From NCBI RefSeq assembly GCF_026319305.1, contig NZ_JAPDMV010000012.1, forward strand, positions 1-64,000: a DNA stretch of 64,000 bases. The letters run 5' to 3'. Below the pieces are notes generated by a model. It saw only the letters and a list, made by a program, of their open reading frames with translations, had not been told where the DNA came from and did no database searches. The translations under genes were made by a program, and so were the position numbers. Position 1 is the first letter of the stretch. Each line of letters starts with the position of its first letter. This stretch comes from Methylophaga sp. OBS4 (lineage in GTDB: Bacteria; Pseudomonadota; Gammaproteobacteria; Nitrosococcales; Methylophagaceae). Of this stretch, positions 1 through 64,000 are shown one piece after another.

Positions 1-605
1 CCCCGACTGTCACGCACCATGCGCTTGAGTCCGGGCACACCTGTCAGTACCGCATCATAGGTCAGCTCCAATCCTTCCTGACCGATATCATCAATATTGG
101 TGAAGCCGACAATATGGGAACTCACCTCACCCGCCGGATAATAACGCTTGTATTCACGTTGCAAGGCAACACCACGAATATTCAGTTGTTTAATCTGGTC
201 GGCAAGTTCCGGCGTAATACGACGTTTCAAATACACAAACTCACGCTGCTGGTTGTCAGCAACTTTGTGGTGAATGGTTTTCGTGCCCAGACCCAGCAGT
301 TTGGCAAGTTGCGGCAGTTTGTCATCCGCTACATCCACATCCTGCGGATTAAGCCATACAGAATGTACCGGTGTGCTGATCGCCAGCGGCTCACCATTAC
401 GATCCAGGATCATGCCGCGATGCGCGATTACCGGCACTTTACGCAGATGACGGGCATCGCCCTGATTACGCAGAAAATCAGGGTTCAGCACTTGAATATC
501 GGTCAAGCGCAAGCCCAGACCAACAACCATAACGATAAACATCAGACGCACCAGGTTCAGGCGCCAGAGCCCGACCTGATTAATAGTCTTATGTCTTTTA
601 CTCAT
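1..605 (-). CDS. ftsI: Peptidoglycan D,D-transpeptidase FtsI (PBP3), N-terminal part
   Basis: Septal class B penicillin-binding protein that cross-links division-site peptidoglycan. About 200 N-terminal residues are present; the transpeptidase domain lies beyond the window edge. Visible features: a short basic cytoplasmic start, one membrane segment at about residues 15-34, then the class B PBP motif RGMILDRNG (about 63-71) and the dimerisation-domain block YYPAGEVSSHIVGFTN (about 152-167). The ATG overlaps the ftsL stop as ATGA, as expected for translational coupling in the dcw operon. Truncation is only by the window boundary. Confidence 0.95.
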   Translation of the reverse strand, partial: MSKRHKTINQVGLWRLNLVRLMFIVMVVGLGLRLTDIQVLNPDFLRNQGDARHLRKVPVIAHRGMILDRNGEPLAISTPVHSVWLNPQDVDVADDKLPQLAKLLGLGTKTIHHKVADNQQREFVYLKRRITPELADQIKQLNIRGVALQREYKRYYPAGEVSSHIVGFTNIDDIGQEGLELTYDAVLTGVPGLKRMVRDSR

Positions 606-895
606 GGTTTGATCACCACTGTCATATCAGCCCGGGGCACGCTCATGTTCAAACGTAGTCTGGCCTGTTGCTCAACGCGGCTGGGACTGCCCCAGGTGCT
701 TTGCTCCAGCAACAAACGCCCCCATTCCTCATTCAACAGGTCACGTTTTTTCTCCAGTTGCTGCAACTGCACAAATTCGCTGCGGCTCAGATGTTTGCTA
801 TAAACCACGGCTACAGAGGACACCATCACCAGCGCCATCACCACCAGCAATGGCGTATCAATACGAATATGCTCAAATAGCAGCTTCAGGTTCAT
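602..895 (-). CDS. ftsL: Cell division protein FtsL
   Basis: Small bitopic membrane protein of the FtsQLB divisome subcomplex. The 97-residue product has a short cytoplasmic tail, one membrane helix at about 14-33, and a periplasmic coiled-coil segment rich in Leu, Gln, Glu and Arg from about 38 to 75, as in the family. Its ATG overlaps the rsmH stop (ATGA) and its stop overlaps the ftsI start, so rsmH-ftsL-ftsI are coupled. FtsL is poorly conserved in sequence; identity rests on size, topology and its fixed place between rsmH and ftsI. Confidence 0.93.
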
Positions 896-1830
896 GCCAG
901 CTTCTCCGCGACACGAAGCACAGCACTGCGCGCCCGGGGGTTTGCCGCCACTTCAGCTTCTGTGGCTTTGACGGCTTTACCTATGACTTTCAAACGTGGA
1001 TTGAGTTGATCGACGGTGACCGGAAAATGCGAGGGCAGATCATCCCCTCTTGCCTGATCACGGAAAAACCGTTTTACAATGCGGTCTTCTAACGAATGAA
1101 AACTGATAACTACCAGCCTGCCGCCAACAGCCAAAACATCAAGCGCCTGTTCCAGTGCGGCTGTTAGTTCACCCAGTTCATCATTGATAAAAATACGAAT
1201 CGCCTGAAACGTGCGTGTAGCAGGGTGTTTATGTTTTTCACGTGAAGGGCTGGCTTTATCAACCAGGTCAGCCAGTTGTTTGGTTGTGGTAATCGGATGC
1301 TCGTCACGACTTTCGACAATGGCACGGGCAATACGTTTGCTGTAACGCTCTTCACCCAAAGTTTTCAGCACATCGGCAATTTCCGCCATATCCGCCTTCG
1401 CCAGCCACTCCGCAGCACTGATCCCCGCTTCGGGGTTCATGCGCATATCCAGCGGGCCATCTTTGAGGAAACTGAAACCGCGACTGGCATCATCCAGTTG
1501 CGGCGAAGACACGCCGATATCCATCAAAATACCTGAAATATCGCCCTGCCAGAGACGGGCATGCACAGCCGTTGCCAGTTCTGAGAATGCGCAATGTTCA
1601 ATTGAAAAACGGGGATCGGCGGCGGCAAGCTGTTTACCGGTAGCAATCGCTTGCGGATCGCGGTCAAGGCCCAACAAACGTCCCTGGACCGATAACAAAG
1701 CCAGAATAGCCTGACTGTGACCGCCACGGCCGAAAGTGGCATCAACATATTTGCCGTCGGCGTTGATAGACAAGGCGGCTAGAGTCTCGTTTAGCAAGAC
1801 TGGCAGATGTTCCGAGTGGCTCTCAGTCAT
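892..1830 (-). CDS. rsmH: 16S rRNA (cytosine(1402)-N(4))-methyltransferase RsmH
   Basis: SAM-dependent methyltransferase that N4-methylates C1402 in the 30S decoding centre (formerly MraW). The 312-residue length matches the family. The SAM-binding motif [11 protein letters not shown] is at about residues 29-39, followed by [10 protein letters not shown]; the insertion domain and the C-terminal [14 protein letters not shown] block are intact. It lies 9 bp after mraZ and overlaps ftsL. RsmI, which 2'-O-methylates the same nucleotide, is also encoded in this window at 14325-15176. Confidence 0.97.
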
Positions 1831-1839
1831 AATTCCGCC

Positions 1840-2292
1840 TTATATCGACAGGCTTTCTAATTCAGCCGGTAAAATCTCGTCAAAATCTTCTTCCAGACAT
1901 TCATCCATGAGTTCATTCCAAGTTTGCTCATTCCAAAGTTCAAACTTGTTACCTTGACCAATCATCACCATGCTTTTATCGAGACCTGCAAACTCACGCA
2001 ATTTAGCCGGCAATAAAATCCGGCCATTGCCATCCATTTCACATTCGGTGGCATAGCCGAGCAGCATTCTTTTCAGGCGACGGACTTGCGGATTCAGACT
2101 GGGGAGTGCGGAAAGTTTTTCCTCGACCAGTTCCCATTCGGGTAGGGGATAAAGCTGCAGACAGTGATCAGAATGATCGATAGTGATAACCAGACGGCCC
2201 TCGCAGCAGACGTCCAGATGCTTGCGGAACTTGGCCGGGATAGCCATCCGTCCTTTCGCATCCAGATTGAATGTTGCCACGCCTCGAAACAC
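1840..2292 (-). CDS. mraZ: Transcriptional regulator MraZ
   Basis: First gene of the dcw cluster; an AbrB-fold DNA-binding protein that represses its own promoter in E. coli. The 150 residues hold two SpoVT/AbrB-type repeats (about 5-50 and 75-125), each with the K/N-GR-I/L-x-P signature (AKGRMAIPAKF and GNGRILLPAKL). The start is GTG at 2290-2292: it gives the conserved MFRG N-terminus and has GAGG seven bases upstream, whereas an ATG at 2297-2299 is out of frame. Three direct repeats matching known MraZ boxes lie just upstream, so autoregulation is likely. Confidence 0.95.
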   Translation of the reverse strand: MFRGVATFNLDAKGRMAIPAKFRKHLDVCCEGRLVITIDHSDHCLQLYPLPEWELVEEKLSALPSLNPQVRRLKRMLLGYATECEMDGNGRILLPAKLREFAGLDKSMVMIGQGNKFELWNEQTWNELMDECLEEDFDEILPAELESLSI

Positions 2293-2314
2293 TTGCCATC
2301 CTCAAATAATATGA

Positions 2315-2339
2315 TCCACAAAGATCCACTTTTCCCCAC
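2315..2339 (-). promoter_or_regulatory. MraZ operator boxes (three direct repeats)
   Basis: Read on the minus strand, GTGG(G/A) occurs three times (complement positions 2335-2339, 2325-2329, 2315-2319) with exact 10-bp periodicity. MraZ is known to bind TGGG-type direct repeats spaced by 5 nt. The boxes sit between the predicted -10 element and the mraZ start, where binding would block the promoter. Confidence 0.75.
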
Positions 2340-2347
2340 TTGTCGAC

Positions 2348-2376
2348 ACTATAGGATTGCAAATACATGAAGTCAA
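2348..2376 (-). promoter_or_regulatory. Sigma-70 promoter of the mraZ/dcw operon
   Basis: On the minus strand TTGACT (complement of 2371-2376) and TATAGT (complement of 2348-2353) are separated by exactly 17 bp. Transcription would start around 2340 and run through the MraZ boxes into mraZ. The hexamers differ from consensus at one position each. Confidence 0.75.
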
Positions 2377-2916
2377 GCATCTAAATCAACAAATTCCTCT
2401 TTTTATGACAATGACTTAGAGCCATTTCACAAAAGTGGGAGAAAAGTTTGAGGAGGTATCAGTAAGGACTACTTTTTTATCAAAAAAGTGGCATTGGAAG
2501 TTAAAGTAAATTCTAGATAAGAACACTGCATCGCAAAAAATTCAAATGCTGACCCGCATCACAAATGTGAATATCCGGCAAAAACAATTCGGAAAAACAG
2601 GAAACAAAATAATCAATACGGCAGGTTCAGTCGGGAAACATACTTCCTCTCTCACTCAGCATGCCGGGGGCTGAATTATACCCACTTTTGAACCAAGATG
2701 AGACGCCCCACTCACTTGTTAGCATCAACACCCAAACTAGGGGTCTGCATAAGCCTGGTACGTCCAATTATATAGAATGCTTGCTGAAAACCTTTAAATA
2801 TTTTTTTAATTCCTGATCTGAATTAAAAATTGTCTTATACTCCTCGATAAGAGCTAATAGTTTATGCAAGATGTTGCTGAAGAAGGCACTATCAACAAAA
2901 GCAAAAGGAACTATTT
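2377..2916. other. AT-rich intergenic region between mraZ and coxB
   Basis: No convincing gene is seen in this 540-bp stretch between divergent mraZ and coxB. It contains a perfect AT hairpin, ACTTTTTT / AAAAAAGT with a 3-nt loop (2471-2489), and a TATACT at 2836-2841 that could be the -10 of the cox operon, although I see no good -35. The coxB ribosome site AAAGGAAC lies just before the ATG at 2917. Confidence 0.5.
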
Positions 2917-4035
2917 ATGCGCCGATTCCTGCATGTGTTCTGTATCGCTCTTGCGTTCTGTCCGGGTCAAGCATTTGCTGCCTGGGATTTCAATATGACC
3001 AGTGGTGTAACCAATACCAGTGAAGCGGTATATGGCTTACACATGACAATATTCTATATCTGTCTGGCCATCGCTTTTGTTGTCTTTGGCGTGATGTTCT
3101 GGTCCATTTTCCATCACCGCAAATCAAAAGGTGCTGAATCAGCACAATTTCATGAAAGTACTGTTGTAGAGATAATCTGGACTATCATTCCGTTTGTCAT
3201 TCTTGTTGCAATGGCCGTTCCTGCCACCCTCACACTTATCGACATGTATGACCCCGCTGAATCAGATCTTGATATCCAGGTCACCGGTCATCAATGGAAG
3301 TGGCATTACAAATACATTGGGGAAGATATCGATTTTTTCAGTGTGTTAGCTACGCCCTGGGAAGAAGTAGAGAATAAAAAGCAGAAAAGCCCGCACTATC
3401 TGCGTGAAGTTGATAATGCGCTTGTGGTACCCATCAACAAAAAAATTCGATTTTTGTTTACTTCCAATGATGTGATCCACGCCTGGTGGGTGCCTGATCT
3501 TGCCGTTAAACAAGATGCCATTCCCGGTTTCATTAATGAATCGTGGACCCGTATCAATGAGCCCGGCATTTACCGTGGGCAATGTGCCGAGCTGTGCGGT
3601 AAGCATCACGCTTTTATGCCCATTGAAGTGAAAGCAGTCACCGAGCCCGAATATCTGGCATGGCTGCAACAACAAAAAGAAGAAAAAGTGGCGGCAGGGG
3701 CTGCAGCACAAAAAGAATGGACCATGGATGATCTGATGACCACCGGTGCGACAGTCTATGAGAAAAACTGTGCGGTATGTCATCAAGCTGACGGATCAGG
3801 TGTACCCCCTGCCTTTCCGCCGCTCAATGGCAGCCCTATCGCACAAGGTGACATAGCAGAACATATAAAAATAGTAATGGACGGCAAGCCAGGCACCGCC
3901 ATGGCCGCATTCGGCAAACAACTGTCTGCTGTAGATATCGCCGCTGTCATTACTTATGAACGCAATAGCTGGGATAACCAAATGGGTGACAAAGTGACGC
4001 CTGCCGAAATTCAGGCTGTCATGGATAATCAGTGA
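2917..4035 (+). CDS. coxB: Cytochrome c oxidase subunit II with C-terminal cytochrome c domain
   Basis: Electron-entry subunit of an aa3/caa3-type terminal oxidase in the cytoplasmic membrane. A signal-like segment ends near residue 21, and two membrane helices follow at about 38-64 and 83-108. The periplasmic cupredoxin domain carries the CuA ligands: H188, C223, C227, H231 and M234 in GQCAELCGKHHAFM. A fused cytochrome c domain follows, with the heme c site CAVCH at 285-289, so the subunit can pass electrons from its own c heme to CuA. Length is 372 residues. It is the first gene of the oxidase operon. Confidence 0.97.
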   Translation: MRRFLHVFCIALAFCPGQAFAAWDFNMTSGVTNTSEAVYGLHMTIFYICLAIAFVVFGVMFWSIFHHRKSKGAESAQFHESTVVEIIWTIIPFVILVAMAVPATLTLIDMYDPAESDLDIQVTGHQWKWHYKYIGEDIDFFSVLATPWEEVENKKQKSPHYLREVDNALVVPINKKIRFLFTSNDVIHAWWVPDLAVKQDAIPGFINESWTRINEPGIYRGQCAELCGKHHAFMPIEVKAVTEPEYLAWLQQQKEEKVAAGAAAQKEWTMDDLMTTGATVYEKNCAVCHQADGSGVPPAFPPLNGSPIAQGDIAEHIKIVMDGKPGTAMAAFGKQLSAVDIAAVITYERNSWDNQMGDKVTPAEIQAVMDNQ

Positions 4036-4049
4036 TCAGAGGTCTTTCT

Positions 4050-5627
4050 ATGTACGCACACGCAGAGACAGCACATCACGGACCGGCCAAAGGATGGACG
4101 CGCTGGATTTTCACCACCAATCATAAAGATATTGGCACTTTGTATCTTGTGTTCAGCCTGATCATGTTGTTTATCGGCGGCACGATGGCATTTGTCATCA
4201 GGGCGGAATTATTTCAGCCCGGCTTGCAACTGGTTAATCCGGGCTTCTTTAATCAGATGACAACAATGCATGGTCTGATCATGGTGTTTGGCGCTGTGAT
4301 GCCTGCTTTTGTCGGCTTGGCTAACTGGCAGGTACCTTTGATGATTGGCGCACCCGATATGGCCTTGCCAAGACTGAATAACTGGAGTTTCTGGATTCTG
4401 CCTTTTGCTTTCACAATATTGCTATCAACCTTGTTTATGGATGGTGGCGCACCGGACTTTGGCTGGACTTTTTATGCGCCGCTGTCCACTACCTATGCCC
4501 CACCAAGCGTGACCTTTTTCATCTTTGCCATCCATATGATGGGTATGTCATCAATCATGGGCGCGATGAATGTCATTGTCACAATATTCAATTTGAGAGC
4601 ACCGGGCATGGGTTTAATGCAACTGCCCCTGTTTTGCTGGACTTGGCTTATCACCGCATTTTTGCTCATAGCGGTAATGCCGGTATTGGCCGCGGTTGTA
4701 ACAATGATGTTAATGGATATTCATTTCGGCACCAGCTTCTTCAACGCGGCTGGCGGCGGTGACCCGGTATTATTTCAGCATGTATTCTGGTTTTTTGCCC
4801 ACCCTGAAGTGTATATCATGGTTTTGCCGGCCTTTGGCGTGATCTCCCAGATTATCCCAACCTTTGCCCGCAAACCGCTTTTCGGTTATCACTCCATGGT
4901 CTATGCGACGTTAGCCATTGCCATCTTGTCTTTCGTTGTCTGGGCACACCATATGTTTACCGTTGGCATGCCGCTTGGCGGTGAGCTGTTTTTCATGTAC
5001 ACAACCATGTTAATCGCCGTGCCTACGGGTGTGAAAGTATTCAACTGGGTCAGTACGATGTTCAAAGGCGCCATGACATTTGAAACCCCGATGCTGTTTG
5101 CCATTGCTTTTATCGTTTTATTTACCATCGGCGGGTTGTCCGGTTTGATGCTGGCCATCGCACCGGCTGACTTCCAATATCAGGATACCTATTTTGTAGT
5201 GGCACATTTCCACTATGTGCTGGTACCGGGCTCTGTGTTCGGCATCATCGCGGGAGTCTATTACTGGCTGCCCAAGTGGTGCGGCAAAATGTATGACGAA
5301 ACGCTAGGGCAGGTGCATTTCTGGTTATCTTTTATCGGCGTCAATCTGACCTTTTTCCCCATGCATTTTGTCGGTCTTGCGGGCATGCCGAGACGCATTC
5401 CGGACTACGCCCTGCAGTTTGCTGATTTTAATATGATGACCAGTATCGGGGCTTTCTTGTTCGGCACCACCCAGTTGCTGTTTGTCTACAACATCATCAA
5501 GACCATTCGCAACGGCAAAAAAGCAGAACAACTGCCTTGGGAAGGCGCAAAAGGTCTTGAGTGGACAGTGCCGACACCGGCGCCTTATCACACCTTCACC
5601 ACGCCACCGACGATGAGTGAGAAATGA
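4050..5627 (+). CDS. coxA: Cytochrome c oxidase subunit I
   Basis: Catalytic heme-copper subunit that reduces O2 and pumps protons. The 525-residue product has twelve predicted membrane helices and the hallmark blocks: TTMHGLIMVF (low-spin heme His), FAHPEVYIMVLPAFG (CuB His with the cross-linked Tyr), VWAHHMFTVGM (CuB His pair) and AHFHYVLVPG (heme a3 and a ligands). I chose ATG 4050, which has AGAGG seven bases upstream; a GTG at 4032 overlapping the coxB stop would add six residues but lacks a good ribosome site. The stop overlaps the ctaG start. Confidence 0.97.
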   Translation: MYAHAETAHHGPAKGWTRWIFTTNHKDIGTLYLVFSLIMLFIGGTMAFVIRAELFQPGLQLVNPGFFNQMTTMHGLIMVFGAVMPAFVGLANWQVPLMIGAPDMALPRLNNWSFWILPFAFTILLSTLFMDGGAPDFGWTFYAPLSTTYAPPSVTFFIFAIHMMGMSSIMGAMNVIVTIFNLRAPGMGLMQLPLFCWTWLITAFLLIAVMPVLAAVVTMMLMDIHFGTSFFNAAGGGDPVLFQHVFWFFAHPEVYIMVLPAFGVISQIIPTFARKPLFGYHSMVYATLAIAILSFVVWAHHMFTVGMPLGGELFFMYTTMLIAVPTGVKVFNWVSTMFKGAMTFETPMLFAIAFIVLFTIGGLSGLMLAIAPADFQYQDTYFVVAHFHYVLVPGSVFGIIAGVYYWLPKWCGKMYDETLGQVHFWLSFIGVNLTFFPMHFVGLAGMPRRIPDYALQFADFNMMTSIGAFLFGTTQLLFVYNIIKTIRNGKKAEQLPWEGAKGLEWTVPTPAPYHTFTTPPTMSEK

Positions 5628-6169
5628 AACTGTCTTTGAAACCCACTTCACCGGCAGGTTTAATTGCCATTGTGTTGCTGATGTTTGCATTCGGTTTCAT
5701 GCTGGTGCCGCTTTATGACGTGTTTTGTGAAGTGACCGGTTTGAATGGCAAAACCAGCGGGCCGTATCAAGGGGAAGTAACAGCAACGGCTGTTGGCGAC
5801 AAGAACCGAACCATAAAAGTGCAATTTGTAGCCAACCGTAATGCCAACCTGCCTTGGCATTTTTCGCCACAACAGGAGGAAATCGAACTTGCTGTCGGCG
5901 AGAGAAAACAGACCTCGTTTCAGGTAATTAACACTTACGATACTGCCGTTGTCGCCCAGGCGATACCAAGTGTATCGCCCGCACTAGCGGCAGACTATTT
6001 ACATAAAATTGAATGTTTCTGTTTTCAGCAACAGCCATTGAAGCCGGGTGAAGGAAAAAGTTTTCCGCTGGTATTTTTTATCGATCCGGAACTGCCGAAA
6101 AATATCAGCAAATTAACGTTATCTTATACCTTGTTTGATATTACCAACTCACAAACTGCCGGCAGGTAA
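5624..6169 (+). CDS. ctaG: Cytochrome c oxidase assembly protein CtaG (Cox11)
   Basis: Copper chaperone that delivers copper to the CuB centre of subunit I. It has one N-terminal membrane helix (about 12-32) followed by VPLYDVFCEVTGLNGKT and a periplasmic Ig-like domain with the copper-binding CFC motif in IECFCFQQQPL. At 181 residues it is the usual length. The ATG overlaps the coxA stop as ATGA, so it is translationally coupled to the subunit it serves. Confidence 0.96.
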   Translation: MKLSLKPTSPAGLIAIVLLMFAFGFMLVPLYDVFCEVTGLNGKTSGPYQGEVTATAVGDKNRTIKVQFVANRNANLPWHFSPQQEEIELAVGERKQTSFQVINTYDTAVVAQAIPSVSPALAADYLHKIECFCFQQQPLKPGEGKSFPLVFFIDPELPKNISKLTLSYTLFDITNSQTAGR

Positions 6170-6184
6170 ATAATGCCAGAATAG

Positions 6185-6283
6185 AAACCATCTTAAACAG
6201 CGAGCACAGTATCGGCAAAACTAGCAGGAGTAGCGCAAGGATGCAGCGTTTACGAAGCTAAAGATGTAATTCCGAGATGGTTT
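6185..6283. repeat. Inverted repeat spanning the ctaG-coxC spacer
   Basis: AAACCATCT (6185-6193) and AGATGGTTT (6275-6283) are perfect 9-bp inverted copies 81 bp apart, bounding most of the 139-bp spacer in an otherwise tightly packed operon. No gene is evident inside. It may be a small inserted element or an mRNA structure; I cannot tell which. Confidence 0.4.
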
Positions 6284-6308
6284 GCAGGCGAGTAAGGGGG
6301 AACAAGTA

Positions 6309-7199
6309 ATGGAGCATTCACCACAAGCGTATTACGTCCCGGCGCAAAGCCACTGGCCCATTATTGGCGCGGTCGGATTATTTTTCACATTCGGCGGGGC
6401 CGGCTTGTTCCTGCATAGTTTACAGCAAGGCCAGCCCAGTCTGTTCGGTCAAATCATACTCTTTTCAGGCGTGTTGATTATGGCGGGCATGTTGTTTGGC
6501 TGGTTCGCCACCGTTATTGCTGAAGGCCGTAAAGGCTTATATTCACCACAACTGGATCTGTCATTTCGTTTCGGCATGTCCTGGTTTATTTTTTCTGAAG
6601 TCATGTTCTTTTTTGCCTTTTTCGGCGCTTTGTTCTATGTCCGTGTTTTTGCCGTGCCCTGGCTGGGCGGCGAAGGCGATAAAGGACTATCCAACATGCT
6701 GTGGCCGGATTTCAACGCGGCCTGGCCATTGCTGCATGCACCCGATACCGGGCAATTCACACCCATTAAGGACATCATCGATCCCTGGCATGTACCGGTG
6801 ATCAATACCGTCTTGCTGGTTACATCAAGTGTGACCTTGGTTATTGCGCATAAGGCGCTTAAACAAGGTAAACGCAACATGATAAAGCTATGGCTGGGTA
6901 TTACTGTCGTGCTTGGCGTGAGCTTCCTCGGTCTACAGATGACTGAATATGCCGAGGCCTATAAACATCTTGATTTAAAACTAAGTTCAGGCATTTATGG
7001 CGCCACTTTTTTTCTGCTGACCGGCTTTCATGCGGCACATGTGACGATTGGCAGTATTATTTTATTTGTTTTGCTGTACAGGGTCTTCAAGGGCCATTTC
7101 ACCCAAGAAAACCACTTTGCTTTTGAAGCAGGTTCCTGGTATTGGCACTTTGTAGATGTTGTCTGGATATTGTTATTTACACTGGTTTATCTGGTTTAA
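6309..7199 (+). CDS. coxC: Cytochrome c oxidase subunit III
   Basis: Third core subunit of the oxidase, a seven-helix membrane protein thought to stabilise proton uptake into subunit I. The 296-residue product shows the family blocks FGMSWFIFSEVMFFFAFFGA and TGFHAAHVTIGSI, and ends with a helix containing WYWHFVDVVWILLFTLVYL. ATG 6309 is preceded by AAGGGGG with an 8-base spacer. An in-frame ATG at 6282 has no comparable ribosome site. Confidence 0.96.
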   Translation: MEHSPQAYYVPAQSHWPIIGAVGLFFTFGGAGLFLHSLQQGQPSLFGQIILFSGVLIMAGMLFGWFATVIAEGRKGLYSPQLDLSFRFGMSWFIFSEVMFFFAFFGALFYVRVFAVPWLGGEGDKGLSNMLWPDFNAAWPLLHAPDTGQFTPIKDIIDPWHVPVINTVLLVTSSVTLVIAHKALKQGKRNMIKLWLGITVVLGVSFLGLQMTEYAEAYKHLDLKLSSGIYGATFFLLTGFHAAHVTIGSIILFVLLYRVFKGHFTQENHFAFEAGSWYWHFVDVVWILLFTLVYLV

Positions 7200-7258
7200 T
7201 AAAACCCGGTAGTGAATATATTAATTTTTTAATGGAGTCAGCATCAGAGAGGATTGTG

Positions 7259-7966
7259 GTGACAAATAATCGCGTTATATGGTCATGTTTTGGTTGGAAA
7301 ATATCAGTACATGTAGCCTATTTTGTGTTTGTTTGCTGCGCCATGGTTTTATGTCTCTCATTAGCCTACTGGCAGTGGCAGCGTGCCCAGGCTGCGGATT
7401 TACGTTACAGCCATTACCTAAAACAATCGTCACAGCCGGCTTCCCCATTATCAGATTCGCCACAGGACTACCAAAAGGTATCGATAGCCGGCGAGATCAA
7501 AAAACTTTTTTTCCTTGATAATCAAATATATCAAGGTTCCGCCGGACGGCATGTATTGGCGGCAGTACAAACTAATCAATCCCTGCTGTTGGTCAATTTG
7601 GGCTGGCAACCCAAACAAGCCCAATTCACTTTACAGGATGAACTTCCTCAATATATTGCAGTGCAAGGTTTAATAAAAAAACCGCAGCCCGGGTTTATGT
7701 TGCAGGCTGCCGACCAGGATCCAGTCTGGCCTCAAGTTATGCAGCAGGTTCAAATACCGTTATTAAATGACTATTACGGTTACCAGCTATCCCCTTTCGT
7801 TTTACATACTGAAGCACCCGTTGCCGGTTTAATACCGGTACCTTTAACAATGGAAAATAAATATCCCATGCATTTGGGTTATGCCATTCAGTGGTTGCTG
7901 ATTGCTGGTGCCTGTCTTTTCGGTTTTATCTATGTTTGTCAACGAGAGCAAAAAGAAAATGAATAA
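7259..7966 (+). CDS. SURF1 family cytochrome oxidase biogenesis protein
   Basis: Membrane assembly factor that helps place heme a in subunit I. Two membrane helices flank a periplasmic domain: about residues 12-32, ending in LAYWQWQRA, and a C-terminal one in MHLGYAIQWLLIAGACLFG. Both are SURF1 signatures. I chose GTG 7259 because AGAGAGGA ends six bases upstream (235 residues); an ATG at 7232 is possible but lacks a ribosome site. The stop overlaps the next gene by 8 bp. Codon use and length are normal for the family. Confidence 0.9.
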   Translation: MTNNRVIWSCFGWKISVHVAYFVFVCCAMVLCLSLAYWQWQRAQAADLRYSHYLKQSSQPASPLSDSPQDYQKVSIAGEIKKLFFLDNQIYQGSAGRHVLAAVQTNQSLLLVNLGWQPKQAQFTLQDELPQYIAVQGLIKKPQPGFMLQAADQDPVWPQVMQQVQIPLLNDYYGYQLSPFVLHTEAPVAGLIPVPLTMENKYPMHLGYAIQWLLIAGACLFGFIYVCQREQKENE

Positions 7967-8501
7967 GAAAGCGTGGTTGTTTAAAGCCATTTGGCTCATC
8001 ACTCTACTGCCTTTAGTCATTGCCTGGCTAATGGCCTACTCTGGTATCGGCTTGCCGCCGTCCACCAAAAATAACGGTATGTTAATGCCTGCCGGCATCC
8101 AGGTTCCGACAAACTTAACTGATATACAACAGGGCAAATGGGGGTTGTTAGTGGTCAGTGATACCTGCGATGAGCAATGTCAGCAGCAAGTCTACCGTAT
8201 GCAGCAATTACACAAGTCGATGGGCCAGCACTATGACCGGCTTCAGTCAATTTGGTTATCTGCTGAGGGCCAGTCTGAAATCAACGACTTGACTGTAGAT
8301 ATTGACTTTACGCAAGTGCACAAAATAAATAATAACGCACTATTCCGTTGGTTTAACCAGCAGGCATTAGCCTGGCAGGATCAGAGTATCTGGTTGATTG
8401 ACCCCAATGGCATATTAGTGATGCGCTTCCAGCCGGAGTTAACAGGCAAACAGATGATGGCAGACATAAACTGGCTGCTAAAAGCATCAAGAATTGGATA
8501 A
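7959..8501 (+). CDS. Membrane-anchored Sco-like protein with CxxxC
   Basis: A 180-residue protein with one N-terminal membrane helix (about 8-28) and a periplasmic domain of thioredoxin-like character. It has C70 and C74 in DTCDEQCQQQ, the same CxxxC spacing as the copper site of Sco1/SenC, then a later IWLIDPNGILVMRF strand like thioredoxin-fold reductases. It lies between SURF1 and ctaA, and no canonical Sco1 gene follows ctaB, so a role in CuA assembly is a reasonable inference. Overall similarity to Sco is weak and function is unproven. ATG 7959 overlaps the SURF1 stop by 8 bp. Confidence 0.8.
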   Translation: MNKKAWLFKAIWLITLLPLVIAWLMAYSGIGLPPSTKNNGMLMPAGIQVPTNLTDIQQGKWGLLVVSDTCDEQCQQQVYRMQQLHKSMGQHYDRLQSIWLSAEGQSEINDLTVDIDFTQVHKINNNALFRWFNQQALAWQDQSIWLIDPNGILVMRFQPELTGKQMMADINWLLKASRIG

Positions 8502-8529
8502 AACACTGTTTCAGGCACGCAGGCAAAAA

Positions 8530-9495
8530 ATGACTAACAAGTTATGCAAACTGGCTCTGGTAATGGCGCTGATGGTGGTGACATTGGGGGCGTTAACACG
8601 TCTGCTTGATGCCGGCTTAGGCTGCCCTGACTGGCCGGGTTGTTATGGGCAGTTAACACCACCAAACAGTGAGCAATATTCAGGGACCGCTGTGGTCGAC
8701 CAGGGCAAAGCTTGGATGGAAATGACGCATCGTTATATTGCGGGTGCCTTGGGGCTGTTGATACTGATTATCGCAGTCAGAATCGAAATAAATAAAACCT
8801 TACCAGCCAATATCAGATGGCTAAGCCGCGCTTTGTTTTTACTGGTTGTTGTGCAGGGTTTGTTTGGTATGCTGACCGTGACCATGCAATTATTACCACA
8901 GATAGTGACTTTACATTTGCTGGGTGGCATGACCGTATTAGCCTTGTTGTTTTTATTAATGCTGCAGTTGCAATCCGCTAAATCTGTGTCAACCGCAAAA
9001 AACCTGAAAACATTGGCCCTGACGGTATTAATTTTGCTGAGCTGTCAGATCGCCCTGGGCGGATGGACCAGTAGTAATTATGCCGGACTGGCATGCCCCG
9101 ACTTTCCTACCTGCCAAAATCAATGGCTGCCTGAGATGGCGCTGACGGAAGCCTTTAACATTACGGAAATAAGCGATCTCAATTATGAAGGTGGCCTGTT
9201 GACTGCTCAAGCAAGAGTAACAATACAAGTCGTTCACCGTTTATTCGCTTTCGTTTTGTTTGTCAGTATCCTGGCGCTGTTTTTACGCTTATGGCAGTTG
9301 CCACAAATCAGATTTCCGGCAGCCTTACTGCTGGGTTTGACTTTATTACAGCTGAGTCTCGGTATTGCCAATGCCGTGCTGTTACTGCCCTTGCCACTTG
9401 CGTTAGCACACAATACTGGCGCAGCATTGTTATTGTTAAGTATGGTTTATATTAATTACGTTTCATTTGCAAAAATGAATACAAGCGGCCATTAA
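8530..9495 (+). CDS. ctaA: Heme A synthase (COX15/CtaA)
   Basis: Oxidises the C8 methyl of heme O to a formyl group to give heme A for the oxidase. It is a 321-residue protein with about eight membrane helices in two homologous halves. Each half has a Cys-containing loop: LGCPDWPGCYGQ near the N-terminus and LACPDFPTCQNQW in the second half. Conserved His residues are visible in MTHRYIAG, TLHLLGG, VVHRLFAF and LAHNTGA. ATG 8530 is supported by AGG six bases upstream; an upstream TTG at 8494 is less likely. Confidence 0.95.
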   Translation: MTNKLCKLALVMALMVVTLGALTRLLDAGLGCPDWPGCYGQLTPPNSEQYSGTAVVDQGKAWMEMTHRYIAGALGLLILIIAVRIEINKTLPANIRWLSRALFLLVVVQGLFGMLTVTMQLLPQIVTLHLLGGMTVLALLFLLMLQLQSAKSVSTAKNLKTLALTVLILLSCQIALGGWTSSNYAGLACPDFPTCQNQWLPEMALTEAFNITEISDLNYEGGLLTAQARVTIQVVHRLFAFVLFVSILALFLRLWQLPQIRFPAALLLGLTLLQLSLGIANAVLLLPLPLALAHNTGAALLLLSMVYINYVSFAKMNTSGH

Positions 9496-9533
9496 ACAAA
9501 ATACCTACATCAATCAATGGATAAGGTGATGTG

Positions 9534-10442
9534 ATGCAAGAGTCAATAGGTTTAATCAATCCTTCAACCAAGGCGAACTGGAAAGACTATCTGGCATTAT
9601 GCAAACCTAAAGTCGTCTTGCTGATGTTGATCACGGCTTTAGTCGGCGCCTTTGTGGCGACCCCTGGCTGGCCCGATCTGTTGCAATTGAACCTAGCCTT
9701 GTTGGGGATTGGTGCTTGTGCCGCCAGTGGCGCCGCCATTAACCATATTATCGATCACCGTCTCGATGCCAAAATGGCCAGAACCAAAAATCGGCCCATC
9801 GTCAAAGGCCTCGTCACTCCTTTGCAGGCCTTATTCTTCGCATGTGTATTAGCCATCTTGGGGCTTAGCTTATTATGGTATCGCGTTAACCCCACCACTG
9901 CCTGGTTAACCCTGTTTTCCTTGATAGGTTATGCCGTCATTTACACTTGGTTTTTAAAACGGGCCACCCCACAAAATATCACCATCGGTGGCCTGGCCGG
10001 CGCCATGCCACCCCTATTGGGCTGGACAGCCGTGACCGGGCAGATAGAGCCCAATGCATTGTTATTAGTGCTCATCATATTTGTATGGACACCTCCGCAT
10101 TTTTGGGCGCTGGCGCTGCATAGAAAGGATGAATATGCAAAAGCGGATATTCCCATGTTACCGGTCACACACGGTGAACAATACACCCGTATACACATAA
10201 CGTTGTACAGCATGTTGCTGTTTGCGAGCACATTGCTACCGTTTGTTTCAGGGATGAGCGGTTTATTGTACTTATCAGGTGTCTTGGTGCTTAATGCGCG
10301 TCAATTTTGGCTGCTAAAGCAACTATTTGACGTCACCAACACTCATGCACCCTACCAATTATTTAAATATTCAATTCAGTATTTGTTCTGGTTATTCCTG
10401 CTGATTCTTATTGATCACACCGTAATCAGCTCCATGCTATAA
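9534..10442 (+). CDS. ctaB: Protoheme IX farnesyltransferase (heme O synthase)
   Basis: UbiA-family prenyltransferase that adds a farnesyl group to protoheme, the step before CtaA. The 302-residue protein has about nine membrane helices and the two Asp-rich loops: NHIIDHRLDAKMARTKNRP (first prenyl-PP site) and LHRKDEYAKADIPMLPVTHG (second). ATG 9534 follows AAGG with a 7-base spacer and is preferred over the adjacent GTG 9531. Together with ctaA it makes the operon self-sufficient for heme A. Confidence 0.96.
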   Translation: MQESIGLINPSTKANWKDYLALCKPKVVLLMLITALVGAFVATPGWPDLLQLNLALLGIGACAASGAAINHIIDHRLDAKMARTKNRPIVKGLVTPLQALFFACVLAILGLSLLWYRVNPTTAWLTLFSLIGYAVIYTWFLKRATPQNITIGGLAGAMPPLLGWTAVTGQIEPNALLLVLIIFVWTPPHFWALALHRKDEYAKADIPMLPVTHGEQYTRIHITLYSMLLFASTLLPFVSGMSGLLYLSGVLVLNARQFWLLKQLFDVTNTHAPYQLFKYSIQYLFWLFLLILIDHTVISSML

Positions 10443-10548
10443 CGTTTCATAAGTCACTTGAACATCCTGGTAAAAGGGCATAAAGTGAAATTGAACAGCC
10501 CGATCCTTATGTTAGTTATTGATTAACAACCCAATTAAGGAGTCTGCT

Positions 10549-11145
10549 ATGTATACACATCACCATCATCATTTCTGGGGTTTGTTTTCGGTTCCACGTG
10601 TCGAGTGGAAATCTATCAGCGAAGAAAAGGATGATCTCATTCAATTTGGCCTTGCGCGGCTGAGCATTCTGGCAGCCGTACCTGCCATATCGTTCCTTAT
10701 CGGCATCACGCTGCTGGGCTGGAGTTTATCCGGTGCTGAGTATCATAAAGTGGCTGTAGCTGACGCTGTTCCAATGGCTATTACGTTTTATCTGCTCATC
10801 GGCATCTTTACCTTATTGATGGGCTATTTCACCTTTTCAATGGAAAGAGCCTTTGGAACCGAAGCCAGCTTCGGACGCTGCTTGGTATTCGTGACCTACA
10901 CTGCTACACCCATGTATATGGCCGGTTTAGTTGGTTTTGTCCCTATTGTATGGCTGTGCATGATAGTGCTGATGGCGGCCGTTGCCTACAGCTTATATCT
11001 GTTATACGTCGGCATACCGATATATATGAACATACCTGAAGGCAAAGGCTTTATCGTCTCGACCTCTATTATCTCTGCCGGACTTTGCCTGCTGGTGATA
11101 TTCAATGTCGCCACGGTGATTATCTGGAGCATGGTGGTCGTATAA
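10549..11145 (+). CDS. Yip1 family membrane protein
   Basis: A 198-residue protein with about five predicted membrane helices and the Yip1-domain look (start with FSVPRVEWKSISEE, then hydrophobic segments from about residue 40). ATG 10549 follows AAGGAG. It begins with a natural run of five His residues (MYTHHHHHFW), which could bind metal but may be incidental. It is the last gene on this strand before a bidirectional hairpin; a role in oxidase biogenesis is only suggested by position. Confidence 0.8.
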   Translation: MYTHHHHHFWGLFSVPRVEWKSISEEKDDLIQFGLARLSILAAVPAISFLIGITLLGWSLSGAEYHKVAVADAVPMAITFYLLIGIFTLLMGYFTFSMERAFGTEASFGRCLVFVTYTATPMYMAGLVGFVPIVWLCMIVLMAAVAYSLYLLYVGIPIYMNIPEGKGFIVSTSIISAGLCLLVIFNVATVIIWSMVVV

Positions 11146-11181
11146 CACTGCTATTTTGTGAATTAAATAGTGCTTAAATTC

Positions 11182-11236
11182 AAGCTTCAGCCCGTATGTT
11201 ATCGCTGCTCCGATAACATATGGGCCGAGCTTTTGG
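11182..11236. terminator. Bidirectional terminator between the cox operon and helicase gene
   Basis: CCCGTATGTTATCG (11191-11204) pairs with CGATAACATATGGG (11211-11224) with one G-U-type pair and a 6-nt loop; outer AAGCT/AGCTTTT arms extend it and give a short U tract on the plus strand. It separates two convergent units. Confidence 0.65.
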
Positions 11237-11237
11237 T

Positions 11238-13688
11238 CTAGGGCACGGATTCCAGTACTATGCGGATCTCTCCATAGGAATAGTTATCCCCCAAGGCTTC
11301 CTTGAGGACTTTAAGGCTATCACGGCCCAATCGGGCCTCAGCCTGTTTAATGTCGTCAATTTTTTCCTGTGCCACCAGATCGGTCACCGCCAGTTGCTTC
11401 TGTCTAACAAAGTGGGCCAGATGATTTTCTATGGTGCTGATGGCCAGGCCGCGACGTTGAGCGATTTCATTTATGCCCAGGCCCTGTAAATACAAATCGT
11501 AACTGGCTTGCTTGGTATCTTGCTTAACAGGCTTGGTGCCGGCAGCGGCCCGCTGCCCTATTTCTGTGTTGGCCTGGATTTGATGCTCATGGCAGTAATC
11601 CGCCACCAGTTTGAGGATAGGCTCGCCGTACTTTTCCACTGTAGCGGGACCGACTTTGTGGATTTGCAGCAAAGCTGTTTCGGTAGCCGGCAATGCATTG
11701 ACAATCTGCAACAGGACCTGTTGGTGCAAAATGCGGAAATGGGCAACCTCTTCCGTCTGTGCCTGCCGGGCCCGCCACTCTTTGAGTCTTTGGAACAGCT
11801 CTGGGTGTTGCAGGCCGGACATGGACAGTTCGTCGGCCCGTTTTTTAACTTGTGGCTTGGTTTGATTGTCGATTTGCGCCCGCGCAATGGCGTTGAGGTA
11901 ATTGCCGGTAACAAAGCCATCAGTGCAACTGGCCAAGGCAGCCTGCTTGACCGCCAGCAATTGCTGTAGCGAATCCAGCGCATTGTTAAGTTGTTTTTTT
12001 ATCGTTTTGTTGTCCGTTTCGAAAGCAAATGCTGTTAGCCACGGGATCAGACCGGCCTGAAGTTTTTCGCTAAAATAGCTACTGGCTTTCTGCACCCGCG
12101 CCTGGATCCGGGCATCTTCCTGCGGTTCTGGATCCGGCTGGAACAAGGACTGTAGCTGGCATGAAAATTTATCCGCTACAGCGATTACATCCTTAAATGT
12201 TTGTTCACTGATCCCGGCCAGGTTTTCCATGTCAACTCCCTGAATAAGATGCCGGTGTTCAATCAGTAACCCGGCCAATTTTTTCAAGCTATGGCCCAAA
12301 GCTTGGTAATCGAAGCACTCGAGCAACAGCCGTTGTTGATAACTGACTTTTGCCTGCAGCAAGTTCTGTTTATCGGGCGGATTTTGCTGGTTGTGCATTA
12401 CAAACTGCGTGACCATGTCATCAGTCAACACTGCGTCGGCGGTTAAAGGGGAAGACAGCACCATACCCTCAAGGCTTTTACAGCGGCTCAACGCCACATA
12501 GATCTGACCATGGGAAAAAGCCGCCTGGCCGTCAATAATGGCCCGCTCAAAGGTCAGGCCCTGGCTTTTATGAATAGTAATAGCCCAGGCCGGACGCAAG
12601 GGCACCTGGCTAAAGCTGCCCACCACCTGCTCGGTAATCTGTTGGCTATCAGGCTCCAGGCTGTATTTGATATTTTCCCAGGTGACCGGACCCACCAGAA
12701 TATCTTCTCTATCTCCCGGGCAGTGTACCCGGATCTTTTCCTGATCCAGCTCGGTGATGATCCCCGTCTTGCCGTTAAAGTAGCGTTTTTCGCCAGCGCC
12801 GTCGTTACGCACAAACATCACTTGCGCCCCCTGTTTCAGGAGCAACTGTTCGGCGGTCGGGTAACTGTGCTCGGGGTAATCCCCTTCAATGCGGGCCTGA
12901 TAGGAAAAAGCTTTGGACTTTAAGGTGGCCAACTGACGGTTATTAATGCTGTCGGCACTGCGGTTGTGAGTGGTAAGGGTGATATATTTCTCGTCCTCTA
13001 CGGGCTGAAAGTCAGGCTGGTAGCGGGCGTTCAATAAGCCTAATGTGGTTTGATCCAGCTGGTTGTCGCGGACCCGGTTCAGCAACCCAATAAACTGCGG
13101 GTCGGACTGGCGGTAAACCTGTTGCAACTCAATGGTCACCCATGTCGTTTGTTGCAGCGCCCTGCTGCTGAAAAAATAACAGGAGTCGTACCAGGGCTGC
13201 AGCAGAGTCCAATCATCTTCTTTCACCACGGGAGCAAGCTGATGCAAATCGCCAATCATCAGCAACTGCACGCCACCAAAAGGCAGGTCGCGGCGCCGAT
13301 AGCGGCGCAGCACGGCATCGACATGATCCAGCAGATCGGCCCGCACCATACTGATTTCATCGATTACCAGCAGATTCAGGCTTCTGATAATATTGATCTT
13401 TTCTTTGCTGAGACGGTGCTGCTGGAGCATGTCGCTACTGGGCACATAAGGGCCAAACGGCAACTGAAAAAACGAATGTAACGTTACTCCACCAGCGTTG
13501 ATGGCGGCTACACCGGTAGGGGCGGTGATCATCATCCGCTTAGGACTGTGTTCTTTAAGGTGGTGCAGAAAGGTGGTTTTGCCGGTGCCGGCCTTGCCGG
13601 TCAGAAAAAGGTGCTGGCCGGTATATTGGATAAAATCCTGCGCCAGCTGCAATTCCGGGTTGGGGTGTTCCTGGGTGGCCGTATTCAT
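11238..13688 (-). CDS. PIF1-like DNA helicase with HRDC and RecQ-type helix-turn-helix
   Basis: Superfamily 1B helicase of 816 residues. The N-terminal motor has Walker A GKAGTGKT (31-38), Walker B LLVIDEISMV (about 108), a sensor block MIGDLHQLAPV, and the C-terminal motor motif TIHKSQGLTFERAIID with YVALSRCKSLEG, all typical of PIF1/RecD2. After an uncharacterised middle region, about residues 640-720 look like an HRDC domain (LFQRLKEWRARQA to LLQIHKVGPATVEKYGEPIL), and about 740-790 match the RecQ-associated HTH (LGINEIAQRRGLAISTIENH). ATG 13688 has AAGGA at 8-base spacing and is preferred over ATG 13697. A role in resolving difficult DNA structures is inferred. Confidence 0.9.
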   Translation of the reverse strand: MNTATQEHPNPELQLAQDFIQYTGQHLFLTGKAGTGKTTFLHHLKEHSPKRMMITAPTGVAAINAGGVTLHSFFQLPFGPYVPSSDMLQQHRLSKEKINIIRSLNLLVIDEISMVRADLLDHVDAVLRRYRRRDLPFGGVQLLMIGDLHQLAPVVKEDDWTLLQPWYDSCYFFSSRALQQTTWVTIELQQVYRQSDPQFIGLLNRVRDNQLDQTTLGLLNARYQPDFQPVEDEKYITLTTHNRSADSINNRQLATLKSKAFSYQARIEGDYPEHSYPTAEQLLLKQGAQVMFVRNDGAGEKRYFNGKTGIITELDQEKIRVHCPGDREDILVGPVTWENIKYSLEPDSQQITEQVVGSFSQVPLRPAWAITIHKSQGLTFERAIIDGQAAFSHGQIYVALSRCKSLEGMVLSSPLTADAVLTDDMVTQFVMHNQQNPPDKQNLLQAKVSYQQRLLLECFDYQALGHSLKKLAGLLIEHRHLIQGVDMENLAGISEQTFKDVIAVADKFSCQLQSLFQPDPEPQEDARIQARVQKASSYFSEKLQAGLIPWLTAFAFETDNKTIKKQLNNALDSLQQLLAVKQAALASCTDGFVTGNYLNAIARAQIDNQTKPQVKKRADELSMSGLQHPELFQRLKEWRARQAQTEEVAHFRILHQQVLLQIVNALPATETALLQIHKVGPATVEKYGEPILKLVADYCHEHQIQANTEIGQRAAAGTKPVKQDTKQASYDLYLQGLGINEIAQRRGLAISTIENHLAHFVRQKQLAVTDLVAQEKIDDIKQAEARLGRDSLKVLKEALGDNYSYGEIRIVLESVP

Positions 13689-13771
13689 AGCTGTCATCCT
13701 TGTTCAGCATGTATGGGCAAACACAACGATAGCATGTAAGTGTCGTTTACAACACTTCGATCACGGGGACC

Positions 13772-13828
13772 ATACCCAATCAACTTCAAAATGGTAGTGT
13801 CAGAGCCATTTTGAAGTTGATTGGGTAT
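13772..13828. repeat. Perfect 23-bp inverted repeat (palindromic element)
   Basis: ATACCCAATCAACTTCAAAA begins a 23-bp arm at 13772-13794 that is exactly repeated in inverted form at 13806-13828 around an 11-nt centre. It sits between the helicase start and the 3' end of rnpB. There is no run of T on either side, so it looks more like a dispersed palindromic repeat than a terminator. Confidence 0.8.
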
Positions 13829-13939
13829 ATTGATAAACAATAACATCTACATCGGGTTCAGTTTTTAAAATGGAAGCCCCATTATAAAAAACACCTTCCC
13901 TTTCCCCATATTGTTATCACATGCGATAAAGAAAAATAA

Positions 13940-14304
<365 letters not shown>

Positions 14305-14324
14305 ACTATTCTACCCAAGCCTGA

Positions 14325-15176
14325 TTATTTCTGCTGGAGTTTCAATGCAAGCTGGTAAGCCTGATTTTTACCCATGCCAGTCAATGCCGCTGCCATCGCT
14401 GCTGATTTTTTGACAGGTAACTCAGCCAGTAACAGTTCAAGCACCCGTTGCAACTCCTGCTCATCGACTGCCGCCGCTGTACTGGCTCCCTCCACCAACA
14501 CCACACATTCACCGCGTTGCTGATTATCATCCTGGTTGACCCAGTCTCTCAGTTCTGCCAGCGGCCGGGTCTCAATTGTTTCGTGGATTTTAGTTAATTC
14601 ACGTGCAAGGCAGGCTTTGCGCTCTGCCCCGAAAATATCACTTAGATCACTGAGCGTGTCGGATAAACGCCGCGGACTATCATAAAAAATCAAGGTGCGT
14701 GTTTCATTGGTCAGTTGCTGCAGAAACTGTCTCCGTGCAGATGCTTTCGCCGGTAAAAAGCCTTCAAAAGCAAAACGATCTGAAGCCAGACCGGAGGCTG
14801 ACAACGCAGCAATCAAAGCACAACTGCCGGGTACCGGCACTACCTTGATGCCCTGTTGCCTGACCAGACTCACCAATCGATAACCCGGATCACTGATAAG
14901 TGGTGTGCCGGCATCACTTATCAAGGCAACGGAGTCACCTGACAAAAGGCGTTGCAGCAACATTTCACTACGTTGTTGTTCATTGTGTTCATGCAAAGAC
15001 ACAGTAGGTGTTTTGATCGCATAATGCTGCAACAAATATTTGCTATGCCGGGTATCTTCCGCCGCAATAACATCAACCTGTTGCAATACTTCAACGGCAC
15101 GATAAGAGAAATCAGACAGATTACCGATTGGCGTAGCGACAATGAACAGCTGACCTTGTTGTGAAACAGTCACCAT
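14325..15176 (-). CDS. rsmI: 16S rRNA (cytidine(1402)-2'-O)-methyltransferase RsmI
   Basis: SAM-dependent tetrapyrrole-methylase-fold enzyme that 2'-O-methylates C1402 of 16S rRNA. The 283-residue protein starts MVTVSQQGQLFIVATPIGNLSD and has AAEDTRHSKYLL, VALISDAGTPLISDPGYRLV and the VPVPGSCALIAALSASGL block of the family. It is divergent from lpoA with a 53-bp gap and lies just upstream of rnpB on the same strand, an order conserved in pseudomonads and relatives. Confidence 0.96.
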   Translation of the reverse strand: MVTVSQQGQLFIVATPIGNLSDFSYRAVEVLQQVDVIAAEDTRHSKYLLQHYAIKTPTVSLHEHNEQQRSEMLLQRLLSGDSVALISDAGTPLISDPGYRLVSLVRQQGIKVVPVPGSCALIAALSASGLASDRFAFEGFLPAKASARRQFLQQLTNETRTLIFYDSPRRLSDTLSDLSDIFGAERKACLARELTKIHETIETRPLAELRDWVNQDDNQQRGECVVLVEGASTAAAVDEQELQRVLELLLAELPVKKSAAMAAALTGMGKNQAYQLALKLQQK

Positions 15177-15232
15177 TTCTCCCTATTAAAAATTGCTGGT
15201 TGTGGTCGTAATATACGCGAACAGGTAAGATG

Positions 15233-17119
15233 ATGCCTCCAATGATAAATTTACAGACTTCAGATATGAGCTCAAAGCGCTTCTTGCTGTTACCGGCTAT
15301 TATTCTCCTGTTGCTTACCGCTTGTCAGCCTATTCAGGACCCCCTCACCCGGCCAGACCGCACAGAAATCGAAACGGTACCCGCTGAACAAGCGGGAGAC
15401 TTCCAGCAGGCTGCGCAACAGTACCTGGAACTGGCGAATAAGAACAAAGGCGAAAAGCAGGCGCTGTATTATTTACGTGCAGCCAAACTGTTCTGGCAGC
15501 TCGAGCAAGCAGACGAGAGCAAACAGGCTCTGGCAAAAGTCGATAACAGCATTTTGGCAAAAGCTTATAAGTTTGATGCTGCCATTCTGAGTGCTCATAT
15601 CGCTGTCTATGGAAAACAAGGTGAGGCCGCCCTTAAAGCACTGGCAGATATCGACGAAAAAGCCCTGTCTGCAGCCAACAGGCAACAGTTGTTCGAGGTC
15701 AGAATACAAGCGTACGCCTTAACTGAAAACTGGCTGGAAAAAGCTTATACCCATCTGCAACTGAATCGCATACTAGCCGATCCTGAAGCTATTTCAAAAA
15801 ACCGGAAGGCCCTGTGGCAGACATTGATGCGGATGACACCGCAAGTACTGGATTTATTTAATCCCGGTGTACCGCCTGCAGAAGATAGTGGCTGGTTTGC
15901 ATTAGCTTATGCTATCAAGGCCTACCAGGCTAATCCGGAAGCCTTGGAAGTCGCACTGGAAGACTGGCGTCGCAGTTATCCTAACCACCCGGCCGATCCG
16001 GCTTTATATGAGAAAGTGTTAAGCAGCGGAATCCGCTTGCCACAGCAAATCGGCGATATTGCGGTTTTACTGCCCGCCTCAGGGCCTTATGTTGAGGCGG
16101 CAAAAGCCATTAAGGAAGGTATCATCGCGGCACATTACGCCAGTGGTTCATCCAGCCGGCTGCATTTTCTGGATATTGACATCGATAACGTGACCGGACG
16201 CAGTAACGTGGTCCAGCAGTATCAACAGGCTCTGGCTCGCAATGCCAGCATTGTCATCGGCCCATTACAAAAACAATCTGTAGACGAACTCAGTACTACC
16301 AGTGATTTACCGATTCCCGTATTAGCTTTGAACCGAATCGATAACCGGCTCAGTCGCCCCAACCTGTTTCAGTTTGGTTTAGCGCCGGAGGATGATGCCA
16401 TTGCCTCGGCTAATTACGCTAGTGAAAAAGGTTATCAACGCGCCGTTATTCTGGCGCCACGCAGTGATTGGGGCGACAGGGTCGCAACCGCATTTGCCCA
16501 GCATTGGCAACAAAACGGCGGCAGTCTGCTTTATCGTGCTACGTACAACGAGCAAGACAATGATTTTACCAGTACGTTGATTCCGCTGATGGGGCTGGAT
16601 GACAGTAAACAGCGATACCAGGCCCTCAAAAGTACCGTGGGTCGTTCCATGGATTTTGAACCCCGGCGGCGGCAGGATATTGACTTTATATTTCTGGTAG
16701 CAAGGCCCCTGAAGGCACGACAACTGGTGCCACAGTTGAAATTTCATCGTTCCGGTCAATTACCGATTATCGCCACATCGCATGCTTATACAGGACAGCC
16801 CGATGCGCAGCAGGATATCGATCTGAATGAATTGATTATTACTGATATTCCCTGGATGTTTGCGGACATGGCCAGCCAGGATCCCGCTTATCGTGCATTA
16901 CAACAACAGGCTTCCAGGAACTTCGGCAGCCTGCTCAGACTATATGCCATGGGAGCCGATGCCTATCGCCTGATTCCGGAGCTGAATGTACTGAGTCGTG
17001 ATCCTGCAATGCATTATGATGGCGCAACCGGTCAATTATCGATTAATGCGCTGGGACAAATTGAACGTGACATGCCCTGGGCCAGATTCAATCAAGGCCA
17101 ATTAGAGCGCATCGAATAA
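15233..17119 (+). CDS. lpoA: Penicillin-binding protein activator LpoA (lipoprotein)
   Basis: Outer-membrane lipoprotein that activates PBP1a. It has a lipoprotein signal with lipobox LLTAC, an N-terminal region rich in TPR-like helices (about 55-270), and a C-terminal periplasmic-binding-protein-like domain starting near IGDIAVLLPASGPYVEAAKA. Length of about 628 residues is close to E. coli LpoA. The start is uncertain: ATG 15233 has AGG at a 7-base spacing; ATG 15230 and ATG 15266 (MSSKRFLLL) are alternatives, all giving a usable signal. It heads an lpoA-yraN pair. Confidence 0.9.
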   Translation: MPPMINLQTSDMSSKRFLLLPAIILLLLTACQPIQDPLTRPDRTEIETVPAEQAGDFQQAAQQYLELANKNKGEKQALYYLRAAKLFWQLEQADESKQALAKVDNSILAKAYKFDAAILSAHIAVYGKQGEAALKALADIDEKALSAANRQQLFEVRIQAYALTENWLEKAYTHLQLNRILADPEAISKNRKALWQTLMRMTPQVLDLFNPGVPPAEDSGWFALAYAIKAYQANPEALEVALEDWRRSYPNHPADPALYEKVLSSGIRLPQQIGDIAVLLPASGPYVEAAKAIKEGIIAAHYASGSSSRLHFLDIDIDNVTGRSNVVQQYQQALARNASIVIGPLQKQSVDELSTTSDLPIPVLALNRIDNRLSRPNLFQFGLAPEDDAIASANYASEKGYQRAVILAPRSDWGDRVATAFAQHWQQNGGSLLYRATYNEQDNDFTSTLIPLMGLDDSKQRYQALKSTVGRSMDFEPRRRQDIDFIFLVARPLKARQLVPQLKFHRSGQLPIIATSHAYTGQPDAQQDIDLNELIITDIPWMFADMASQDPAYRALQQQASRNFGSLLRLYAMGADAYRLIPELNVLSRDPAMHYDGATGQLSINALGQIERDMPWARFNQGQLERIE

Positions 17120-17136
17120 ACAGGCCCTAGCTAGCT

Positions 17137-17499
17137 ATGTCAGCCAGGGAGCAAGGCAAACAGGTAGAACAGCAGGTCTGCAGGTTCCTGCAAAAACAAG
17201 GGATGCAACTCATCACACGGAATTATCATAGCCGGGGTGGTGAAATAGATCTGATTATGCAGGACAGGCAGACGCTGGTTTTTATTGAAGTTCGGTTTCG
17301 CAAAAGCCGGACATTCGGCTCGGCACTGGAAAGTGTAAATAAAATCAAACAGTCGCGGATTATCCACACCGCCGAGCACTACCTGCAGCGTCATCCAGTG
17401 TCTCAAGATGCCTGCCGGTTCGATGTCGTTGCAGTTAGTCCCACAGCGTCGGGACATTATGATTTCCAATGGATAAAAGATGCCTTTCAGAATCATTAA
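17137..17499 (+). CDS. yraN: YraN family (UPF0102) endonuclease-like protein
   Basis: A 120-residue protein of the UPF0102 family, which has a restriction-endonuclease-like fold and no settled function. The core is visible as RNYHSRGGEIDLIMQD followed by LVFIEVRFRKS, giving the E-x-D...E-x-R/K arrangement of PD-(D/E)xK nucleases. It starts 17 bp after lpoA, as in E. coli yraM-yraN, and is probably cotranscribed. The E. coli neighbour diaA is absent here; the next gene is dolP. Confidence 0.93.
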   Translation: MSAREQGKQVEQQVCRFLQKQGMQLITRNYHSRGGEIDLIMQDRQTLVFIEVRFRKSRTFGSALESVNKIKQSRIIHTAEHYLQRHPVSQDACRFDVVAVSPTASGHYDFQWIKDAFQNH

Positions 17500-17577
17500 A
17501 GACTGGCCATCTTATAAACAAGTATCACGGGTATAATTGACGGGCCTGAGCCCACCAGAATTTGAAGGATTCTATTT

Positions 17578-18153
17578 ATGTCTAAAATGAAAAAATTTGC
17601 TTGTCTGCTTTTGCCGCTACTGTTACTCCAGGGCTGCGCCGCAGCAGTGGTATCAGGGGCAGCGACAGGGGCCGGCGTCGCTTATGACCGCCGTTCTACC
17701 GGCACGGTCATTGATGATCAGGGTATTGAGTTCAAAGCCGCTTACGCTTTGTTTAATAACAAGGAAATCTACGACCAGAGCCATATCAATGTAACCAGCT
17801 ACAATGGTATTGTCCTCATCACCGGTGAAACACCGAGTGAATCACTGAAACAGAAAGTAACCGCTGAGATTAAAAAACTCGGCAAAGTCCGCCGTATCCA
17901 TAACGAACTGGCTATCGCCGCTCCCAGCGCTTTACCCTCTCGCAGCAGTGATGCCTGGATCACTTCCAAAATCAAGGCCAAAATGACCACAGATGAACAG
18001 AGCGACCCGTTCCATGTCAAAGTCGTTACTGAGCGTGGTGTGGTTTACCTGATGGGGTTGGTCAGCCATGCGGAAGCCGACAGGGCAGTCAGCATCGTTA
18101 AAAACTCCGCCGGCGTGCAACGTGTCGTCAAAATCTTTGAATACACCGACTGA
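17578..18153 (+). CDS. dolP: BON-domain lipoprotein DolP (YraP)
   Basis: Outer-membrane lipoprotein that supports envelope integrity at the division site in E. coli. The 191-residue product has a lipoprotein signal (lipobox LLQGC, Cys at about residue 20), a glycine-rich linker, and two BON domains: about 45-115 (INVTSYNGIVLITGETPS) and about 120-190 (HVKVVTERGVVYLMGLVS). ATG 17578 follows GAAGGATT. Position after yraN matches the E. coli yraM-yraN-diaA-yraP order minus diaA. Confidence 0.93.
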   Translation: MSKMKKFACLLLPLLLLQGCAAAVVSGAATGAGVAYDRRSTGTVIDDQGIEFKAAYALFNNKEIYDQSHINVTSYNGIVLITGETPSESLKQKVTAEIKKLGKVRRIHNELAIAAPSALPSRSSDAWITSKIKAKMTTDEQSDPFHVKVVTERGVVYLMGLVSHAEADRAVSIVKNSAGVQRVVKIFEYTD

Positions 18154-18195
18154 TTGAATAACTACCGGGCTCCTGGCATACAGGAGTCCGCCATT

Positions 18196-18621
18196 TCAAA
18201 ATGGTTTCACCACCGCCAGCATCACCACGGCCAGCAAGATCACCACTGGCAATTCATTAAACCAGCGATAAAACCGATGACTGCGCTGATTATTATCGGT
18301 AGCAAAGCGTTTCAGCATGCGTCCGCACATGCCGTGATAGACAAATAACAGCAATACCAGTGTCAACTTCGCATGCAACCAGTGCATGGTGGCAATCTGT
18401 TCCAGAGAATAGAAACTCAACAACCAGATGCCAAATACCAATGTCAGAATCGCGCTAGGTGTCATGATGCCACGGTAAAGCTTGCGTTCCATAATTTTAA
18501 AACGGGCGTTGCCCGCCTCATCCTCACACATGGCGTGATAGACAAACAGTCTGGGCAGGTAGAATAAAGCCGAAAACCAGGTGACGACAAAAATAATATG
18601 AAACGCTTTTACCCATAGCAT
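18196..18621 (-). CDS. hemJ: Protoporphyrinogen IX oxidase HemJ
   Basis: Membrane heme-biosynthesis enzyme that oxidises protoporphyrinogen IX to protoporphyrin IX in organisms without HemG or HemY. The 141-residue protein has about four membrane helices and the family signature at the start, MLWVKAFHIIFVVTWFSALFYLPRL, with the conserved His 8, then KLYRGIMTPSAILTLVFG and VYHGMCGRML. It converges with dolP across a short hairpin. It fits with the heavy heme demand of the oxidase operon. Confidence 0.93.
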   Translation of the reverse strand: MLWVKAFHIIFVVTWFSALFYLPRLFVYHAMCEDEAGNARFKIMERKLYRGIMTPSAILTLVFGIWLLSFYSLEQIATMHWLHAKLTLVLLLFVYHGMCGRMLKRFATDNNQRSHRFYRWFNELPVVILLAVVMLAVVKPF

Positions 18622-18650
18622 GTTGCTTTACTCCCTGATACAAAACAGTT

Positions 18651-18819
18651 ATACCGAAACAACCTGGAAAAACATGGGCTCCCCGCAGAGCGGGGACGAT
18701 AAGCTACCTTCTTCTTTGTTATAACATCTTGCAAACATAACTATTGCCGCGCTGTTATACCGCGAATAAGGCAGCTTCTTGTCTCACTGATATCGTGCAT
18801 TTCCAGGTTGTTTCGGTAT
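18651..18819. mobile_element. Short TIR element (MITE-like), copy 1
   Basis: Perfect 20-bp terminal inverted repeats, ATACCGAAACAACCTGGAAA at 18651-18670 and its complement at 18800-18819, enclose about 129 bp with no gene. Inside is a perfect hairpin TCCCCGC-AGA-GCGGGGA. A second element with the same ends and a shared subterminal block lies at 28950-29056. It sits between divergent hemJ and the PilZ gene. No transposase is encoded, so any movement would need help from elsewhere. Confidence 0.75.
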
Positions 18820-18852
18820 AGTATCAAAGCATAATGCAAGGGAGTGGTTGAA

Positions 18853-19236
18853 ATGACAGATTCACAGAGTCAGGAAAGGCGTCGCTTCAGTCGGATTCCG
18901 TTTGAGGCAATCGCACATATTAACACCGATGACGGTGATCTCTACCTCAACTGTCATGTGCTGGATGTATCACTTCAAGGGTTGTTAATCTCCAAGCCCG
19001 GTCAGTGGCAAAGCAAACTTGGCCAGCCATGCCGTGTTGATTTATTACTGGATCAGGGACAAATCGTTATTGAGATGCTTGCTAGCGTCGCCCATATTGA
19101 TGAACATAGTATCGGCTTTGAGTGTGAACAGATCGACCTGGACAGCATCACTCACCTGAAACGTCTGGTTGAACTCAATCTGGGGAACGATGCACTGCTG
19201 CATCGGGAGTTGTCAGCTTTGCTGACACAGGATTAA
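18853..19236 (+). CDS. PilZ domain protein (c-di-GMP binding)
   Basis: A 127-residue single-domain PilZ protein. The c-di-GMP binding signature RxxxR is visible as ERRRFSRIPFEA near residues 8-19, with the second motif as DVSLQGLLIS (D-x-S-x-x-G) at about 38-47. ATG 18853 follows AAGGGAG with an 8-base spacer. The upstream region is the MITE-like element. A diguanylate cyclase and pilin genes lie elsewhere in the window; the actual output of this receptor is unknown. Confidence 0.9.
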   Translation: MTDSQSQERRRFSRIPFEAIAHINTDDGDLYLNCHVLDVSLQGLLISKPGQWQSKLGQPCRVDLLLDQGQIVIEMLASVAHIDEHSIGFECEQIDLDSITHLKRLVELNLGNDALLHRELSALLTQD

Positions 19237-20627
19237 ATCTGAACTGCCGCATCTCTCAGCGCTTCAATCACTTCACTTAAATGACGGACCGGAATGATTT
19301 TCATGCCTTTCAAAGGTTTTCTCGGCGCATTAGCAGCAGGCACGATCGCATGACTGAAACCATGTTTGCCAGCATCACGAATCCGTTCTTCTCCAGCCTG
19401 AACCGGTCTGATTTCTCCGGTCAGCCCGACTTCACCGAATAACACCCAGTCACGCGGCAATGCACGGTTTCTCAGACTGGAAATAATCGCCGCCAGCACC
19501 GCCAGATCCGCACCGGTTTCGCTCAATTTCACTCCGCCCACTACGTTGATAAATACGTCCTGATCATGGCAGGTAATACCGCCATGGCGATGTAAGATGG
19601 CCAACAACATCGCCAGCCGATTTTGTTCCAGCCCCACGGTCACCCGGCGTGGATTGCCCAATGGACTACTGTCCACCAACGCCTGCACCTCGACCAGCAT
19701 GGGGCGACTACCTTCTCTGATTACCGTGACCACGCTGCCGGGAACCGCCTCTTCACCACGAGAAAGGAAAATTGCTGACGGATTGCTCACTTCTTTCAGC
19801 CCCAATTCCGTCATACCGAACACACCCAGTTCATTCACCGCACCAAAGCGATTTTTCACTGCGCGCAGAATACGGAAACGAGTCGACGTATCACCTTCAA
19901 AATAGAGCACGGTATCCACCATGTGCTCTAATACTCGCGGTCCGGCCAGCGCCCCCTGCTTGGTAACATGGCCTACCAGAATCATCGTGGTGCCGCTGGA
20001 TTTGGCAAAACGCACCAGCTGCGCCGCACTTTCGCGCACCTGCGCCACCGTGCCCGGCGCCGATTGCAGCAGTTCGGTAAAAACGGTCTGTATGGAATCA
20101 ATCACCATTACCTGAGGCCGACGCTGGCGTGCGGTTGCCACCATCTGTTCAGCATGGGTTTCAGCCAGCAATTCCAACGGTGCCTGTTCCAGTTGCAGTC
20201 TTTCAGCACGCAGACGGATTTGCTGCAAAGATTCTTCGCCGCTGATGTATAGCGGTTTAATGCCGCTGCTGTCGGCCATGGTCGCCATCGCTTGTAACAG
20301 CAATGTCGACTTACCAATCCCCGGATCGCCGCCAATCAAAACAACAGAACCGGTCACCAGCCCCCCGCCCAGCACGCGATCTAACTCCGGCAAACCTGTT
20401 GTCCAGCGTATCGCCTGTTCGGAGGTCACCTCACTGAGCGCCTGAATCTCATTTTTCTGCTCACCGGCGTAGCCGCTGTGACGGCTGATAACGGCTTGCG
20501 CGCTTGAAGCTGCTTGCACTTCTTCTGTCAGGCTGTTCCAGGCACCACAATCACTGCACCGCCCCGCCCATTGAGGGGTTTGCGCACCGCACTCCTTGCA
20601 GACATAAACGCGTTTTACTTTAGCCAT
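19233..20627 (-). CDS. radA: DNA repair protein RadA (Sms)
   Basis: RecA-related branch-migration helicase of recombination and repair. In 464 residues it has the N-terminal zinc finger CKECG...CSDCG (about 10-30), Walker A GGDPGIGKSTLLLQ, the family-specific KNRFG motif in RAVKNRFGAVNELGVFGM, and a C-terminal Lon-protease-like domain. ATG 20627 gives the standard MAKVKRVYVC start; a longer in-frame start adds eight residues without homology. It overlaps the PilZ gene end by 4 bp on the opposite strand. Confidence 0.96.
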   Translation of the reverse strand: MAKVKRVYVCKECGAQTPQWAGRCSDCGAWNSLTEEVQAASSAQAVISRHSGYAGEQKNEIQALSEVTSEQAIRWTTGLPELDRVLGGGLVTGSVVLIGGDPGIGKSTLLLQAMATMADSSGIKPLYISGEESLQQIRLRAERLQLEQAPLELLAETHAEQMVATARQRRPQVMVIDSIQTVFTELLQSAPGTVAQVRESAAQLVRFAKSSGTTMILVGHVTKQGALAGPRVLEHMVDTVLYFEGDTSTRFRILRAVKNRFGAVNELGVFGMTELGLKEVSNPSAIFLSRGEEAVPGSVVTVIREGSRPMLVEVQALVDSSPLGNPRRVTVGLEQNRLAMLLAILHRHGGITCHDQDVFINVVGGVKLSETGADLAVLAAIISSLRNRALPRDWVLFGEVGLTGEIRPVQAGEERIRDAGKHGFSHAIVPAANAPRKPLKGMKIIPVRHLSEVIEALRDAAVQI

Positions 20628-20722
20628 TGATAGATACACCAGCCTTTGCAAAGGGAATAACTATTTGGCGGCAGGCTGCGCCTTGTTCTGACGGCTCATA
20701 CGAGGCCCTGATAAGCGCTTTT

Positions 20723-21811
20723 TCAAGTATCACGGCTATACTCCCTCTGTACGCGCTTACAGATCACGGTAACCAGTTCATAAGGTATGGTCTGTGCCAG
20801 TTGTGCCAGCTGTTCAACTGGCAGGGATTCACTGCCCCACAACAGTACCTCATCACCGACAGCGACGTTATCAAAGTCGTTCAAATCAATACAGATGGTA
20901 TCCATTGAAACGCGGCCAATGACATTGGCAAGACGACCATTGATCAAAACCGGTGCTTTATTGGATAAATGCCGGCTGTAGCCGTCGCCATATCCAATAC
21001 TGGCTGCGCCGATTTTTGTTGGTTCTGATGCAGTCCAGTCACCACCATAACCGACCTGTTCGCCTACCTGCAGATCATAAATGGCTATCAATTTCGTTTT
21101 AAGCTGCATTACCGGTTTTAATCCCAGCGCAACAGCAAAACGATTTTCAAACGGTGAAATGCCATACAACATCAGGCCGGGACGCACCCATTCCAGATGC
21201 GACTCAGGCAAAGAAACTACGGCAGCCGAATTGGATAAACATACCGGCAAACCGGTTTGCTGTTTCAGTGACAACATATGCGTGAGTTGAGCCTGGTTAC
21301 GTTTATCGCCGACCAGATCGGAATTGGCAAAATGACTCATCAGGCCGATTTCACCTTGCACATTATCACAAGCTGCAAGTGCCTCCAGCGCGACCAAAGC
21401 CCGTTCCGGCCGTATTCCCAGCCGGTGCATACCGCTGTCAATCATCAGCCAGTTAAACTGTAACGGTTTCGGCAAGGTAATGGTTTGCAGCAGATCAACC
21501 TGAGACTGAAGGTGGATCAGCGGTGATAAATCATGCTCGGCTGCCGCTATAAAATCCTCAGCGGTATTAACGCCTTCCAGCAATACTATCGGATGAGTAA
21601 CGCCATATTGCCTAAGCTGAATGCCTTCGGACAGTCTGGCAACGGCAAAAGCATCACTGCCCTGCAAAGCCGCGGCAACCTCTCGCACACCATGGCCGTA
21701 GGCATCGGCTTTAATAACTGACATGACTTTACTATCAGGTGCATAAGCCCTGACTTGAGACAGGTTATGGCGTAACGCCGCCACATCAATGTATGCGACT
21801 GGAAAATCCAA
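20723..21811 (-). CDS. alr: Alanine racemase
   Basis: PLP enzyme that makes D-alanine for peptidoglycan. The 362-residue product has the PLP-lysine motif MSVIKADAYGHG (Lys about 34), the barrel blocks MIDSGMHRLG and MLYGISPFE, and ASIGYGDGYSR with the catalytic Tyr region in the C-terminal domain, followed by GRVSMDTICIDL. It starts 2 bp after dnaB ends on the same strand, the common dnaB-alr order, so cotranscription is likely. Confidence 0.95.
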   Translation of the reverse strand: MDFPVAYIDVAALRHNLSQVRAYAPDSKVMSVIKADAYGHGVREVAAALQGSDAFAVARLSEGIQLRQYGVTHPIVLLEGVNTAEDFIAAAEHDLSPLIHLQSQVDLLQTITLPKPLQFNWLMIDSGMHRLGIRPERALVALEALAACDNVQGEIGLMSHFANSDLVGDKRNQAQLTHMLSLKQQTGLPVCLSNSAAVVSLPESHLEWVRPGLMLYGISPFENRFAVALGLKPVMQLKTKLIAIYDLQVGEQVGYGGDWTASEPTKIGAASIGYGDGYSRHLSNKAPVLINGRLANVIGRVSMDTICIDLNDFDNVAVGDEVLLWGSESLPVEQLAQLAQTIPYELVTVICKRVQREYSRDT

Positions 21812-21813
21812 AA

Positions 21814-23247
21814 TTATGGCCCGTCGTAACCGATTCCATCCCGACTGTCATAGCCGACTTGGTCGTCATAGTAACTGGGTGCGAAGTTCTCAAACCGGGT
21901 GTATTTACCCTGGAAGGTCAGCGCCACGGTACCGATAGGACCATTACGCTGTTTACCGATAATAATCTCGGCTTTGCCCTTATCTGGCGAGTCTTCGTTA
22001 TAGACTTCGTCACGGTAAATAAACACAATCAAGTCAGCATCCTGCTCGATCGCACCAGACTCACGTAAATCGGACATGACCGGACGTTTGTTGGGCCGTT
22101 GTTCCAGGCTGCGGTTCAGCTGCGACAACGCAATCACCGGCACTTCAAGTTCTTTGGCCAGTGCTTTCAAAGAACGGGAAATTTCTGATATTTCAGTGGC
22201 CCGGTTTTCGCTGGCCTTACCGCTGCCTTGCATCAATTGCAGATAGTCGATCACAATAAGGCTCAAACCATGTTCACGTTTAAGGCGACGAGCGCGGGCA
22301 CGCAGTTCAGTAGGCGTTAAGGCGGGCGTATCATCAATAAATAAGGGGGCTTCGTTAAGTAAAGCAATGGCAGATGTCAGGCGTGGCCAGTCATCATCAT
22401 TAAGACGGCCGGTGCGCAGGCGGTGCTGATCAATACGTCCCAGCGATGACAACATACGCATCGCCAGAGAATCAGCAGGCATTTCCATACTGAACACGGC
22501 AACCGGCTTTTTACTGTAAATCGCACCATTTTCAGCAAGGTTCATCGCGAAAGTGGTTTTACCCATTGAAGGACGTCCCGCGACAATAATCAAATCGGCT
22601 GGTTGCAAACCCGAAGTCTGATCATCAAAATCCACAAATCCAGTCGGCAAACCGGTAATCGAGCTGTCCTGCTCAAACAAGGTATCAATGCGATCAACGA
22701 CCTTGCTCAATACATCCTTCACCTGAATAAAACCGCCACCTCGTTTGGCGCCTTTTTCGGCAATTTCGAACACATGGCGCTCAGCCAGATCCAACATTTC
22801 TTCTTTGGTCATGCCTTCCGGTTTGAAGGCCATATTGGAAATGCTGTTACCGACTTTAATCAACTGACGCAGGATGGAACGTTCGCGGACAATGTCCGCA
22901 TAAGCGGCGATGTTGGCAGCACTGGGCGTATTACGCGCCAGCATGCCCAGATAGGCCAGTTCACCAACCTGATCCAATTCCCCGCGCTTGTCATGCCACT
23001 CAGCCAGTGTAATGACATCAACCGGCTGGGATAGCTCCATTAACTGGGCAATAGCACGGAAAATCAGTTGATGATCGTGACGATAAAAATCCTGCTCGAC
23101 CAGTACATCAGCCACTTGTTCCCAGGCCGCATTATCGAGCATTAAACCGCCGAGCACAGATTGCTCAGCTTCGACAGAATGAGGTGGGACCTTCAGAGCC
23201 TCTGTGGCGGTATCCTTAAACGATTCTGGATAACTTATTTCTTCCAC
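21814..23247 (-). CDS. dnaB: Replicative DNA helicase DnaB
   Basis: Hexameric helicase that unwinds DNA at the replication fork. The 477-residue protein shows the N-terminal DnaB domain (PPHSVEAEQSVLGGLMLD), then the RecA-like motor with Walker A AGRPSMGKTTFAMN at about 220, the LIVIDYLQLM Walker B and GAIEQDADLIVFIYRDE near the C-terminus. No intein is present. It follows rplI and precedes alr on the minus strand. Confidence 0.97.
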   Translation of the reverse strand: MEEISYPESFKDTATEALKVPPHSVEAEQSVLGGLMLDNAAWEQVADVLVEQDFYRHDHQLIFRAIAQLMELSQPVDVITLAEWHDKRGELDQVGELAYLGMLARNTPSAANIAAYADIVRERSILRQLIKVGNSISNMAFKPEGMTKEEMLDLAERHVFEIAEKGAKRGGGFIQVKDVLSKVVDRIDTLFEQDSSITGLPTGFVDFDDQTSGLQPADLIIVAGRPSMGKTTFAMNLAENGAIYSKKPVAVFSMEMPADSLAMRMLSSLGRIDQHRLRTGRLNDDDWPRLTSAIALLNEAPLFIDDTPALTPTELRARARRLKREHGLSLIVIDYLQLMQGSGKASENRATEISEISRSLKALAKELEVPVIALSQLNRSLEQRPNKRPVMSDLRESGAIEQDADLIVFIYRDEVYNEDSPDKGKAEIIIGKQRNGPIGTVALTFQGKYTRFENFAPSYYDDQVGYDSRDGIGYDGP

Positions 23248-23312
23248 AGTGTCACCTAACCTCTATCAGACAACAAACAGACAGCCCATAACAAGGTTAC
23301 GAGCATAGCAGA

Positions 23313-23352
23313 AAACACAAAAGGAGGCTGTCCGAGAACGGACCAGCCTCCA
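23313..23352 (-). terminator. Rho-independent terminator after rplI
   Basis: On the minus strand GGAGGCTGGTCC (from 23351) pairs with GGACAGCCTCC (to 23323) around GTTCTC, followed by TTTTGTGTTTT. A second hairpin, AGAGGTGGC/CCACCTCT, lies between it and the rplI stop. Confidence 0.85.
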
Positions 23353-23384
23353 AAGAGGTGGACTAAGCCACCTCTGAGCTTTAT

Positions 23385-23933
23385 TTATGCGTCTTCTTGT
23401 GCTTTTGCAATAGCTTCCGCTTCTTCCCGGGCCGCGTCTCTGGCCTTTCTGGCTTCATCGGCGGCTGCTTTCGCTTGCAGCTCTGCTTCTGAACTAACCG
23501 TTACTTTAACCACGACAACAACATCAGCATGCAATTGAATATCAATGTTGTATTCGCCAGTGTGACGCAGCGGACCAGTAGGCAGGCGCACTTCGTTACG
23601 GTCAACATCAGCACCGGCTGCATTCAATGCATCAGCGATATCTGCCGCGGTGATTGAACCGAAAAGTTTACCTTCAACACCGGCGTTAGCCATGATGTTC
23701 AGCTCACCAGCAGCTTCCAGTTTAGACTTACGGCTTTCAGCTTCAGCCAGCACTTTAGCAGCAGCAGCTTCCAGTTCTGCACGGCGTGCTTCAAACTTCT
23801 CTCTGTTTTGCTTGTTAGCTGGCAATGCTTTACCGGTTGGGACCAGATAATTACGGCCAAAACCCGATTTTACATTGACTTCATCGCCTAGATTACCAAG
23901 CTTTTGAACTTTCTCTAGCAAAATTACTTGCAT
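23385..23933 (-). CDS. rplI: 50S ribosomal protein L9, extended C-terminus
   Basis: Large-subunit protein that binds 23S rRNA near the L1 stalk. The start [32 protein letters not shown] is the canonical N-terminal domain, followed by the long helix and C-terminal domain. At 182 residues it is about 33 longer than the E. coli protein (149); the extra tail, from about residue 150, is almost entirely Ala, Glu, Lys, Arg and Asp and is predicted as a charged helix. It closes the rpsF-rpsR-DUF2232-rplI operon. Confidence 0.96.
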
Positions 23934-23982
23934 CGTTCTACCCTCGTTCGCAGTCTCCGGACTGCTTATTCAAATACCCGCA

Positions 23983-24894
23983 TTACTCCGTCTGGGAGCG
24001 TTTGCGAAAATTAAACCACTGATCCAAAACACCCAAAGTTGCCAGCATCATTACCATCTGCGGCAGCATAATCACCAGTAACACATACATCGTCACCAAC
24101 CAGGCCTTGCTTTTTTGCCTCAGGTTGACGATGGCATGTACTATCGCCAGCCCCTGAATCGAAAATGCCACCAAAACAACTGGCAGAAAATCAACCAACA
24201 AGCTCAATGATGCGCTGATTGGTGTCAGCGCCAGCCCCATCAGCACAGCAGTCACCATCGCTGCCGGCTTGCCCAGGTTCAGTTGCCTGAACTCAGCAGC
24301 AAAGGCGCCCTGCTCATAAAGTGCTGCCTGCCAGGCTCGACCGATAATCAATCCCAGTATGGCATTAAAACTAATACCAGCCGCAATCAGCCCCGTCATC
24401 ATATTTGACAGGCTGGCTGTCAAATCCTGGGTTTGAGACTGATCCAGCTGCCAGCCAGGCTGCTCGCTAACCGTTTGCATAAACGGTTCAATCATTTGCT
24501 GCCACCACATGGCAGGGTCAGGTAGCAAAAGATGCATCAGCACCACCACCACTAACCCCAGGCCGACGGCTGCCAGAATGCCGATAGCAAACGACCGGGT
24601 ATAACCTAAAGCCAGTGAGACCAGGAAAACAGGTAACCAGCTGGATAACAGGATTAACCCCGCCACCCATAACTGACCGAGCAATAACCCGGCAACCAGT
24701 GCAAAGATAACCAATGTGGCAATCACCACTTTGGCCCCTTCGCGCGGGCCCATTTTCAATGTAGTCAGGGCAATTACACCACTGGCAAAATAGTTCAGTG
24801 GCGGTAACATCATGGCAGCTACTGACAGCAACGCTGTCGTAACTGCCGCCTGCCACCGGCCCTGCATGGCAAAATCTGCAATTCCTCGCAGCAT
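23983..24894 (-). CDS. DUF2232 family membrane protein
   Basis: A 303-residue protein with about eight membrane helices, of a family commonly encoded between rpsR and rplI in gammaproteobacteria. It has the repeated hydrophobic pattern and MGPREGAKVV loop typical of the family. Function is unknown. It lies 43 bp after rpsR and 49 bp before rplI, so it is part of the ribosomal protein operon; the conserved linkage suggests expression in step with ribosome synthesis. Confidence 0.88.
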   Translation of the reverse strand: MLRGIADFAMQGRWQAAVTTALLSVAAMMLPPLNYFASGVIALTTLKMGPREGAKVVIATLVIFALVAGLLLGQLWVAGLILLSSWLPVFLVSLALGYTRSFAIGILAAVGLGLVVVVLMHLLLPDPAMWWQQMIEPFMQTVSEQPGWQLDQSQTQDLTASLSNMMTGLIAAGISFNAILGLIIGRAWQAALYEQGAFAAEFRQLNLGKPAAMVTAVLMGLALTPISASLSLLVDFLPVVLVAFSIQGLAIVHAIVNLRQKSKAWLVTMYVLLVIMLPQMVMMLATLGVLDQWFNFRKRSQTE

Positions 24895-24937
24895 GATAGG
24901 TAAATTACTGTTGATTCAGGTGTTTAAATCAACTGAA

Positions 24938-25165
24938 TTACTTGTGCATGTCGCAGTATGGCAACAAAGCCAGGAAACGCGCACGTTTTACACAAGTAGA
25001 CAGCTGACGTTGGTAACGCGCTTTAGTACCTGTGATACGGCTCGGTACAATTTTTCCTGTTTCAGTGATGTAATTTTTCAGCAAATTTACATCTTTATAA
25101 TCGATTTGCTTAATGCCTTCAGCGGTAAAGCGACAAAATTTTCTACGTCTAAAAAAACGTGCCAT
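24938..25165 (-). CDS. rpsR: 30S ribosomal protein S18
   Basis: Small basic ribosomal protein of the platform that pairs with S6. The 75 residues include the signature [26 protein letters not shown] split across the start, then [23 protein letters not shown], essentially invariant in bacteria. Upstream is rpsF with a 30-bp gap carrying a ribosome site AGGAGAT. Confidence 0.98.
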
Positions 25166-25195
25166 TGTGATATCTCCTAAATTGCTAAAGCAGCA

Positions 25196-25534
25196 TTAAG
25201 CTGATTTTTTCTCTTCATCTTTCTGCATCATGGGTGAAGGCTCAGTCACAGCTTCTTCCATGTTGACAACCAGATGACGGATAACAGCATCGTTGAAACG
25301 GAATGCAGTAGTGACTTCGTTGAGTTGCTCAACGCCGCACTCTACATTCATCAGGACATAGTGTGCTTTGTGCACTTTATTGATAGGATAAGCCAGTTGG
25401 CGACGACCCCAGTCTTCCAGACGGTGTACTGTACCGCCTGCACTGGTCAACGTTTGAGTGTAACGTTCGATCATGCCAGGCACTTGTTCACTCTGATCAG
25501 GGTGGACCAGAAACACAATTTCGTAATGTCTCAT
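25196..25534 (-). CDS. rpsF: 30S ribosomal protein S6
   Basis: Platform protein that binds 16S rRNA with S18. The 112 residues start [25 protein letters not shown] and include the [29 protein letters not shown] core. The C-terminal tail is short and charged. It is the first gene of the rpsF-rpsR-DUF2232-rplI unit. Its leader carries a hairpin and a CCGTGAGGAG just before the start that may take part in S6:S18 feedback. Confidence 0.98.
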
Positions 25535-25585
25535 TAAGAGCTCCTCACGGTTTAATCAGCTTTATGGTTATGCCATAAAGCAAGG
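25535..25585 (-). promoter_or_regulatory. rpsF leader hairpin, possible S6:S18 control site
   Basis: GCTTTATGG and CCATAAAGC (25559-25567 and 25573-25581) form a perfect 9-bp hairpin with a 5-nt loop, followed on the minus strand by AAACCGTGAGGAGCTC and the rpsF ATG. S6:S18 is known to bind a CCG-containing structure in rpsF leaders; the resemblance here is by eye only. Confidence 0.4.
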
Positions 25586-25638
25586 AGTTTTACCCGAGTT
25601 TCAGGCAATCAGTCATTTTACTTGATTTTAACAATACG

Positions 25639-26430
25639 TCACAAGTGGCGTTGTCGAAAAGCCTCAAACAGACATACCCCTGCCGCCACAGAAACATTGA
25701 GACTTTCAGCCTCACCCTGCATGGGAATATAAATAACCTGATCGCAGTTTTCTCGCGTCAGGCGACGAATACCCTTGCCTTCGGCACCAAGCACAACAGC
25801 CATAGCTCCCTTCATATCAGCCTGAAACAGACTGGTTTCCGAATCTCCGGAAGTACCCACCAGCCAGATACCACGCTGTTGCAGATCACGCATCAGTCTG
25901 GATAAATTCGTAACCTGCGCAAAAGGCACCCGCTCGGCAGCGCCACTGGAAATTTTAATGGCCGTAGCCGTCAACCCTGAGGCTCTGTCTTTGGGCGCCA
26001 CCACCGCATGCACTCCCGCCGCTTCTGCGGTGCGCAGACAGGCGCCGAGATTATGCGGATCCTGCACACCATCCAGAATCAGCAGAAAAGCGGGCTCGTT
26101 CAACTCATCCAGCAGCGCCAGTAAACCTTTTTCATCCAGGCTTTCCAGTGGTTTACAGCGCGCCACGCAGCCTTGATGCTGTACTTCTGGCACCATATTA
26201 TCCAGCGTTTCACGCTCTGCCTTATGTACCACTACCCCTTGCTGCTCAGCAGCGTGAAGTAACGCTTCGACACGCTTGTCCTGGCGGTCAGCTGCCAGCC
26301 AGATTTCCTTGATTCTAGAGACAGATACATCCAGAGCGGCCTGCACAGCGTGCAGGCCAAATATGAGATCCGGACTGATGGGGGTGTGACTTGCCGTTTT
26401 TAATGATTTACGGCGCTTGATAGGCTTCAG
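25639..26430 (-). CDS. rlmB: 23S rRNA (guanosine(2251)-2'-O)-methyltransferase RlmB, start codon unusual
   Basis: SpoU-family methyltransferase modifying G2251 of 23S rRNA. The SPOUT motifs are present: LILDGVQDPHNLGACLRTAEAAG, VVLGAEGKGIRRLTRENCD, and IPMQGEAESLNVSVAAGVCLFEA. Residues IFGLHAV, part of the conserved N-terminal domain, lie upstream of the first standard in-frame start (GTG 26346). Between that GTG and an in-frame TAG near 26450 there is no ATG, GTG or TTG. A CTG at 26430 with AAGGA seven bases upstream would give MKPIKRRKSL and then the conserved domain, 263 residues, overlapping the upstream gene by 23 bp. I give that start with reserve; the minimal start is 26346 (235 residues). 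Confidence 0.85.
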   Translation of the reverse strand: MKPIKRRKSLKTASHTPISPDLIFGLHAVQAALDVSVSRIKEIWLAADRQDKRVEALLHAAEQQGVVVHKAERETLDNMVPEVQHQGCVARCKPLESLDEKGLLALLDELNEPAFLLILDGVQDPHNLGACLRTAEAAGVHAVVAPKDRASGLTATAIKISSGAAERVPFAQVTNLSRLMRDLQQRGIWLVGTSGDSETSLFQADMKGAMAVVLGAEGKGIRRLTRENCDQVIYIPMQGEAESLNVSVAAGVCLFEAFRQRHL

Positions 26431-27085
26431 ATTCCTGTCCTTCTACAACGGGTTTAACGTAGATTTCTACGCGACGGTTGAGTTGCCGACCCGCTTCAGT
26501 CTCATTGGTCGCACGTGGTTCCGTTTCCCCCCGCCCCATAGCATAAAGCCGATCAGAGACAACGCCGCGAGACAGGAAAAAATCAACTACTGACTGAGCG
26601 CGACGCTCGGAAAGTCGCATATTGTAGCTTTCTGAACCGACACTGTCAGTGTGTCCTACCACATGAATAATGGTGTTGGGGTAACGTTGCAGAATATCTG
26701 CGACTTTACTCAGTGTTGGCGTAAAAGCTGATTTCAGCGCAGCGCTGTCAAAATCGAATGAGACTTCGTTGGAAATATCAATTTTTAACGTTTCATTTTC
26801 CAGCTGCTGAATTTCCAGCTCATGGCGAGCCTGCTCATCAGCAAGCGCAGCTTCCATTTCCTGCTGTTGCTTGTCCATATAGTGACCAACGCCACCTCCG
26901 GCCAACGCACCAACGGCCGCCCCCGCCAGAACACCACCTGCGCCATCATCGACGGCATAACCCAGCAATGCTCCTGCAGCAGCGCCTACAGCAGCCCCAG
27001 TTTTGGCTTTCTGATTAGGGTCATCTGTTGCGCAGCCGCTCAACGCGGTGGCAACCACAGCGACCAAGACTAGTTTTTTCATCAT
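26408..27085 (-). CDS. OmpA-family lipoprotein with glycine-zipper segment
   Basis: Outer-membrane, peptidoglycan-binding lipoprotein of 225 residues. It has a lipoprotein signal (lipobox ALSGC, Cys about 18), a glycine/alanine-rich glycine-zipper region (about 30-70), a short coiled coil rich in Gln and Glu, and a C-terminal OmpA-like domain with FDFDSAALK, HVVGHTDSVGSESYNMRLSERRA and RLYAMGRGETEP. It resembles YiaD/Pal-type proteins. ATG 27085 follows AAGGAG; the next ATG (27082) is equally possible. It overlaps the likely rlmB start. Confidence 0.92.
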   Translation of the reverse strand: MMKKLVLVAVVATALSGCATDDPNQKAKTGAAVGAAAGALLGYAVDDGAGGVLAGAAVGALAGGGVGHYMDKQQQEMEAALADEQARHELEIQQLENETLKIDISNEVSFDFDSAALKSAFTPTLSKVADILQRYPNTIIHVVGHTDSVGSESYNMRLSERRAQSVVDFFLSRGVVSDRLYAMGRGETEPRATNETEAGRQLNRRVEIYVKPVVEGQESEAYQAP

Positions 27086-27174
27086 TCATTCTCCTTGGTT
27101 TAAGTCTCATTCTAGACCGTAGTCAGGATGCTGACTATACTGGGTTTTCAAGATGAAAACTGAGACCCGTATTC

Positions 27175-27690
27175 ATGAATCCGCAATTTATTCCCATCAA
27201 CATCGCTGTACTGACAATTTCTGATTCACGCACTTTTGACAATGACACATCCGGAAAAGTGCTGGAAGATAAAGCTATTGCGGATGGCCATCATGTCGTG
27301 CACCGGCAAATCGTAGCAGATGATATATATCAGATCCGCGCCATTGTTTCCAAGTGGATTGCGGCCCCTGATGTGCAGGCAGTAGTCACAACCGGCGGAA
27401 CCGGCCTGACTGGCCGGGATGGCACACCTGAAGCAGTGAAAGTGCTGTTTGATAAAGAAATAGAAGGGTTCGGGGAATTATTCCGCTCACTTTCCTATCA
27501 GGTTATCAAAACCTCAACAGTGCAATCCCGCGCTATCGCCGGCGTTGCAAACGGCACGTTTATTTTCTGTCTGCCCGGCTCTTCCGGTGCCTGCCGTACC
27601 GGCTGGGATGATATCTTGCATGATCAGCTCGATATCCGCCACAAACCCTGCAATTTTGTCGATTTAATGCCCAGATTACTGGAAAAATAA
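27175..27690 (+). CDS. moaB: Molybdenum cofactor biosynthesis protein B
   Basis: Adenylyltransferase-fold protein of molybdopterin synthesis (MogA/MoaB family). In 171 residues it has INIAVLTISDSRTFDNDTSG, the nucleotide-binding VVTTGGTGLTGRDGTPEAV and FCLPGSSGACRTGWDDIL. Length and sequence suit MoaB rather than MogA. The stop codon overlaps the next gene's ATG by one base (TAATG). Confidence 0.94.
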   Translation: MNPQFIPINIAVLTISDSRTFDNDTSGKVLEDKAIADGHHVVHRQIVADDIYQIRAIVSKWIAAPDVQAVVTTGGTGLTGRDGTPEAVKVLFDKEIEGFGELFRSLSYQVIKTSTVQSRAIAGVANGTFIFCLPGSSGACRTGWDDILHDQLDIRHKPCNFVDLMPRLLEK

Positions 27691-27929
27691 TGCAACTGAT
27701 TTTATTCACCACCGCAGGCTGTCATTTATGTGAATTGGCTTTTGAATTATTGCAAGATGTCGGCCAATCACAGCCAATCGATATCAAAACCGTAGAAATC
27801 GGCGATGATGATGATTTAGTTGCTCAATATGGTGTGTTGATACCCGTTGTCCGCTTTCCTGATGGTGATGAATTGAACTGGCCTTTTTCAGATCAGGATA
27901 TTGTCATAAAAATCAACAACATGGCGTAA
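27690..27929 (+). CDS. Glutaredoxin-like thioredoxin-fold protein
   Basis: A 79-residue protein of the DUF836/glutaredoxin-like family. It begins MQLILFTTAGCHLCELAFELL with a CxxC active site (C11, C14) at the usual place after the first strand, and has the cis-Pro region GVLIPVVRF typical of thioredoxin folds. It is translationally coupled to moaB. Its redox partner is unknown. Confidence 0.87.
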   Translation: MQLILFTTAGCHLCELAFELLQDVGQSQPIDIKTVEIGDDDDLVAQYGVLIPVVRFPDGDELNWPFSDQDIVIKINNMA

Positions 27930-28052
27930 TTGAAGGCCTTGCCCAGGGAAATGATTTCTCCACCGCAATGGTCGAAATTGTAAACAGGCTTTAAGGAACT
28001 TCATGGCGCAATACTAACCCTAAGTTAGGTAACACTGATTCCGGAGGTCGGT

Positions 28053-28937
28053 ATGCATACTATGCCAACACTCGCCTTGATTTTTCTGCTATCACTGACA
28101 ACCACTGTCTTTGCGTCTGATTTTCCGCCTATTCCCGGGAAAAGGTATGATATTGGCGGTTATCGGGTTCATATGAACTGTGTGGGTGACGGCCAACCGA
28201 CTGTTATCATCGATACCGGACTCGGTGATGACTCTTCCGATTGGGTAGCGGTCCAGCAGCAAGCTTCTTTACAGAATCAAACCTGTGTCTATGACCGCCC
28301 CGGATATGGTTGGAGTGATATCGGTCCGCAACCAAGAAGCAGCATGCGTATTGCCTACGAATTGGAACAATTACTTGAAGCAGCCCATATTCCACCGCCA
28401 TATATTTTGGTCGGTCATTCTTTTGGCGGCTACAACATCCGGCTTTACGCTTCTCTCCACCCCGACAAGGTGGCAGGTATGGTTTTAGTTGATGCCTCAC
28501 ACGAGCAGCAATACAACCGTCTGCATATCAATCTGCCTACACGCTTCACCCGCAAAAACAATATCATGATATTGCCACAGTCAGCAGGGTCAGGGCCGAT
28601 GAGTAAATCCCCCATACTGAAAGAGCGCGCTAACAACGCCGCACGTGCCGAGATCTCATCTTTGCACCAAAGCTCGCTGCAGGTGTCACGCCATTCTGGT
28701 CTGCCTGTCATACCGTTGATTGTCATCAGTCGAGGTCAGGCAGAATGGCACGGCCATGCTGATGCAGAAAATAGGGAAAAAATATGGATAGAACTGCAAC
28801 AGGATCTATGGAAACTGTCGCCTATCAGCCAGCATATTTTTGCCCACGATAGCGGGCACGATATTCACCTGGAACAACCCGAGGTTGTTGTCAACGCCAT
28901 CTCCGATGTTGTGCAGCTCAGTCGTGTTATGAATTAA
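28053..28937 (+). CDS. Exported alpha/beta hydrolase
   Basis: A 294-residue hydrolase with a Sec signal peptide (about residues 1-21, ending VFA) and hence probably periplasmic. The oxyanion region is around IDTGLGDDSSDW and the nucleophile elbow is GHSFGGYN (Ser 123); the acid is likely Asp in MVLVDASHE and the base His in HDSGHDIHLEQPE. Substrate cannot be read from the sequence. ATG 28053 follows GGAGG. The 123-bp gap before it shows nothing I recognise. Confidence 0.88.
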   Translation: MHTMPTLALIFLLSLTTTVFASDFPPIPGKRYDIGGYRVHMNCVGDGQPTVIIDTGLGDDSSDWVAVQQQASLQNQTCVYDRPGYGWSDIGPQPRSSMRIAYELEQLLEAAHIPPPYILVGHSFGGYNIRLYASLHPDKVAGMVLVDASHEQQYNRLHINLPTRFTRKNNIMILPQSAGSGPMSKSPILKERANNAARAEISSLHQSSLQVSRHSGLPVIPLIVISRGQAEWHGHADAENREKIWIELQQDLWKLSPISQHIFAHDSGHDIHLEQPEVVVNAISDVVQLSRVMN

Positions 28938-28949
28938 CAGGCAAACTGG

Positions 28950-29056
28950 ATACCGAAACAACCTGGAAGTGCACGATATCAGCGAGACCAGGAAGCCACC
29001 TTGTTCTGACTGTTTACATGGGCTCTGATACGCGCATTTCCAGGTTGTTTCGGTAT
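28950..29056. mobile_element. Short TIR element (MITE-like), copy 2
   Basis: Perfect 19-bp terminal inverted repeats (28950-28968 and 29038-29056) match those of the element at 18651-18819. Its left subterminal block, TGCACGATATCAG and on, is the inverted counterpart of the right end of copy 1 (CTGATATCGTGCA), so the two are related and oppositely oriented. At 107 bp it is an internally shorter version. It ends 31 bp before the rnd start. Confidence 0.75.
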
Positions 29057-29087
29057 ATACTGTGTTCCTTTTATAAAGACACAGCTC

Positions 29088-30227
29088 ATGACCATTTTGT
29101 TTGTTGACAGCCCTGAACACCTCACAGATTTGTGTGAGCAGCTTGCTCAGAGCGACTGGCTCGCTGTGGACACCGAATTTCATCGGGAAAAGACCTACTA
29201 CCCGCAACTCTGCCTGATTCAAGTAGCCAACGATGAAATTATTGCTTGCATCGATCCGCTGAAAATCGATGATCTGACCCCCCTGCTCGATTTGTTTTAC
29301 CGCCCGGATATGACGCTGGTATTCCATGCTGCACGGCAGGATCTGGAATTGCTCTACATGCTTCGCGACACCCTTCCTCAGCATGTTTTTGATACTCAAC
29401 TCGCTGCAACCGTTCTGGGTTATGGCGAGCAGATCGGTTATGGCAATCTAGTCAAACAATGTTTGGATGTTGAACTCGATAAAGCCCATGCACGCACTGA
29501 CTGGCGCCATAGACCGCTATCATCTGATCAAATTGAATATGCCGCCGATGATGTGCGTTACCTGCGAGCACTGTTCCACCAGCTCAAGCAGCGCCTGCAG
29601 GAATCAGGGCGTAGCCACTGGCTCAAAGAGGATTTTGCCAGTCTTTCCGCTATCGAAACCTATCAACCCGATCCTGATAACAGCTGGCACAGAATTAAAG
29701 GTGCAGGCCGACTCAAAGGGCTGCAATTAGCGATTTTGCAGCAGCTCAGCGCCTGGCGTGAGCATAAAGCCATACAACAGGATAGGCCAAGGCGCTGGAT
29801 CATTAAAGATGAAGTCATGCTGGATCTGGCCCGTTTTGCTCCGCAATCAATTGAATCCATGAGTAAAATCCGCGGCTTTGAAAAACGTGATGTGGATCGA
29901 CATGGTGAAGCATTAATATCGGTCATCAATGCGGCCAAAACCCTGCCGCAAGAAAAATGGCCGGTTCTCAGCAGACCAACCCCGTTGACCAATCAGCAGG
30001 AAGCGTTGGTCGATGCCCTGATGGCATTACTGAGAAAATTTTGTGATGAACAATCCATCACCCCGGTTGCCGTCGCCAGCCGCAAAGACATTGAAGCCAT
30101 GGTACGGGGTAATGATATCCCTCTGATTCACGGCTGGCGCAATGAAATTGTCGGCCACAAGTTGAGCGAATTTCTCAATGGAGAACTCAGTATTAAAGCC
30201 ACTCCCCAACAATTAGAAGTTCAATAG
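29088..30227 (+). CDS. rnd: Ribonuclease D
   Basis: 3'-to-5' exoribonuclease that trims tRNA precursors. The DEDD exonuclease domain is at about 1-190, with DTEFHREKTYYP (DxE), HAARQDLELL (Asp in motif II) and IEYAADDVRYL (YxxxD). One HRDC domain follows (about 215-290: QQLSAWREHKAIQQDRPRRWIIKDEVML), with a weaker second C-terminal region. Length 379 matches E. coli (375). The MITE-like element lies directly upstream and may supply or alter the promoter. Confidence 0.95.
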   Translation: MTILFVDSPEHLTDLCEQLAQSDWLAVDTEFHREKTYYPQLCLIQVANDEIIACIDPLKIDDLTPLLDLFYRPDMTLVFHAARQDLELLYMLRDTLPQHVFDTQLAATVLGYGEQIGYGNLVKQCLDVELDKAHARTDWRHRPLSSDQIEYAADDVRYLRALFHQLKQRLQESGRSHWLKEDFASLSAIETYQPDPDNSWHRIKGAGRLKGLQLAILQQLSAWREHKAIQQDRPRRWIIKDEVMLDLARFAPQSIESMSKIRGFEKRDVDRHGEALISVINAAKTLPQEKWPVLSRPTPLTNQQEALVDALMALLRKFCDEQSITPVAVASRKDIEAMVRGNDIPLIHGWRNEIVGHKLSEFLNGELSIKATPQQLEVQ

Positions 30228-30238
30228 AGGTATCAAAT

Positions 30239-31171
30239 ATGTCAGCCCTGATTTGCGGTTCCTTTGCCTTTGACAGCATTATGGTGTTTCCCGACCAATT
30301 CAAAAACCATATTCTGCCGGACAAAGTACATATGTTGAACGTGGCCTTTCTCGTCCCCGACATGCGCAGAGAATTCGGCGGCTGTGCCGGCAATATCGCC
30401 TATAACCTCAAACTGCTGGGCGATGAACCAATGCCGATGGGCACGGTCGGTACCGACTTTGACAGCTACGCCGAATGGATGGACAAACACGGAATAAATC
30501 GCAAGCATATTCATGTCAAACAAGACCACTACACCGCCCAGGCGTTTATCACCACCGATATGGATGACAACCAGATCACCGCCTTCCACCCCGGTGCAAT
30601 GAATCTGGCCCATGAAATTCATATCAATGAAGCCGAAAATGTCAAACTCGCCATTGTGGCGCCGGATGGCCGCGACGGCATGATTCAGCATGCCCAGCAA
30701 TTACATGATGCCGGTATTCCCTTTATTTTCGATCCCGGTCAAGGCTTGCCCATGTTTAACGGTGACGACCTGATGACTTTTGCCAAACAAGCGACTTATA
30801 TCGCATTAAATGATTATGAAGCGCAGCTGTTTCAGGATCGCACCGGCCTGTCACCTTATGAAATCGCCAGCCATGTCGAAGCCTTGATCATCACCCGTGG
30901 CAGTAAAGGCTCACATATTTATACCGGCGGTAAGCGTATCGATATCCCCTGCGCCAAGGCAGAAAGAGTCGTCGACCCAACCGGCTGTGGCGATGCCTAC
31001 CGTGCCGGGCTGATACATGGCATTATGCATGGCAAAGACTGGGAAGAAACCGGGCGCATCGCCTCTTTGATGGGCGCTATCAAAATTGAACAGCATGGTA
31101 CTCAGAACCATCTTTTTACTGCCAATGCCTTTACAGAGAGATACCAAAATAACTTTGGACCTAGTCTATAG
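30239..31171 (+). CDS. PfkB-family carbohydrate/nucleoside kinase
   Basis: A 310-residue ribokinase-family kinase. The N-terminal glycine motif is EFGGCAGNIAYNLKLLG and the catalytic C-terminal signature is DPTGCGDAYRAGLIHG, with Asp in GCGDA as the likely base. The protein resembles bacterial adenosine-kinase-like members (QFKNHILPDKVHMLNVAFLV near the start), but the substrate is not certain. It lies 11 bp after rnd and ends at a strong terminator. Confidence 0.88.
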   Translation: MSALICGSFAFDSIMVFPDQFKNHILPDKVHMLNVAFLVPDMRREFGGCAGNIAYNLKLLGDEPMPMGTVGTDFDSYAEWMDKHGINRKHIHVKQDHYTAQAFITTDMDDNQITAFHPGAMNLAHEIHINEAENVKLAIVAPDGRDGMIQHAQQLHDAGIPFIFDPGQGLPMFNGDDLMTFAKQATYIALNDYEAQLFQDRTGLSPYEIASHVEALIITRGSKGSHIYTGGKRIDIPCAKAERVVDPTGCGDAYRAGLIHGIMHGKDWEETGRIASLMGAIKIEQHGTQNHLFTANAFTERYQNNFGPSL

Positions 31172-31179
31172 GCATACAA

Positions 31180-31210
31180 AAAAGCCTCAGCACATTTGCT
31201 GAGGCTTTTT
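31180..31210. terminator. Bidirectional rho-independent terminator
   Basis: AAAAGCCTCAGCA (31180-31192) pairs perfectly with TGCTGAGGCTTTT (31197-31209) around a 4-nt loop. T runs on the plus side and A runs on the left mean it can end both the kinase transcript and the convergent pilin operon. Confidence 0.9.
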
Positions 31211-31246
31211 CATAAGTTGAACAACGTTGCCCAAAAAAAGATGCTT

Positions 31247-33298
31247 CTAACTGCAAGTCCCTGATAAAGCCACAGTAGTATTTTCGGTAACATTCGAACC
31301 GGAATAAGTGATTGTACCCTGACAACCGCTAGCCCCATTCACTTTGACAGAGATGGTGATCTCACCAGTCCAAGGGCTGGTCATGCCACAGCTAAACTCA
31401 TTACCCGTTAACAACGTACAGTTCTGATCATCGCCTGTCATACTGATCTTAGGCCACCCATTAGCGAGAGAGTTGTTGCCATTGGGGAACGAGAATCCGT
31501 ACGTACCTGATACCGCGATTTCCCCTCCTGGCGGCCCCACCACAACCTGAACCGGATCAGACACGTTGACATTGGAAGCATCCGTAATCTGTGTCAAACC
31601 GTTATTGTTATCACTGATTGTAGCTGTGACGGGAATTTCCGCCATAGCACTGTCTTCAATTGCAGCGATAAACCCACGACTATAAGTACCGTAATAATTA
31701 GCGTCAGGATCAGCTATTGTTGCAACAGGTTCATCCGTCACAGTCACTTTTGTCTCGTTAGCAGAATCCCAATTCGACAACAAAGTTAAATTAATTTCGG
31801 CAAATGGAATTTTATTGGCCCTGTCCGTATTGCTGTCATCTGAAACATAAGTTAAATATTCACTGGAGAGTGAGGTTCCATCGTCAGAATATACCTCATC
31901 AATGTAAACCCCTCTGGACTGCAGCTGGTGACGCCCCCCCTCTGATGTTGAAATATCAGTGCTGTCATCTGGTTTTGATGCTGTCGTAGTCCCTGTCACC
32001 TCATCTAACACAAAGTTCTTAACATAAGTGCTATAAGTAGTTTGCAGCGCTTCACCATCAGCAAGGTCAGACCTGAGCATTGTCGTATTGTCATAGAGCT
32101 GCCAGTCTTGAAAAACCCTTAAAATGCCATCAACCAGTTTTAACCGGCATGACTCTACATAAGTATCCCCCAATGCCTGAGAAGCAACCGTGCCATCAGC
32201 TTTGTAATGGACATGATTACCGCCTGTTGTTCCGGGAACATAAGTCGGTTTTGTCGCATCGTCTACATCATGATGATCCCGGCAACAAGTCGTGCACAGT
32301 TCATCTGCCGCATTGGCATTGTTTACCTGAACAGCGGTTTGTTTAGAAACCAAATCACCACCATAATCAAATCGGGTGTTATCACTTTGATCCCATCTCA
32401 CATGTGCTGCAGTTCTTGCCGTGGCATTGACAGAACTAAACTGGCAGTTACAGTCTACTGTTACATATTCCTCTAGAGTGTCAGCTATAAAATCAATCGG
32501 AAGATCACCTTGATACTCTGAATATGTGACCACCTCGAAACTAACGATAGTATTGGCATCCTGGCCGGTTTTGACCGCATCCGGCAGTGGTTTGCTGGTT
32601 TGTCTATATTTCCCGCCGCCCGTGTCGACTTGGATATTGATAACATCTGGCGCCGCTTCGGGGGTATATGCTACTAATGGTGGTACCCCGCCTTCTTTGG
32701 AGTTATCTGATAATGCCGTCAAGGCCGGGGCATAGCTATCAACGACGGTTCCCAGAGAAACTTCCTGTTGGCTGCCGGTTTCATCATCCCAACGAACAAC
32801 GACGGTTACATATTTGAAATCAGCCGCCTCTCCTGCAGGAAGTGTGCTGGAGGCCTCAGATGCTGCAGCGGGATAATAATAATCTGTTACATTCCATGAC
32901 AGATTGAATTCATAATTCTGAAAGGTAATATCGCCCGTGACCAAATCATCACGGCTAAAACCGGTTGAATCATCAGTGCCCGCCGCTGCGCCACCTTTAT
33001 TATCTTCAAGCCAGGCAAACGATTGCTGTGTATCTAAAAGCCCCGCCGACCATACATCAGCAGCATCCACAACGCCATCACCATTCGTATCGACTTGTTT
33101 GACCTGTATAAAACTTTTCAGATCATCAATCTTCATTTGTGCTAGTGAGACAGCCACAGCTCGCTGATTTGCATCGCTACTGTTTCTGATTAACGTGCCC
33201 TGGAGTTTGGATATACCCAAAATGCCCACAGCCAGCATCAGAAGAGCGACCATCACTTCAATCAGGCTGAAGCCTTTATTTCTCTTATTTGTTTTCAT
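31247..33298 (-). CDS. Very large PilV-like type IV pilin protein
   Basis: Minor pilin-type protein of 683 residues, far longer than typical PilV (about 150-200). It has a type III leader MKTNKRNKG/FSLIEVMVALLMLAVGILG with Glu at mature position 5 and VGILGISKLQ, as in PilV. A calcium loop DTNGDGVVDAAD is at 70-81. The long C-terminal part has CNC (283-285) and CTTCCRDHHD (335-344), then Thr/Ser/Asp-rich segments with an Ig-like look. ATG 33298 follows GAGGAG at an 8-base spacing. It is the last gene of the fimT-pilW-pilX-pilV unit, where pilY1 would often follow. An adhesive tip role is inferred. Confidence 0.88.
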   Translation of the reverse strand: MKTNKRNKGFSLIEVMVALLMLAVGILGISKLQGTLIRNSSDANQRAVAVSLAQMKIDDLKSFIQVKQVDTNGDGVVDAADVWSAGLLDTQQSFAWLEDNKGGAAAGTDDSTGFSRDDLVTGDITFQNYEFNLSWNVTDYYYPAAASEASSTLPAGEAADFKYVTVVVRWDDETGSQQEVSLGTVVDSYAPALTALSDNSKEGGVPPLVAYTPEAAPDVINIQVDTGGGKYRQTSKPLPDAVKTGQDANTIVSFEVVTYSEYQGDLPIDFIADTLEEYVTVDCNCQFSSVNATARTAAHVRWDQSDNTRFDYGGDLVSKQTAVQVNNANAADELCTTCCRDHHDVDDATKPTYVPGTTGGNHVHYKADGTVASQALGDTYVESCRLKLVDGILRVFQDWQLYDNTTMLRSDLADGEALQTTYSTYVKNFVLDEVTGTTTASKPDDSTDISTSEGGRHQLQSRGVYIDEVYSDDGTSLSSEYLTYVSDDSNTDRANKIPFAEINLTLLSNWDSANETKVTVTDEPVATIADPDANYYGTYSRGFIAAIEDSAMAEIPVTATISDNNNGLTQITDASNVNVSDPVQVVVGPPGGEIAVSGTYGFSFPNGNNSLANGWPKISMTGDDQNCTLLTGNEFSCGMTSPWTGEITISVKVNGASGCQGTITYSGSNVTENTTVALSGTCS

Positions 33299-33317
33299 CG
33301 CTATGTCTCCTCGCTGA

Positions 33318-34625
33318 CTATTGCAGGAAGTCATGCCAGCTGTACTTCATTCTGGCTATGCCTGTGTTGATTGAATCCTCGGTAAGATTCTGAAATACTG
33401 ACTCATCATAGACCTGTGAGTAGGTACCGTTGGTCAGATCACTCTCAATATCAGATATAGCCGAGCCATGAATTACCGGACCACCATTAAGCACAAAATT
33501 GCTCAGGCCAACAACAATCCCCCAGAATTCAGCTCCAGCATTGACTCTTATATCGCCTTCAACCACAAGGATGATAGGTTTATCCCGGCTGCCAACATTA
33601 ATGTTGCTGCCTATATCACAATCGCCTTCAACCCAAACTAACGCCGAATCAGTCAAACCGGCAAAATCTGAGACGATATTGTCACAGTTTGGTAACAGCA
33701 AGCCTTCCGCCTCGGCCCTGGCTTTGACTTCTGCTTTAAGATTTGCCACATAACCGGCCTCGTCCTCCAGTGCTGTGTCACCGAATACATAGGCAAAAGG
33801 CGAGCTTGGGAACTCATCCGGCGGATACAACACAATATCACTGTTCACATTGGTCGAATTACTGAGTTCATCACCGCAGGAACAGCCACCCCAGGCAGCG
33901 CCCGTTTCACCATCGCCTTTGGTATCCATACATACACTGCCGCCATCCCTGAATTGGTCATGGTCGCAGGTTTTCCAGTTCGCTCCGGAAGTGTTGGTAT
34001 CGGTCGACGCCCAGACTGAAACAGCTACACCGGCCCCCCCACCATTTGGATTAGGCACAATATTAAAGTTACCGCTGAGGTCTCCGGAAGGAATCATCAA
34101 GGGGGGCAGCTCACCGGGAGTAATCAAACTTGTTTTTGCATAATTGACTTGGGCGATGGCAGAACCAGTATCGTCATCAGATGTCCCGACGCCCATCGCA
34201 ATCGTATTGTCAGCTGTTTTTATCAAAAATGCCTGGGCAAAATCCAGGTTTGTTGCCGCATCAAGTTCCGGAACAGCAGAAACGATCTGACCACTGACCA
34301 GCGACCCCAGAACCATTACCGCGCCAGTAACATTACATGGAAACTTAGTTTCATTGCCTGTGCAGTCCAGCCAGCCATCAGCGGCATTACCGTCATGAAG
34401 TGATGGATTTGCTCTTAAATAAGCAGCAGCCTGATCCAGGCCCGCCTCAGCATGAGAAAAAGCCTGTTTATGACGATACTGGTTGCCGGAAATACGTTGA
34501 TCTTGCAAACCTACCTTGGTAGCGAACATGACCACCAATGTGACAGCAATTAACAGGATTACAGAAACGACCAGAACAACAGCACCTTGCTGCTTTTTAA
34601 CCAATGGATTATGTTTAATTTTCAT
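33318..34625 (-). CDS. PilX-like type IV pilus assembly protein
   Basis: A 435-residue protein starting MKIKHNPLVKKQQG/AVVLVVSVILLIAVTLVVM, the PilX N-terminal domain: a basic leader, Gly and a long hydrophobic helix. DQRISGNQYRHKQAFSHAEAGLDQA follows, the PilX-type post-helix block. It is about twice the length of P. aeruginosa PilX (about 195). The C-terminal half has several Cys (TCDHDQFRDGGSVCM, GGCSCGDEL, PNCDNIV, GDCDIG), probably disulfides, and the MDTKGDGETG loop. ATG 34625 follows GAGAGGGAA. It lies between pilW and the PilV-like gene. Confidence 0.87.
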   Translation of the reverse strand: MKIKHNPLVKKQQGAVVLVVSVILLIAVTLVVMFATKVGLQDQRISGNQYRHKQAFSHAEAGLDQAAAYLRANPSLHDGNAADGWLDCTGNETKFPCNVTGAVMVLGSLVSGQIVSAVPELDAATNLDFAQAFLIKTADNTIAMGVGTSDDDTGSAIAQVNYAKTSLITPGELPPLMIPSGDLSGNFNIVPNPNGGGAGVAVSVWASTDTNTSGANWKTCDHDQFRDGGSVCMDTKGDGETGAAWGGCSCGDELSNSTNVNSDIVLYPPDEFPSSPFAYVFGDTALEDEAGYVANLKAEVKARAEAEGLLLPNCDNIVSDFAGLTDSALVWVEGDCDIGSNINVGSRDKPIILVVEGDIRVNAGAEFWGIVVGLSNFVLNGGPVIHGSAISDIESDLTNGTYSQVYDESVFQNLTEDSINTGIARMKYSWHDFLQ

Positions 34626-34644
34626 GACTGTTCCCTCTCGCAGG

Positions 34645-35226
34645 TTATGTACCGTCATTCCTGATACGAACGGTCTCTGTAAATGTTCTCGTAGCAGTAC
34701 CTGGGTTAAGGTCTCTCTCGCCCGTCACCGAAATATCAAGCTGGTTGACTAGCACGCCGCCACCGGAGGCGGTATTAGTGAGTTGTATATCAAAGGCAGT
34801 AATATTAATTTCATCGGAGGTCAGAGGCTGCCAGGTTCCACTACTGCAATCTGCCGTTGTTATATTATTAGCCCAACGAATAGCATTTGAATTTAATTGA
34901 AATCCAAACCTTTCATTCCCATCGCGTATTCCATCACTATCCTCATCATATGAATAGCGAATACAGCCTGCGCTAACCGCTAAATCATCCATAAAAGTAG
35001 CAGCATCAGGATCTGCCGAATATCCCGCCCTTTTCAACTCATCTGACATAAAGCCGATAACAGCTCTCAATTCCTGATTAAGTTGAATCATTTTTATATT
35101 TTCGCTACTGGATTTAACGTTACTGATAAAGATAGTCAGGATTGTACCTGTCACAAGTAATGCCAATACCAGCGCTATCATGAGTTCGATGAGCGTCAGA
35201 CCTGATTGTTTTAGAGATTTATCCAT
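34645..35226 (-). CDS. PilW-like minor pilin
   Basis: A 193-residue prepilin-like protein with leader MDKSLKQSG and mature start LTLIELMIALVLALLVTG (Glu at position 5). NQELRAVIGFMSDELKRAGY is a characteristic PilW segment. It contains a calcium-loop match DEDSDGIRDGNE at residues 94-105. It is shorter than many PilW proteins. It lies 6 bp after the first fimT-like gene on the same strand and 19 bp before pilX, so it is in one operon of minor pilins that prime pilus assembly. Confidence 0.87.
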   Translation of the reverse strand: MDKSLKQSGLTLIELMIALVLALLVTGTILTIFISNVKSSSENIKMIQLNQELRAVIGFMSDELKRAGYSADPDAATFMDDLAVSAGCIRYSYDEDSDGIRDGNERFGFQLNSNAIRWANNITTADCSSGTWQPLTSDEINITAFDIQLTNTASGGGVLVNQLDISVTGERDLNPGTATRTFTETVRIRNDGT

Positions 35227-35232
35227 AAAAAA

Positions 35233-35733
35233 CTATTCCGCTCTGATCAAACCAACGGGATTCACGCTGACTTGTTTGGTTTTATTTCCGGTAGTGAAGG
35301 TAAATGTCACGGTTGGTATCGGGGCACCCAATGTATCCAAGGGCTGCCCCCGTCTAGGTTCAAATGTCAGCGTATCTTCCGCGCTGTCTGATGAAAATGT
35401 CACATTCGTATATTCAGTATTATCAGTGACTTTTTGCATGCCGCTCACAGTGCATGTAGATGGAGTGGTGCAGTCACAATCCGCACCCTCATCATCAACA
35501 CCAAAACACCAAGCGTTGGTATCAAATTGAAATTGGACTGATTGGTTTTGTTTGATTGCTTCAGAACGAGCATACTGAAGCATGGCATAGAAATTGTCAG
35601 TAGCCCCTTGCAACCGTCTTCCATCGAGGATGGATTTGAAAGATGGCAACGCAAGTGCTGTAATCACACCCAGGACAGCAATAATCACCATGAGCTCGAT
35701 TAATGTAAATCCTCGGCTATTTAGCTTTAACAT
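35233..35733 (-). CDS. GspH/FimT-family pseudopilin
   Basis: Minor pilin of 166 residues with leader MLKLNSRG and mature FTLIELMVIIAVLGVITALALPSF. MLQYARSEAIKQNQSVQF is the GspH/FimT signature. Cys residues in CFGVDDEGADCDC and STCTVSG may form disulfides. It is the first gene of the minus-strand minor pilin unit and is divergent from pilE with a 174-bp spacer. Confidence 0.9.
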   Translation of the reverse strand: MLKLNSRGFTLIELMVIIAVLGVITALALPSFKSILDGRRLQGATDNFYAMLQYARSEAIKQNQSVQFQFDTNAWCFGVDDEGADCDCTTPSTCTVSGMQKVTDNTEYTNVTFSSDSAEDTLTFEPRRGQPLDTLGAPIPTVTFTFTTGNKTKQVSVNPVGLIRAE

Positions 35734-35907
35734 TATTCACCTGCCTGTTTTGCCGTATCACTGATTATAGTACCTGTTTATAAAATGTGTTAACGATTAC
35801 AGTGTATTTAGTATCAATTTTGTTAACAAGTCGTTATTTTACTGGATGACTAATGCAAATTTTTAGGCTATGTTGATTACCTCGGCCAGAAATACGAGAC
35901 TTTGATA

Positions 35908-36339
35908 ATGAAAATCAAACCAAATAAAGGTTTCACATTAATAGAACTCATGATTGTGGTTGTGGTTGTGGGTGTCTTGGCTGCAATCGCACTTCCTGCA
36001 TACCAGGAATATGCCAAGCGGGCCCGAAGAGCTGATGCGAAAACCAGCCTTTTAGAAGTGCAATTAGCCCAAGAGAAATACCGGGCAAATAATCCTACCT
36101 TCACGACTGACTTAACTGACCTTGGCTATGCGGGCGCGAGCAATCAACCGTCTAAAGAGGGTTATTACATCATCGACCTTCCGGCAGCAGCCAGTGCAGC
36201 CGCTTACACTATCACCGCAGCAATTAATAATAATTCGGCTCAGGCCGGCGATGAATGTGGCACTTTCACGATCACCGTCAATAACTCGGGCGAGAATTAT
36301 ACGGCGGATGGTGACGATTCTGACTGTTGGAACAGATAA
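35908..36339 (+). CDS. pilE: Type IV major-pilin-like protein PilE
   Basis: Prepilin of 143 residues. The leader MKIKPNKG is cut before [22 protein letters not shown], followed by [29 protein letters not shown], the PilE form seen beside fimT in many gammaproteobacteria. Two Cys (in GDECGTF and DSDCWNR at the C-terminus) would form the D-region disulfide loop. ATG 35908 is preferred over an upstream TTG. Its stop abuts the stop of the convergent fimT-like gene at 36340. It may be a minor or an accessory pilin rather than the main one. Confidence 0.9.
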
Positions 36340-36894
36340 TTAGCTACAAACCAGGTTATCGCCGGATGAGTCCTCCTCAATACCATCGCCATTGCTGTCT
36401 TCGGAAGTTCTGACTCTGGCGGTTTTACTCACAATTACCGCACGGGCAAAACGTTCATCACCATCATCAGGACAAAGTTTAAAAGTGCCATTATGAGAGC
36501 TGGTCAGGCCGCTAGTTCGAAACCGAATGTAGTTGTCTGAACCAAATGCCGACCAACTCAGTAAATAATTATTGCCCAGTTGGCCTGAAGTGATAACAAT
36601 CTCATCTGCGTCCCTAGCCCCATCAGCATTTTTATCACTAAAAACTATCCAGCCATCCGACCAGTTGCCGCCACAATTTTGTTTATCGGCGCTTTTACAG
36701 ATGGTGACGACTTGGTTTCGTTTTATTGCTTCGCTTCTTGCCAGGTAGATCAACACAACCAGGGTATTGACCTCCCCTGTCACATGTTGACTGCGAAGCA
36801 TAGTTGAAAACGAAGGCGCGGCGACAGCCGCCAGAATAGCCGTAATGGCCACAACGATCAGCAATTCGATGAGCGTCAATCCATGACTGTTCAT
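36340..36894 (-). CDS. GspH/FimT-family pseudopilin, second copy
   Basis: A 184-residue minor pilin with leader MNSHG and mature LTLIELLIVVAITAILAAVAAPSF. LIYLARSEAIKRNQVVTIC is the FimT/FimU signature and CGGNWSDGWIVFSDKNADG is also typical of the family. It has a calcium-loop match DKNADGARDADE at 87-98 and another DxNxDG motif near 166. It is convergent with pilE and separated from the other minor pilins, so it is likely on its own transcript. An unexplained spacer of about 200 bp lies upstream, before pgpA. Confidence 0.9.
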   Translation of the reverse strand: MNSHGLTLIELLIVVAITAILAAVAAPSFSTMLRSQHVTGEVNTLVVLIYLARSEAIKRNQVVTICKSADKQNCGGNWSDGWIVFSDKNADGARDADEIVITSGQLGNNYLLSWSAFGSDNYIRFRTSGLTSSHNGTFKLCPDDGDERFARAVIVSKTARVRTSEDSNGDGIEEDSSGDNLVCS

Positions 36895-37095
36895 TTCGAA
36901 TATCCTTATTCAAAATCAAGTCGTTTAAATCTGCCACAGAACCTCCGCAATGGCAAATAGTTGGCCTAGCTCCCATGTGAATAAGCGTAGCCGGGGGGCT
37001 CAGCTATCATTTCCACCCCGTCGAGAAATATCCAGTGACCTCCGGGTCGAAAATGACTGGTCTTCATGCCTGTTTTATGGCATTTCCTTGTACAA

Positions 37096-37587
37096 TCAAC
37101 TCGGCAATATAACAAAGACTTGCAGGACAATCGCCGCATAGATTCCGGCCAGCACATCATCAAGCATAATGCCCAGACCGCCATGCAACTTTCTGTCTGC
37201 AAGTGAAATCGGCCAGGGCTTCCAGATATCAAATAATCGGAACAATACAAAGCCGATCACCATCCATTGCCAGCCCGCAGGTGCCGCTGTCATGGTCACC
37301 AGATAACCGACAATTTCGTCCCAGACCACCGCGGATGGATCATCACTGCCCAACCAGTCCGCCGCCTGCTGACAAATCCAGATACCGGCGATAAAAGCCA
37401 AAACAGTCAGCAAAAGATAAACCGGCAGCGACAGATCTTTCATCAACCAGAATAAAGGTAACGCCGCCAATGTGCCGAAAGTCCCCGGCGCGAGGGGTGC
37501 CAGGCCACTGCCAAAACCATACGCCAGAAAACAGGCAGGTCGCCTCAATAAGGCCTTAAAGCTAACTTCAGGCCGAGAAGTGGTCAT
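37096..37587 (-). CDS. pgpA: Phosphatidylglycerophosphatase A
   Basis: Membrane phosphatase that makes phosphatidylglycerol. In 163 residues it has FLAYGFGSGLAPLAPGTFGTLAALPLFW near the start, DDPSAVVWDEIVGYL with the conserved acidic residues, and FRLFDIWKPWPISLADRKLHGGLGIMLDDVLAG near the end; about four membrane helices. The start overlaps the thiL end by 20 bp, the usual thiL-pgpA coupling. Confidence 0.95.
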   Translation of the reverse strand: MTTSRPEVSFKALLRRPACFLAYGFGSGLAPLAPGTFGTLAALPLFWLMKDLSLPVYLLLTVLAFIAGIWICQQAADWLGSDDPSAVVWDEIVGYLVTMTAAPAGWQWMVIGFVLFRLFDIWKPWPISLADRKLHGGLGIMLDDVLAGIYAAIVLQVFVILPS

Positions 37588-38539
37588 ATCCTGTCCTTAG
37601 ATTTTCCAATGCGATTTCCTGCAGATCTTTTCCTATCAATTTCAGTCCCGGCTCATCAGTGATTTCGCCAATACAGGTGATATTGTCACAACTGGCATCC
37701 AACTGGCCGGCTAAAGTTCGTGGCACAGTAAAGCACAGCTCATAATCATCACCCGAACTCAATGCCAATTGATGCGCTGTTGATGAATCCAGTTTAGTTA
37801 GTGCCGGAGACAATGGTAGACGGTCAAGCTGAACAATCGCACCTTTATGACTTTTGTCGAGAATATGGCCCAGATCGGCCAACAGGCCGTCTGAGATATC
37901 GATAGCGGCATGAGCAATACCCAGCAATTTCGGTGAAATATCTATTCTCGGCGTTGGCCGCTCCAGGCGCTGTTGCAGGTATTGCCAGTCCCGCTCATCT
38001 AAAACATCCTGTTGCCAGTTCTGCAAGCGTGTTTGCAACGCGGCACCGGCATCACCCAAAGTACCTGTTACATAAATCAAATCACCTACTTGAGCAGTGT
38101 CACGTCGTAAAACATGTGTTTTATCAACCAGGCCATGCACTTGAATGCTGATGGTCAGTGGTCCACGGGTGGTATCGCCGCCCACCAGCTGAATCTGGTG
38201 TTGTAATGCCAGCTCAGCCAAGCCACGGGCAAAGCTTTCAAGCCAGTCTTCGTTAACTTCCGGTAAAGTCAAAGCCAGAGTAAACCAGACAGGTTTAGCC
38301 CCCATCGCAGCCAAGTCACTCAATCCGACCGCCAGGCTTTTATAGCCCAGACTAATCGGATCGACATCGGCAAAAAAATGAACGCCCTCTACCAGGGTAT
38401 CGATAGAAACGGCAATATTTTTATCCGGCGGGCAGGCAAGCACAGCACAATCATCGCCAATACCCACCACAACGTCATCACGCGAAACAGTGAGTTTGGC
38501 AAAATATTGTTCAATCAGAGAAAATTCGGATAGGGCCAA
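37568..38539 (-). CDS. thiL: Thiamine-monophosphate kinase
   Basis: Phosphorylates thiamine monophosphate to TPP, the last step of thiamine cofactor synthesis or salvage. The 323-residue product has VVGIGDDCAVLACP, SIDTLVEGVHFF, VGLSDLAAMGAKPVWFTLALTLP and LVGGDTTRGPLTISI, the ATP/Mg binding blocks of the PurM-like family. It belongs to the ribH-nusB-thiL-pgpA group. It links functionally to the thiamine uptake locus at 57074-60859. Confidence 0.96.
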   Translation of the reverse strand: MALSEFSLIEQYFAKLTVSRDDVVVGIGDDCAVLACPPDKNIAVSIDTLVEGVHFFADVDPISLGYKSLAVGLSDLAAMGAKPVWFTLALTLPEVNEDWLESFARGLAELALQHQIQLVGGDTTRGPLTISIQVHGLVDKTHVLRRDTAQVGDLIYVTGTLGDAGAALQTRLQNWQQDVLDERDWQYLQQRLERPTPRIDISPKLLGIAHAAIDISDGLLADLGHILDKSHKGAIVQLDRLPLSPALTKLDSSTAHQLALSSGDDYELCFTVPRTLAGQLDASCDNITCIGEITDEPGLKLIGKDLQEIALENLRTGYDHFSA

Positions 38540-38726
38540 GCCTGACTCCCTTCAAGTTTCACGAACAACTTGTCTCCTGCATGGCCAGCGCCTGCTGATA
38601 CATAAAATAATTGTTCGCTAATCCAGGTTCTTTAATTCCGAGATGCCTCCACTGCGGTCGGCACGACACCACTACTGACTCACGAGCGGTGTCACCCTGA
38701 AGGTAGCCGAAGGGTCTCTCGCACTA

Positions 38727-39179
38727 TTACTTTTTCGCTCGTGCCGCTTTGGCAGCCTGATATTCATGAGGACGCAATTTAGCCCCCATCTTATCCAGCA
38801 CACCGTTGACGTATTTATGGCCCTGCTCGCCACCGAAAGACTTAGCCAGTTCCACCGCTTCATTCAGAACAACGCGGTAAGGAATTTCCGGCAGATGCAT
38901 AAATTCAAACACTGCCAGTCTCAACACCGAGATTTCCACCGGGTCAACCGCAGCCAAATCACGATCAACGGCTTCAGCCAGCGCCGCATCAATCGCTTCA
39001 CGATGTTCCGTGGTGCCTTGAATCAGCGTAGTAAAATATTTTATGTCGATTTTGTCAGTATATTCAGCGGTGACAAATTCGAGCGCATCCTTTTCAGGAG
39101 CCTCATCATTAACCACTGCCTGATACAGCGCCTGAACAGCTGCCCGACGGGCCTTGGTGCGTGGTAATCCTCCGGCCAT
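38727..39179 (-). CDS. nusB: Transcription antitermination protein NusB
   Basis: Component of the rRNA antitermination complex with NusE/S10. The 150-residue all-helical protein includes ARRAAVQALYQAVV, EISVLRLAVFEFMHLPEIPYRVVLNEAVELAKSFGGEQGHKYVNGVLDKM, and a basic C-terminal tail. Its start follows directly on the ribH stop. A 187-bp gap to thiL contains nothing I recognise except short inverted segments. Confidence 0.96.
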   Translation of the reverse strand: MAGGLPRTKARRAAVQALYQAVVNDEAPEKDALEFVTAEYTDKIDIKYFTTLIQGTTEHREAIDAALAEAVDRDLAAVDPVEISVLRLAVFEFMHLPEIPYRVVLNEAVELAKSFGGEQGHKYVNGVLDKMGAKLRPHEYQAAKAARAKK

Positions 39180-39662
39180 TTATTTACCAGCCTCGATGAC
39201 TCGTAATACATTGACCATTTCAATCACCCCCATCGCCGCTTCAGCGCCTTTATTACCCGCTTTGGTGCCTGCGCGTTCAATAGCCTGTTCAATCGTATCA
39301 ACGGTCAACACTCCAAATGAAACCGGCATATCCAGTTGCAAAGCCAACTGTCCCAGACCTTTGGAACATTCACCGGCCACATATTCAAAATGAGGCGTGC
39401 CACCGCGGATCACTGCGCCTAGAGCAATAATCGCGTCATATTTCCCGGTACGTCCCATACGCTGCACTGCCAAAGGAATTTCAACGGCTCCGGGCACACG
39501 GGCTAAGTCGATATCAGCCTCGCTGGCACCGTGGCGCACCAGACAGTCGATAGCACCGGAAATCAGATTATCCACCACAAAGTCGTTAAAACGACCGGCT
39601 ACGATACCCACTCGCAGTCCTTTGGCAGAAAAATCACCAGAAAATGTCGTGACATTACTCAT
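39180..39662 (-). CDS. ribH: 6,7-dimethyl-8-ribityllumazine synthase
   Basis: Penultimate enzyme of riboflavin synthesis; the 160-residue subunit forms a large shell. Motifs include [53 protein letters not shown] and [31 protein letters not shown]. It is immediately followed by nusB on the minus strand, a standard pairing. Confidence 0.97.
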
Positions 39663-39736
39663 TATTTTTAAAGATCCATAAACATTTGATTAAAAGACAT
39701 TGTACTAAGTTTGCTCTGATATTACCTAACGCCTGA

Positions 39737-40609
39737 TCACAGCCAGCGTTTAGGCACACCCTGTTGTTTGTTTTTGGCAAACGGCAACCCTTCCGGATCG
39801 GCCTGAATCGTCACCCATTCATAAGGTTCGCGGTCAATTCGCACCGCCGTTAGAGTTTCACCCCATACCGCGCCACTGTCGAGTGAAAACACATTGCCAT
39901 ACTGCCCTACGCCCAGCGTCGACCAATGACCAAACACAATCCGGTCATCGGCACTGGCACGATTTGGCATTTCAAACCAGGGTTTTTGATGGAGAGGTTT
40001 GTTTTCCGGTGCCCCTTTGAACTTGAGCGCAAGACGGCCATCCTCATGACAATAACGCAGGCGCGTAAAGCAGTTGGTGATAAAACGCAGGCGATCCCAG
40101 CCGGTCAGCTCAGTTGACCAGCGTTTAGGTTTATTGCCGTACATATGCTCAAAAAAATCACGCCAGTTATCACTTTTGATAATGGCTTCAACTTCTGCGG
40201 CATAACTCAGTGCTTCGGAAATTGACCACTCCGGCGGCAGACCTGCATGCACCATGCTGAAATTCAATACGGGGTCATGATAAAAAAGCCGCTGTTGCCG
40301 CAGCCAGCCCACCAGTTCGTCACAATCAGGTGCCTTTAGCACCGACTCGATGGTATCCATATGATGCTGGAATTCAACCACACCCGCCGCATTAGCAAGC
40401 AGATGCAAATCATGGTTACCCAGCACCGGCACGCAACTGTCTCCCAGCTGTTTGGCCAGTCTTAATACATCAACGGAATTGGGCCCGCGGTTAACCAAAT
40501 CGCCTGCCAGCCAGATTTGATCAGCAGCCGGATCGAACTGTATCCGATCCAGCATCTTGATCAATTCGTCATAACAACCCTGTACATCGCCAATCGCGTA
40601 GACTGCCAT
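39737..40609 (-). CDS. apaH: Bis(5'-nucleosyl)-tetraphosphatase, symmetrical (ApaH)
   Basis: Hydrolyses Ap4A to two ADP and also removes Np4-type RNA caps. In 290 residues it has the metallophosphatase blocks YAIGDVQGCYDEL, IWLAGDLVNRGPNS, PVLGNHDLHLLA and MVHAGLPPEWS, and the DSGAVWGETLTAVRID end block of ApaH. It is not linked here to ksgA or apaG, its usual neighbours in enterobacteria. Confidence 0.96.
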   Translation of the reverse strand: MAVYAIGDVQGCYDELIKMLDRIQFDPAADQIWLAGDLVNRGPNSVDVLRLAKQLGDSCVPVLGNHDLHLLANAAGVVEFQHHMDTIESVLKAPDCDELVGWLRQQRLFYHDPVLNFSMVHAGLPPEWSISEALSYAAEVEAIIKSDNWRDFFEHMYGNKPKRWSTELTGWDRLRFITNCFTRLRYCHEDGRLALKFKGAPENKPLHQKPWFEMPNRASADDRIVFGHWSTLGVGQYGNVFSLDSGAVWGETLTAVRIDREPYEWVTIQADPEGLPFAKNKQQGVPKRWL

Positions 40610-40623
40610 GACGTCCCCTGTAC

Positions 40624-41103
40624 TCAGCGCCGACGATAGAGTGGTTCTGGTCTCAGCACGGTTGCCTGATAACTTTCACTGAAAGCATCGAAGGCAGTCA
40701 GCGCATTGGTCAATCGGTTGGGGTTGGCGAGCTCAAAACTGTTGATGCCGCATTGCGACATATAGAACAGCTGATCATGCAACACATCACCCTGGGCGCG
40801 AATTTCAGCCTTGAAGTTATATCGCTCACGCAACAAACGCGCGTAGGAGTAGCAGCGGCCATCAGTGAAAACAGGAAACAGCAACACAATCAGCGAAAAA
40901 TGCGCCAAATCCGGTATAACCTCTTCCAGCGGATCGTCGCCGCTCAAACGCAGGCCCAAGCCACCCTCATGGTGAACCAGCGTTTCATGTTGCTCCTGCC
41001 AGCGTGACAGCGAGACAGTGATATTACCGGCAACCAGCTCCGCTTCATCATCCAGATGCAGCCAGTTATCCTCGACAATTTCACGATCTTTAATTATCTG
41101 CAT
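40624..41103 (-). CDS. DUF934 protein linked to sulfite reductase
   Basis: A 159-residue protein of the DUF934 family, which is regularly encoded next to cysI-type sulfite reductases and is thought to act in sulfite reduction. Family blocks are visible: LRLSGDDPLEEVIPDLAHFSLIVLLFPVFTDGRCYSYARLLRERY and GDVLHDQLFYMSQCGINSFEL. ATG 41103 overlaps the cysI end by 14 bp. Biochemical function is not established. Confidence 0.9.
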   Translation of the reverse strand: MQIIKDREIVEDNWLHLDDEAELVAGNITVSLSRWQEQHETLVHHEGGLGLRLSGDDPLEEVIPDLAHFSLIVLLFPVFTDGRCYSYARLLRERYNFKAEIRAQGDVLHDQLFYMSQCGINSFELANPNRLTNALTAFDAFSESYQATVLRPEPLYRRR

Positions 41104-42742
41104 ATACACGCTCCTTGAATGGGTCAATGCCGACCCGACGAACGGTGGCCAGGAAAGATTCATCTTCAAATCGAAGTTCAACATAGGTATCTATCAACTG
41201 AGACACGGTATCAACCACTTCCTCTTGAGGAATAGCTTTACCCAGCCGTTCACCCAGTGAAGCATCAGCTTCAGAGCTGCCGCCCAGCGTGAACTGATAC
41301 CACTCTTCGCCTTTCTTATCGACACCGAGAATGCCGATATGACCGACACTCTGATGAGCACAACCGTTCATACAACCGGAGAATTTGATTTTGATATCGC
41401 CCAGATCGTAAAGATAATCCAGATCATCAAAACGATCGGCAATCGCTTTCGATATGGGAATTGATTTGGCATTAGCCAGGCCGCAGTAATCCAGGCCCGG
41501 ACAGCAAATAATATCGGTCAGCGTATTGATATTCGGCGTCGCCAGATTGTCTGCCTGCAGCCGCAGCCACAAAGCATAGAGATCGGCCTGTTTCACATCG
41601 GTATACACCAGATTCTGCGTATGGGTGGAGCGTACTTCGCCCATGCTGAATTCATCTGCCAGATCAGCGATTACATCCAGTTGTTCTGCGGTCACATCAC
41701 CCGGCGCAATACCCGGTGCTTTCAATGACACGTAAGCCACGCGGTAACCGGCTTGTTTATGAGCCACGGTGTTATGTTTGACCCAACGGGCAAAAGCTTC
41801 ATCTTCGGCCAGCATATGATCAAAGCTCTCGTCTTTGGCGGCATCTGCTTCGTATGCAGGCTCAGTGAAATACTGCTTGACCCGATCAATTTCTTTCTGG
41901 TCCAGTTGCAGCTGCTCGCGGATTTGCACCCATTCGGCTTCCACCAGTTCGCGAATATGATTGATACCATGTTCACGTACGGTAATTTTGATACGGGCTT
42001 TGAACTTGTTGTCGCGGCGGCCGAGACGGTTATAAACACGCAGAATCGCTTCCAGATAGGACAGCAGATCTTTTTTCTCAAGGAAAGAACGAATTCGCTG
42101 GCCGATAACCGGGGTACGGCCCAAACCACCGCCTACCAGTACTTCAAATCCGATTTCACCTTCGTGGTTTTTCACCAGATGCAGACCGATATCGTGCAGT
42201 TGTGTAGCAGCACGATCTTCTTGTCCGCCAATCACAGCAATCTTGAACTTACGCGGCAGATACGCAAACTCGGGATGAAAGGTTGACCATTGACGGATAA
42301 TCTCTGCCCATGGGCGTGGATCTTCAATTTCATCCGCATTCACGCCTGCCAGCTGATCCGATGTGGTGTTACGAATACAGTTACCGCTGCTTTGAATCGC
42401 GTGCATTTGCACTGTTGCCAGTTCAGCCAGAATCTCCGGCACATCTTCCAGCTTAGGCCAATTCATCTGAAAATTCTGACGCGTGGTAAAGTGGACATAT
42501 CCCTTGTCAAAACGGCGGGACACCTCTGCGATTTTACGTACTTGTTTCGACGACATCAGGCCGTAAGGGATGGCAATACGTAACATCGGTGCATGAAGCT
42601 GGATATACAGTCCATTCATCAAACGCAGGGGACGGAACTGCTCTTCAGTCAGCTCACCTGCTAAAAAGCGACGAGTCTGATCACGGAACTGCGCAACCCG
42701 CTGATCAACCATCGTTTGATCATACTTATCGTATTGATACAT
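41090..42742 (-). CDS. cysI: Assimilatory nitrite/sulfite reductase (CysI-type hemoprotein)
   Basis: Siroheme and 4Fe-4S enzyme that reduces sulfite to sulfide with six electrons. In 550 residues it has the N-terminal FTTRQNFQMNWPKLED (substrate/siroheme Arg region), SGNCIRNTTSDQLAGV, and the cluster ligands as CCPGLDYCGLA and KFSGCMNGCAHQSVGHIG. This is the shorter form paired with DUF934, likely using ferredoxin or another small donor rather than CysJ, which is not seen here. It is divergent from glcD. Confidence 0.93.
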   Translation of the reverse strand: MYQYDKYDQTMVDQRVAQFRDQTRRFLAGELTEEQFRPLRLMNGLYIQLHAPMLRIAIPYGLMSSKQVRKIAEVSRRFDKGYVHFTTRQNFQMNWPKLEDVPEILAELATVQMHAIQSSGNCIRNTTSDQLAGVNADEIEDPRPWAEIIRQWSTFHPEFAYLPRKFKIAVIGGQEDRAATQLHDIGLHLVKNHEGEIGFEVLVGGGLGRTPVIGQRIRSFLEKKDLLSYLEAILRVYNRLGRRDNKFKARIKITVREHGINHIRELVEAEWVQIREQLQLDQKEIDRVKQYFTEPAYEADAAKDESFDHMLAEDEAFARWVKHNTVAHKQAGYRVAYVSLKAPGIAPGDVTAEQLDVIADLADEFSMGEVRSTHTQNLVYTDVKQADLYALWLRLQADNLATPNINTLTDIICCPGLDYCGLANAKSIPISKAIADRFDDLDYLYDLGDIKIKFSGCMNGCAHQSVGHIGILGVDKKGEEWYQFTLGGSSEADASLGERLGKAIPQEEVVDTVSQLIDTYVELRFEDESFLATVRRVGIDPFKERVYADN

Positions 42743-43060
42743 TTATGCTCTCTAAACTCTATAAAACCGGACCGGTTATTATAACCGTGGCGGCATATAA
42801 CAGGAAATTATAAATAGCTATATCAATATTCCCGGTTTATCTATACCCGTGATACCTGAACGCCATGAGCAGTCGTCGACAAACAGTGTTTTTCTGCGCA
42901 ATTAAACGCTACAAGTGAATTTTGCGCGGTCATTTATGTTCAAAAAGGCTATAAGCGTTGTTTACAAGCAAACGACTTCATTACTCATTGATGGACTTTT
43001 TTCAAAGAACAACAAAGGCGAAAACGAAACATCAACAACGCCTGAATATGACAAAATGAC
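42743..43060. other. Intergenic region between cysI and glcD
   Basis: No gene seen in 318 bp between divergent genes. It contains the perfect operator-like palindrome CGGTTAT-T-ATAACCG (42773-42787) close to the cysI start, and TATATCAATATTCCC around 42819-42833, whose TATCAAT core recurs in the cysB/TSUP intergenic palindrome. Either could be a CysB site; neither is proven. Confidence 0.45.
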
Positions 43061-44518
43061 ATGATGAACAAACAACAGCTGATTGCAGCATTACAAGCTA
43101 TTTTGCCGGAAGACATCATACTTCACACCGAAGAGTCTCAGCGTCCTTTCGAATGTGACGGTCTGTCCGCTTATCGCCAGTTGCCTATGATCACGGTGTT
43201 ACCCGACACCATAACGCAAGTACAAGCCGTGGTGAAACTGTGTAATCAACAGCAGATTCCGTTGGTGGCGCGGGGGGCCGGCACCGGTCTGTCAGGCGGA
43301 GCCTTACCGCATGAAAATGGGGTATTGCTCAGCTTGGCCAAATTCAATCGGATCCTCAGCATCGATACCAATAACCGCAGTGCCCGAGTACAACCGGGCG
43401 TGCGCAATCTCGCCATATCTGAGGCCGTAGCGCCTTATGGCTATTATTATGCACCGGATCCCTCCTCACAAATTGCCTGCACCATCGGCGGCAATGTCGC
43501 CGAAAACGCCGGCGGCGTGCACTGTCTGAAATACGGCCTTACGGTACACAATATTCTGGAAATCAAAATCATCACCACTGATGGTGAACTGCTCACTATC
43601 GGCAGTCAGGCCTACGACAGCGCAGGTTATGATTTACTGGCCCTGATGACCGGATCCGAAGGTTTGCTCGGTATTATTGTTGAGGTCACGGTCAAACTGC
43701 TGCCGCAACCAGAACGCAAACAGGTCATCATGGCCGCATTTGATGATATCGCCAAGGCAGGGGCAGCCGTCGGTAACATTATTGCCGCCGGTATCATTCC
43801 GGCCGGACTGGAAATGATGGACAAACTAGCCATCCAGGCTGCTGAGGCCTTTATCCATGCCGGTTATCCGCTGGATGCGGAAGCGATTTTATTATGCGAA
43901 ATTGATGGTACCAACGAGGAAGTTTCAGAGCGTATCATGCAGGTTCATCATGTGCTGGAACAATGTGATTCCATTAGTTTTGCAACGGCAGAAAATGAAA
44001 CTCAGCGCCAGCAATTCTGGGCCGGACGCAAATCAGCTTTTCCAGCCGTGGGCCGTATCTCGCCTGATTATTATTGCATGGACGGCACGATACCTCGCCG
44101 ATACTTGCCTGCTGTGCTGACCAAAATCAAGCAACTGTCTAAAGAGTTTGATTTGCCGGTTGCTAATGTATTTCATGCCGGTGACGGCAATCTGCATCCT
44201 TTGATTCTCTATGATGCCAACAAACCGGGCGAGTTGGATAAAACCGAACTGTTCGGTGCCAAGATCCTGGAACTGTGCATAGAAGTGGGCGGCACTATCA
44301 CCGGCGAACACGGCGTCGGTATGGAAAAAATCAATCAGATGTGTACCCAGTTTGCTGCCAATGAACTGGCCCAGTTTCATGCCATCAAAGCTGCGTTCGA
44401 TCCGCAGGGGATTCTGAATCCAGGCAAAGCAGTGCCGACCCTGCATCGCTGCGCTGAACTGGGTGCCATGCATGTTCACCAGGGCCAGTTACCGCATCCC
44501 GAAATCGAGCGTTTCTAA
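43061..44518 (+). CDS. glcD: Glycolate oxidase subunit GlcD (FAD-linked)
   Basis: FAD subunit of glycolate dehydrogenase, oxidising glycolate (or D-lactate) to glyoxylate with electrons passed to the quinone pool. The 485-residue product has the VAO-type FAD block PLVARGAGTGLSGGALP and GGNVAENAGGVHCLKYG, and the C-terminal block FHAGDGNLHPLILYD plus GGTITGEHGVGMEKI. Two adjacent ATG codons (43061, 43064) could start it. The ATG of glcE overlaps its stop. Confidence 0.95.
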   Translation: MMNKQQLIAALQAILPEDIILHTEESQRPFECDGLSAYRQLPMITVLPDTITQVQAVVKLCNQQQIPLVARGAGTGLSGGALPHENGVLLSLAKFNRILSIDTNNRSARVQPGVRNLAISEAVAPYGYYYAPDPSSQIACTIGGNVAENAGGVHCLKYGLTVHNILEIKIITTDGELLTIGSQAYDSAGYDLLALMTGSEGLLGIIVEVTVKLLPQPERKQVIMAAFDDIAKAGAAVGNIIAAGIIPAGLEMMDKLAIQAAEAFIHAGYPLDAEAILLCEIDGTNEEVSERIMQVHHVLEQCDSISFATAENETQRQQFWAGRKSAFPAVGRISPDYYCMDGTIPRRYLPAVLTKIKQLSKEFDLPVANVFHAGDGNLHPLILYDANKPGELDKTELFGAKILELCIEVGGTITGEHGVGMEKINQMCTQFAANELAQFHAIKAAFDPQGILNPGKAVPTLHRCAELGAMHVHQGQLPHPEIERF

Positions 44519-45573
44519 TGACTGATCTGACCTTACAATTGCAACAATCTGTTGTTGATGCGATTAAATGCCAAACCGCATTGCTTATTACCGGCGGTGG
44601 CAGCAAAAAATTTCTGGGTCGACATATCCAAGGGCAGATACTGCCGGTCAGTGAACACAGCGGTATTATCAGTTACCAACCAACAGAGCTGGTGCTCACA
44701 GCCCGAGCCGGTACGCCACTAAGCGAAATTGAAGCGGCTTTGGCCGAGGCCGGGCAGATCCTGCCTTTTGAACCGCCGCATTTTGCAGACAACGCTACGC
44801 TGGGCGGCACCATTGCAGCGGGTCTGTCAGGCTCAATTCGTCCATTTACCGGCAGTGCTCGGGATTATGTATTGGGCTGTAAAATCATCAATGGCCGCGG
44901 CGAGATCCTGCAATTTGGAGGGCAGGTGATGAAAAATGTCGCCGGTTACGATGTCTCCAGATTAATGGTTGGCGCCATGGGTACGTTGGGTCTATTGCTG
45001 GAAATCAGTATTAAAGTGCTGCCGGATTTTCCCGCTCGCAGTTTTTTGTCTCAACCCAGAGAAGCCGATGATGCGTTGCGGTTGATGCAGACCCTGTCTT
45101 CACAAAACCTGCCGCTGACCGGCCTCGCTTATGATGGTGAGGAAGTGCATATCCGACTGGCCGGTGCTTCCGCCTCCGTCTCGGCGGCACGTAAGAAACT
45201 GGGTGGCGAGCAACATGAAGCGGATAGATTCTGGTCAGTACTGAAAGAGCAGACTCATCATTTTTTTGATGGTGACAGTCCTTTATGGCGCCTGTCATTG
45301 CCACCCGCGACGCCTCAACTGAATCTGACGGGTAAACAGATGATTGACTGGAGCGGTGGTCTGAGATGGATCAAAACCATGGAATCTGCCGAGCGCATGT
45401 TCAAACTGGCTCAGCAACAAGGCGGGCATGCTCAGCTGTTTCGTGGCGGTGACCCCTTGCAGGAAAGAAGCCAGCCTTTAACCCCGGCTATGCTGACTAT
45501 TCATCAAAGACTCAAAGCCAGCTTTGATCCCCATGATATTTTTAATCCCGGACGACTTTTTAAGGCCATTTAA
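44518..45573 (+). CDS. glcE: Glycolate oxidase subunit GlcE
   Basis: Second flavin-fold subunit of glycolate dehydrogenase. The 351-residue protein carries VLTARAGTPLSEIEAALAEAGQ, FADNATLGGTIAAGLSGSIRPFTGSARDYVLGCKIINGRGE and GGQVMKNVAGYDVSRLMVGAMGTLG. It ends in the SFDPHDIFNPGRL motif shared with GlcD. Start and stop sit tightly between glcD (1-bp overlap) and glcF (6-bp gap), so the three are one transcript. Confidence 0.94.
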   Translation: MTDLTLQLQQSVVDAIKCQTALLITGGGSKKFLGRHIQGQILPVSEHSGIISYQPTELVLTARAGTPLSEIEAALAEAGQILPFEPPHFADNATLGGTIAAGLSGSIRPFTGSARDYVLGCKIINGRGEILQFGGQVMKNVAGYDVSRLMVGAMGTLGLLLEISIKVLPDFPARSFLSQPREADDALRLMQTLSSQNLPLTGLAYDGEEVHIRLAGASASVSAARKKLGGEQHEADRFWSVLKEQTHHFFDGDSPLWRLSLPPATPQLNLTGKQMIDWSGGLRWIKTMESAERMFKLAQQQGGHAQLFRGGDPLQERSQPLTPAMLTIHQRLKASFDPHDIFNPGRLFKAI

Positions 45574-45579
45574 CCCACT

Positions 45580-46803
45580 ATGCAAACCAAGCTCACAGCC
45601 GAATTAGCCAAGACCCGCCAGGGTCAGGAAGCCGACGCTATCCTGCGTAGCTGCGTGCACTGTGGTTTTTGTACGGCTACGTGTCCGACCTATCAGTTGC
45701 TGGGGGATGAACGTGATGGTCCGCGAGGTCGGATCTATCTGATTAAACAGGTTCTTGAAGGCGCGGAACCTACCCGTGAAACACAACTGCATCTGGATCG
45801 CTGCCTGACCTGCCGCGCTTGTGAGACGACCTGCCCTTCCGGCGTACAGTACGGGCGGCTGGCTGATATCGGCCGCGAACATATCGAAGAAAAAGTCTCG
45901 CGTCCTTTTTCTGAAACCCTGCTGCGTAAGATCTTGTTACATACCGTGCCTTACCCTAAACGTATCGGCACCTTAATCAAGGCGGGTAACCTGTTTCGTC
46001 CACTACTGCCTGCCGCGCTGAAAGACAAACTGGCACCAGTTACCAAAGCCGGTCCATGGCCGACTGCAAAACATCAGCGAAGCATGCTGGTTTTAGCCGG
46101 CTGTGTTCAGTCTGTCAGTACGCCATCAACCAATCAGGCCGCGGCAACCGTGCTCGACCGGCTGGGCATCACGCTGCTGCAAGCACCTGAAGCTGGCTGT
46201 TGCGGAGCGCTGAGTCATCATTTGTCTGCCGCAGAGCAAACACGGCAACATATCAAACAGAATATTGATGCCTGGTGGCCGTACATTGAACAAGGCGCGG
46301 AAGCGATTATTATTACCGCCAGCGGCTGCGGCACCATGGTCAAAGAATATGGGCATCTGCTCAGAGATGATGCCGAATATGCCGACAAAGCAGCACGGGT
46401 TTCTGCATTGGCAAAAGATATTGTTGAAGTCATGCAGGCCGAGATTGCGGATGGCAACTGGTCGAATCTGGGTCATAGCCAGAGCATCGCCTTTCAATGT
46501 CCGTGCACCTTGCAGCATGGTCAACAGCTGGCCGGACAGGTCGAAAACCTGTTGCAGCGCGTGGGCTTTGTGTTGACGCCGGTGCAGGATGCCCACCTGT
46601 GCTGTGGTTCGGCCGGCACCTATTCCATCCTGCAGCCCAAACTGTCACAGCAGTTACGAGCCAATAAACTGAAAGCCCTTCATGCCGGCAAGCCCGAACG
46701 TATTGTCAGTGCCAATATTGGTTGCCAGATGCATCTGAGTGAAGCTGATGATCCCATTGTGCACTGGATAGAATTGATCGCAGAGAAATTGCCTGATGCT
46801 TAG
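45580..46803 (+). CDS. glcF: Glycolate oxidase iron-sulfur subunit GlcF
   Basis: Carries electrons from the flavin subunits to the membrane. In 407 residues it has two 4Fe-4S motifs, CVHCGFCTATCPTY (about 25-38) and CLTCRACETTCPSG (about 75-88), and two CCG domains with EAGCCGALSHH and DAHLCCGSAGTYSI in the C-terminal part. Its stop overlaps the next gene by 8 bp, so the downstream DUF3465 and glycosylase genes may be cotranscribed. Confidence 0.95.
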   Translation: MQTKLTAELAKTRQGQEADAILRSCVHCGFCTATCPTYQLLGDERDGPRGRIYLIKQVLEGAEPTRETQLHLDRCLTCRACETTCPSGVQYGRLADIGREHIEEKVSRPFSETLLRKILLHTVPYPKRIGTLIKAGNLFRPLLPAALKDKLAPVTKAGPWPTAKHQRSMLVLAGCVQSVSTPSTNQAAATVLDRLGITLLQAPEAGCCGALSHHLSAAEQTRQHIKQNIDAWWPYIEQGAEAIIITASGCGTMVKEYGHLLRDDAEYADKAARVSALAKDIVEVMQAEIADGNWSNLGHSQSIAFQCPCTLQHGQQLAGQVENLLQRVGFVLTPVQDAHLCCGSAGTYSILQPKLSQQLRANKLKALHAGKPERIVSANIGCQMHLSEADDPIVHWIELIAEKLPDA

Positions 46804-47239
46804 CCGACGCCAAAAGCAGCGCTTCTGGCTGCTGATTGCTTTTATCATCCTGACTTATGCCGCCAGCCAATATCAGCCTGAGCAAAAAACCGCGCCGGTC
46901 AATAACACCACTTCTGAAATAGTTGATCTGTTTCAGGCCAAACGCAGTGATATCCAGGTTGAAGTATCCGGCCGGGTTATTCAGCTGTTACCTGATGACA
47001 ACGACGGCAGCCGCCATCAGCGTTTTATTATTGAACTGACTGCTGGTCATACGTTGTTGATCGCCCATAATATCGATCTGGCACCACGCATCGACACACT
47101 GAAAGTCGGGGATGAGGTCAGTATTTTTGGTGAGTATGAATGGAATAACAAAGGCGGTGTGGTGCACTGGACCCATCATGATCCCGATAATCGCCATCCG
47201 CATGGCTGGATTCGACATCAAGATCAGCTTTATCAGTAA
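46796..47239 (+). CDS. DUF3465 exported/membrane-anchored protein
   Basis: A 147-residue protein with an N-terminal hydrophobic helix (about 9-24) and a soluble OB-like domain: VEVSGRVIQLLPDDNDGSRHQRFIIELTAGHTLLIAHNIDLAPRI and a His/Asp/Trp-rich end VVHWTHHDPDNRHPHGWI. This matches the DUF3465 family. Function unknown; His and Asp clusters suggest metal or polyphosphate binding, but that is a guess. It overlaps glcF by 8 bp and abuts the next gene. Confidence 0.85.
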   Translation: MLSRRQKQRFWLLIAFIILTYAASQYQPEQKTAPVNNTTSEIVDLFQAKRSDIQVEVSGRVIQLLPDDNDGSRHQRFIIELTAGHTLLIAHNIDLAPRIDTLKVGDEVSIFGEYEWNNKGGVVHWTHHDPDNRHPHGWIRHQDQLYQ

Positions 47240-47773
47240 ATGACTGTAAAAAAACCGCTCAGCTACAGCTTTCCCCCTATTGCCGCCAGCAATGCCAGAG
47301 TACTGATTCTGGGTTCAATGCCCGGTGTCGCCTCGCTCAGACAGCAGCAATATTATGCCCATCCCCGCAATGCGTTCTGGCCGATCATGGCCTCACTTTT
47401 TGCTTTCAATCCGCAATGGGATTATCAAACACGATGTGCGTATCTGACCGAACAACACATCGCGGTGTGGGATGTATTAAAAGCCTGTTATCGTCCCGGC
47501 AGTCTGGATCAACATATCGAAACCGATTCAATACAAGCTAACGATTTCAATACCTTTCTTACCAAGCATAATCAGATTGAGCATATTTTCTTTAATGGCA
47601 TGAAAGCCGAGCAGGTATTCAAACATCATGTATTGCCGACACTCAACGAGCCGTTGCAGTCATTACCGCGATTACGATTGCCATCAACCAGCCCGGCGCA
47701 TGCGGCGATGAACCAGGCCGACAAATTGCTCCGCTGGCAACAAGCAATCCTGAATACACTGAATCAGTTGTGA
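47240..47773 (+). CDS. DNA-deoxyinosine glycosylase (UDG superfamily)
   Basis: Base-excision repair enzyme of the UDG superfamily, family 6 (HDG), predicted to remove hypoxanthine. In 177 residues it has the motif I region VLILGSMPGVASLRQQQYYAHPRNAFWPIM and the motif II region RLPSTSPAHAAM. It begins directly at the end of the DUF3465 gene (TAAATG), hence coupled. The gene pair with glc seems an accident of operon growth. Confidence 0.88.
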   Translation: MTVKKPLSYSFPPIAASNARVLILGSMPGVASLRQQQYYAHPRNAFWPIMASLFAFNPQWDYQTRCAYLTEQHIAVWDVLKACYRPGSLDQHIETDSIQANDFNTFLTKHNQIEHIFFNGMKAEQVFKHHVLPTLNEPLQSLPRLRLPSTSPAHAAMNQADKLLRWQQAILNTLNQL

Positions 47774-47801
47774 ACATTACCTTGTCCAAGGTCCGGCACG
47801 A

Positions 47802-48647
47802 TCAAGCCGGTTCTCTGCGCTGCAGTTCGTGATCAAATTCAACAATACAATCTTTGCCAGCATGTTTTGCAGCATATAACGCATGGTCGGCCTGCCGGAT
47901 CAGCTGATCCAGTAGCTTTTGTTCGGTTTCATCGCTGATGGACAGACCGATGCTGATTGTATATTCAATCGTGTGGCCTGAATAGGCAACGGCTGTATGT
48001 TTGGCCAACAACCTGACTTTATCCAGAATATGGCTCGCTCCTGCCAGATCGGTATCAGGCAAAGCCAATGCAAACTCTTCTCCGCCAATCCGACCCACCA
48101 AATCACTTTTACGAACATTTTCTCTCAAGATCCTGGCAAATGACTTCAAAACCTCATCACCCGCTGCGTGGCCGTAGCCATCATTGATTTTTTTGAAGTT
48201 ATCGATATCAATATAGGCGAGAGACAATGACTTTTGATTACGCCGCATCAGGGCATGTAATTTTTCACAAGCGGATAAAAATGCCCTTCTGGTCATGATA
48301 TCGGTCAACATATCGTAGCTGGCCAATCGTCTCATTTCATTTTCCAGATGATGCAGGTTGAGTGTCACACCGATCACATACCACATCACAATAGGACAAA
48401 CGACTGAAGGTACGATAAAAGAGACAAACAGCGGCGGAAAATCCAGCTCCAGCTGAAACACCAACGTCCATAAAAATGACGTCATCAACACGGAAGACAG
48501 AGCGGCGATCAGGGTGATGATAATAACGATCCTGACATGGCCTATTTTGGCCATTCTCTGCCGCATTAGCTTGAAGTCTAATGCCTCCTTGGAACGGATG
48601 AATTGCAGCAGATTATTACGTTTGTTAACTGTTTCTTCGCTTTCCAT
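47802..48647 (-). CDS. Membrane diguanylate cyclase (GGDEF)
   Basis: Predicted c-di-GMP synthase of about 281 residues. Two membrane helices at about 45-70 and 75-100 anchor a C-terminal GGDEF domain (about 110-275). The active site is RIGGEEFALALP, a functional GGEEF variant, preceded by YIDIDNFKKINDGYGHAAGDEVL with the metal-binding Asp. No RxxD inhibitory site was found at the usual place. Start is uncertain: ATG 48647 is used; GTG 48671 would add eight residues. A PilZ receptor is encoded at 18853. Confidence 0.9.
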   Translation of the reverse strand: MESEETVNKRNNLLQFIRSKEALDFKLMRQRMAKIGHVRIVIIITLIAALSSVLMTSFLWTLVFQLELDFPPLFVSFIVPSVVCPIVMWYVIGVTLNLHHLENEMRRLASYDMLTDIMTRRAFLSACEKLHALMRRNQKSLSLAYIDIDNFKKINDGYGHAAGDEVLKSFARILRENVRKSDLVGRIGGEEFALALPDTDLAGASHILDKVRLLAKHTAVAYSGHTIEYTISIGLSISDETEQKLLDQLIRQADHALYAAKHAGKDCIVEFDHELQRREPA

Positions 48648-48774
48648 TCCAGTTCCACTACCTGCATTCACCTCTTAATCACGTGATGCAGCGGTTAATT
48701 ATCCATGTCCGCATGGCATATGGTTTCAATCGAAAACACTTCGAAATAAAAAGTAAAGTTGTTTCGACACCCGG

Positions 48775-48960
48775 TTAATCTGTTTTTGCTTCAATCTCCC
48801 GCCGTTGACGTTCAGCCGAGTCCAGTATTTGCTGTTCAACCTCTCTGGCTTTATCCATCGTTTTCAACTGCTCATCCCAGACTGTTTTTTCCGGTGGTTC
48901 CTGATCCGAACAGGCTGCTGTGACCAATAACAGCATTATCATTAACAACCATTTGTTCAT
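48775..48960 (-). CDS. Small lipoprotein
   Basis: A 61-residue protein with a clear lipoprotein signal MNKWLLMIMLLLVTAAC (lipobox VTAAC, Cys 17) and a short charged helical tail (TVWDEQLKTMDKAREVEQQILDSAERQ). No family is recognised. The helical tail with heptad-like spacing suggests a coiled coil. It lies just downstream of the catalase gene, after a terminator. Confidence 0.75.
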   Translation of the reverse strand: MNKWLLMIMLLLVTAACSDQEPPEKTVWDEQLKTMDKAREVEQQILDSAERQRREIEAKTD

Positions 48961-48971
48961 AAGCGCGGCCC

Positions 48972-49005
48972 CATAAATAAAAAGGCAGAGGACAAAATCC
49001 CCTGC
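48972..49005 (-). terminator. Rho-independent terminator after katA
   Basis: On the minus strand GCAGGGGA (from 49005) pairs with TCCTCTGC (to 48985) around TTTTG, followed by CTTTTTATTT. It sits between the catalase stop and the small lipoprotein start. Confidence 0.8.
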
Positions 49006-49022
49006 TTTCAGTGTAACTGAGC

Positions 49023-50483
49023 TTAGTTAATAGCGGTCAATGCAGATTTCACTCTTTCTGCATAATCCGGATCAGCCAAGCCAAATTGTGCCAGCATACG
49101 CTGCTGAATCGACTCATTGGCTTGGCTCAGGCCACCGGCGATACTATCTGCCAACTGGTTCTTTTGATCTTCATTCATCAGACGGAATAACGCACCCGCT
49201 TGCGAGTAATGATCTTCATCAGTCGTGTCATATCGATCCTGCCAGGCATCGGCTTCAAGCGGCATCGGCGGTTCGGCCACCCGTGGCACCGGCGCCGGTG
49301 CGCCATCGTTAATCCGGTCATTCGGATAATAATTGGCCCCGTTACTCTGGTGATGATTGCCACCAGCCGGACACAATCCCGCCATCGCCCCGTCACGCTG
49401 ATAATGATTGACCGGGCACTTCGCCGCATTGACTGGCAGCTGATTGAAATTAACCCCAATGCGGTAACGGTGCGCGTCCTGATAAGCGAGCAAACGTCCC
49501 TGCAACATCTTATCCGGAGACGCGCCAATACCCGGCACCAGATTACTCGGTGCAAATGCCGCCTGCTCGGTTTCAGCAAAGTAGTTTTGCACATTTCGGT
49601 TCAATTCAAGCTGACCGACTTCAATCAGCGGAAAATCCTTATGTGGCCAGACCTTGGTCAAATCGAACGGGTTGATCTTATAGTCCCGCGCCTCTTGTTC
49701 GGTCATGATCTGTACTTTGGCCGTCCAGCTTGGATAATCGCCATTATCAATCGCGCTCACCAGATCTTCCTGAGCGCCATAGGGCGGTGCCATGGCCGCT
49801 TCTTCATTGCTCAGGTTTTTAATGCCCTGATTACTCTTGAAGTGCCATTTGAACCAGACCCGTTCACCGTCCTTGTTCCAGAAACTATAAGTATGCGAAC
49901 TGAACCCGTGCATATGACGGTATGAAGCAGGAATCCCCCGATCCGACATTAAAATGGTCATCTGGTGCAACGACTGGGGATGGTTGGCCCAGAACTCAAA
50001 CGCTGCGGCCGGATCCGGGGTATTGGTCCGCGGATTTTTCTTTTGCGAGTGGATAAAGTCCGGGAATTTGATCGGATCGCGCAGGAAAAACACCGGCGTA
50101 TTGTTGCCGACCATATCGTAATTTCCTTCCCGGCTATAAAACTTCACGGCAAAACCACGCGGATCCCGGGCAAAATCATGCGAATCCTGGCCGCCTCCTA
50201 CCGTGGAGAATCTTACAAATACTTCCGTCTGCTGGCCTTCTTGCTGAAAGAAATCGGCAATGGTGTAATCGCTCAGTTTTTTGGTGACAGTAAATGTACC
50301 GTAAGCCCCGGTACCACGTGCATGGACCACGCGTTCAGGAATTCGCTCGCGGTTGAAGTGAGCTAGTTTTTCAAAGGTGTAGTGATTGTCATAAGTCAAT
50401 GATCCTCGTGGTCCGGCTGTAATGCTGTTGTTATCATCTGCGACCGGTGCGCCGGCCGATGTTGTTAATGTTGTTTTACTCAT
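49023..50483 (-). CDS. katA: Monofunctional heme catalase
   Basis: Small-subunit (clade 3 type) catalase of 486 residues degrading hydrogen peroxide. The active-site His is in RERIPERVVHARGTGAYG, the distal Asn in GNNTPVFFLRDPIKFPDFIHSQKKNP, and the proximal heme Tyr in RLLAYQDAHRYRIGVNF. There is no signal peptide, so it is cytoplasmic. The upstream 230 bp hold the cysN terminator and no recognised OxyR site. Confidence 0.96.
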   Translation of the reverse strand: MSKTTLTTSAGAPVADDNNSITAGPRGSLTYDNHYTFEKLAHFNRERIPERVVHARGTGAYGTFTVTKKLSDYTIADFFQQEGQQTEVFVRFSTVGGGQDSHDFARDPRGFAVKFYSREGNYDMVGNNTPVFFLRDPIKFPDFIHSQKKNPRTNTPDPAAAFEFWANHPQSLHQMTILMSDRGIPASYRHMHGFSSHTYSFWNKDGERVWFKWHFKSNQGIKNLSNEEAAMAPPYGAQEDLVSAIDNGDYPSWTAKVQIMTEQEARDYKINPFDLTKVWPHKDFPLIEVGQLELNRNVQNYFAETEQAAFAPSNLVPGIGASPDKMLQGRLLAYQDAHRYRIGVNFNQLPVNAAKCPVNHYQRDGAMAGLCPAGGNHHQSNGANYYPNDRINDGAPAPVPRVAEPPMPLEADAWQDRYDTTDEDHYSQAGALFRLMNEDQKNQLADSIAGGLSQANESIQQRMLAQFGLADPDYAERVKSALTAIN

Positions 50484-50670
50484 TTTTTACTCCCTGATGG
50501 AATGCGTAAGGGCCTGTCTTGCACGTCATCAATACTAAAAAAGGCTTTATGATTTGTACAATTGATTGTTCAATAAAAAATGAGTGGGAAAACAGATTGA
50601 TATCAGCGGAGTCGTCCTACAGGCAGATACACGATAGAAAAATTGGGCTGGAAGAAAAGAGAAAAGAACA

Positions 50671-50706
50671 GATAAAAAGGGCAATCCGCATAGAAACGGA
50701 TTGCCC
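50671..50706 (-). terminator. Rho-independent terminator of the cys operon
   Basis: On the minus strand GGGCAATCCG (from 50706) pairs perfectly with CGGATTGCCC (to 50679), with an 8-nt loop and then TTTTTATC. It lies 9 bp past the cysN stop. Confidence 0.9.
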
Positions 50707-50714
50707 ATAAAGTT

Positions 50715-52154
50715 TTATTTGAGTAATTGACTTAAATCTTTGGCATCCCAGTGCGGGAAATGTTTACGAATCAGCGCATTAAGTTCCAGCTCAAACGCAG
50801 AGAACTCGCCTTCAGCAACAATCTGATGATTCGAGGCAACAGCATCGGTAATCATACCGGCGCCAATAGTCACATTAGTCAGGCGATCAATAACGATGAA
50901 AGCACCCGTGGTGCGATTACGTTTGTAGCTATCAAACACCACCGGTTTATTAAGTGAAAATTCACACAAACCGATTTCATTCAAATGCAACTCACTGGCC
51001 TGATTGTGCTCGAGTGTGTTGACGTCGATTTGATAATCAATTTTGGTCAACATCCCGGTACTGTCACTGACGCCGACCTTGACACTGTATTGTTTGCCGG
51101 CAACCAGGGGTTGTTCGGTCATCCACACCACCATGGCATTGAACTGGCTGGACACATGCGGTTGATGGTTGCGGTGCACGATCATATCGCCACGGCTGAC
51201 ATCAATCTCATCTTCCAGTGTCACAGTAATAGCTTCACCCGGCACCGCATGATCCAGATCACCATCATAAGTAACCAGGGCTTTAACCCGGCTTTCTTTA
51301 CCGGAAGGCAACACGGTGATCTCATCACCCGGTTTCAGAATGCCGGCGGCCAACGTGCCGCAGTAGCCACGGAAATTGAGGTTGGGACGATTCACAAACT
51401 GCACCGGAAAACGCATATCGTTGAAGTTGGGATCATTGGCAATCTCAATGTTCTCCAGCAGATCCATCATCGTTTGCCCCTGATACCAGGGCATATTCTC
51501 GCTTTTGTTGACGACGTTATCGCCAATTAAAGCTGACATCGGCACAAATTGAATATCTTCAATTTCCAGCTCACGGGCAAATTCGCTGTAGTCTTTACGA
51601 ATCTCGTTAAAGACCTCTTCGCTGTAATCCATCAAGTCCATTTTGTTGATGGCCACCACGACATGTTTGAGGCCCAGCAGCGATGCGATAAAGCTGTGAC
51701 GCCGGGTTTGCGTCTGTACACCGTGGCGGGCGTCAATCAAAATGACCGCCAGCTGACAAGTCGAAGCGCCGGTGGCCATATTACGGGTGTACTGCTCATG
51801 GCCAGGAGTATCAGCAATGATGAACTTACGTTTGGTGGTGGAAAAATAACGGTAAGCCACATCGATAGTGATGCCCTGCTCACGCTCGGCCTGCAGACCG
51901 TCCACCAGCAAAGCCAGATCGACCTGATCGCCGGTGGTGCCGGATTTCACACTGTCGCGGGTCACCGCTTCCAGCTGATCTTCATAGATCATTTTGGAAT
52001 CATGCAGCAGGCGACCAATCAGCGTGCTTTTGCCATCGTCGACATTACCGCAAGTCAGAAAACGCAGCAGTTCTTTGTCTTCATGCTGCTTCAGATAGGC
52101 TTCTATATCTGTTGCAATCAAGCTATCTGATTGATATGAACTGTCAGTACTCAT
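50715..52154 (-). CDS. cysN: Sulfate adenylyltransferase subunit 1 (GTPase)
   Basis: GTP-driven regulatory subunit of ATP sulfurylase. The EF-Tu-like GTPase domain has G1 [19 protein letters not shown] (about 35-53), G3 [13 protein letters not shown] and G4 NKMDLMD. At 479 residues it ends after the beta-barrel domains, so no APS kinase (CysC) is fused. It follows cysD with no gap and is the last gene before a terminator. Confidence 0.96.
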
Positions 52155-53057
52155 CTAGAAGTAGCCCTCTTGTTTTTTCTTCTCCATTGAGCCCGCTTGA
52201 TCGTGGTCAATAGCACGGCCTTGGCGTTCCGAGGTCGTCGTTAATAACATTTCCTGAATGATTTCCGGCAAGGTGTCCGCATCGGATTTGACTGCGCCGG
52301 TCAACGGGTAACACCCCAAGGTTCTGAAGCGCACTTTTTCCATTCTGGGTTCTTGTCCCTCTGGAATACGCATACGGTCATCATCAACCATAATGGTCAA
52401 GCCGTTATAGTCGACAACCGGACGTTCTGCTGCGTAATAAAGCGGGACAATCGGAATTTGTTCCAGATAGATGTATTGCCAGATATCGAGCTCGGTCCAG
52501 TTAGACAATGGGAAAACACGGATGCTTTCGCCCTTGTTGACCTTGCTGTTGTATATGTTCCAGAGTTCCGGACGCTGTGCTTTGGGATCCCAGCGGTGAT
52601 TTTTATCACGAAAAGAATACACCCGCTCCTTGGCACGGGATTTTTCCTCGTCACGACGGGCCCCGCCAAAGGCGGCATCAAAGCTATATTTATCCAGTGC
52701 CTGTTTCAGCGCATCGGTTTTCATGATGTCGGTGTAGCGCGGATGATCGAACGGGTTTATACCGGCCTCTTTGCCTTCCTGGTTGGTATGCACTATCAGT
52801 TCTAGTCCCAGCTCCTTGACACGATCATCACGGAATTTGATCATTTCCTTGAACTTCCAGGTGGTATCAATATGCATCAACGGAAATGGCGGTTTACCGG
52901 GCGCGAACGCTTTCATCGCCAGATGCAGCATCACTGCCGAGTCTTTACCGATAGAGTACAGCATCACCGGGTTTTCAAACTCGGCGGCCACCTCGCGCAT
53001 GATATGGATGCTTTCTGCCTCCAGCTGCTTGAGATGTGTTAATTTTTTTTCAGTCAT
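52155..53057 (-). CDS. cysD: Sulfate adenylyltransferase subunit 2
   Basis: Catalytic subunit that joins sulfate and ATP to give APS. The 300-residue product has the PP-loop [41 protein letters not shown] and the C-terminal [25 protein letters not shown]-type end (here beginning [11 protein letters not shown]). Abuts cysN. The APS product would feed the reductase encoded just upstream. Confidence 0.97.
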
Positions 53058-53066
53058 GTTATTTCT

Positions 53067-53780
53067 CTAGTCATCTGATTTGACATGTAAGCCACATTCT
53101 TTGTTTTCGGGGTCTTCCCACCACCAGCGACCGGCACGGATATCCTCACCCTTGGTGATAGCGCGGGTACAAGGCGCACAGCCAATGCTGGCATAACCTT
53201 TATCATGCAACTTATTATAAGGCACATCGAATGCGCGAATATAAGCCCAGACATCGCCATTGGACCAATCGCTCAACGGGCTGAATTTCTGCAGGCCGTG
53301 ATCTTCATCCCACTCGGAAACCGGCAACTCAGCACGGGTAACCGATTGTGAACGACGCATCCCGGTCAGCCAGGCTTTTTTACCGGTCAAAGCCCGGTTC
53401 AAAGGTGCTACTTTACGAATGCCACAGCAGCGTTTTCTCATTTCCACACTGTCGTAAAAGGCATTGGGACCATTGATGGTGACAAACGCTTCTATTTCAG
53501 CTGCATCAGGAAAATAAATCTGTATATCTTTTTCATAATGCGTTTTAAGCTGCTGCATCAAATCATAGGTTTCTTCGGGCAGACGGCCGGTATCCAGCGT
53601 AAAAATCTCGATTTCCGGTGCAAATTTGCAGATAAGATCCATCAGCACCATATCCTCGGCACCAAAGCTGGATGCCAGCGTCGCAGGTGAATAATCAGCT
53701 GCAATCTCAGCTAATACAGATTTCACGGCGTCAATTTTGACGGCTAATGTTTCGCCCAATTTTTCGCTTAGTTCTTTCAT
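53067..53780 (-). CDS. cysH: Adenylyl-sulfate (APS) reductase, CysH family
   Basis: Thioredoxin-dependent reductase releasing sulfite. The 237 residues include LASSFGAEDMVLMDL, EIFTLDTGRLPEETY and the catalytic-Cys tail KECGLHV. It carries both Cys pairs that bind a 4Fe-4S cluster (KRCCGIRKV and IGCAPCTRA), the mark of APS rather than PAPS reductases, matching the lack of a CysC kinase here. It lies 9 bp before cysD. Confidence 0.95.
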   Translation of the reverse strand: MKELSEKLGETLAVKIDAVKSVLAEIAADYSPATLASSFGAEDMVLMDLICKFAPEIEIFTLDTGRLPEETYDLMQQLKTHYEKDIQIYFPDAAEIEAFVTINGPNAFYDSVEMRKRCCGIRKVAPLNRALTGKKAWLTGMRRSQSVTRAELPVSEWDEDHGLQKFSPLSDWSNGDVWAYIRAFDVPYNKLHDKGYASIGCAPCTRAITKGEDIRAGRWWWEDPENKECGLHVKSDD

Positions 53781-54010
53781 AACCTTCTTTTCACTTTGAT
53801 TGTGGTGGTCAGCACATCCTCTGATGTGATCTCACACTGCTGGCCGTCCTGGCGCAGACTTTTAAGTACTTCGATGACGGCGTCTCCGTTATTCACCACC
53901 AGCTCGATATCCTCTTCAAGCTCAATCTGCCTGATAGCTTCCCTGGCTTTGATGTAATGCATCGGGCAACCATATAAAGTCAGATCTATTGGACTAATTA
54001 AAACAGACAT
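53777..54010 (-). CDS. TusA-like sulfur carrier protein
   Basis: A 77-residue TusA/SirA-fold protein. The active Cys is in LTLYGCPMHYIKAREAI, where the usual CPxP is CPMH. The beta-alpha-beta pattern of the family follows (ELVVNNGDAVIEVLKSLRQDGQ). Its stop overlaps the cysH start and its start overlaps the TSUP gene end, so it is embedded in the cys operon. A persulfide or sulfite-handling role in assimilation is inferred from context. Confidence 0.85.
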   Translation of the reverse strand: MSVLISPIDLTLYGCPMHYIKAREAIRQIELEEDIELVVNNGDAVIEVLKSLRQDGQQCEITSEDVLTTTIKVKRRL

Positions 54011-54798
54011 TTTATTCCTACCAGCACCAGAATCACGGCCAGCAAAGGACGCATGATCTGATCCGAGATCTTCACACCAAGAAAACTGCCGATAGCGATG
54101 CCCGGCAAAGACCCTATCAATAAATATAATAACAATGACCAGTCCACCGTGCCCACAGCCGAATGCCCCAGACCGGCTATCGCCGTCAGCGGAACTGCGT
54201 GCGCAATGTCCGTCGCGACGATCTCAACCCCTTTCATCCGCGGATATAAAAACAGCAAAACCACAGCGCCCAGCGCACCTGCGCCGACCGAAGACAAGGT
54301 CACCATTACTCCAAGACAAGCGCCGGTAATCACCGTCATCATCGCTTTATGTTGCTCGTCCTGGCGCATGCGGTACAAAGCATTCACTACCGGATGCCCT
54401 TCCTGCGCTCGCATCAGACGACCAATCCAGCCTTTCAATAACAAGGCGCTCGACGTCAGGATCAAGGCAACACCCAACGCCTTGGTGATCAGATCATTAT
54501 GCTGGCCTTCATGCATACCGGTAGCACTGATAAGCCACAACGTGGCGAGAGTTGCCGGCAGGCTGCCTGCGGCCAACCGCATCACCACAGGCCATTTAAC
54601 GACACCATGCCGCCAATAAGCCCAGATCCCGCCTGTTTTGGTAATCGCGGCAAACAGCAAATCGGTACCAACGGCAATGGCAGGCTGGATAGAAAAAACA
54701 AAGATCAGGATTGGCGTCATCAAAGACCCGCCGCCCACTCCGGTCATGCCGACCATAATGCCGACAAACAATCCTGCGCCTATAAATCCCCATTCCAT
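53998..54798 (-). CDS. TSUP (TauE/SafE) family anion transporter
   Basis: A 266-residue membrane protein with about eight helices of the TauE/SafE sulfite/sulfonate exporter family. The repeated signature is visible as VGMTGVGGGSLMTPILI in the first half and VTLSSVGAGALGAVVLLFLYP in the second. ATG 54798 is chosen over a longer in-frame start that would run into the regulatory palindrome. As first gene of the TSUP-tusA-cysH-cysD-cysN unit it could import sulfate or export sulfite; direction is unknown. No cysTWA is in the window. Confidence 0.88.
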   Translation of the reverse strand: MEWGFIGAGLFVGIMVGMTGVGGGSLMTPILIFVFSIQPAIAVGTDLLFAAITKTGGIWAYWRHGVVKWPVVMRLAAGSLPATLATLWLISATGMHEGQHNDLITKALGVALILTSSALLLKGWIGRLMRAQEGHPVVNALYRMRQDEQHKAMMTVITGACLGVMVTLSSVGAGALGAVVLLFLYPRMKGVEIVATDIAHAVPLTAIAGLGHSAVGTVDWSLLLYLLIGSLPGIAIGSFLGVKISDQIMRPLLAVILVLVGIKCLF

Positions 54799-54846
54799 GC
54801 TGAGTGAATACCCTGATATACGAAAGGCTGACAATTTTACCAAAGC

Positions 54847-54871
54847 ATAATATTCTATCAATGAATATTAT
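54847..54871. promoter_or_regulatory. Palindromic operator between cys operon and cysB
   Basis: ATAATATTC (54847-54855) and GAATATTAT (54863-54871) are perfect inverted 9-mers around TATCAAT. The site lies between divergent TSUP and cysB and is long and symmetric enough for a LysR-type regulator. CysB is the obvious candidate; binding is inferred. Confidence 0.6.
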
Positions 54872-54903
54872 TAACTATCGTTATAACTTAAAGATATATA
54901 GCT

Positions 54904-55824
54904 ATGAAAATACAACAACTGAAATATGTTCGGGAGATTGCAAGACGTGGCTTAAGTATCTCTGCTGCCGCCAACGCCTTGCATGCCTCGCAGCCGGGTG
55001 TCAGCAATCAGGTCCACCAGCTTGAGGAAGAACTGGGCCTGCAGATTTTCGAACGTCACGGCAAACGCCTGACAGCGATTACACCGGTGGGCGAATCCGT
55101 GATCGCCATGGCCGAGCGGGTTTTACAGGATGTGGATAATATCCGTCAGCTGGCAGCGGACAGCCGTAGTGATCAGACCGGCACCTTATCCATCGGCACC
55201 ACGCACACCCAGGCTCGTTATGCGTTACCCAATGCCATCAAAACCTTTTCTGAACATTATCCCAACGTGCATTTGAACATGGTTCAAGGAACACCACCGG
55301 AAGTGGCTGAAATGGCCGCGACCAGCAAAGTCGATATTGCCATTGCGACAGAGGGACTGTCGCAGTTCGAATCGCTGGCGATTCTGCCCTGTTACCAATG
55401 GAACCGCTGTATCGTGGTGCCGCCGGGACATCCTTTACTCTTAGCTGGCAAACTGAGTCTGGAAGCCATTGCCGAATATCCGATTCTGACTTATGTCATG
55501 GGCTTCACCGGCCGCGCTCAGCAGGATCAGTCTTTCACAGAGCGGGGCTTGCATCCCAATGTGGTGTTTACCGCTACCGATGCTGATGTGATTAAAACCT
55601 ATGTCGCACTGGAACTCGGTATCGGCATTATTGCCAGCATGGCGTTTGACCCGGACAAAGATGCGCCGCTGCAAGCCATTGATGCCAGCCATCTATTCAA
55701 ACCGAGCACGACGCATATGGGCATTCGCAAAGGCAGTTATCTGCGGGGTTATATGTATGCGTTTATCGAGTTCTTCGCCGGTCATCTGGACAAACAAACC
55801 GTAAAAGCAGCGATTGAACTATAG
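54904..55824 (+). CDS. cysB: LysR-family regulator CysB
   Basis: Master activator of sulfate assimilation, responding to N-acetylserine in enterobacteria. The N-terminal winged HTH is MKIQQLKYVREIARRGLSIS to QLEEELGLQIFERHGKRL (about 1-58), and the rest is a periplasmic-binding-fold effector domain with SIGTTHTQARYALP, the Cys-regulator block for inducer binding. At 306 residues it is slightly shorter than E. coli CysB (324). Divergent from the cys operon, which supports direct control. Confidence 0.93.
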   Translation: MKIQQLKYVREIARRGLSISAAANALHASQPGVSNQVHQLEEELGLQIFERHGKRLTAITPVGESVIAMAERVLQDVDNIRQLAADSRSDQTGTLSIGTTHTQARYALPNAIKTFSEHYPNVHLNMVQGTPPEVAEMAATSKVDIAIATEGLSQFESLAILPCYQWNRCIVVPPGHPLLLAGKLSLEAIAEYPILTYVMGFTGRAQQDQSFTERGLHPNVVFTATDADVIKTYVALELGIGIIASMAFDPDKDAPLQAIDASHLFKPSTTHMGIRKGSYLRGYMYAFIEFFAGHLDKQTVKAAIEL

Positions 55825-55922
55825 GATTTATTCACATTGTTCGCAGCAAGAAAAGCTGCTAGTTTTATCCGCGCTGTCAAACCAGCGATAACAACAAAAT
55901 AACTGAAATATTAGGATAATCT

Positions 55923-56495
55923 ATGAAGCATTTAATCAAAGGGCTGATCTTGAGCCTGTTTCTGTTGCCGAGTCTGGCGTTTTCTCATGGTGCTCCGCGA
56001 CTGCAAGTGGAAGAAAGTATTACCATCAATGCCGAGCCGGCTGCTGTCTGGAGCGCTGTCAAAGATTTCGACAGCCTGCACAAATGGCTGCCGCCCATTA
56101 AAGCAACCGAAGCTCAAGGCGGTAACGAAAAAGGCGCAACCCGCGTACTGACGCTGGAAAGCGGCGCAACCATTACCGAAGAGCTGAAAAAGTTTGAAGA
56201 AGATAAAATGAGCTTCATGTATCAAATCACCGAAATGAGCACAGTCGGCGAAGTCACCGACGATCACGGTGATAGCCATGCCATCCCGGCTGTTCCGGTC
56301 AGCAAATACAAAGCCTGGATCACGGTTGAAGCGGCAGGCGGCGGCGCCAAAGTCACCTGGCTGGGTAAATTCTTCCGTGCCTATCAAGGCAAGCATCATC
56401 CGCCAAAAGAGTTGGATGATAATACCGCCAAGACCGCCATCAGCGGCATTTATAAAGCCGGTCTGGAAAACCTGAAATCGCAGCTCGAAAAATAA
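55923..56495 (+). CDS. MxaD-like exported SRPBCC protein
   Basis: A 190-residue exported protein with a Sec signal (about 1-21, ending AFS) and an SRPBCC/START-like domain: RLQVEESITINAEPAAVWSAVKDFDSLHKWLPPI. The overall pattern matches MxaD, a periplasmic accessory of methanol dehydrogenase that speeds electron transfer to cytochrome cL in methylotrophs. No mxa structural genes are in the window, so it stands alone. A generic SRPBCC ligand-binding role cannot be excluded. It ends at a strong terminator. Confidence 0.82.
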   Translation: MKHLIKGLILSLFLLPSLAFSHGAPRLQVEESITINAEPAAVWSAVKDFDSLHKWLPPIKATEAQGGNEKGATRVLTLESGATITEELKKFEEDKMSFMYQITEMSTVGEVTDDHGDSHAIPAVPVSKYKAWITVEAAGGGAKVTWLGKFFRAYQGKHHPPKELDDNTAKTAISGIYKAGLENLKSQLEK

Positions 56496-56512
56496 GCCGG
56501 GCCGATCCCATC

Positions 56513-56539
56513 AAAAGGCGCTTTCGGGCGCCTTTTTTA
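56513..56539 (+). terminator. Rho-independent terminator after the mxaD-like gene
   Basis: AAAGGCGC (56514-56521) pairs with GCGCCTTT (56528-56535) around TTTCGG, with a T run to 56538. Confidence 0.9.
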
Positions 56540-56589
56540 TTACCCGGACTGCAATATAATGTCCGCTTTTTACAAACCAGAAATCAGCT

Positions 56590-56925
56590 ATGTCTATTAA
56601 CGATGCTATCTCACACTCATGTGACTTACTGCAACAGCTCTCCACTCACCCGCAGATCCGCGACCATGCCGATCTGCAAACCATCATCAGTCAACTTGCC
56701 AGTGAATTGGGACAAATTCAATCACAGGCCGGAACGGAGTCGGCCCCGGCTTCGAATGTGGCCCAACTCGACACTCAATCGGGCTGTTATCAATTTGAAA
56801 ATAGTTCCGGCTATTTCTGCCCCAAGTGTTACGAACAGCACAACCAGCGTGTCGCCACCCAACGCCTGAATAAAAAATTGCGCGTCTGTCCAACTTGCCA
56901 CGCCAGTATCCGGCCTTTGTCCTGA
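56590..56925 (+). CDS. Zinc-ribbon-like hypothetical protein
   Basis: A 111-residue protein of unknown function. The N-terminal half is helical (SCDLLQQLSTHPQIRDHADLQTIISQLASELGQI), and the C-terminal part has two CxxC pairs, GYFCPKCYEQ and LRVCPTCHAS, about 30 residues apart, fitting a zinc ribbon. ATG 56590 has a weak upstream ribosome site (AAATCAG). It lies between the terminator and the TPP riboswitch. Confidence 0.72.
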   Translation: MSINDAISHSCDLLQQLSTHPQIRDHADLQTIISQLASELGQIQSQAGTESAPASNVAQLDTQSGCYQFENSSGYFCPKCYEQHNQRVATQRLNKKLRVCPTCHASIRPLS

Positions 56926-57073
56926 GTCGATTTAGAAGCTGGCATATAGTTCAACGATTGCAGTACCATATTCGTTACGAATTCATGGCTGGTCTGAACG
57001 GCCACTATTTCAACCAGAACCCATTTCAAACACCAACGCTGCCAAACAAGCAGCACTTTTGAGATAGGTTCGT

Positions 57074-57150
57074 AAGCCTCGGGGTGGCGTAATGCCTGAG
57101 ATAACACCCGATGAACCTGATCCAGACAACACTGGCGTAGGGACTGGCTG
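57074..57150 (+). promoter_or_regulatory. TPP riboswitch (THI element)
   Basis: The conserved order of the thiamine pyrophosphate aptamer is present: CTCGGGGT (57078-57085), then GCCTGAGATAACACCC (about 57094-57109), then GAACCTGATCCAG (57113-57125) and CACTGGCGTAGGGA (57130-57143). These match the pyrimidine- and pyrophosphate-binding loops. It controls the TonB receptor gene starting at 57220. Confidence 0.93.
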
Positions 57151-57184
57151 AGACACCTTTAGTTTTTTGGCTTTTGTGTGCTGC

Positions 57185-57218
57185 TTAACCTTTCTTTCCT
57201 CCGCCGAAAGAAGGTTAA
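57185..57218 (+). promoter_or_regulatory. Hairpin masking the receptor ribosome-binding site
   Basis: TTAACCTTTCTTTC (57185-57198) pairs with GAAAGAAGGTTAA (57206-57218), with one unpaired T and a 7-nt loop. The 3' arm contains the AAGAAGG ribosome site (57208-57214) of the ATG at 57220. As the expression platform of the TPP riboswitch it would block translation when TPP is bound. I see no U-rich terminator. Confidence 0.65.
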
Positions 57219-57219
57219 T

Positions 57220-59310
57220 ATGAAATATTCCACGATTACATTGGCGATTACAGCCGCTATTTTCACTCCGGCATTGCAAGCTGAAGACACAACACCAGCC
57301 GAACTGCCGGCCATGGTAGTGAGCGCCGACTTCCGCCCCGGCGAAGCGCAGGACACCCCTGTGAGCCTGACCACATTTGATGATGAAATCATTGAATCGC
57401 GGGGTGCCCAGCATGTCGAAGATGTGCTCAACCTGGCACCCAACGTCAACATTTCCAGCGGTGCTTCCCGGGGGCAGTATTTCCAGATCCGCGGTATCGG
57501 TGAACGCAGCCAGTTTGCCGCGCCGTTGAACCCATCGGTGGGGCTAGTCATCGACGGCATTGATTTCAGCCGTACCGGCGGTGCCGCCACCTTGTTTGAC
57601 ATCGAGCAAGTCGAAGTGCTGCGCGGTCCGCAAGGCACGCTCTACGGCACCAATGGCCTGGCCGGCACCATCAACCTGCGCAGCAAACAGGCCAGCGAAG
57701 AGTTCGATATGCATTTCGAATCCACATTGGCAACTTACAACACCCGCGCTGTCGGTGTCGCCGTCGGCGGCCCTTTGATTGAAAACAGCCTGCTGGGGCG
57801 TATTGCCGTCCATACTCATCAATCAGATGGTTATATGGATAACGATTTTCTGGGCAGGGATAATACCCATAACCGGGATGAAATCACCGCCCGCGGCCAT
57901 CTGAAATGGCTGGTCAATCATGATCTGACCGTCGACTTGAACCTGCTGCATCTTAATATCGATAACGGCTATGATGCATTCACCCTGGACAACAGCCGCA
58001 ACAGCCTGGCCGACGATCCCGGCGAAGACAGCCAGCACACCAACGCCTTTGCCCTGAAAGCCGACTGGCGCGCCAGCGACAAGGTGCAGCTGCAATCGAC
58101 CGTGACTTACGCCAAATCCGATATTGTCTACAGCTATGATGCCGACTGGGGTTTTGCCGGTCAGTTCGACCCGGCTTTGTTCCCGTATATTGGTTTTGAA
58201 GAGTTCAAACGCAACCGTGAAAACTACTCGCTGGAACTGCGCGTCCTGTCCAACGAAAACGGCCGTATCTTCAATAACTCCACCGACTGGACGGTCGGCT
58301 TTTATCATCTCGATCAAAGCGAAAAGTTTCAGCAGGATTCCGACTTCGGCATCTTCGGCGCCACCTTTGTCAGGGGCGATTATGACACGCAAAATACAGC
58401 CGGTTTCGGCCAGCTCGATACCCACCTGACCGACAAGCTGACCTTGATCACCGGCTTACGGCTGGAATATTTCGATGCTGCCTATCGCGACTCCAACAAC
58501 CTGAAAGTCGATCCTGACGAATGGCTGTTCGGCGGTAAACTCGGCCTAAATTATCAGGTCACGGACGATCATCTGGCCTTCACCACCTTGTCGCGCGGTT
58601 ACAAATCCGGCGGCGTTAACAACGATGCCCGCCTGGCCCCGGGGCAGCGTGAGTTTGATACCGAATATCTGTGGAATCTGGAAGCGGGACTCAAATCCAG
58701 CTGGCTGAACGGCGACCTCATCACCAATATCGTCGCCTTCTATGCGCTGAGAAAAGATGCCCAGGTCAAAAGCTCGATTGATATCGGCCCGCAGTTTATC
58801 GACTTCATCGATAATGCCGCCAAAGGCAAAAATATCGGTATCGAGGCTGATATGGACTGGCTGCTCAATAATGAATGGCGCATGTTTGCCGCTGTCGGAC
58901 TGCTGCATGCGACATTTGACGAGTTCGACAATCCCGATCTGGAAGCTGAAGGCGTGGACTTAAGCGGCCGCCGCCAAGCCCATGCGCCGGCCTATAACTT
59001 CAACTTGGGCGCGGAATATTACTTTGCGCCGAACTGGACTTTGCGCGCCAATATGGAAGGCAAGGATGAGTTCTATTTCTCCAACAGCCATAATGCCAAG
59101 TCGCATTCCTATGTGTTATATAACGCCAGCCTGGAATATCGTCAAAAAGACTGGAAATTCACCCTGTGGGGGCGCAATCTGTTTGACAAGAACTATTACA
59201 CACGCGGTTTCTTTTTCGGCAATGACCCGTCTTTGGGTTATGCCGAGCGTACCTATGTGCAATTCGGCGATCCGCGTGTAATCGGTTTGACTGTTAGTTA
59301 CGATTATTAG
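57220..59310 (+). CDS. TonB-dependent outer-membrane receptor, probably for thiamine
   Basis: Outer-membrane beta-barrel receptor of 696 residues, powered by TonB. It has a signal peptide (about 1-21, ending LQA), a plug domain with LPAMVVSADFRPGEAQDTP, the RGIGERSQFA and VEVLRGPQGTLYGTNGLAGTINL plug signatures, and a 22-strand-type barrel ending YVQFGDPRVIGLTVSYDY with aromatic last residue. The TPP riboswitch upstream and thiamine-type genes downstream point to thiamine or a derivative as ligand; specificity is inferred, not seen. ATG 57220 is used, not the GTG at 57178, which would precede the ribosome-site hairpin. Confidence 0.93.
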   Translation: MKYSTITLAITAAIFTPALQAEDTTPAELPAMVVSADFRPGEAQDTPVSLTTFDDEIIESRGAQHVEDVLNLAPNVNISSGASRGQYFQIRGIGERSQFAAPLNPSVGLVIDGIDFSRTGGAATLFDIEQVEVLRGPQGTLYGTNGLAGTINLRSKQASEEFDMHFESTLATYNTRAVGVAVGGPLIENSLLGRIAVHTHQSDGYMDNDFLGRDNTHNRDEITARGHLKWLVNHDLTVDLNLLHLNIDNGYDAFTLDNSRNSLADDPGEDSQHTNAFALKADWRASDKVQLQSTVTYAKSDIVYSYDADWGFAGQFDPALFPYIGFEEFKRNRENYSLELRVLSNENGRIFNNSTDWTVGFYHLDQSEKFQQDSDFGIFGATFVRGDYDTQNTAGFGQLDTHLTDKLTLITGLRLEYFDAAYRDSNNLKVDPDEWLFGGKLGLNYQVTDDHLAFTTLSRGYKSGGVNNDARLAPGQREFDTEYLWNLEAGLKSSWLNGDLITNIVAFYALRKDAQVKSSIDIGPQFIDFIDNAAKGKNIGIEADMDWLLNNEWRMFAAVGLLHATFDEFDNPDLEAEGVDLSGRRQAHAPAYNFNLGAEYYFAPNWTLRANMEGKDEFYFSNSHNAKSHSYVLYNASLEYRQKDWKFTLWGRNLFDKNYYTRGFFFGNDPSLGYAERTYVQFGDPRVIGLTVSYDY

Positions 59311-59379
59311 GAGATTGGGCACCGTTCGCCCTGAGCTCTGAGCCTGACGAAGAGTCGAAGGGCGCAACTCAAACTTACG

Positions 59380-59406
59380 CTGGCTCCCGCAGAGCATAGG
59401 AGCCAG
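59380..59406. repeat. Hairpin between receptor and YkoF-like gene
   Basis: CTGGCTCC (59380-59387) and GGAGCCAG (59399-59406) form a perfect 8-bp stem. Just upstream is a dispersed-repeat-like segment, GCCTGACGAAGAGTCGAAGG, similar to one near 60140-60190. The hairpin lacks a T run, so it may be an mRNA processing or partial stop site. Confidence 0.5.
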
Positions 59407-59455
59407 TCCGGAAAGATGAACCCGCTCAAACGGCCTCAGAAAAGGAGAAGTCATC

Positions 59456-59713
59456 ATGCGTATTTCCGTTGATATCAGCTTATATCCGTTGACCGAAAAC
59501 TATGCCGAGCTGATTCTGGCGTTTATCGACAAGCTGGAAAACAACCCGAAACTACAAGTATTGCGTAATAACCTCAGTACCCAGATTTTCGGTGAATACC
59601 GCGATGTGATGGATGCCATAGACAGCGAAGTTGAATTGGTGTTCAAAGAACTGCCGCATAGCGCTTTTGTGTTCAAAATGATCGGCACCGACCGCTACGA
59701 AGTTGAAGAGTGA
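59456..59713 (+). CDS. YkoF/MTH1187-family thiamine-binding protein
   Basis: An 85-residue protein of the MTH1187/YkoF family (DUF77), whose members bind thiamine or its precursors. The signature MRISVDISLYPLTENYAELI and NNLSTQIFGEYRDVMDAI is clear. It lacks a signal peptide and is cytoplasmic. It has GGAG seven bases upstream. Position between a TPP-regulated receptor and a PnuC-like permease supports a role in thiamine salvage. Confidence 0.88.
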   Translation: MRISVDISLYPLTENYAELILAFIDKLENNPKLQVLRNNLSTQIFGEYRDVMDAIDSEVELVFKELPHSAFVFKMIGTDRYEVEE

Positions 59714-59799
59714 TCCCCTTACTCTGCGCCATAGCGGGTTGGCAATGGGCAGAGTGAATCCCAATATTAAAGATATCTGTTGGGGTTCGTTCCTCAACC

Positions 59800-59851
59800 C
59801 AACAAATTATCCGTTCATACTGAAACACAACAAATTATCCGTTCATACTGA
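59800..59851. repeat. Direct repeat, 24 bp twice
   Basis: CAACAAATTATCCGTTCATA plus CTGA occurs at 59800-59823 and again at 59828-59851, identical over 24 bp with a 28-bp period. Confidence 0.8.
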
Positions 59852-59954
59852 GCTTGTCGAAGTATAAGCAAATAAATTAAGTAACCTGAGCTGCGTATAA
59901 GAAATAATGCTCCAAGCAAAGGACTCACCGTAAATCAGAAACGTTGTCCTGCCG

Positions 59955-60052
59955 ACCACCAATTGCTCCTGCATTGGTGGCATACCGTCCATCCTTGGAC
60001 ATAACCACCAATTGCTCCTGCATTGGTGGCATACCGTCCATCCTTGGACATA
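59955..60052. repeat. Two tandem 49-bp hairpin units
   Basis: Units at 59955-60003 and 60004-60052 are identical. Each has CCACCAAT/ATTGGTGG arms around TGCTCCTGC and then GTCCA/TGGAC arms, so each unit folds into two hairpins. This resembles REP-type intergenic repeats. Confidence 0.85.
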
Positions 60053-60232
60053 ACCGCAGCGGAGGCATCTTTTGTTGTACATAAAAAGTGGCGTGTCGTT
60101 TCTCCTTCTTTCCTTAATGCGCAGATCAGGTTAAATGCCCTTCGACTACTCCTCTTCGCCAAGCTCAGCGTCGCGCTCAGGGCGAACGGTTTAGACTATG
60201 TTCCGAACATAAGCTTCTTCACAGGATATTGA

Positions 60233-60859
60233 ATGACCGATAAACCACAAATTCAAGCCATGCTCGACGGCCTGCAATCCCTGTCTGGCTGGGAAGTTAC
60301 CGCCGCTATCCTGGGCATTGGCTATATATTGTTCGCCGCCCGCGAATCACAATGGTGCTGGCCGCTGGCATTTATCAGCACGCTCATCTACACCGTCTTG
60401 TTTTGGGAAGGCCAGTTGCCGATGCAAGCGCTGCTTAACTTCTACTATATGGGCATGGCGATTTACGGCTTTATGCTGTGGCGACATCATAAACATGCCG
60501 AAGATGACTTGCCTATCCATAGCTGGCCGCTGCGATACCATCTTATTTTTCTTGTCATCGGCACAGTGCTGACCCTCCTGGTCGGTTATTACCTGCAACA
60601 TATTCATGCCTCACAACGACCCTACCTCGATGCCGGCGTCACGGTATTTTCGGTGCTCAACACCTGGATGATGGCACGCAAAGTCCTGCAAAACTGGCTG
60701 TATTGGATCATTATCGATGCGGCCGCGATAGTGCTTTATCTGCAAACCGGTTTTTATGCCACCGTGATGCTGTTCTCGCTTTATACCGTGCTGGCCACAG
60801 CCGGCTTTATCAACTGGATCAGACTGTATCGCCAACAGCCGAATTATCAGCTACGATAA
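60233..60859 (+). CDS. PnuC-family transporter, probably thiamine (PnuT)
   Basis: A 208-residue membrane permease with about seven helices of the PnuC family, which imports nicotinamide riboside, thiamine or riboflavin by facilitated diffusion with intracellular trapping. The family block is QWCWPLAFISTLIYTVLFWEG and NWLYWIIIDAAAIVLYLQTGF. PnuT members of this family are often TPP-riboswitch controlled. Its place downstream of the riboswitch-controlled receptor and YkoF gene suggests thiamine; the substrate is inferred from context. Confidence 0.88.
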   Translation: MTDKPQIQAMLDGLQSLSGWEVTAAILGIGYILFAARESQWCWPLAFISTLIYTVLFWEGQLPMQALLNFYYMGMAIYGFMLWRHHKHAEDDLPIHSWPLRYHLIFLVIGTVLTLLVGYYLQHIHASQRPYLDAGVTVFSVLNTWMMARKVLQNWLYWIIIDAAAIVLYLQTGFYATVMLFSLYTVLATAGFINWIRLYRQQPNYQLR

Positions 60860-60888
60860 GCTTTTAAACCAGAAGTGGGCACTCACGG

Positions 60889-61407
60889 ATGCACGCCAAC
60901 ACTTTGAAAACCGTCTGGGGTTATTTCAAAAGCAAGCTAAACCTGCCGAAAAAGAGTCAGTCGCTTTCGGATATCTACAACTATCTGCCGATCACCGATA
61001 CACTGGCGACATCAGGCCAGCCCACTGCAGAGCAATTCGCTTTGATTAAACAAGCCGGCTACCAAGTCGTGATCAACCTGGCACCCAGTCAAGCCAACAA
61101 TGCCATTGCAAACGAAGATGCCGTGGTAGCGAAAATGGGGCTCGACTACATCCATATTCCGGTCGATTTCAAGAACCCGACACAGGAAGACTTCAACACC
61201 TTTGCCACAAATATGCAGCAATTATCTAACCGCAAGATCTGGATACACTGCGCGGCCAATATGCGTGTATCAGCATTCATCTATAAATACCGTCATGATG
61301 TGCTGGGTGAAGATGAAACCAAGCCTAGTAAAGATCTACATAAAATCTGGCAGCCTTATGGCGTATGGAAAGATTTTTTATCACCCACAGGTTGGAATAA
61401 AGAATGA
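60889..61407 (+). CDS. Protein tyrosine phosphatase-like protein (HCxxxxR variant)
   Basis: A 172-residue protein resembling the DSP/DUF442-type phosphatase family. DTLATSGQPTAEQFALIKQAGYQVVINL is a family-like start. The presumed P-loop is WIHCAANMRVSAF with C121 and R126, a C-x4-R spacing rather than the classic C-x5-R. Activity cannot be assumed. Its start lies 29 bp after the PnuC-like gene, so it may be in the same transcript, but a thiamine role is not evident. Confidence 0.8.
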   Translation: MHANTLKTVWGYFKSKLNLPKKSQSLSDIYNYLPITDTLATSGQPTAEQFALIKQAGYQVVINLAPSQANNAIANEDAVVAKMGLDYIHIPVDFKNPTQEDFNTFATNMQQLSNRKIWIHCAANMRVSAFIYKYRHDVLGEDETKPSKDLHKIWQPYGVWKDFLSPTGWNKE

Positions 61408-61462
61408 ATCCCAACATTTTTATTGGAAGTAACGGCTGACTTAAAGGGGAAAGGACTGAATA

Positions 61463-61709
61463 ATGGAAACCGAAAAATAAGACGCTAAAGGCAACCCCAT
61501 CATAGTCGGTCAAAAAGCAAGAATATTCGTTATCCCGGATTGGCTCACTCATGACCTTCCAAATGATGAAGTTACCCAGTTAAAAAAGTGTGAAGATACG
61601 GTTATGAAAGTGACAGAAATTGACCGTTACGGGTAGGTACGTCTGGTTTGGTTATTGTGATGAAGGCCAGTGGTTTTGTCTTAAGCCTGAAGAAATTGAA
61701 ATGATATGA
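61463..61709 (+). pseudogene. Small broken gene (premature stop and +1 frameshift)
   Basis: A reading frame starts METEK at 61463 but hits TAA at 61478-61480; the same frame then continues with DAKGNPIIVGQKARIF to DRYG, a TAG at 61634, after which the +1 frame reads YVWFGYCDEGQWFCLKPEEI to TGA at 61709. One nonsense change and one extra base in GGG at 61631-61633 would explain it. About 80 residues when repaired; no family recognised. Confidence 0.65.
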
Positions 61710-61715
61710 ACCATA

Positions 61716-61748
61716 GAATCTCAGCATGAACTGTTCATGCTGAGATTC
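61716..61748. terminator. Perfect 15-bp hairpin between pseudogene and kinase gene
   Basis: GAATCTCAGCATGAA (61716-61730) and its complement (61734-61748) form a perfect stem with a 3-nt loop, right before the convergent kinase stop. It has no long T run, so strength is uncertain. Confidence 0.6.
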
Positions 61749-61753
61749 TTGAG

Positions 61754-62680
61754 TTAAAACTTAACCGGCGCCTGCATCCATTTATCAATACCGATCTCGC
61801 CCAGCACGTTCATCATAAACAGCAGTAAACGGTAACTAAGGCGTTGGTTGGATAGGTCAGGTAAATCCAGATAACGTTGGTAAATATCACTAAAAAGTTG
61901 CGCCTGCTGTTCATCGAGCAGGTATTCCAACAATACCAATTCCATTTCACGCGGGCCGATGACAAAAGCATCCAGATCCACCAGCGCGGTGATTTTGCCC
62001 TGCCGGTGCAGAAACTGGTCCCAACGCAGGTCGGGCATGATCAGGGAGAAGGTTTGCGGCTGGACTTGTTCGATTTGGGCGATAGCCAGTCCCAGCCACG
62101 GTTCGCCAATGCCTTGGCGGTGAGCGAGATTGACCAGGGTTTTTAGCAGTTTTTCCGGCCATAGGTCGGCGTGAAAAGCCGCACGTCTTACTTTGCCCCA
62201 GTGATTGAAGTCCTGCTGATGCAGTTTGCCGACATGACGGGCTAGTTGTTCGATTATCTTGTCCGAGACGTGCGCCTCATCGAGCATCTCTCCGTGAAGA
62301 TAGCGGCTGAGGATAAAGGCCGGGCTGGTTTCGGTGCTGGCCGAGCAGGCCACGACTTCGGGCAATTCGAAGTCGATATGCCTGTCGAGTTCGTTTCGAA
62401 TCGAAGCGAAACGTCCCAAATCGTCAGGCAGATAAACATCAAACAACTGATTTAACACCAGCCAAATCGGCGATTCATCCACATTTTCCTGTAGGCAAAT
62501 CTTCAGCATCAACTCTCCGATCTCTGTTTCACAGTGCCAGAGCTGATGAGTGCTGTCTTCATACATGGCCGGCAGCGGCTCGGCATGATACAGCTCAGGC
62601 AGCGGCTGTGTTGAGGAGAGTTGCTTAAATGGGTTTGTTGATTCCTTGCTACCACTCTTTTTTGATATGGGTTTTACCAA
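61754..62680 (-). CDS. Aminoglycoside phosphotransferase-fold kinase
   Basis: A 308-residue protein of the APH/choline-kinase fold. The likely metal and ATP sites are MPDLRWDQFLHRQGKITALVDLDAFVIGPREMEL, where DLRWDQFL takes the place of the catalytic HGDxxxxN and DLDAFVIG the Mg-binding DFD/DLD. The substrate is not identifiable. Thiamine kinase (ThiK) has this fold and a thiamine-uptake locus lies next door, so ThiK is a hypothesis, but the gene is on the other strand. It overlaps the SDR gene end by 7 bp. Confidence 0.75.
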   Translation of the reverse strand: MVKPISKKSGSKESTNPFKQLSSTQPLPELYHAEPLPAMYEDSTHQLWHCETEIGELMLKICLQENVDESPIWLVLNQLFDVYLPDDLGRFASIRNELDRHIDFELPEVVACSASTETSPAFILSRYLHGEMLDEAHVSDKIIEQLARHVGKLHQQDFNHWGKVRRAAFHADLWPEKLLKTLVNLAHRQGIGEPWLGLAIAQIEQVQPQTFSLIMPDLRWDQFLHRQGKITALVDLDAFVIGPREMELVLLEYLLDEQQAQLFSDIYQRYLDLPDLSNQRLSYRLLLFMMNVLGEIGIDKWMQAPVKF

Positions 62681-63348
62681 GGTAATAATTCACCGTTGCT
62701 ATGCCAGAATGAACCGGTATTATCGAGGTTGAGTTCTTCCATCCGGGCAATCAGACCGGCTGCCGATTCGTCCGGGTCGATCAGGCCACCATGACCGGTC
62801 ATATCGGTACGCACCCAGCCGGGATGCAAAATGGCGACAGCAATGCCGCGTGGTTTCAAATCGATGGACAGCGATTTACCGGCTGCATTCACAGCAGCTT
62901 TTGACATCCGATAAGCATAACTGCCGCCCGAGTCGTTATCTTCAATAGAACCCATACGGCTGGTAATAATGCCGACCTTGCTGCCATCGTGCAGATTAGG
63001 CAACAAAGCTTGCGTCGTCAGCAAAGGGCCGAGGCTGTTGACTTCATACAGACGTTTAAACTCGGTAACCGCGGCATCATCAATATCGCCAAGACCTATG
63101 CCGCCAGCGATACCGGCGTTATTGATCAGCCAGTCTATTTGTCTGCCGTTCAGTTTGTCGGCCAGCACCGCCAGACTTTTCGGTTTGCTGACTTCTACGT
63201 CTTCAATGATTTCCACATTCAGATCTTTCAAATCGGATGAGGCGCGGCGACAGGTTGCAATCACATGTATGCCTTTTGCTGACAACTGGCGGCAGAGTTC
63301 CAGGCCAATCCCCCGGCTGCTGCCGGTTACTAAAGCTGTTTGAGTCAT
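62674..63348 (-). CDS. Short-chain dehydrogenase/reductase
   Basis: A 224-residue NAD(P)-dependent SDR. TGSSRGIGLELC is the TGxxxGxG cofactor motif (about 8-19), DWLINNAGIAGG holds NNAG, a Ser in ITSRMGSIED and YRMSK give the catalytic Ser-Tyr-Lys. Arg in CRRASSDL after the second strand suggests NADPH preference. Substrate unknown. Between mtnA (upstream, 10 bp) and the APH-fold kinase on the minus strand. Confidence 0.9.
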   Translation of the reverse strand: MTQTALVTGSSRGIGLELCRQLSAKGIHVIATCRRASSDLKDLNVEIIEDVEVSKPKSLAVLADKLNGRQIDWLINNAGIAGGIGLGDIDDAAVTEFKRLYEVNSLGPLLTTQALLPNLHDGSKVGIITSRMGSIEDNDSGGSYAYRMSKAAVNAAGKSLSIDLKPRGIAVAILHPGWVRTDMTGHGGLIDPDESAAGLIARMEELNLDNTGSFWHSNGELLPW

Positions 63349-63358
63349 AAATTTCTCC

Positions 63359-64000
63359 CTAAACTGATGGTTTCAATCTCAGCATTTTTGATGTAGTTGG
63401 CGACAGGATAACGCCTGCCTCAGTCACAATCGCATCGATGAGTTCCGCCGGGGTCACATCGAATGCAGGATTGGACACATTCACGTCATTAGGTGCAACC
63501 GGCTCTTCATTGACATGGGTCACCTCTTTTGCGTCGCGTTGTTCAATCGGTATTGCACTGCCATCAGGAAAGTCCCAATCAATGGTGGTAGTCGGCGCAG
63601 CCACCATCATTTTAACGCCGTGATATTTCGCCAGCACCGCCAAAGCATAAGTACCGATTTTGTTTGCAACATCGCCATTGGCTGCGATCCGGTCGGCACC
63701 GACGATGACCCAGTCCAGTTTGCCGGAAGCCATCAATGCCGCGGCGGCAGAATCAGCCTGCAAGATCATCGGAATACCTTCCTGCATTAACTCCCAGGCG
63801 GTAAGACGGCTGCCCTGCAGCCAGGGGCGGGTTTCATTCACATAAACATGGTCAATTTTGCCGTCAAGATAGGCCTGTCTTATCACACCCAGCGCGGTGC
63901 CGAATCCCGCTGTCGCCAATGCGCCGGCATTACAGTGAGTCAAAACAACGCTGTCTTTATTCAAAAGCTCTGCACCCAGCCGCCCCATGGCCTGATTGGC
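63359..64000 (-). CDS. mtnA: S-methyl-5-thioribose-1-phosphate isomerase, C-terminal part
   Basis: Enzyme of the methionine salvage pathway converting methylthioribose-1-phosphate to methylthioribulose-1-phosphate. About 213 C-terminal residues are present; the N-terminus lies beyond the window edge. The catalytic region [19 protein letters not shown] (Cys) and [19 protein letters not shown] (Asp) are visible, as is the [11 protein letters not shown] block. The frame is open to the window end. An SDR gene follows it by 10 bp. Confidence 0.93.

Follow-up and report, generated by a model that had tools for sequence, protein, structure and literature searches.

A putative TPP-repressed thiamine uptake and salvage locus in Methylophaga sp. 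OBS4

Introduction

Seawater offers little vitamin B1, and many of the bacteria living there depend on taking it up. The first 64,000 nucleotides of a contig of Methylophaga sp. OBS4, a methanol-using marine bacterium, were analysed here as a single stretch (the window). Near its end, a thiamine pyrophosphate (TPP) riboswitch stands ahead of genes for a TonB-dependent receptor, a YkoF-family protein and a PnuC-family permease. A sequence-only reading had proposed these genes as a thiamine route from the outer membrane to the cytoplasm, with thiL providing the final kinase. We therefore asked whether the locus takes up thiamine under TPP control, and which enzyme would phosphorylate the thiamine that it imports.

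Results

The locus and its conservation

The order Rfam aptamer, TonB receptor, YkoF and PnuC-family permease was confirmed in the window (Table 1). An Infernal search of the 64 kb with the Rfam TPP model placed the aptamer above its gathering score (E 1.1e-10), and Pfam identified the three genes next in line, as the sequence-only reading had described them. All Methylophagaceae relatives read retained this order, the sole exception being a locus that runs off its contig, and their aptamers likewise lay 5' of the receptor gene. The same order recurs outside the family, in Methylophilus, Thiomicrorhabdus, Hydrogenovibrio and a Sulfurovum plasmid. Because it is kept both in family relatives and in these genomes of other orders, the arrangement is more than chance.

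The gene set had also been called compact, which does not apply to the window: ykoF and pnuT nearly touch in relatives but are 520 bases apart here, and the gap is filled with repeats, including a 49-nt tandem pair (59955-60052) and inverted repeats. A phosphatase-like ORF at 60889-61407 was considered as a locus member and rejected, as it was not found in the loci of relatives.

Table 1. Coordinates of the features discussed, in window numbering
Feature	Position	Strand	Evidence or remark
thiL, thiamine-monophosphate kinase (last step, TMP to TPP)	37577..38527	-	TIGR01379 over NCBIfam cut-off (G000:C8:37577-38527)
TPP riboswitch aptamer (RF00059)	57070..57161	+	cmscan 65.8 bits, cut-off 54.3
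Hairpin pairing the Shine-Dalgarno of the receptor gene; putative translational expression platform	57185..57218	+	minimum free energy (MFE) and relatives
TonB-dependent outer-membrane receptor, putative thiamine receptor	57220..59310	+	Pfam Plug 70.5 and barrel 124.4 bits
Single-domain YkoF-family protein, 85 aa, putative cytoplasmic thiamine-binding protein	59456..59713	+	Pfam Ykof 30.5 bits, cut-off 21
ykoF-pnuT gap, 519 nt, with repeats	59714..60232		near zero in relatives
PnuC-family permease of PnuT (thiamine) kind	60233..60859	+	Pfam NMN_transporter 179.7 bits; TPP-linked clade
APH-fold kinase-like protein with MxDxRWDQ catalytic loop; candidate thiamine kinase	61754..62680	-	convergent with pnuT

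A hairpin covers the Shine-Dalgarno sequence of the receptor gene

In the window, the 42 nt ending at the receptor ATG had an MFE of -11.9 kcal/mol (z -4.9). Base pairing at this position recurs in 25 relatives, and z was below -2 in 25 of 26 leaders, across which the sequence of the hairpin varies between lineages. In several relatives, the 3' strand of the aptamer (GGGACAGG) is complementary to the 5' arm of the hairpin (CCTGTCC); this antisequestor pairing is strong in several relatives and weak in the window. The results suggest TPP-off translational control of the receptor gene via a Shine-Dalgarno-covering hairpin. When TPP is scarce, the leader would leave the Shine-Dalgarno free, and when TPP binds the computed aptamer, the computed hairpin would hide it and translation would stop. 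Both this hairpin and the convergent kinase-like gene had been overlooked earlier.

The receptor and the permease fit thiamine transport

The receptor ATG matches the starts in relatives, and the protein begins with a signal-peptide-like stretch followed by a TonB-box-like AMVVSA. Two receptor clades fill this position among relatives, and the receptor is only 37-40% identical in four Methylophagaceae loci, indicating only a loose tie between the locus and the identity of its receptor. As a TonB-dependent receptor under a TPP switch beside pnuT, it fits the description of OMthi, and it would take thiamine over the outer membrane with TonB energy. By sequence it is generally like siderophore and B12 receptors, all such matches being below curated cut-offs, and it might accordingly import an iron or cobalt complex and stand in the locus by chance. 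We consider this very unlikely, because in the complete loci read in the family the receptor gene heads those that follow the TPP aptamer, and plasmids of Bacteroides and Sulfurovum again show receptor-PnuT pairs under TPP control.

For the permease, NCBIfam TIGR01528 (nicotinamide riboside PnuC) matched over its cut-off, and the only solved homologue found was PnuC 4qtn, as would be expected of an ordinary nicotinamide riboside transporter lying by chance behind a TPP-controlled receptor. The same nicotinamide riboside name is also given to a PnuT adjoining thiamine diphosphokinase. In the permease tree, a 24-row clade (support 95/92) contained 19 of 19 TPP/receptor/YkoF rows, and six nicotinamide riboside PnuC references, among them E. 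coli, Klebsiella, Salmonella, phage and 4qtn, sat in a separate clade (support 98/85). The window permease did not group with these references, the outcome on which the earlier proposal depended, and it is kept with a TPP aptamer and YkoF in several orders. Nicotinamide riboside transport was thus rejected on tree and regulon as extremely improbable. The tree, built without S. woodyi PnuT, C. glutamicum PnuX and L. acidophilus PnuN, does not unite the PnuT-like proteins in one clade, with Bacteroides PnuT falling elsewhere and the deep order not settled. Judged by family and clade, the window permease is most likely a thiamine transporter of the PnuT branch, which would let thiamine equilibrate over the inner membrane.

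The YkoF-family protein is cytoplasmic by prediction

Sequence family and ferredoxin-like fold both place this protein in the YkoF/MTH1187 thiamine-binding superfamily, its model matching the TM0486/MTH1187 fold with Z 11.6 and rmsd 2.0-2.3 over 84 residues (2ibo, TM0486). The two tandem domains that the B. subtilis type carries in one chain were not found in the window protein, which is a single domain and would have to pair with another chain. No signal peptide was found either. Any binding of thiamine by this protein would thus take place in the cytoplasm, and it would not ferry the vitamin between the membranes, which amends the route as first drawn.

Gene content of relatives points to thiamine as the cargo

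YkoF is described as a thiamine/HMP-binding protein (cited in PMC5037267 and PMC10881298), and the locus could instead import the pyrimidine precursor HMP, or a related precursor, from which the cell would build thiamine; ThiL alone would then do, and a thiamine kinase would be unnecessary. However, three relatives (G025, G026 and G028) retain the whole locus without ThiC, ThiE and thiamine-type ThiD. A genome of another family (G056), without ThiC, ThiE and a recognisable ThiD, keeps receptor and permease in the order aptamer, receptor, PnuT and ordinary APH kinase. Imported HMP could not become TPP in these genomes, since ThiC, ThiE and a recognisable ThiD are absent. On this gene content HMP import was rejected as highly unlikely, and the cargo is most likely thiamine itself, given that the three relatives keep the whole locus. 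Together with the aptamer scores and the position of the permease outside the nicotinamide riboside cluster, these relatives make thiamine uptake under TPP control at the locus well supported. The window genome has de novo thiamine synthesis, with a TPP switch at thiC as well, so uptake is the cheaper alternative in this organism; in relatives that lost synthesis it would be essential.

ThiL does not complete the route

The thiL gene, which had been placed at 37568 as the source of the final kinase, is real. ThiL phosphorylates thiamine monophosphate (TMP) and not thiamine, so it does not complete the route: imported thiamine would be left unphosphorylated and first needs a thiamine kinase or pyrophosphokinase. 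ThiL was present in 14 of 14 genomes searched and thiamine pyrophosphokinase (TPK) in none of the 14, and known models recognised no thiamine kinase or pyrophosphokinase in Methylophagaceae. The proposed outer-membrane-to-cytoplasm route therefore stands as TPP-controlled uptake and is incomplete at the first phosphorylation of thiamine.

An APH-fold gene is the best candidate for the missing thiamine kinase

The best candidate for this missing kinase is the gene convergent with pnuT, which lies on the opposite strand, outside riboswitch control. Its product matched Pfam APH with 37.7 bits, and its AlphaFold2 model (pLDDT 93) gave Z up to 18.2 over 257 residues against macrolide and aminoglycoside kinases and Z 16.5 against the choline kinase LicA, placing it in the APH-superfamily fold. 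The canonical HxDxxxxN loop was not found; its H and N are replaced, the loop reading MxDxRWDQ in 27 sequences, in which K60, D217, D235 and likewise Q222 are invariant. An NCBIfam scan of the 27 homologues returned only scattered weak APH-type names. TIGR02721 (E. coli-type ThiK) had no match in the window genome, the candidate included, and profile comparison of the candidate family with E. coli ThiK was unsupported (probability 0.8%).

The gene occurs in 30 of 30 Methylophagaceae genomes with pnuT; among the 35 family genomes, it was not found in four that are without pnuT (G004, G018, G024 and G029) and is a fragment in another (G032). At other loci its place is taken by a choline/ethanolamine-kinase-like gene (Sulfurovum plasmid) or a thiamine diphosphokinase (Bacteroides plasmid), both loci being under a TPP aptamer, and by APH genes in Idiomarina and Pseudoalteromonas. 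Neither the candidate nor any examined substitute was in the flank of 3 of the 58 receptor-YkoF-PnuT loci.

In Methylophaga the gene lies directly 3' of SDR and mtnA genes on the same strand, and methylthioribose kinases are APH-fold proteins as well. It might thus do another job, such as that of a methylthioribose kinase serving mtnA, with some other unrecognised enzyme phosphorylating thiamine. We regard this as unlikely, though by no means negligible. In Methylophilus and the Thiomicrospira group (Thiomicrorhabdus, Hydrogenovibrio) the gene flanks pnuT with SDR and mtnA absent from the flank. Moreover, G029 retains mtnA, SDR, SRPBCC and LysR although the whole block including the candidate is gone, and G032 keeps mtnA and SDR although the candidate gene is broken and pnuT lost.

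On balance, we favour thiamine as the substrate: the APH-fold protein would phosphorylate thiamine to TMP, trapping it, and ThiL would then convert TMP to TPP. The wider proposal has only a slightly better than even chance of being right. It holds that the gene belongs to a thiamine kinase family, so far unnamed, in which the APH catalytic loop has been rebuilt; that this family has been passed down together with receptor-YkoF-PnuT loci in Methylophaga, Methylophilus and relatives of Thiomicrospira; and that it bridges imported thiamine to ThiL in bacteria without thiamine pyrophosphokinase or E. coli-type ThiK.

Discussion

Taken as a whole, the locus quite probably serves thiamine uptake and salvage in a Methylophaga species, under repression by TPP. 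In methylotrophs that can be cultured, it lays out a full putative route that begins with a receptor and ends with a kinase, and for the missing thiamine kinase it directs attention to one particular protein family that has yet to be named. Annotations would need correcting, since the permease now carries the name of a nicotinamide riboside transporter and the kinase-like gene lacks a specific one, and the locus would help to tell which methylotrophs cannot do without imported B1.

Among known systems, E. coli ThiK (YcfN), an APH-superfamily thiamine kinase, has in common with the candidate its predicted fold class and the proposed reaction; the two differ in their catalytic loops and have no supported sequence similarity. 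In Bacillus subtilis, too, a YkoF-family protein is encoded in an operon for thiamine transport under TPP control (YkoEDC-YkoF, cited in PMC5037267). The B. subtilis YkoF has two matching stretches in its 200-aa chain and goes with an ECF transporter, whereas the one-domain window protein accompanies a receptor and PnuT. YkoF-PnuC genes also occur in Bacteroidetes; two such loci read closely have an AAA_28 kinase partner and no TPP aptamer over the cut-off, and were therefore not counted as evidence for thiamine. Shewanella woodyi PnuT (Jaehme et al. 2018, cited in PMC7749635) is, like the window protein, a PnuC-family permease of a gammaproteobacterium; the S. woodyi sequence is not in our tree, and the window permease is a putative thiamine transporter. 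In some cases, genes for PnuT are associated with TPP switches.

The closest parallel also limits the novelty suggested earlier, since a receptor-PnuT system under a TPP switch is of an already known kind: such pairs were predicted comparatively and tested genetically in Bacteroides, where OMthi and PnuT mutants require more thiamine once synthesis is deleted (PMC5613172). The Bacteroides OMthi-PnuT-thiamine pyrophosphokinase (tnr3) operons (PMC5613172; locus L209) and the window have in common a TPP aptamer, a TonB-dependent receptor, a PnuC-family permease and an adjoining thiamine-phosphorylating enzyme, a candidate in the window. The window differs in adding a YkoF gene, in a receptor from a different part of the receptor superfamily (23% identity to the Bacteroides receptor over 216 residues, which is not close), and in having a convergent APH-fold protein where Bacteroides has thiamine pyrophosphokinase.

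A conserved receptor, YkoF and permease locus behind a TPP aptamer

The sequence-only reading placed a TPP aptamer ahead of a TonB-dependent receptor gene, followed by genes for a YkoF protein and a PnuC-like permease, and each of these parts was recovered above cut-off in model searches.

Parts of the proposed thiamine-uptake locus in the window
Feature	Position	Strand	Match
TPP aptamer	57070-57161	+	RF00059, 65.8 bits (curated cut-off 54.3)
TonB-dependent receptor	57220-59310		Pfam above cut-off
YkoF-family protein, 85 residues	59456-59713		Pfam above cut-off
PnuC-family permease	60233-60859		Pfam above cut-off

The permease was present in 30 of 35 Methylophagaceae genomes, the window's own included. 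In the family loci read, the genes for receptor, YkoF and permease were consecutive and preceded by a TPP aptamer, the exception being L044, a locus cut at a contig end. We then searched named genomes with a YkoF alignment, which returned 80 loci; 58 showed the same gene order, in Methylophaga, Methylophilus, Thiomicrorhabdus, Hydrogenovibrio, Thiomicrospira, Pseudoalteromonas and Idiomarina. A Sulfurovum plasmid, on which receptor and permease are both split in annotation, carries aptamer, receptor, YkoF, permease and a choline/ethanolamine-kinase-like gene in succession. When distant proteobacterial loci were scanned, most had a TPP aptamer upstream of the receptor; in the two Pseudoalteromonas loci it was placed downstream, elsewhere than ahead of the receptor, and two Thiomicrorhabdus loci (L140, L141) gave no match over cut-off. 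In two Bacteroidetes loci (L153, 6266-7388; L167, 6249-7365), YkoF stands beside a permease of the PnuC family together with an AAA_28 (NadR-kinase-like) gene, with no TPP aptamer over cut-off.

In the window genome, a 2.55-Mb draft that is 83.6% complete, the operon gaps are filled with repeats (59300-60232), comprising a 49-nt sequence repeated perfectly in tandem at 59955-60052, another pair of 28 nt, and inverted repeats with CTTCGACAAGCTCAG-like motifs; in relatives, ykoF and pnuT nearly touch or overlap. A DSP-PTPase-like ORF (60889-61407, Pfam PTP-NADK) lies 30 bases past pnuT on the same strand and has no counterpart in the loci of relatives. The window also holds a class A RNase P RNA at 13939-14302 (-), matched with 350 bits.

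The permease and its cargo

In a tree of 53 PnuC-family proteins, all 19 TPP/receptor/YkoF-type rows and a few others formed one 24-row clade (95/92), and PnuC of E. coli, Klebsiella, Salmonella, two phages and 4qtn formed a separate one (98/85). Clustering of the permease with nicotinamide riboside PnuC, which the sequence-only reading had named among the outcomes that would refute its proposal, was thus not seen. NCBIfam labels the window permease 'nicotinamide riboside transporter', a label that does not discriminate, because the Bacteroides gene adjoining thiamine diphosphokinase has it too. The Bacteroides PnuC-family protein fell outside the clade of the window permease, so PnuT-like proteins do not form a single clade in this tree.

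Three compared genomes (G025, G026 and G028, 97-99% complete) retained aptamer, receptor, YkoF and permease and lacked ThiC and ThiE; their ThiD matches were weak, of the kind seen in every genome compared, and ThiL was present in both of those searched for it. G056, a genome of another family with the order aptamer, receptor, PnuT and APH kinase, lacked ThiC, ThiD and ThiE. Since these four genomes would be unable to build thiamine from precursors, thiamine itself is most likely the cargo. In the window genome, thiC is split across two contigs and has a separate TPP aptamer, and a single 500-residue frame matches both ThiD and ThiE, so uptake there is an alternative to synthesis.

A candidate for the missing thiamine kinase

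ThiL, proposed earlier as the final kinase, does convert TMP to TPP, but imported thiamine first needs a thiamine kinase, or else a thiamine pyrophosphokinase. PnuT acts by facilitated diffusion, according to the title of Jaehme et al. 2018 as cited in PMC7749635, and a trapping kinase is therefore expected. Thiamine pyrophosphokinase was not found in 14 genomes, whereas seven control genomes matched, and an E. coli-type thiamine kinase model gave nothing convincing within the family.

The best candidate is the gene at 61754-62680 (-), convergent with pnuT, for which we infer this activity. Its product is predicted to adopt an APH fold (AlphaFold pLDDT 93). Across 27 kinase-candidate sequences, lysine 60, aspartates 217 and 235 and glutamine 222 were invariant, and the loop was MxDxRWDQ instead of the usual HxDxxxxN.

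Each of the 30 family genomes carrying pnuT also had this candidate RWDQ kinase gene. Of the five that lack pnuT, four gave no match, the absences in G004, G018 and G024 coming from draft genomes, and the fifth held a fragment. Two drafts reveal the absence or breakage in their flanking genes. The draft G029 kept the flanking mtnA, SDR, SRPBCC and LysR genes and had lost the receptor-to-kinase block; the draft G032 kept mtnA and SDR alongside the kinase fragment. Among 54 named loci having both permease and kinase genes, the two lay at most 120 bases apart in 43. In Methylophilus and the Thiomicrospira group, mtnA and SDR are not at the locus, which ties the candidate gene to the thiamine locus and makes a link to methionine salvage unlikely. 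Ordinary APH or choline-kinase-like genes take the place beside pnuT in Idiomarina, Pseudoalteromonas, Sulfurovum and G056, and an APH gene precedes pnuC on a Novosphingobium plasmid.

Predicted control of the receptor gene

The receptor's Shine-Dalgarno sequence lies inside a hairpin, folded from the 42 bases ending at the ATG, in the window and 25 relatives, with an energy more than 2 standard deviations under shuffled sequences in 25 of 26 leaders. The stem sequence varies by lineage with pairing conserved: the window has TTAACCTTTCTTTC, many leaders have TGTCCTTTTT, and the locus L034 has GCTGTCCT. In several relatives, the aptamer 3' strand (GGGACAGG) is complementary to the 5' arm of the hairpin (CCTGTCC), a plausible antisequestor judged from sequence; such pairing is weak in the window. 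The leader fits translational repression by TPP, with predicted switching.

YkoF and receptor exchange

The YkoF structure model (pLDDT 78.7) matched the MTH1187/YkoF superfamily structures SP2199, TM0486, MJ1052 and MTH1187 (Z 9-11.6). No signal peptide was found at the start of the window protein, which is thus probably cytoplasmic. The role of YkoF has been called unclear even in Bacillus (PMC5037267).

In four Methylophagaceae loci (L043, L045, L055 and L056), the receptor is just 37-40% identical to that of the window and groups with Thiomicrospira-type receptors, while identity to the window's proteins is about 63-76% for YkoF and PnuT. This is receptor exchange inside a fixed locus. Putative thiamine receptors are spread over several receptor clusters (PMC2771747), in agreement with the distant receptors of the present comparison.

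Comparison with known systems

Receptor-PnuT pairs under TPP control have been both predicted by comparative analysis and examined with deletion mutants of B. thetaiotaomicron; in a strain without synthesis, losing either transporter raised the thiamine needed about tenfold (PMC5613172). A limited literature search found no published description of the receptor-YkoF-PnuT-RWDQ kinase set. In Bacteroides, thiamine diphosphokinase occupies the place beside pnuT, whereas the window has the APH-fold kinase candidate there. The receptor-PnuT pairing under TPP control is already known; the new element is the kinase candidate.
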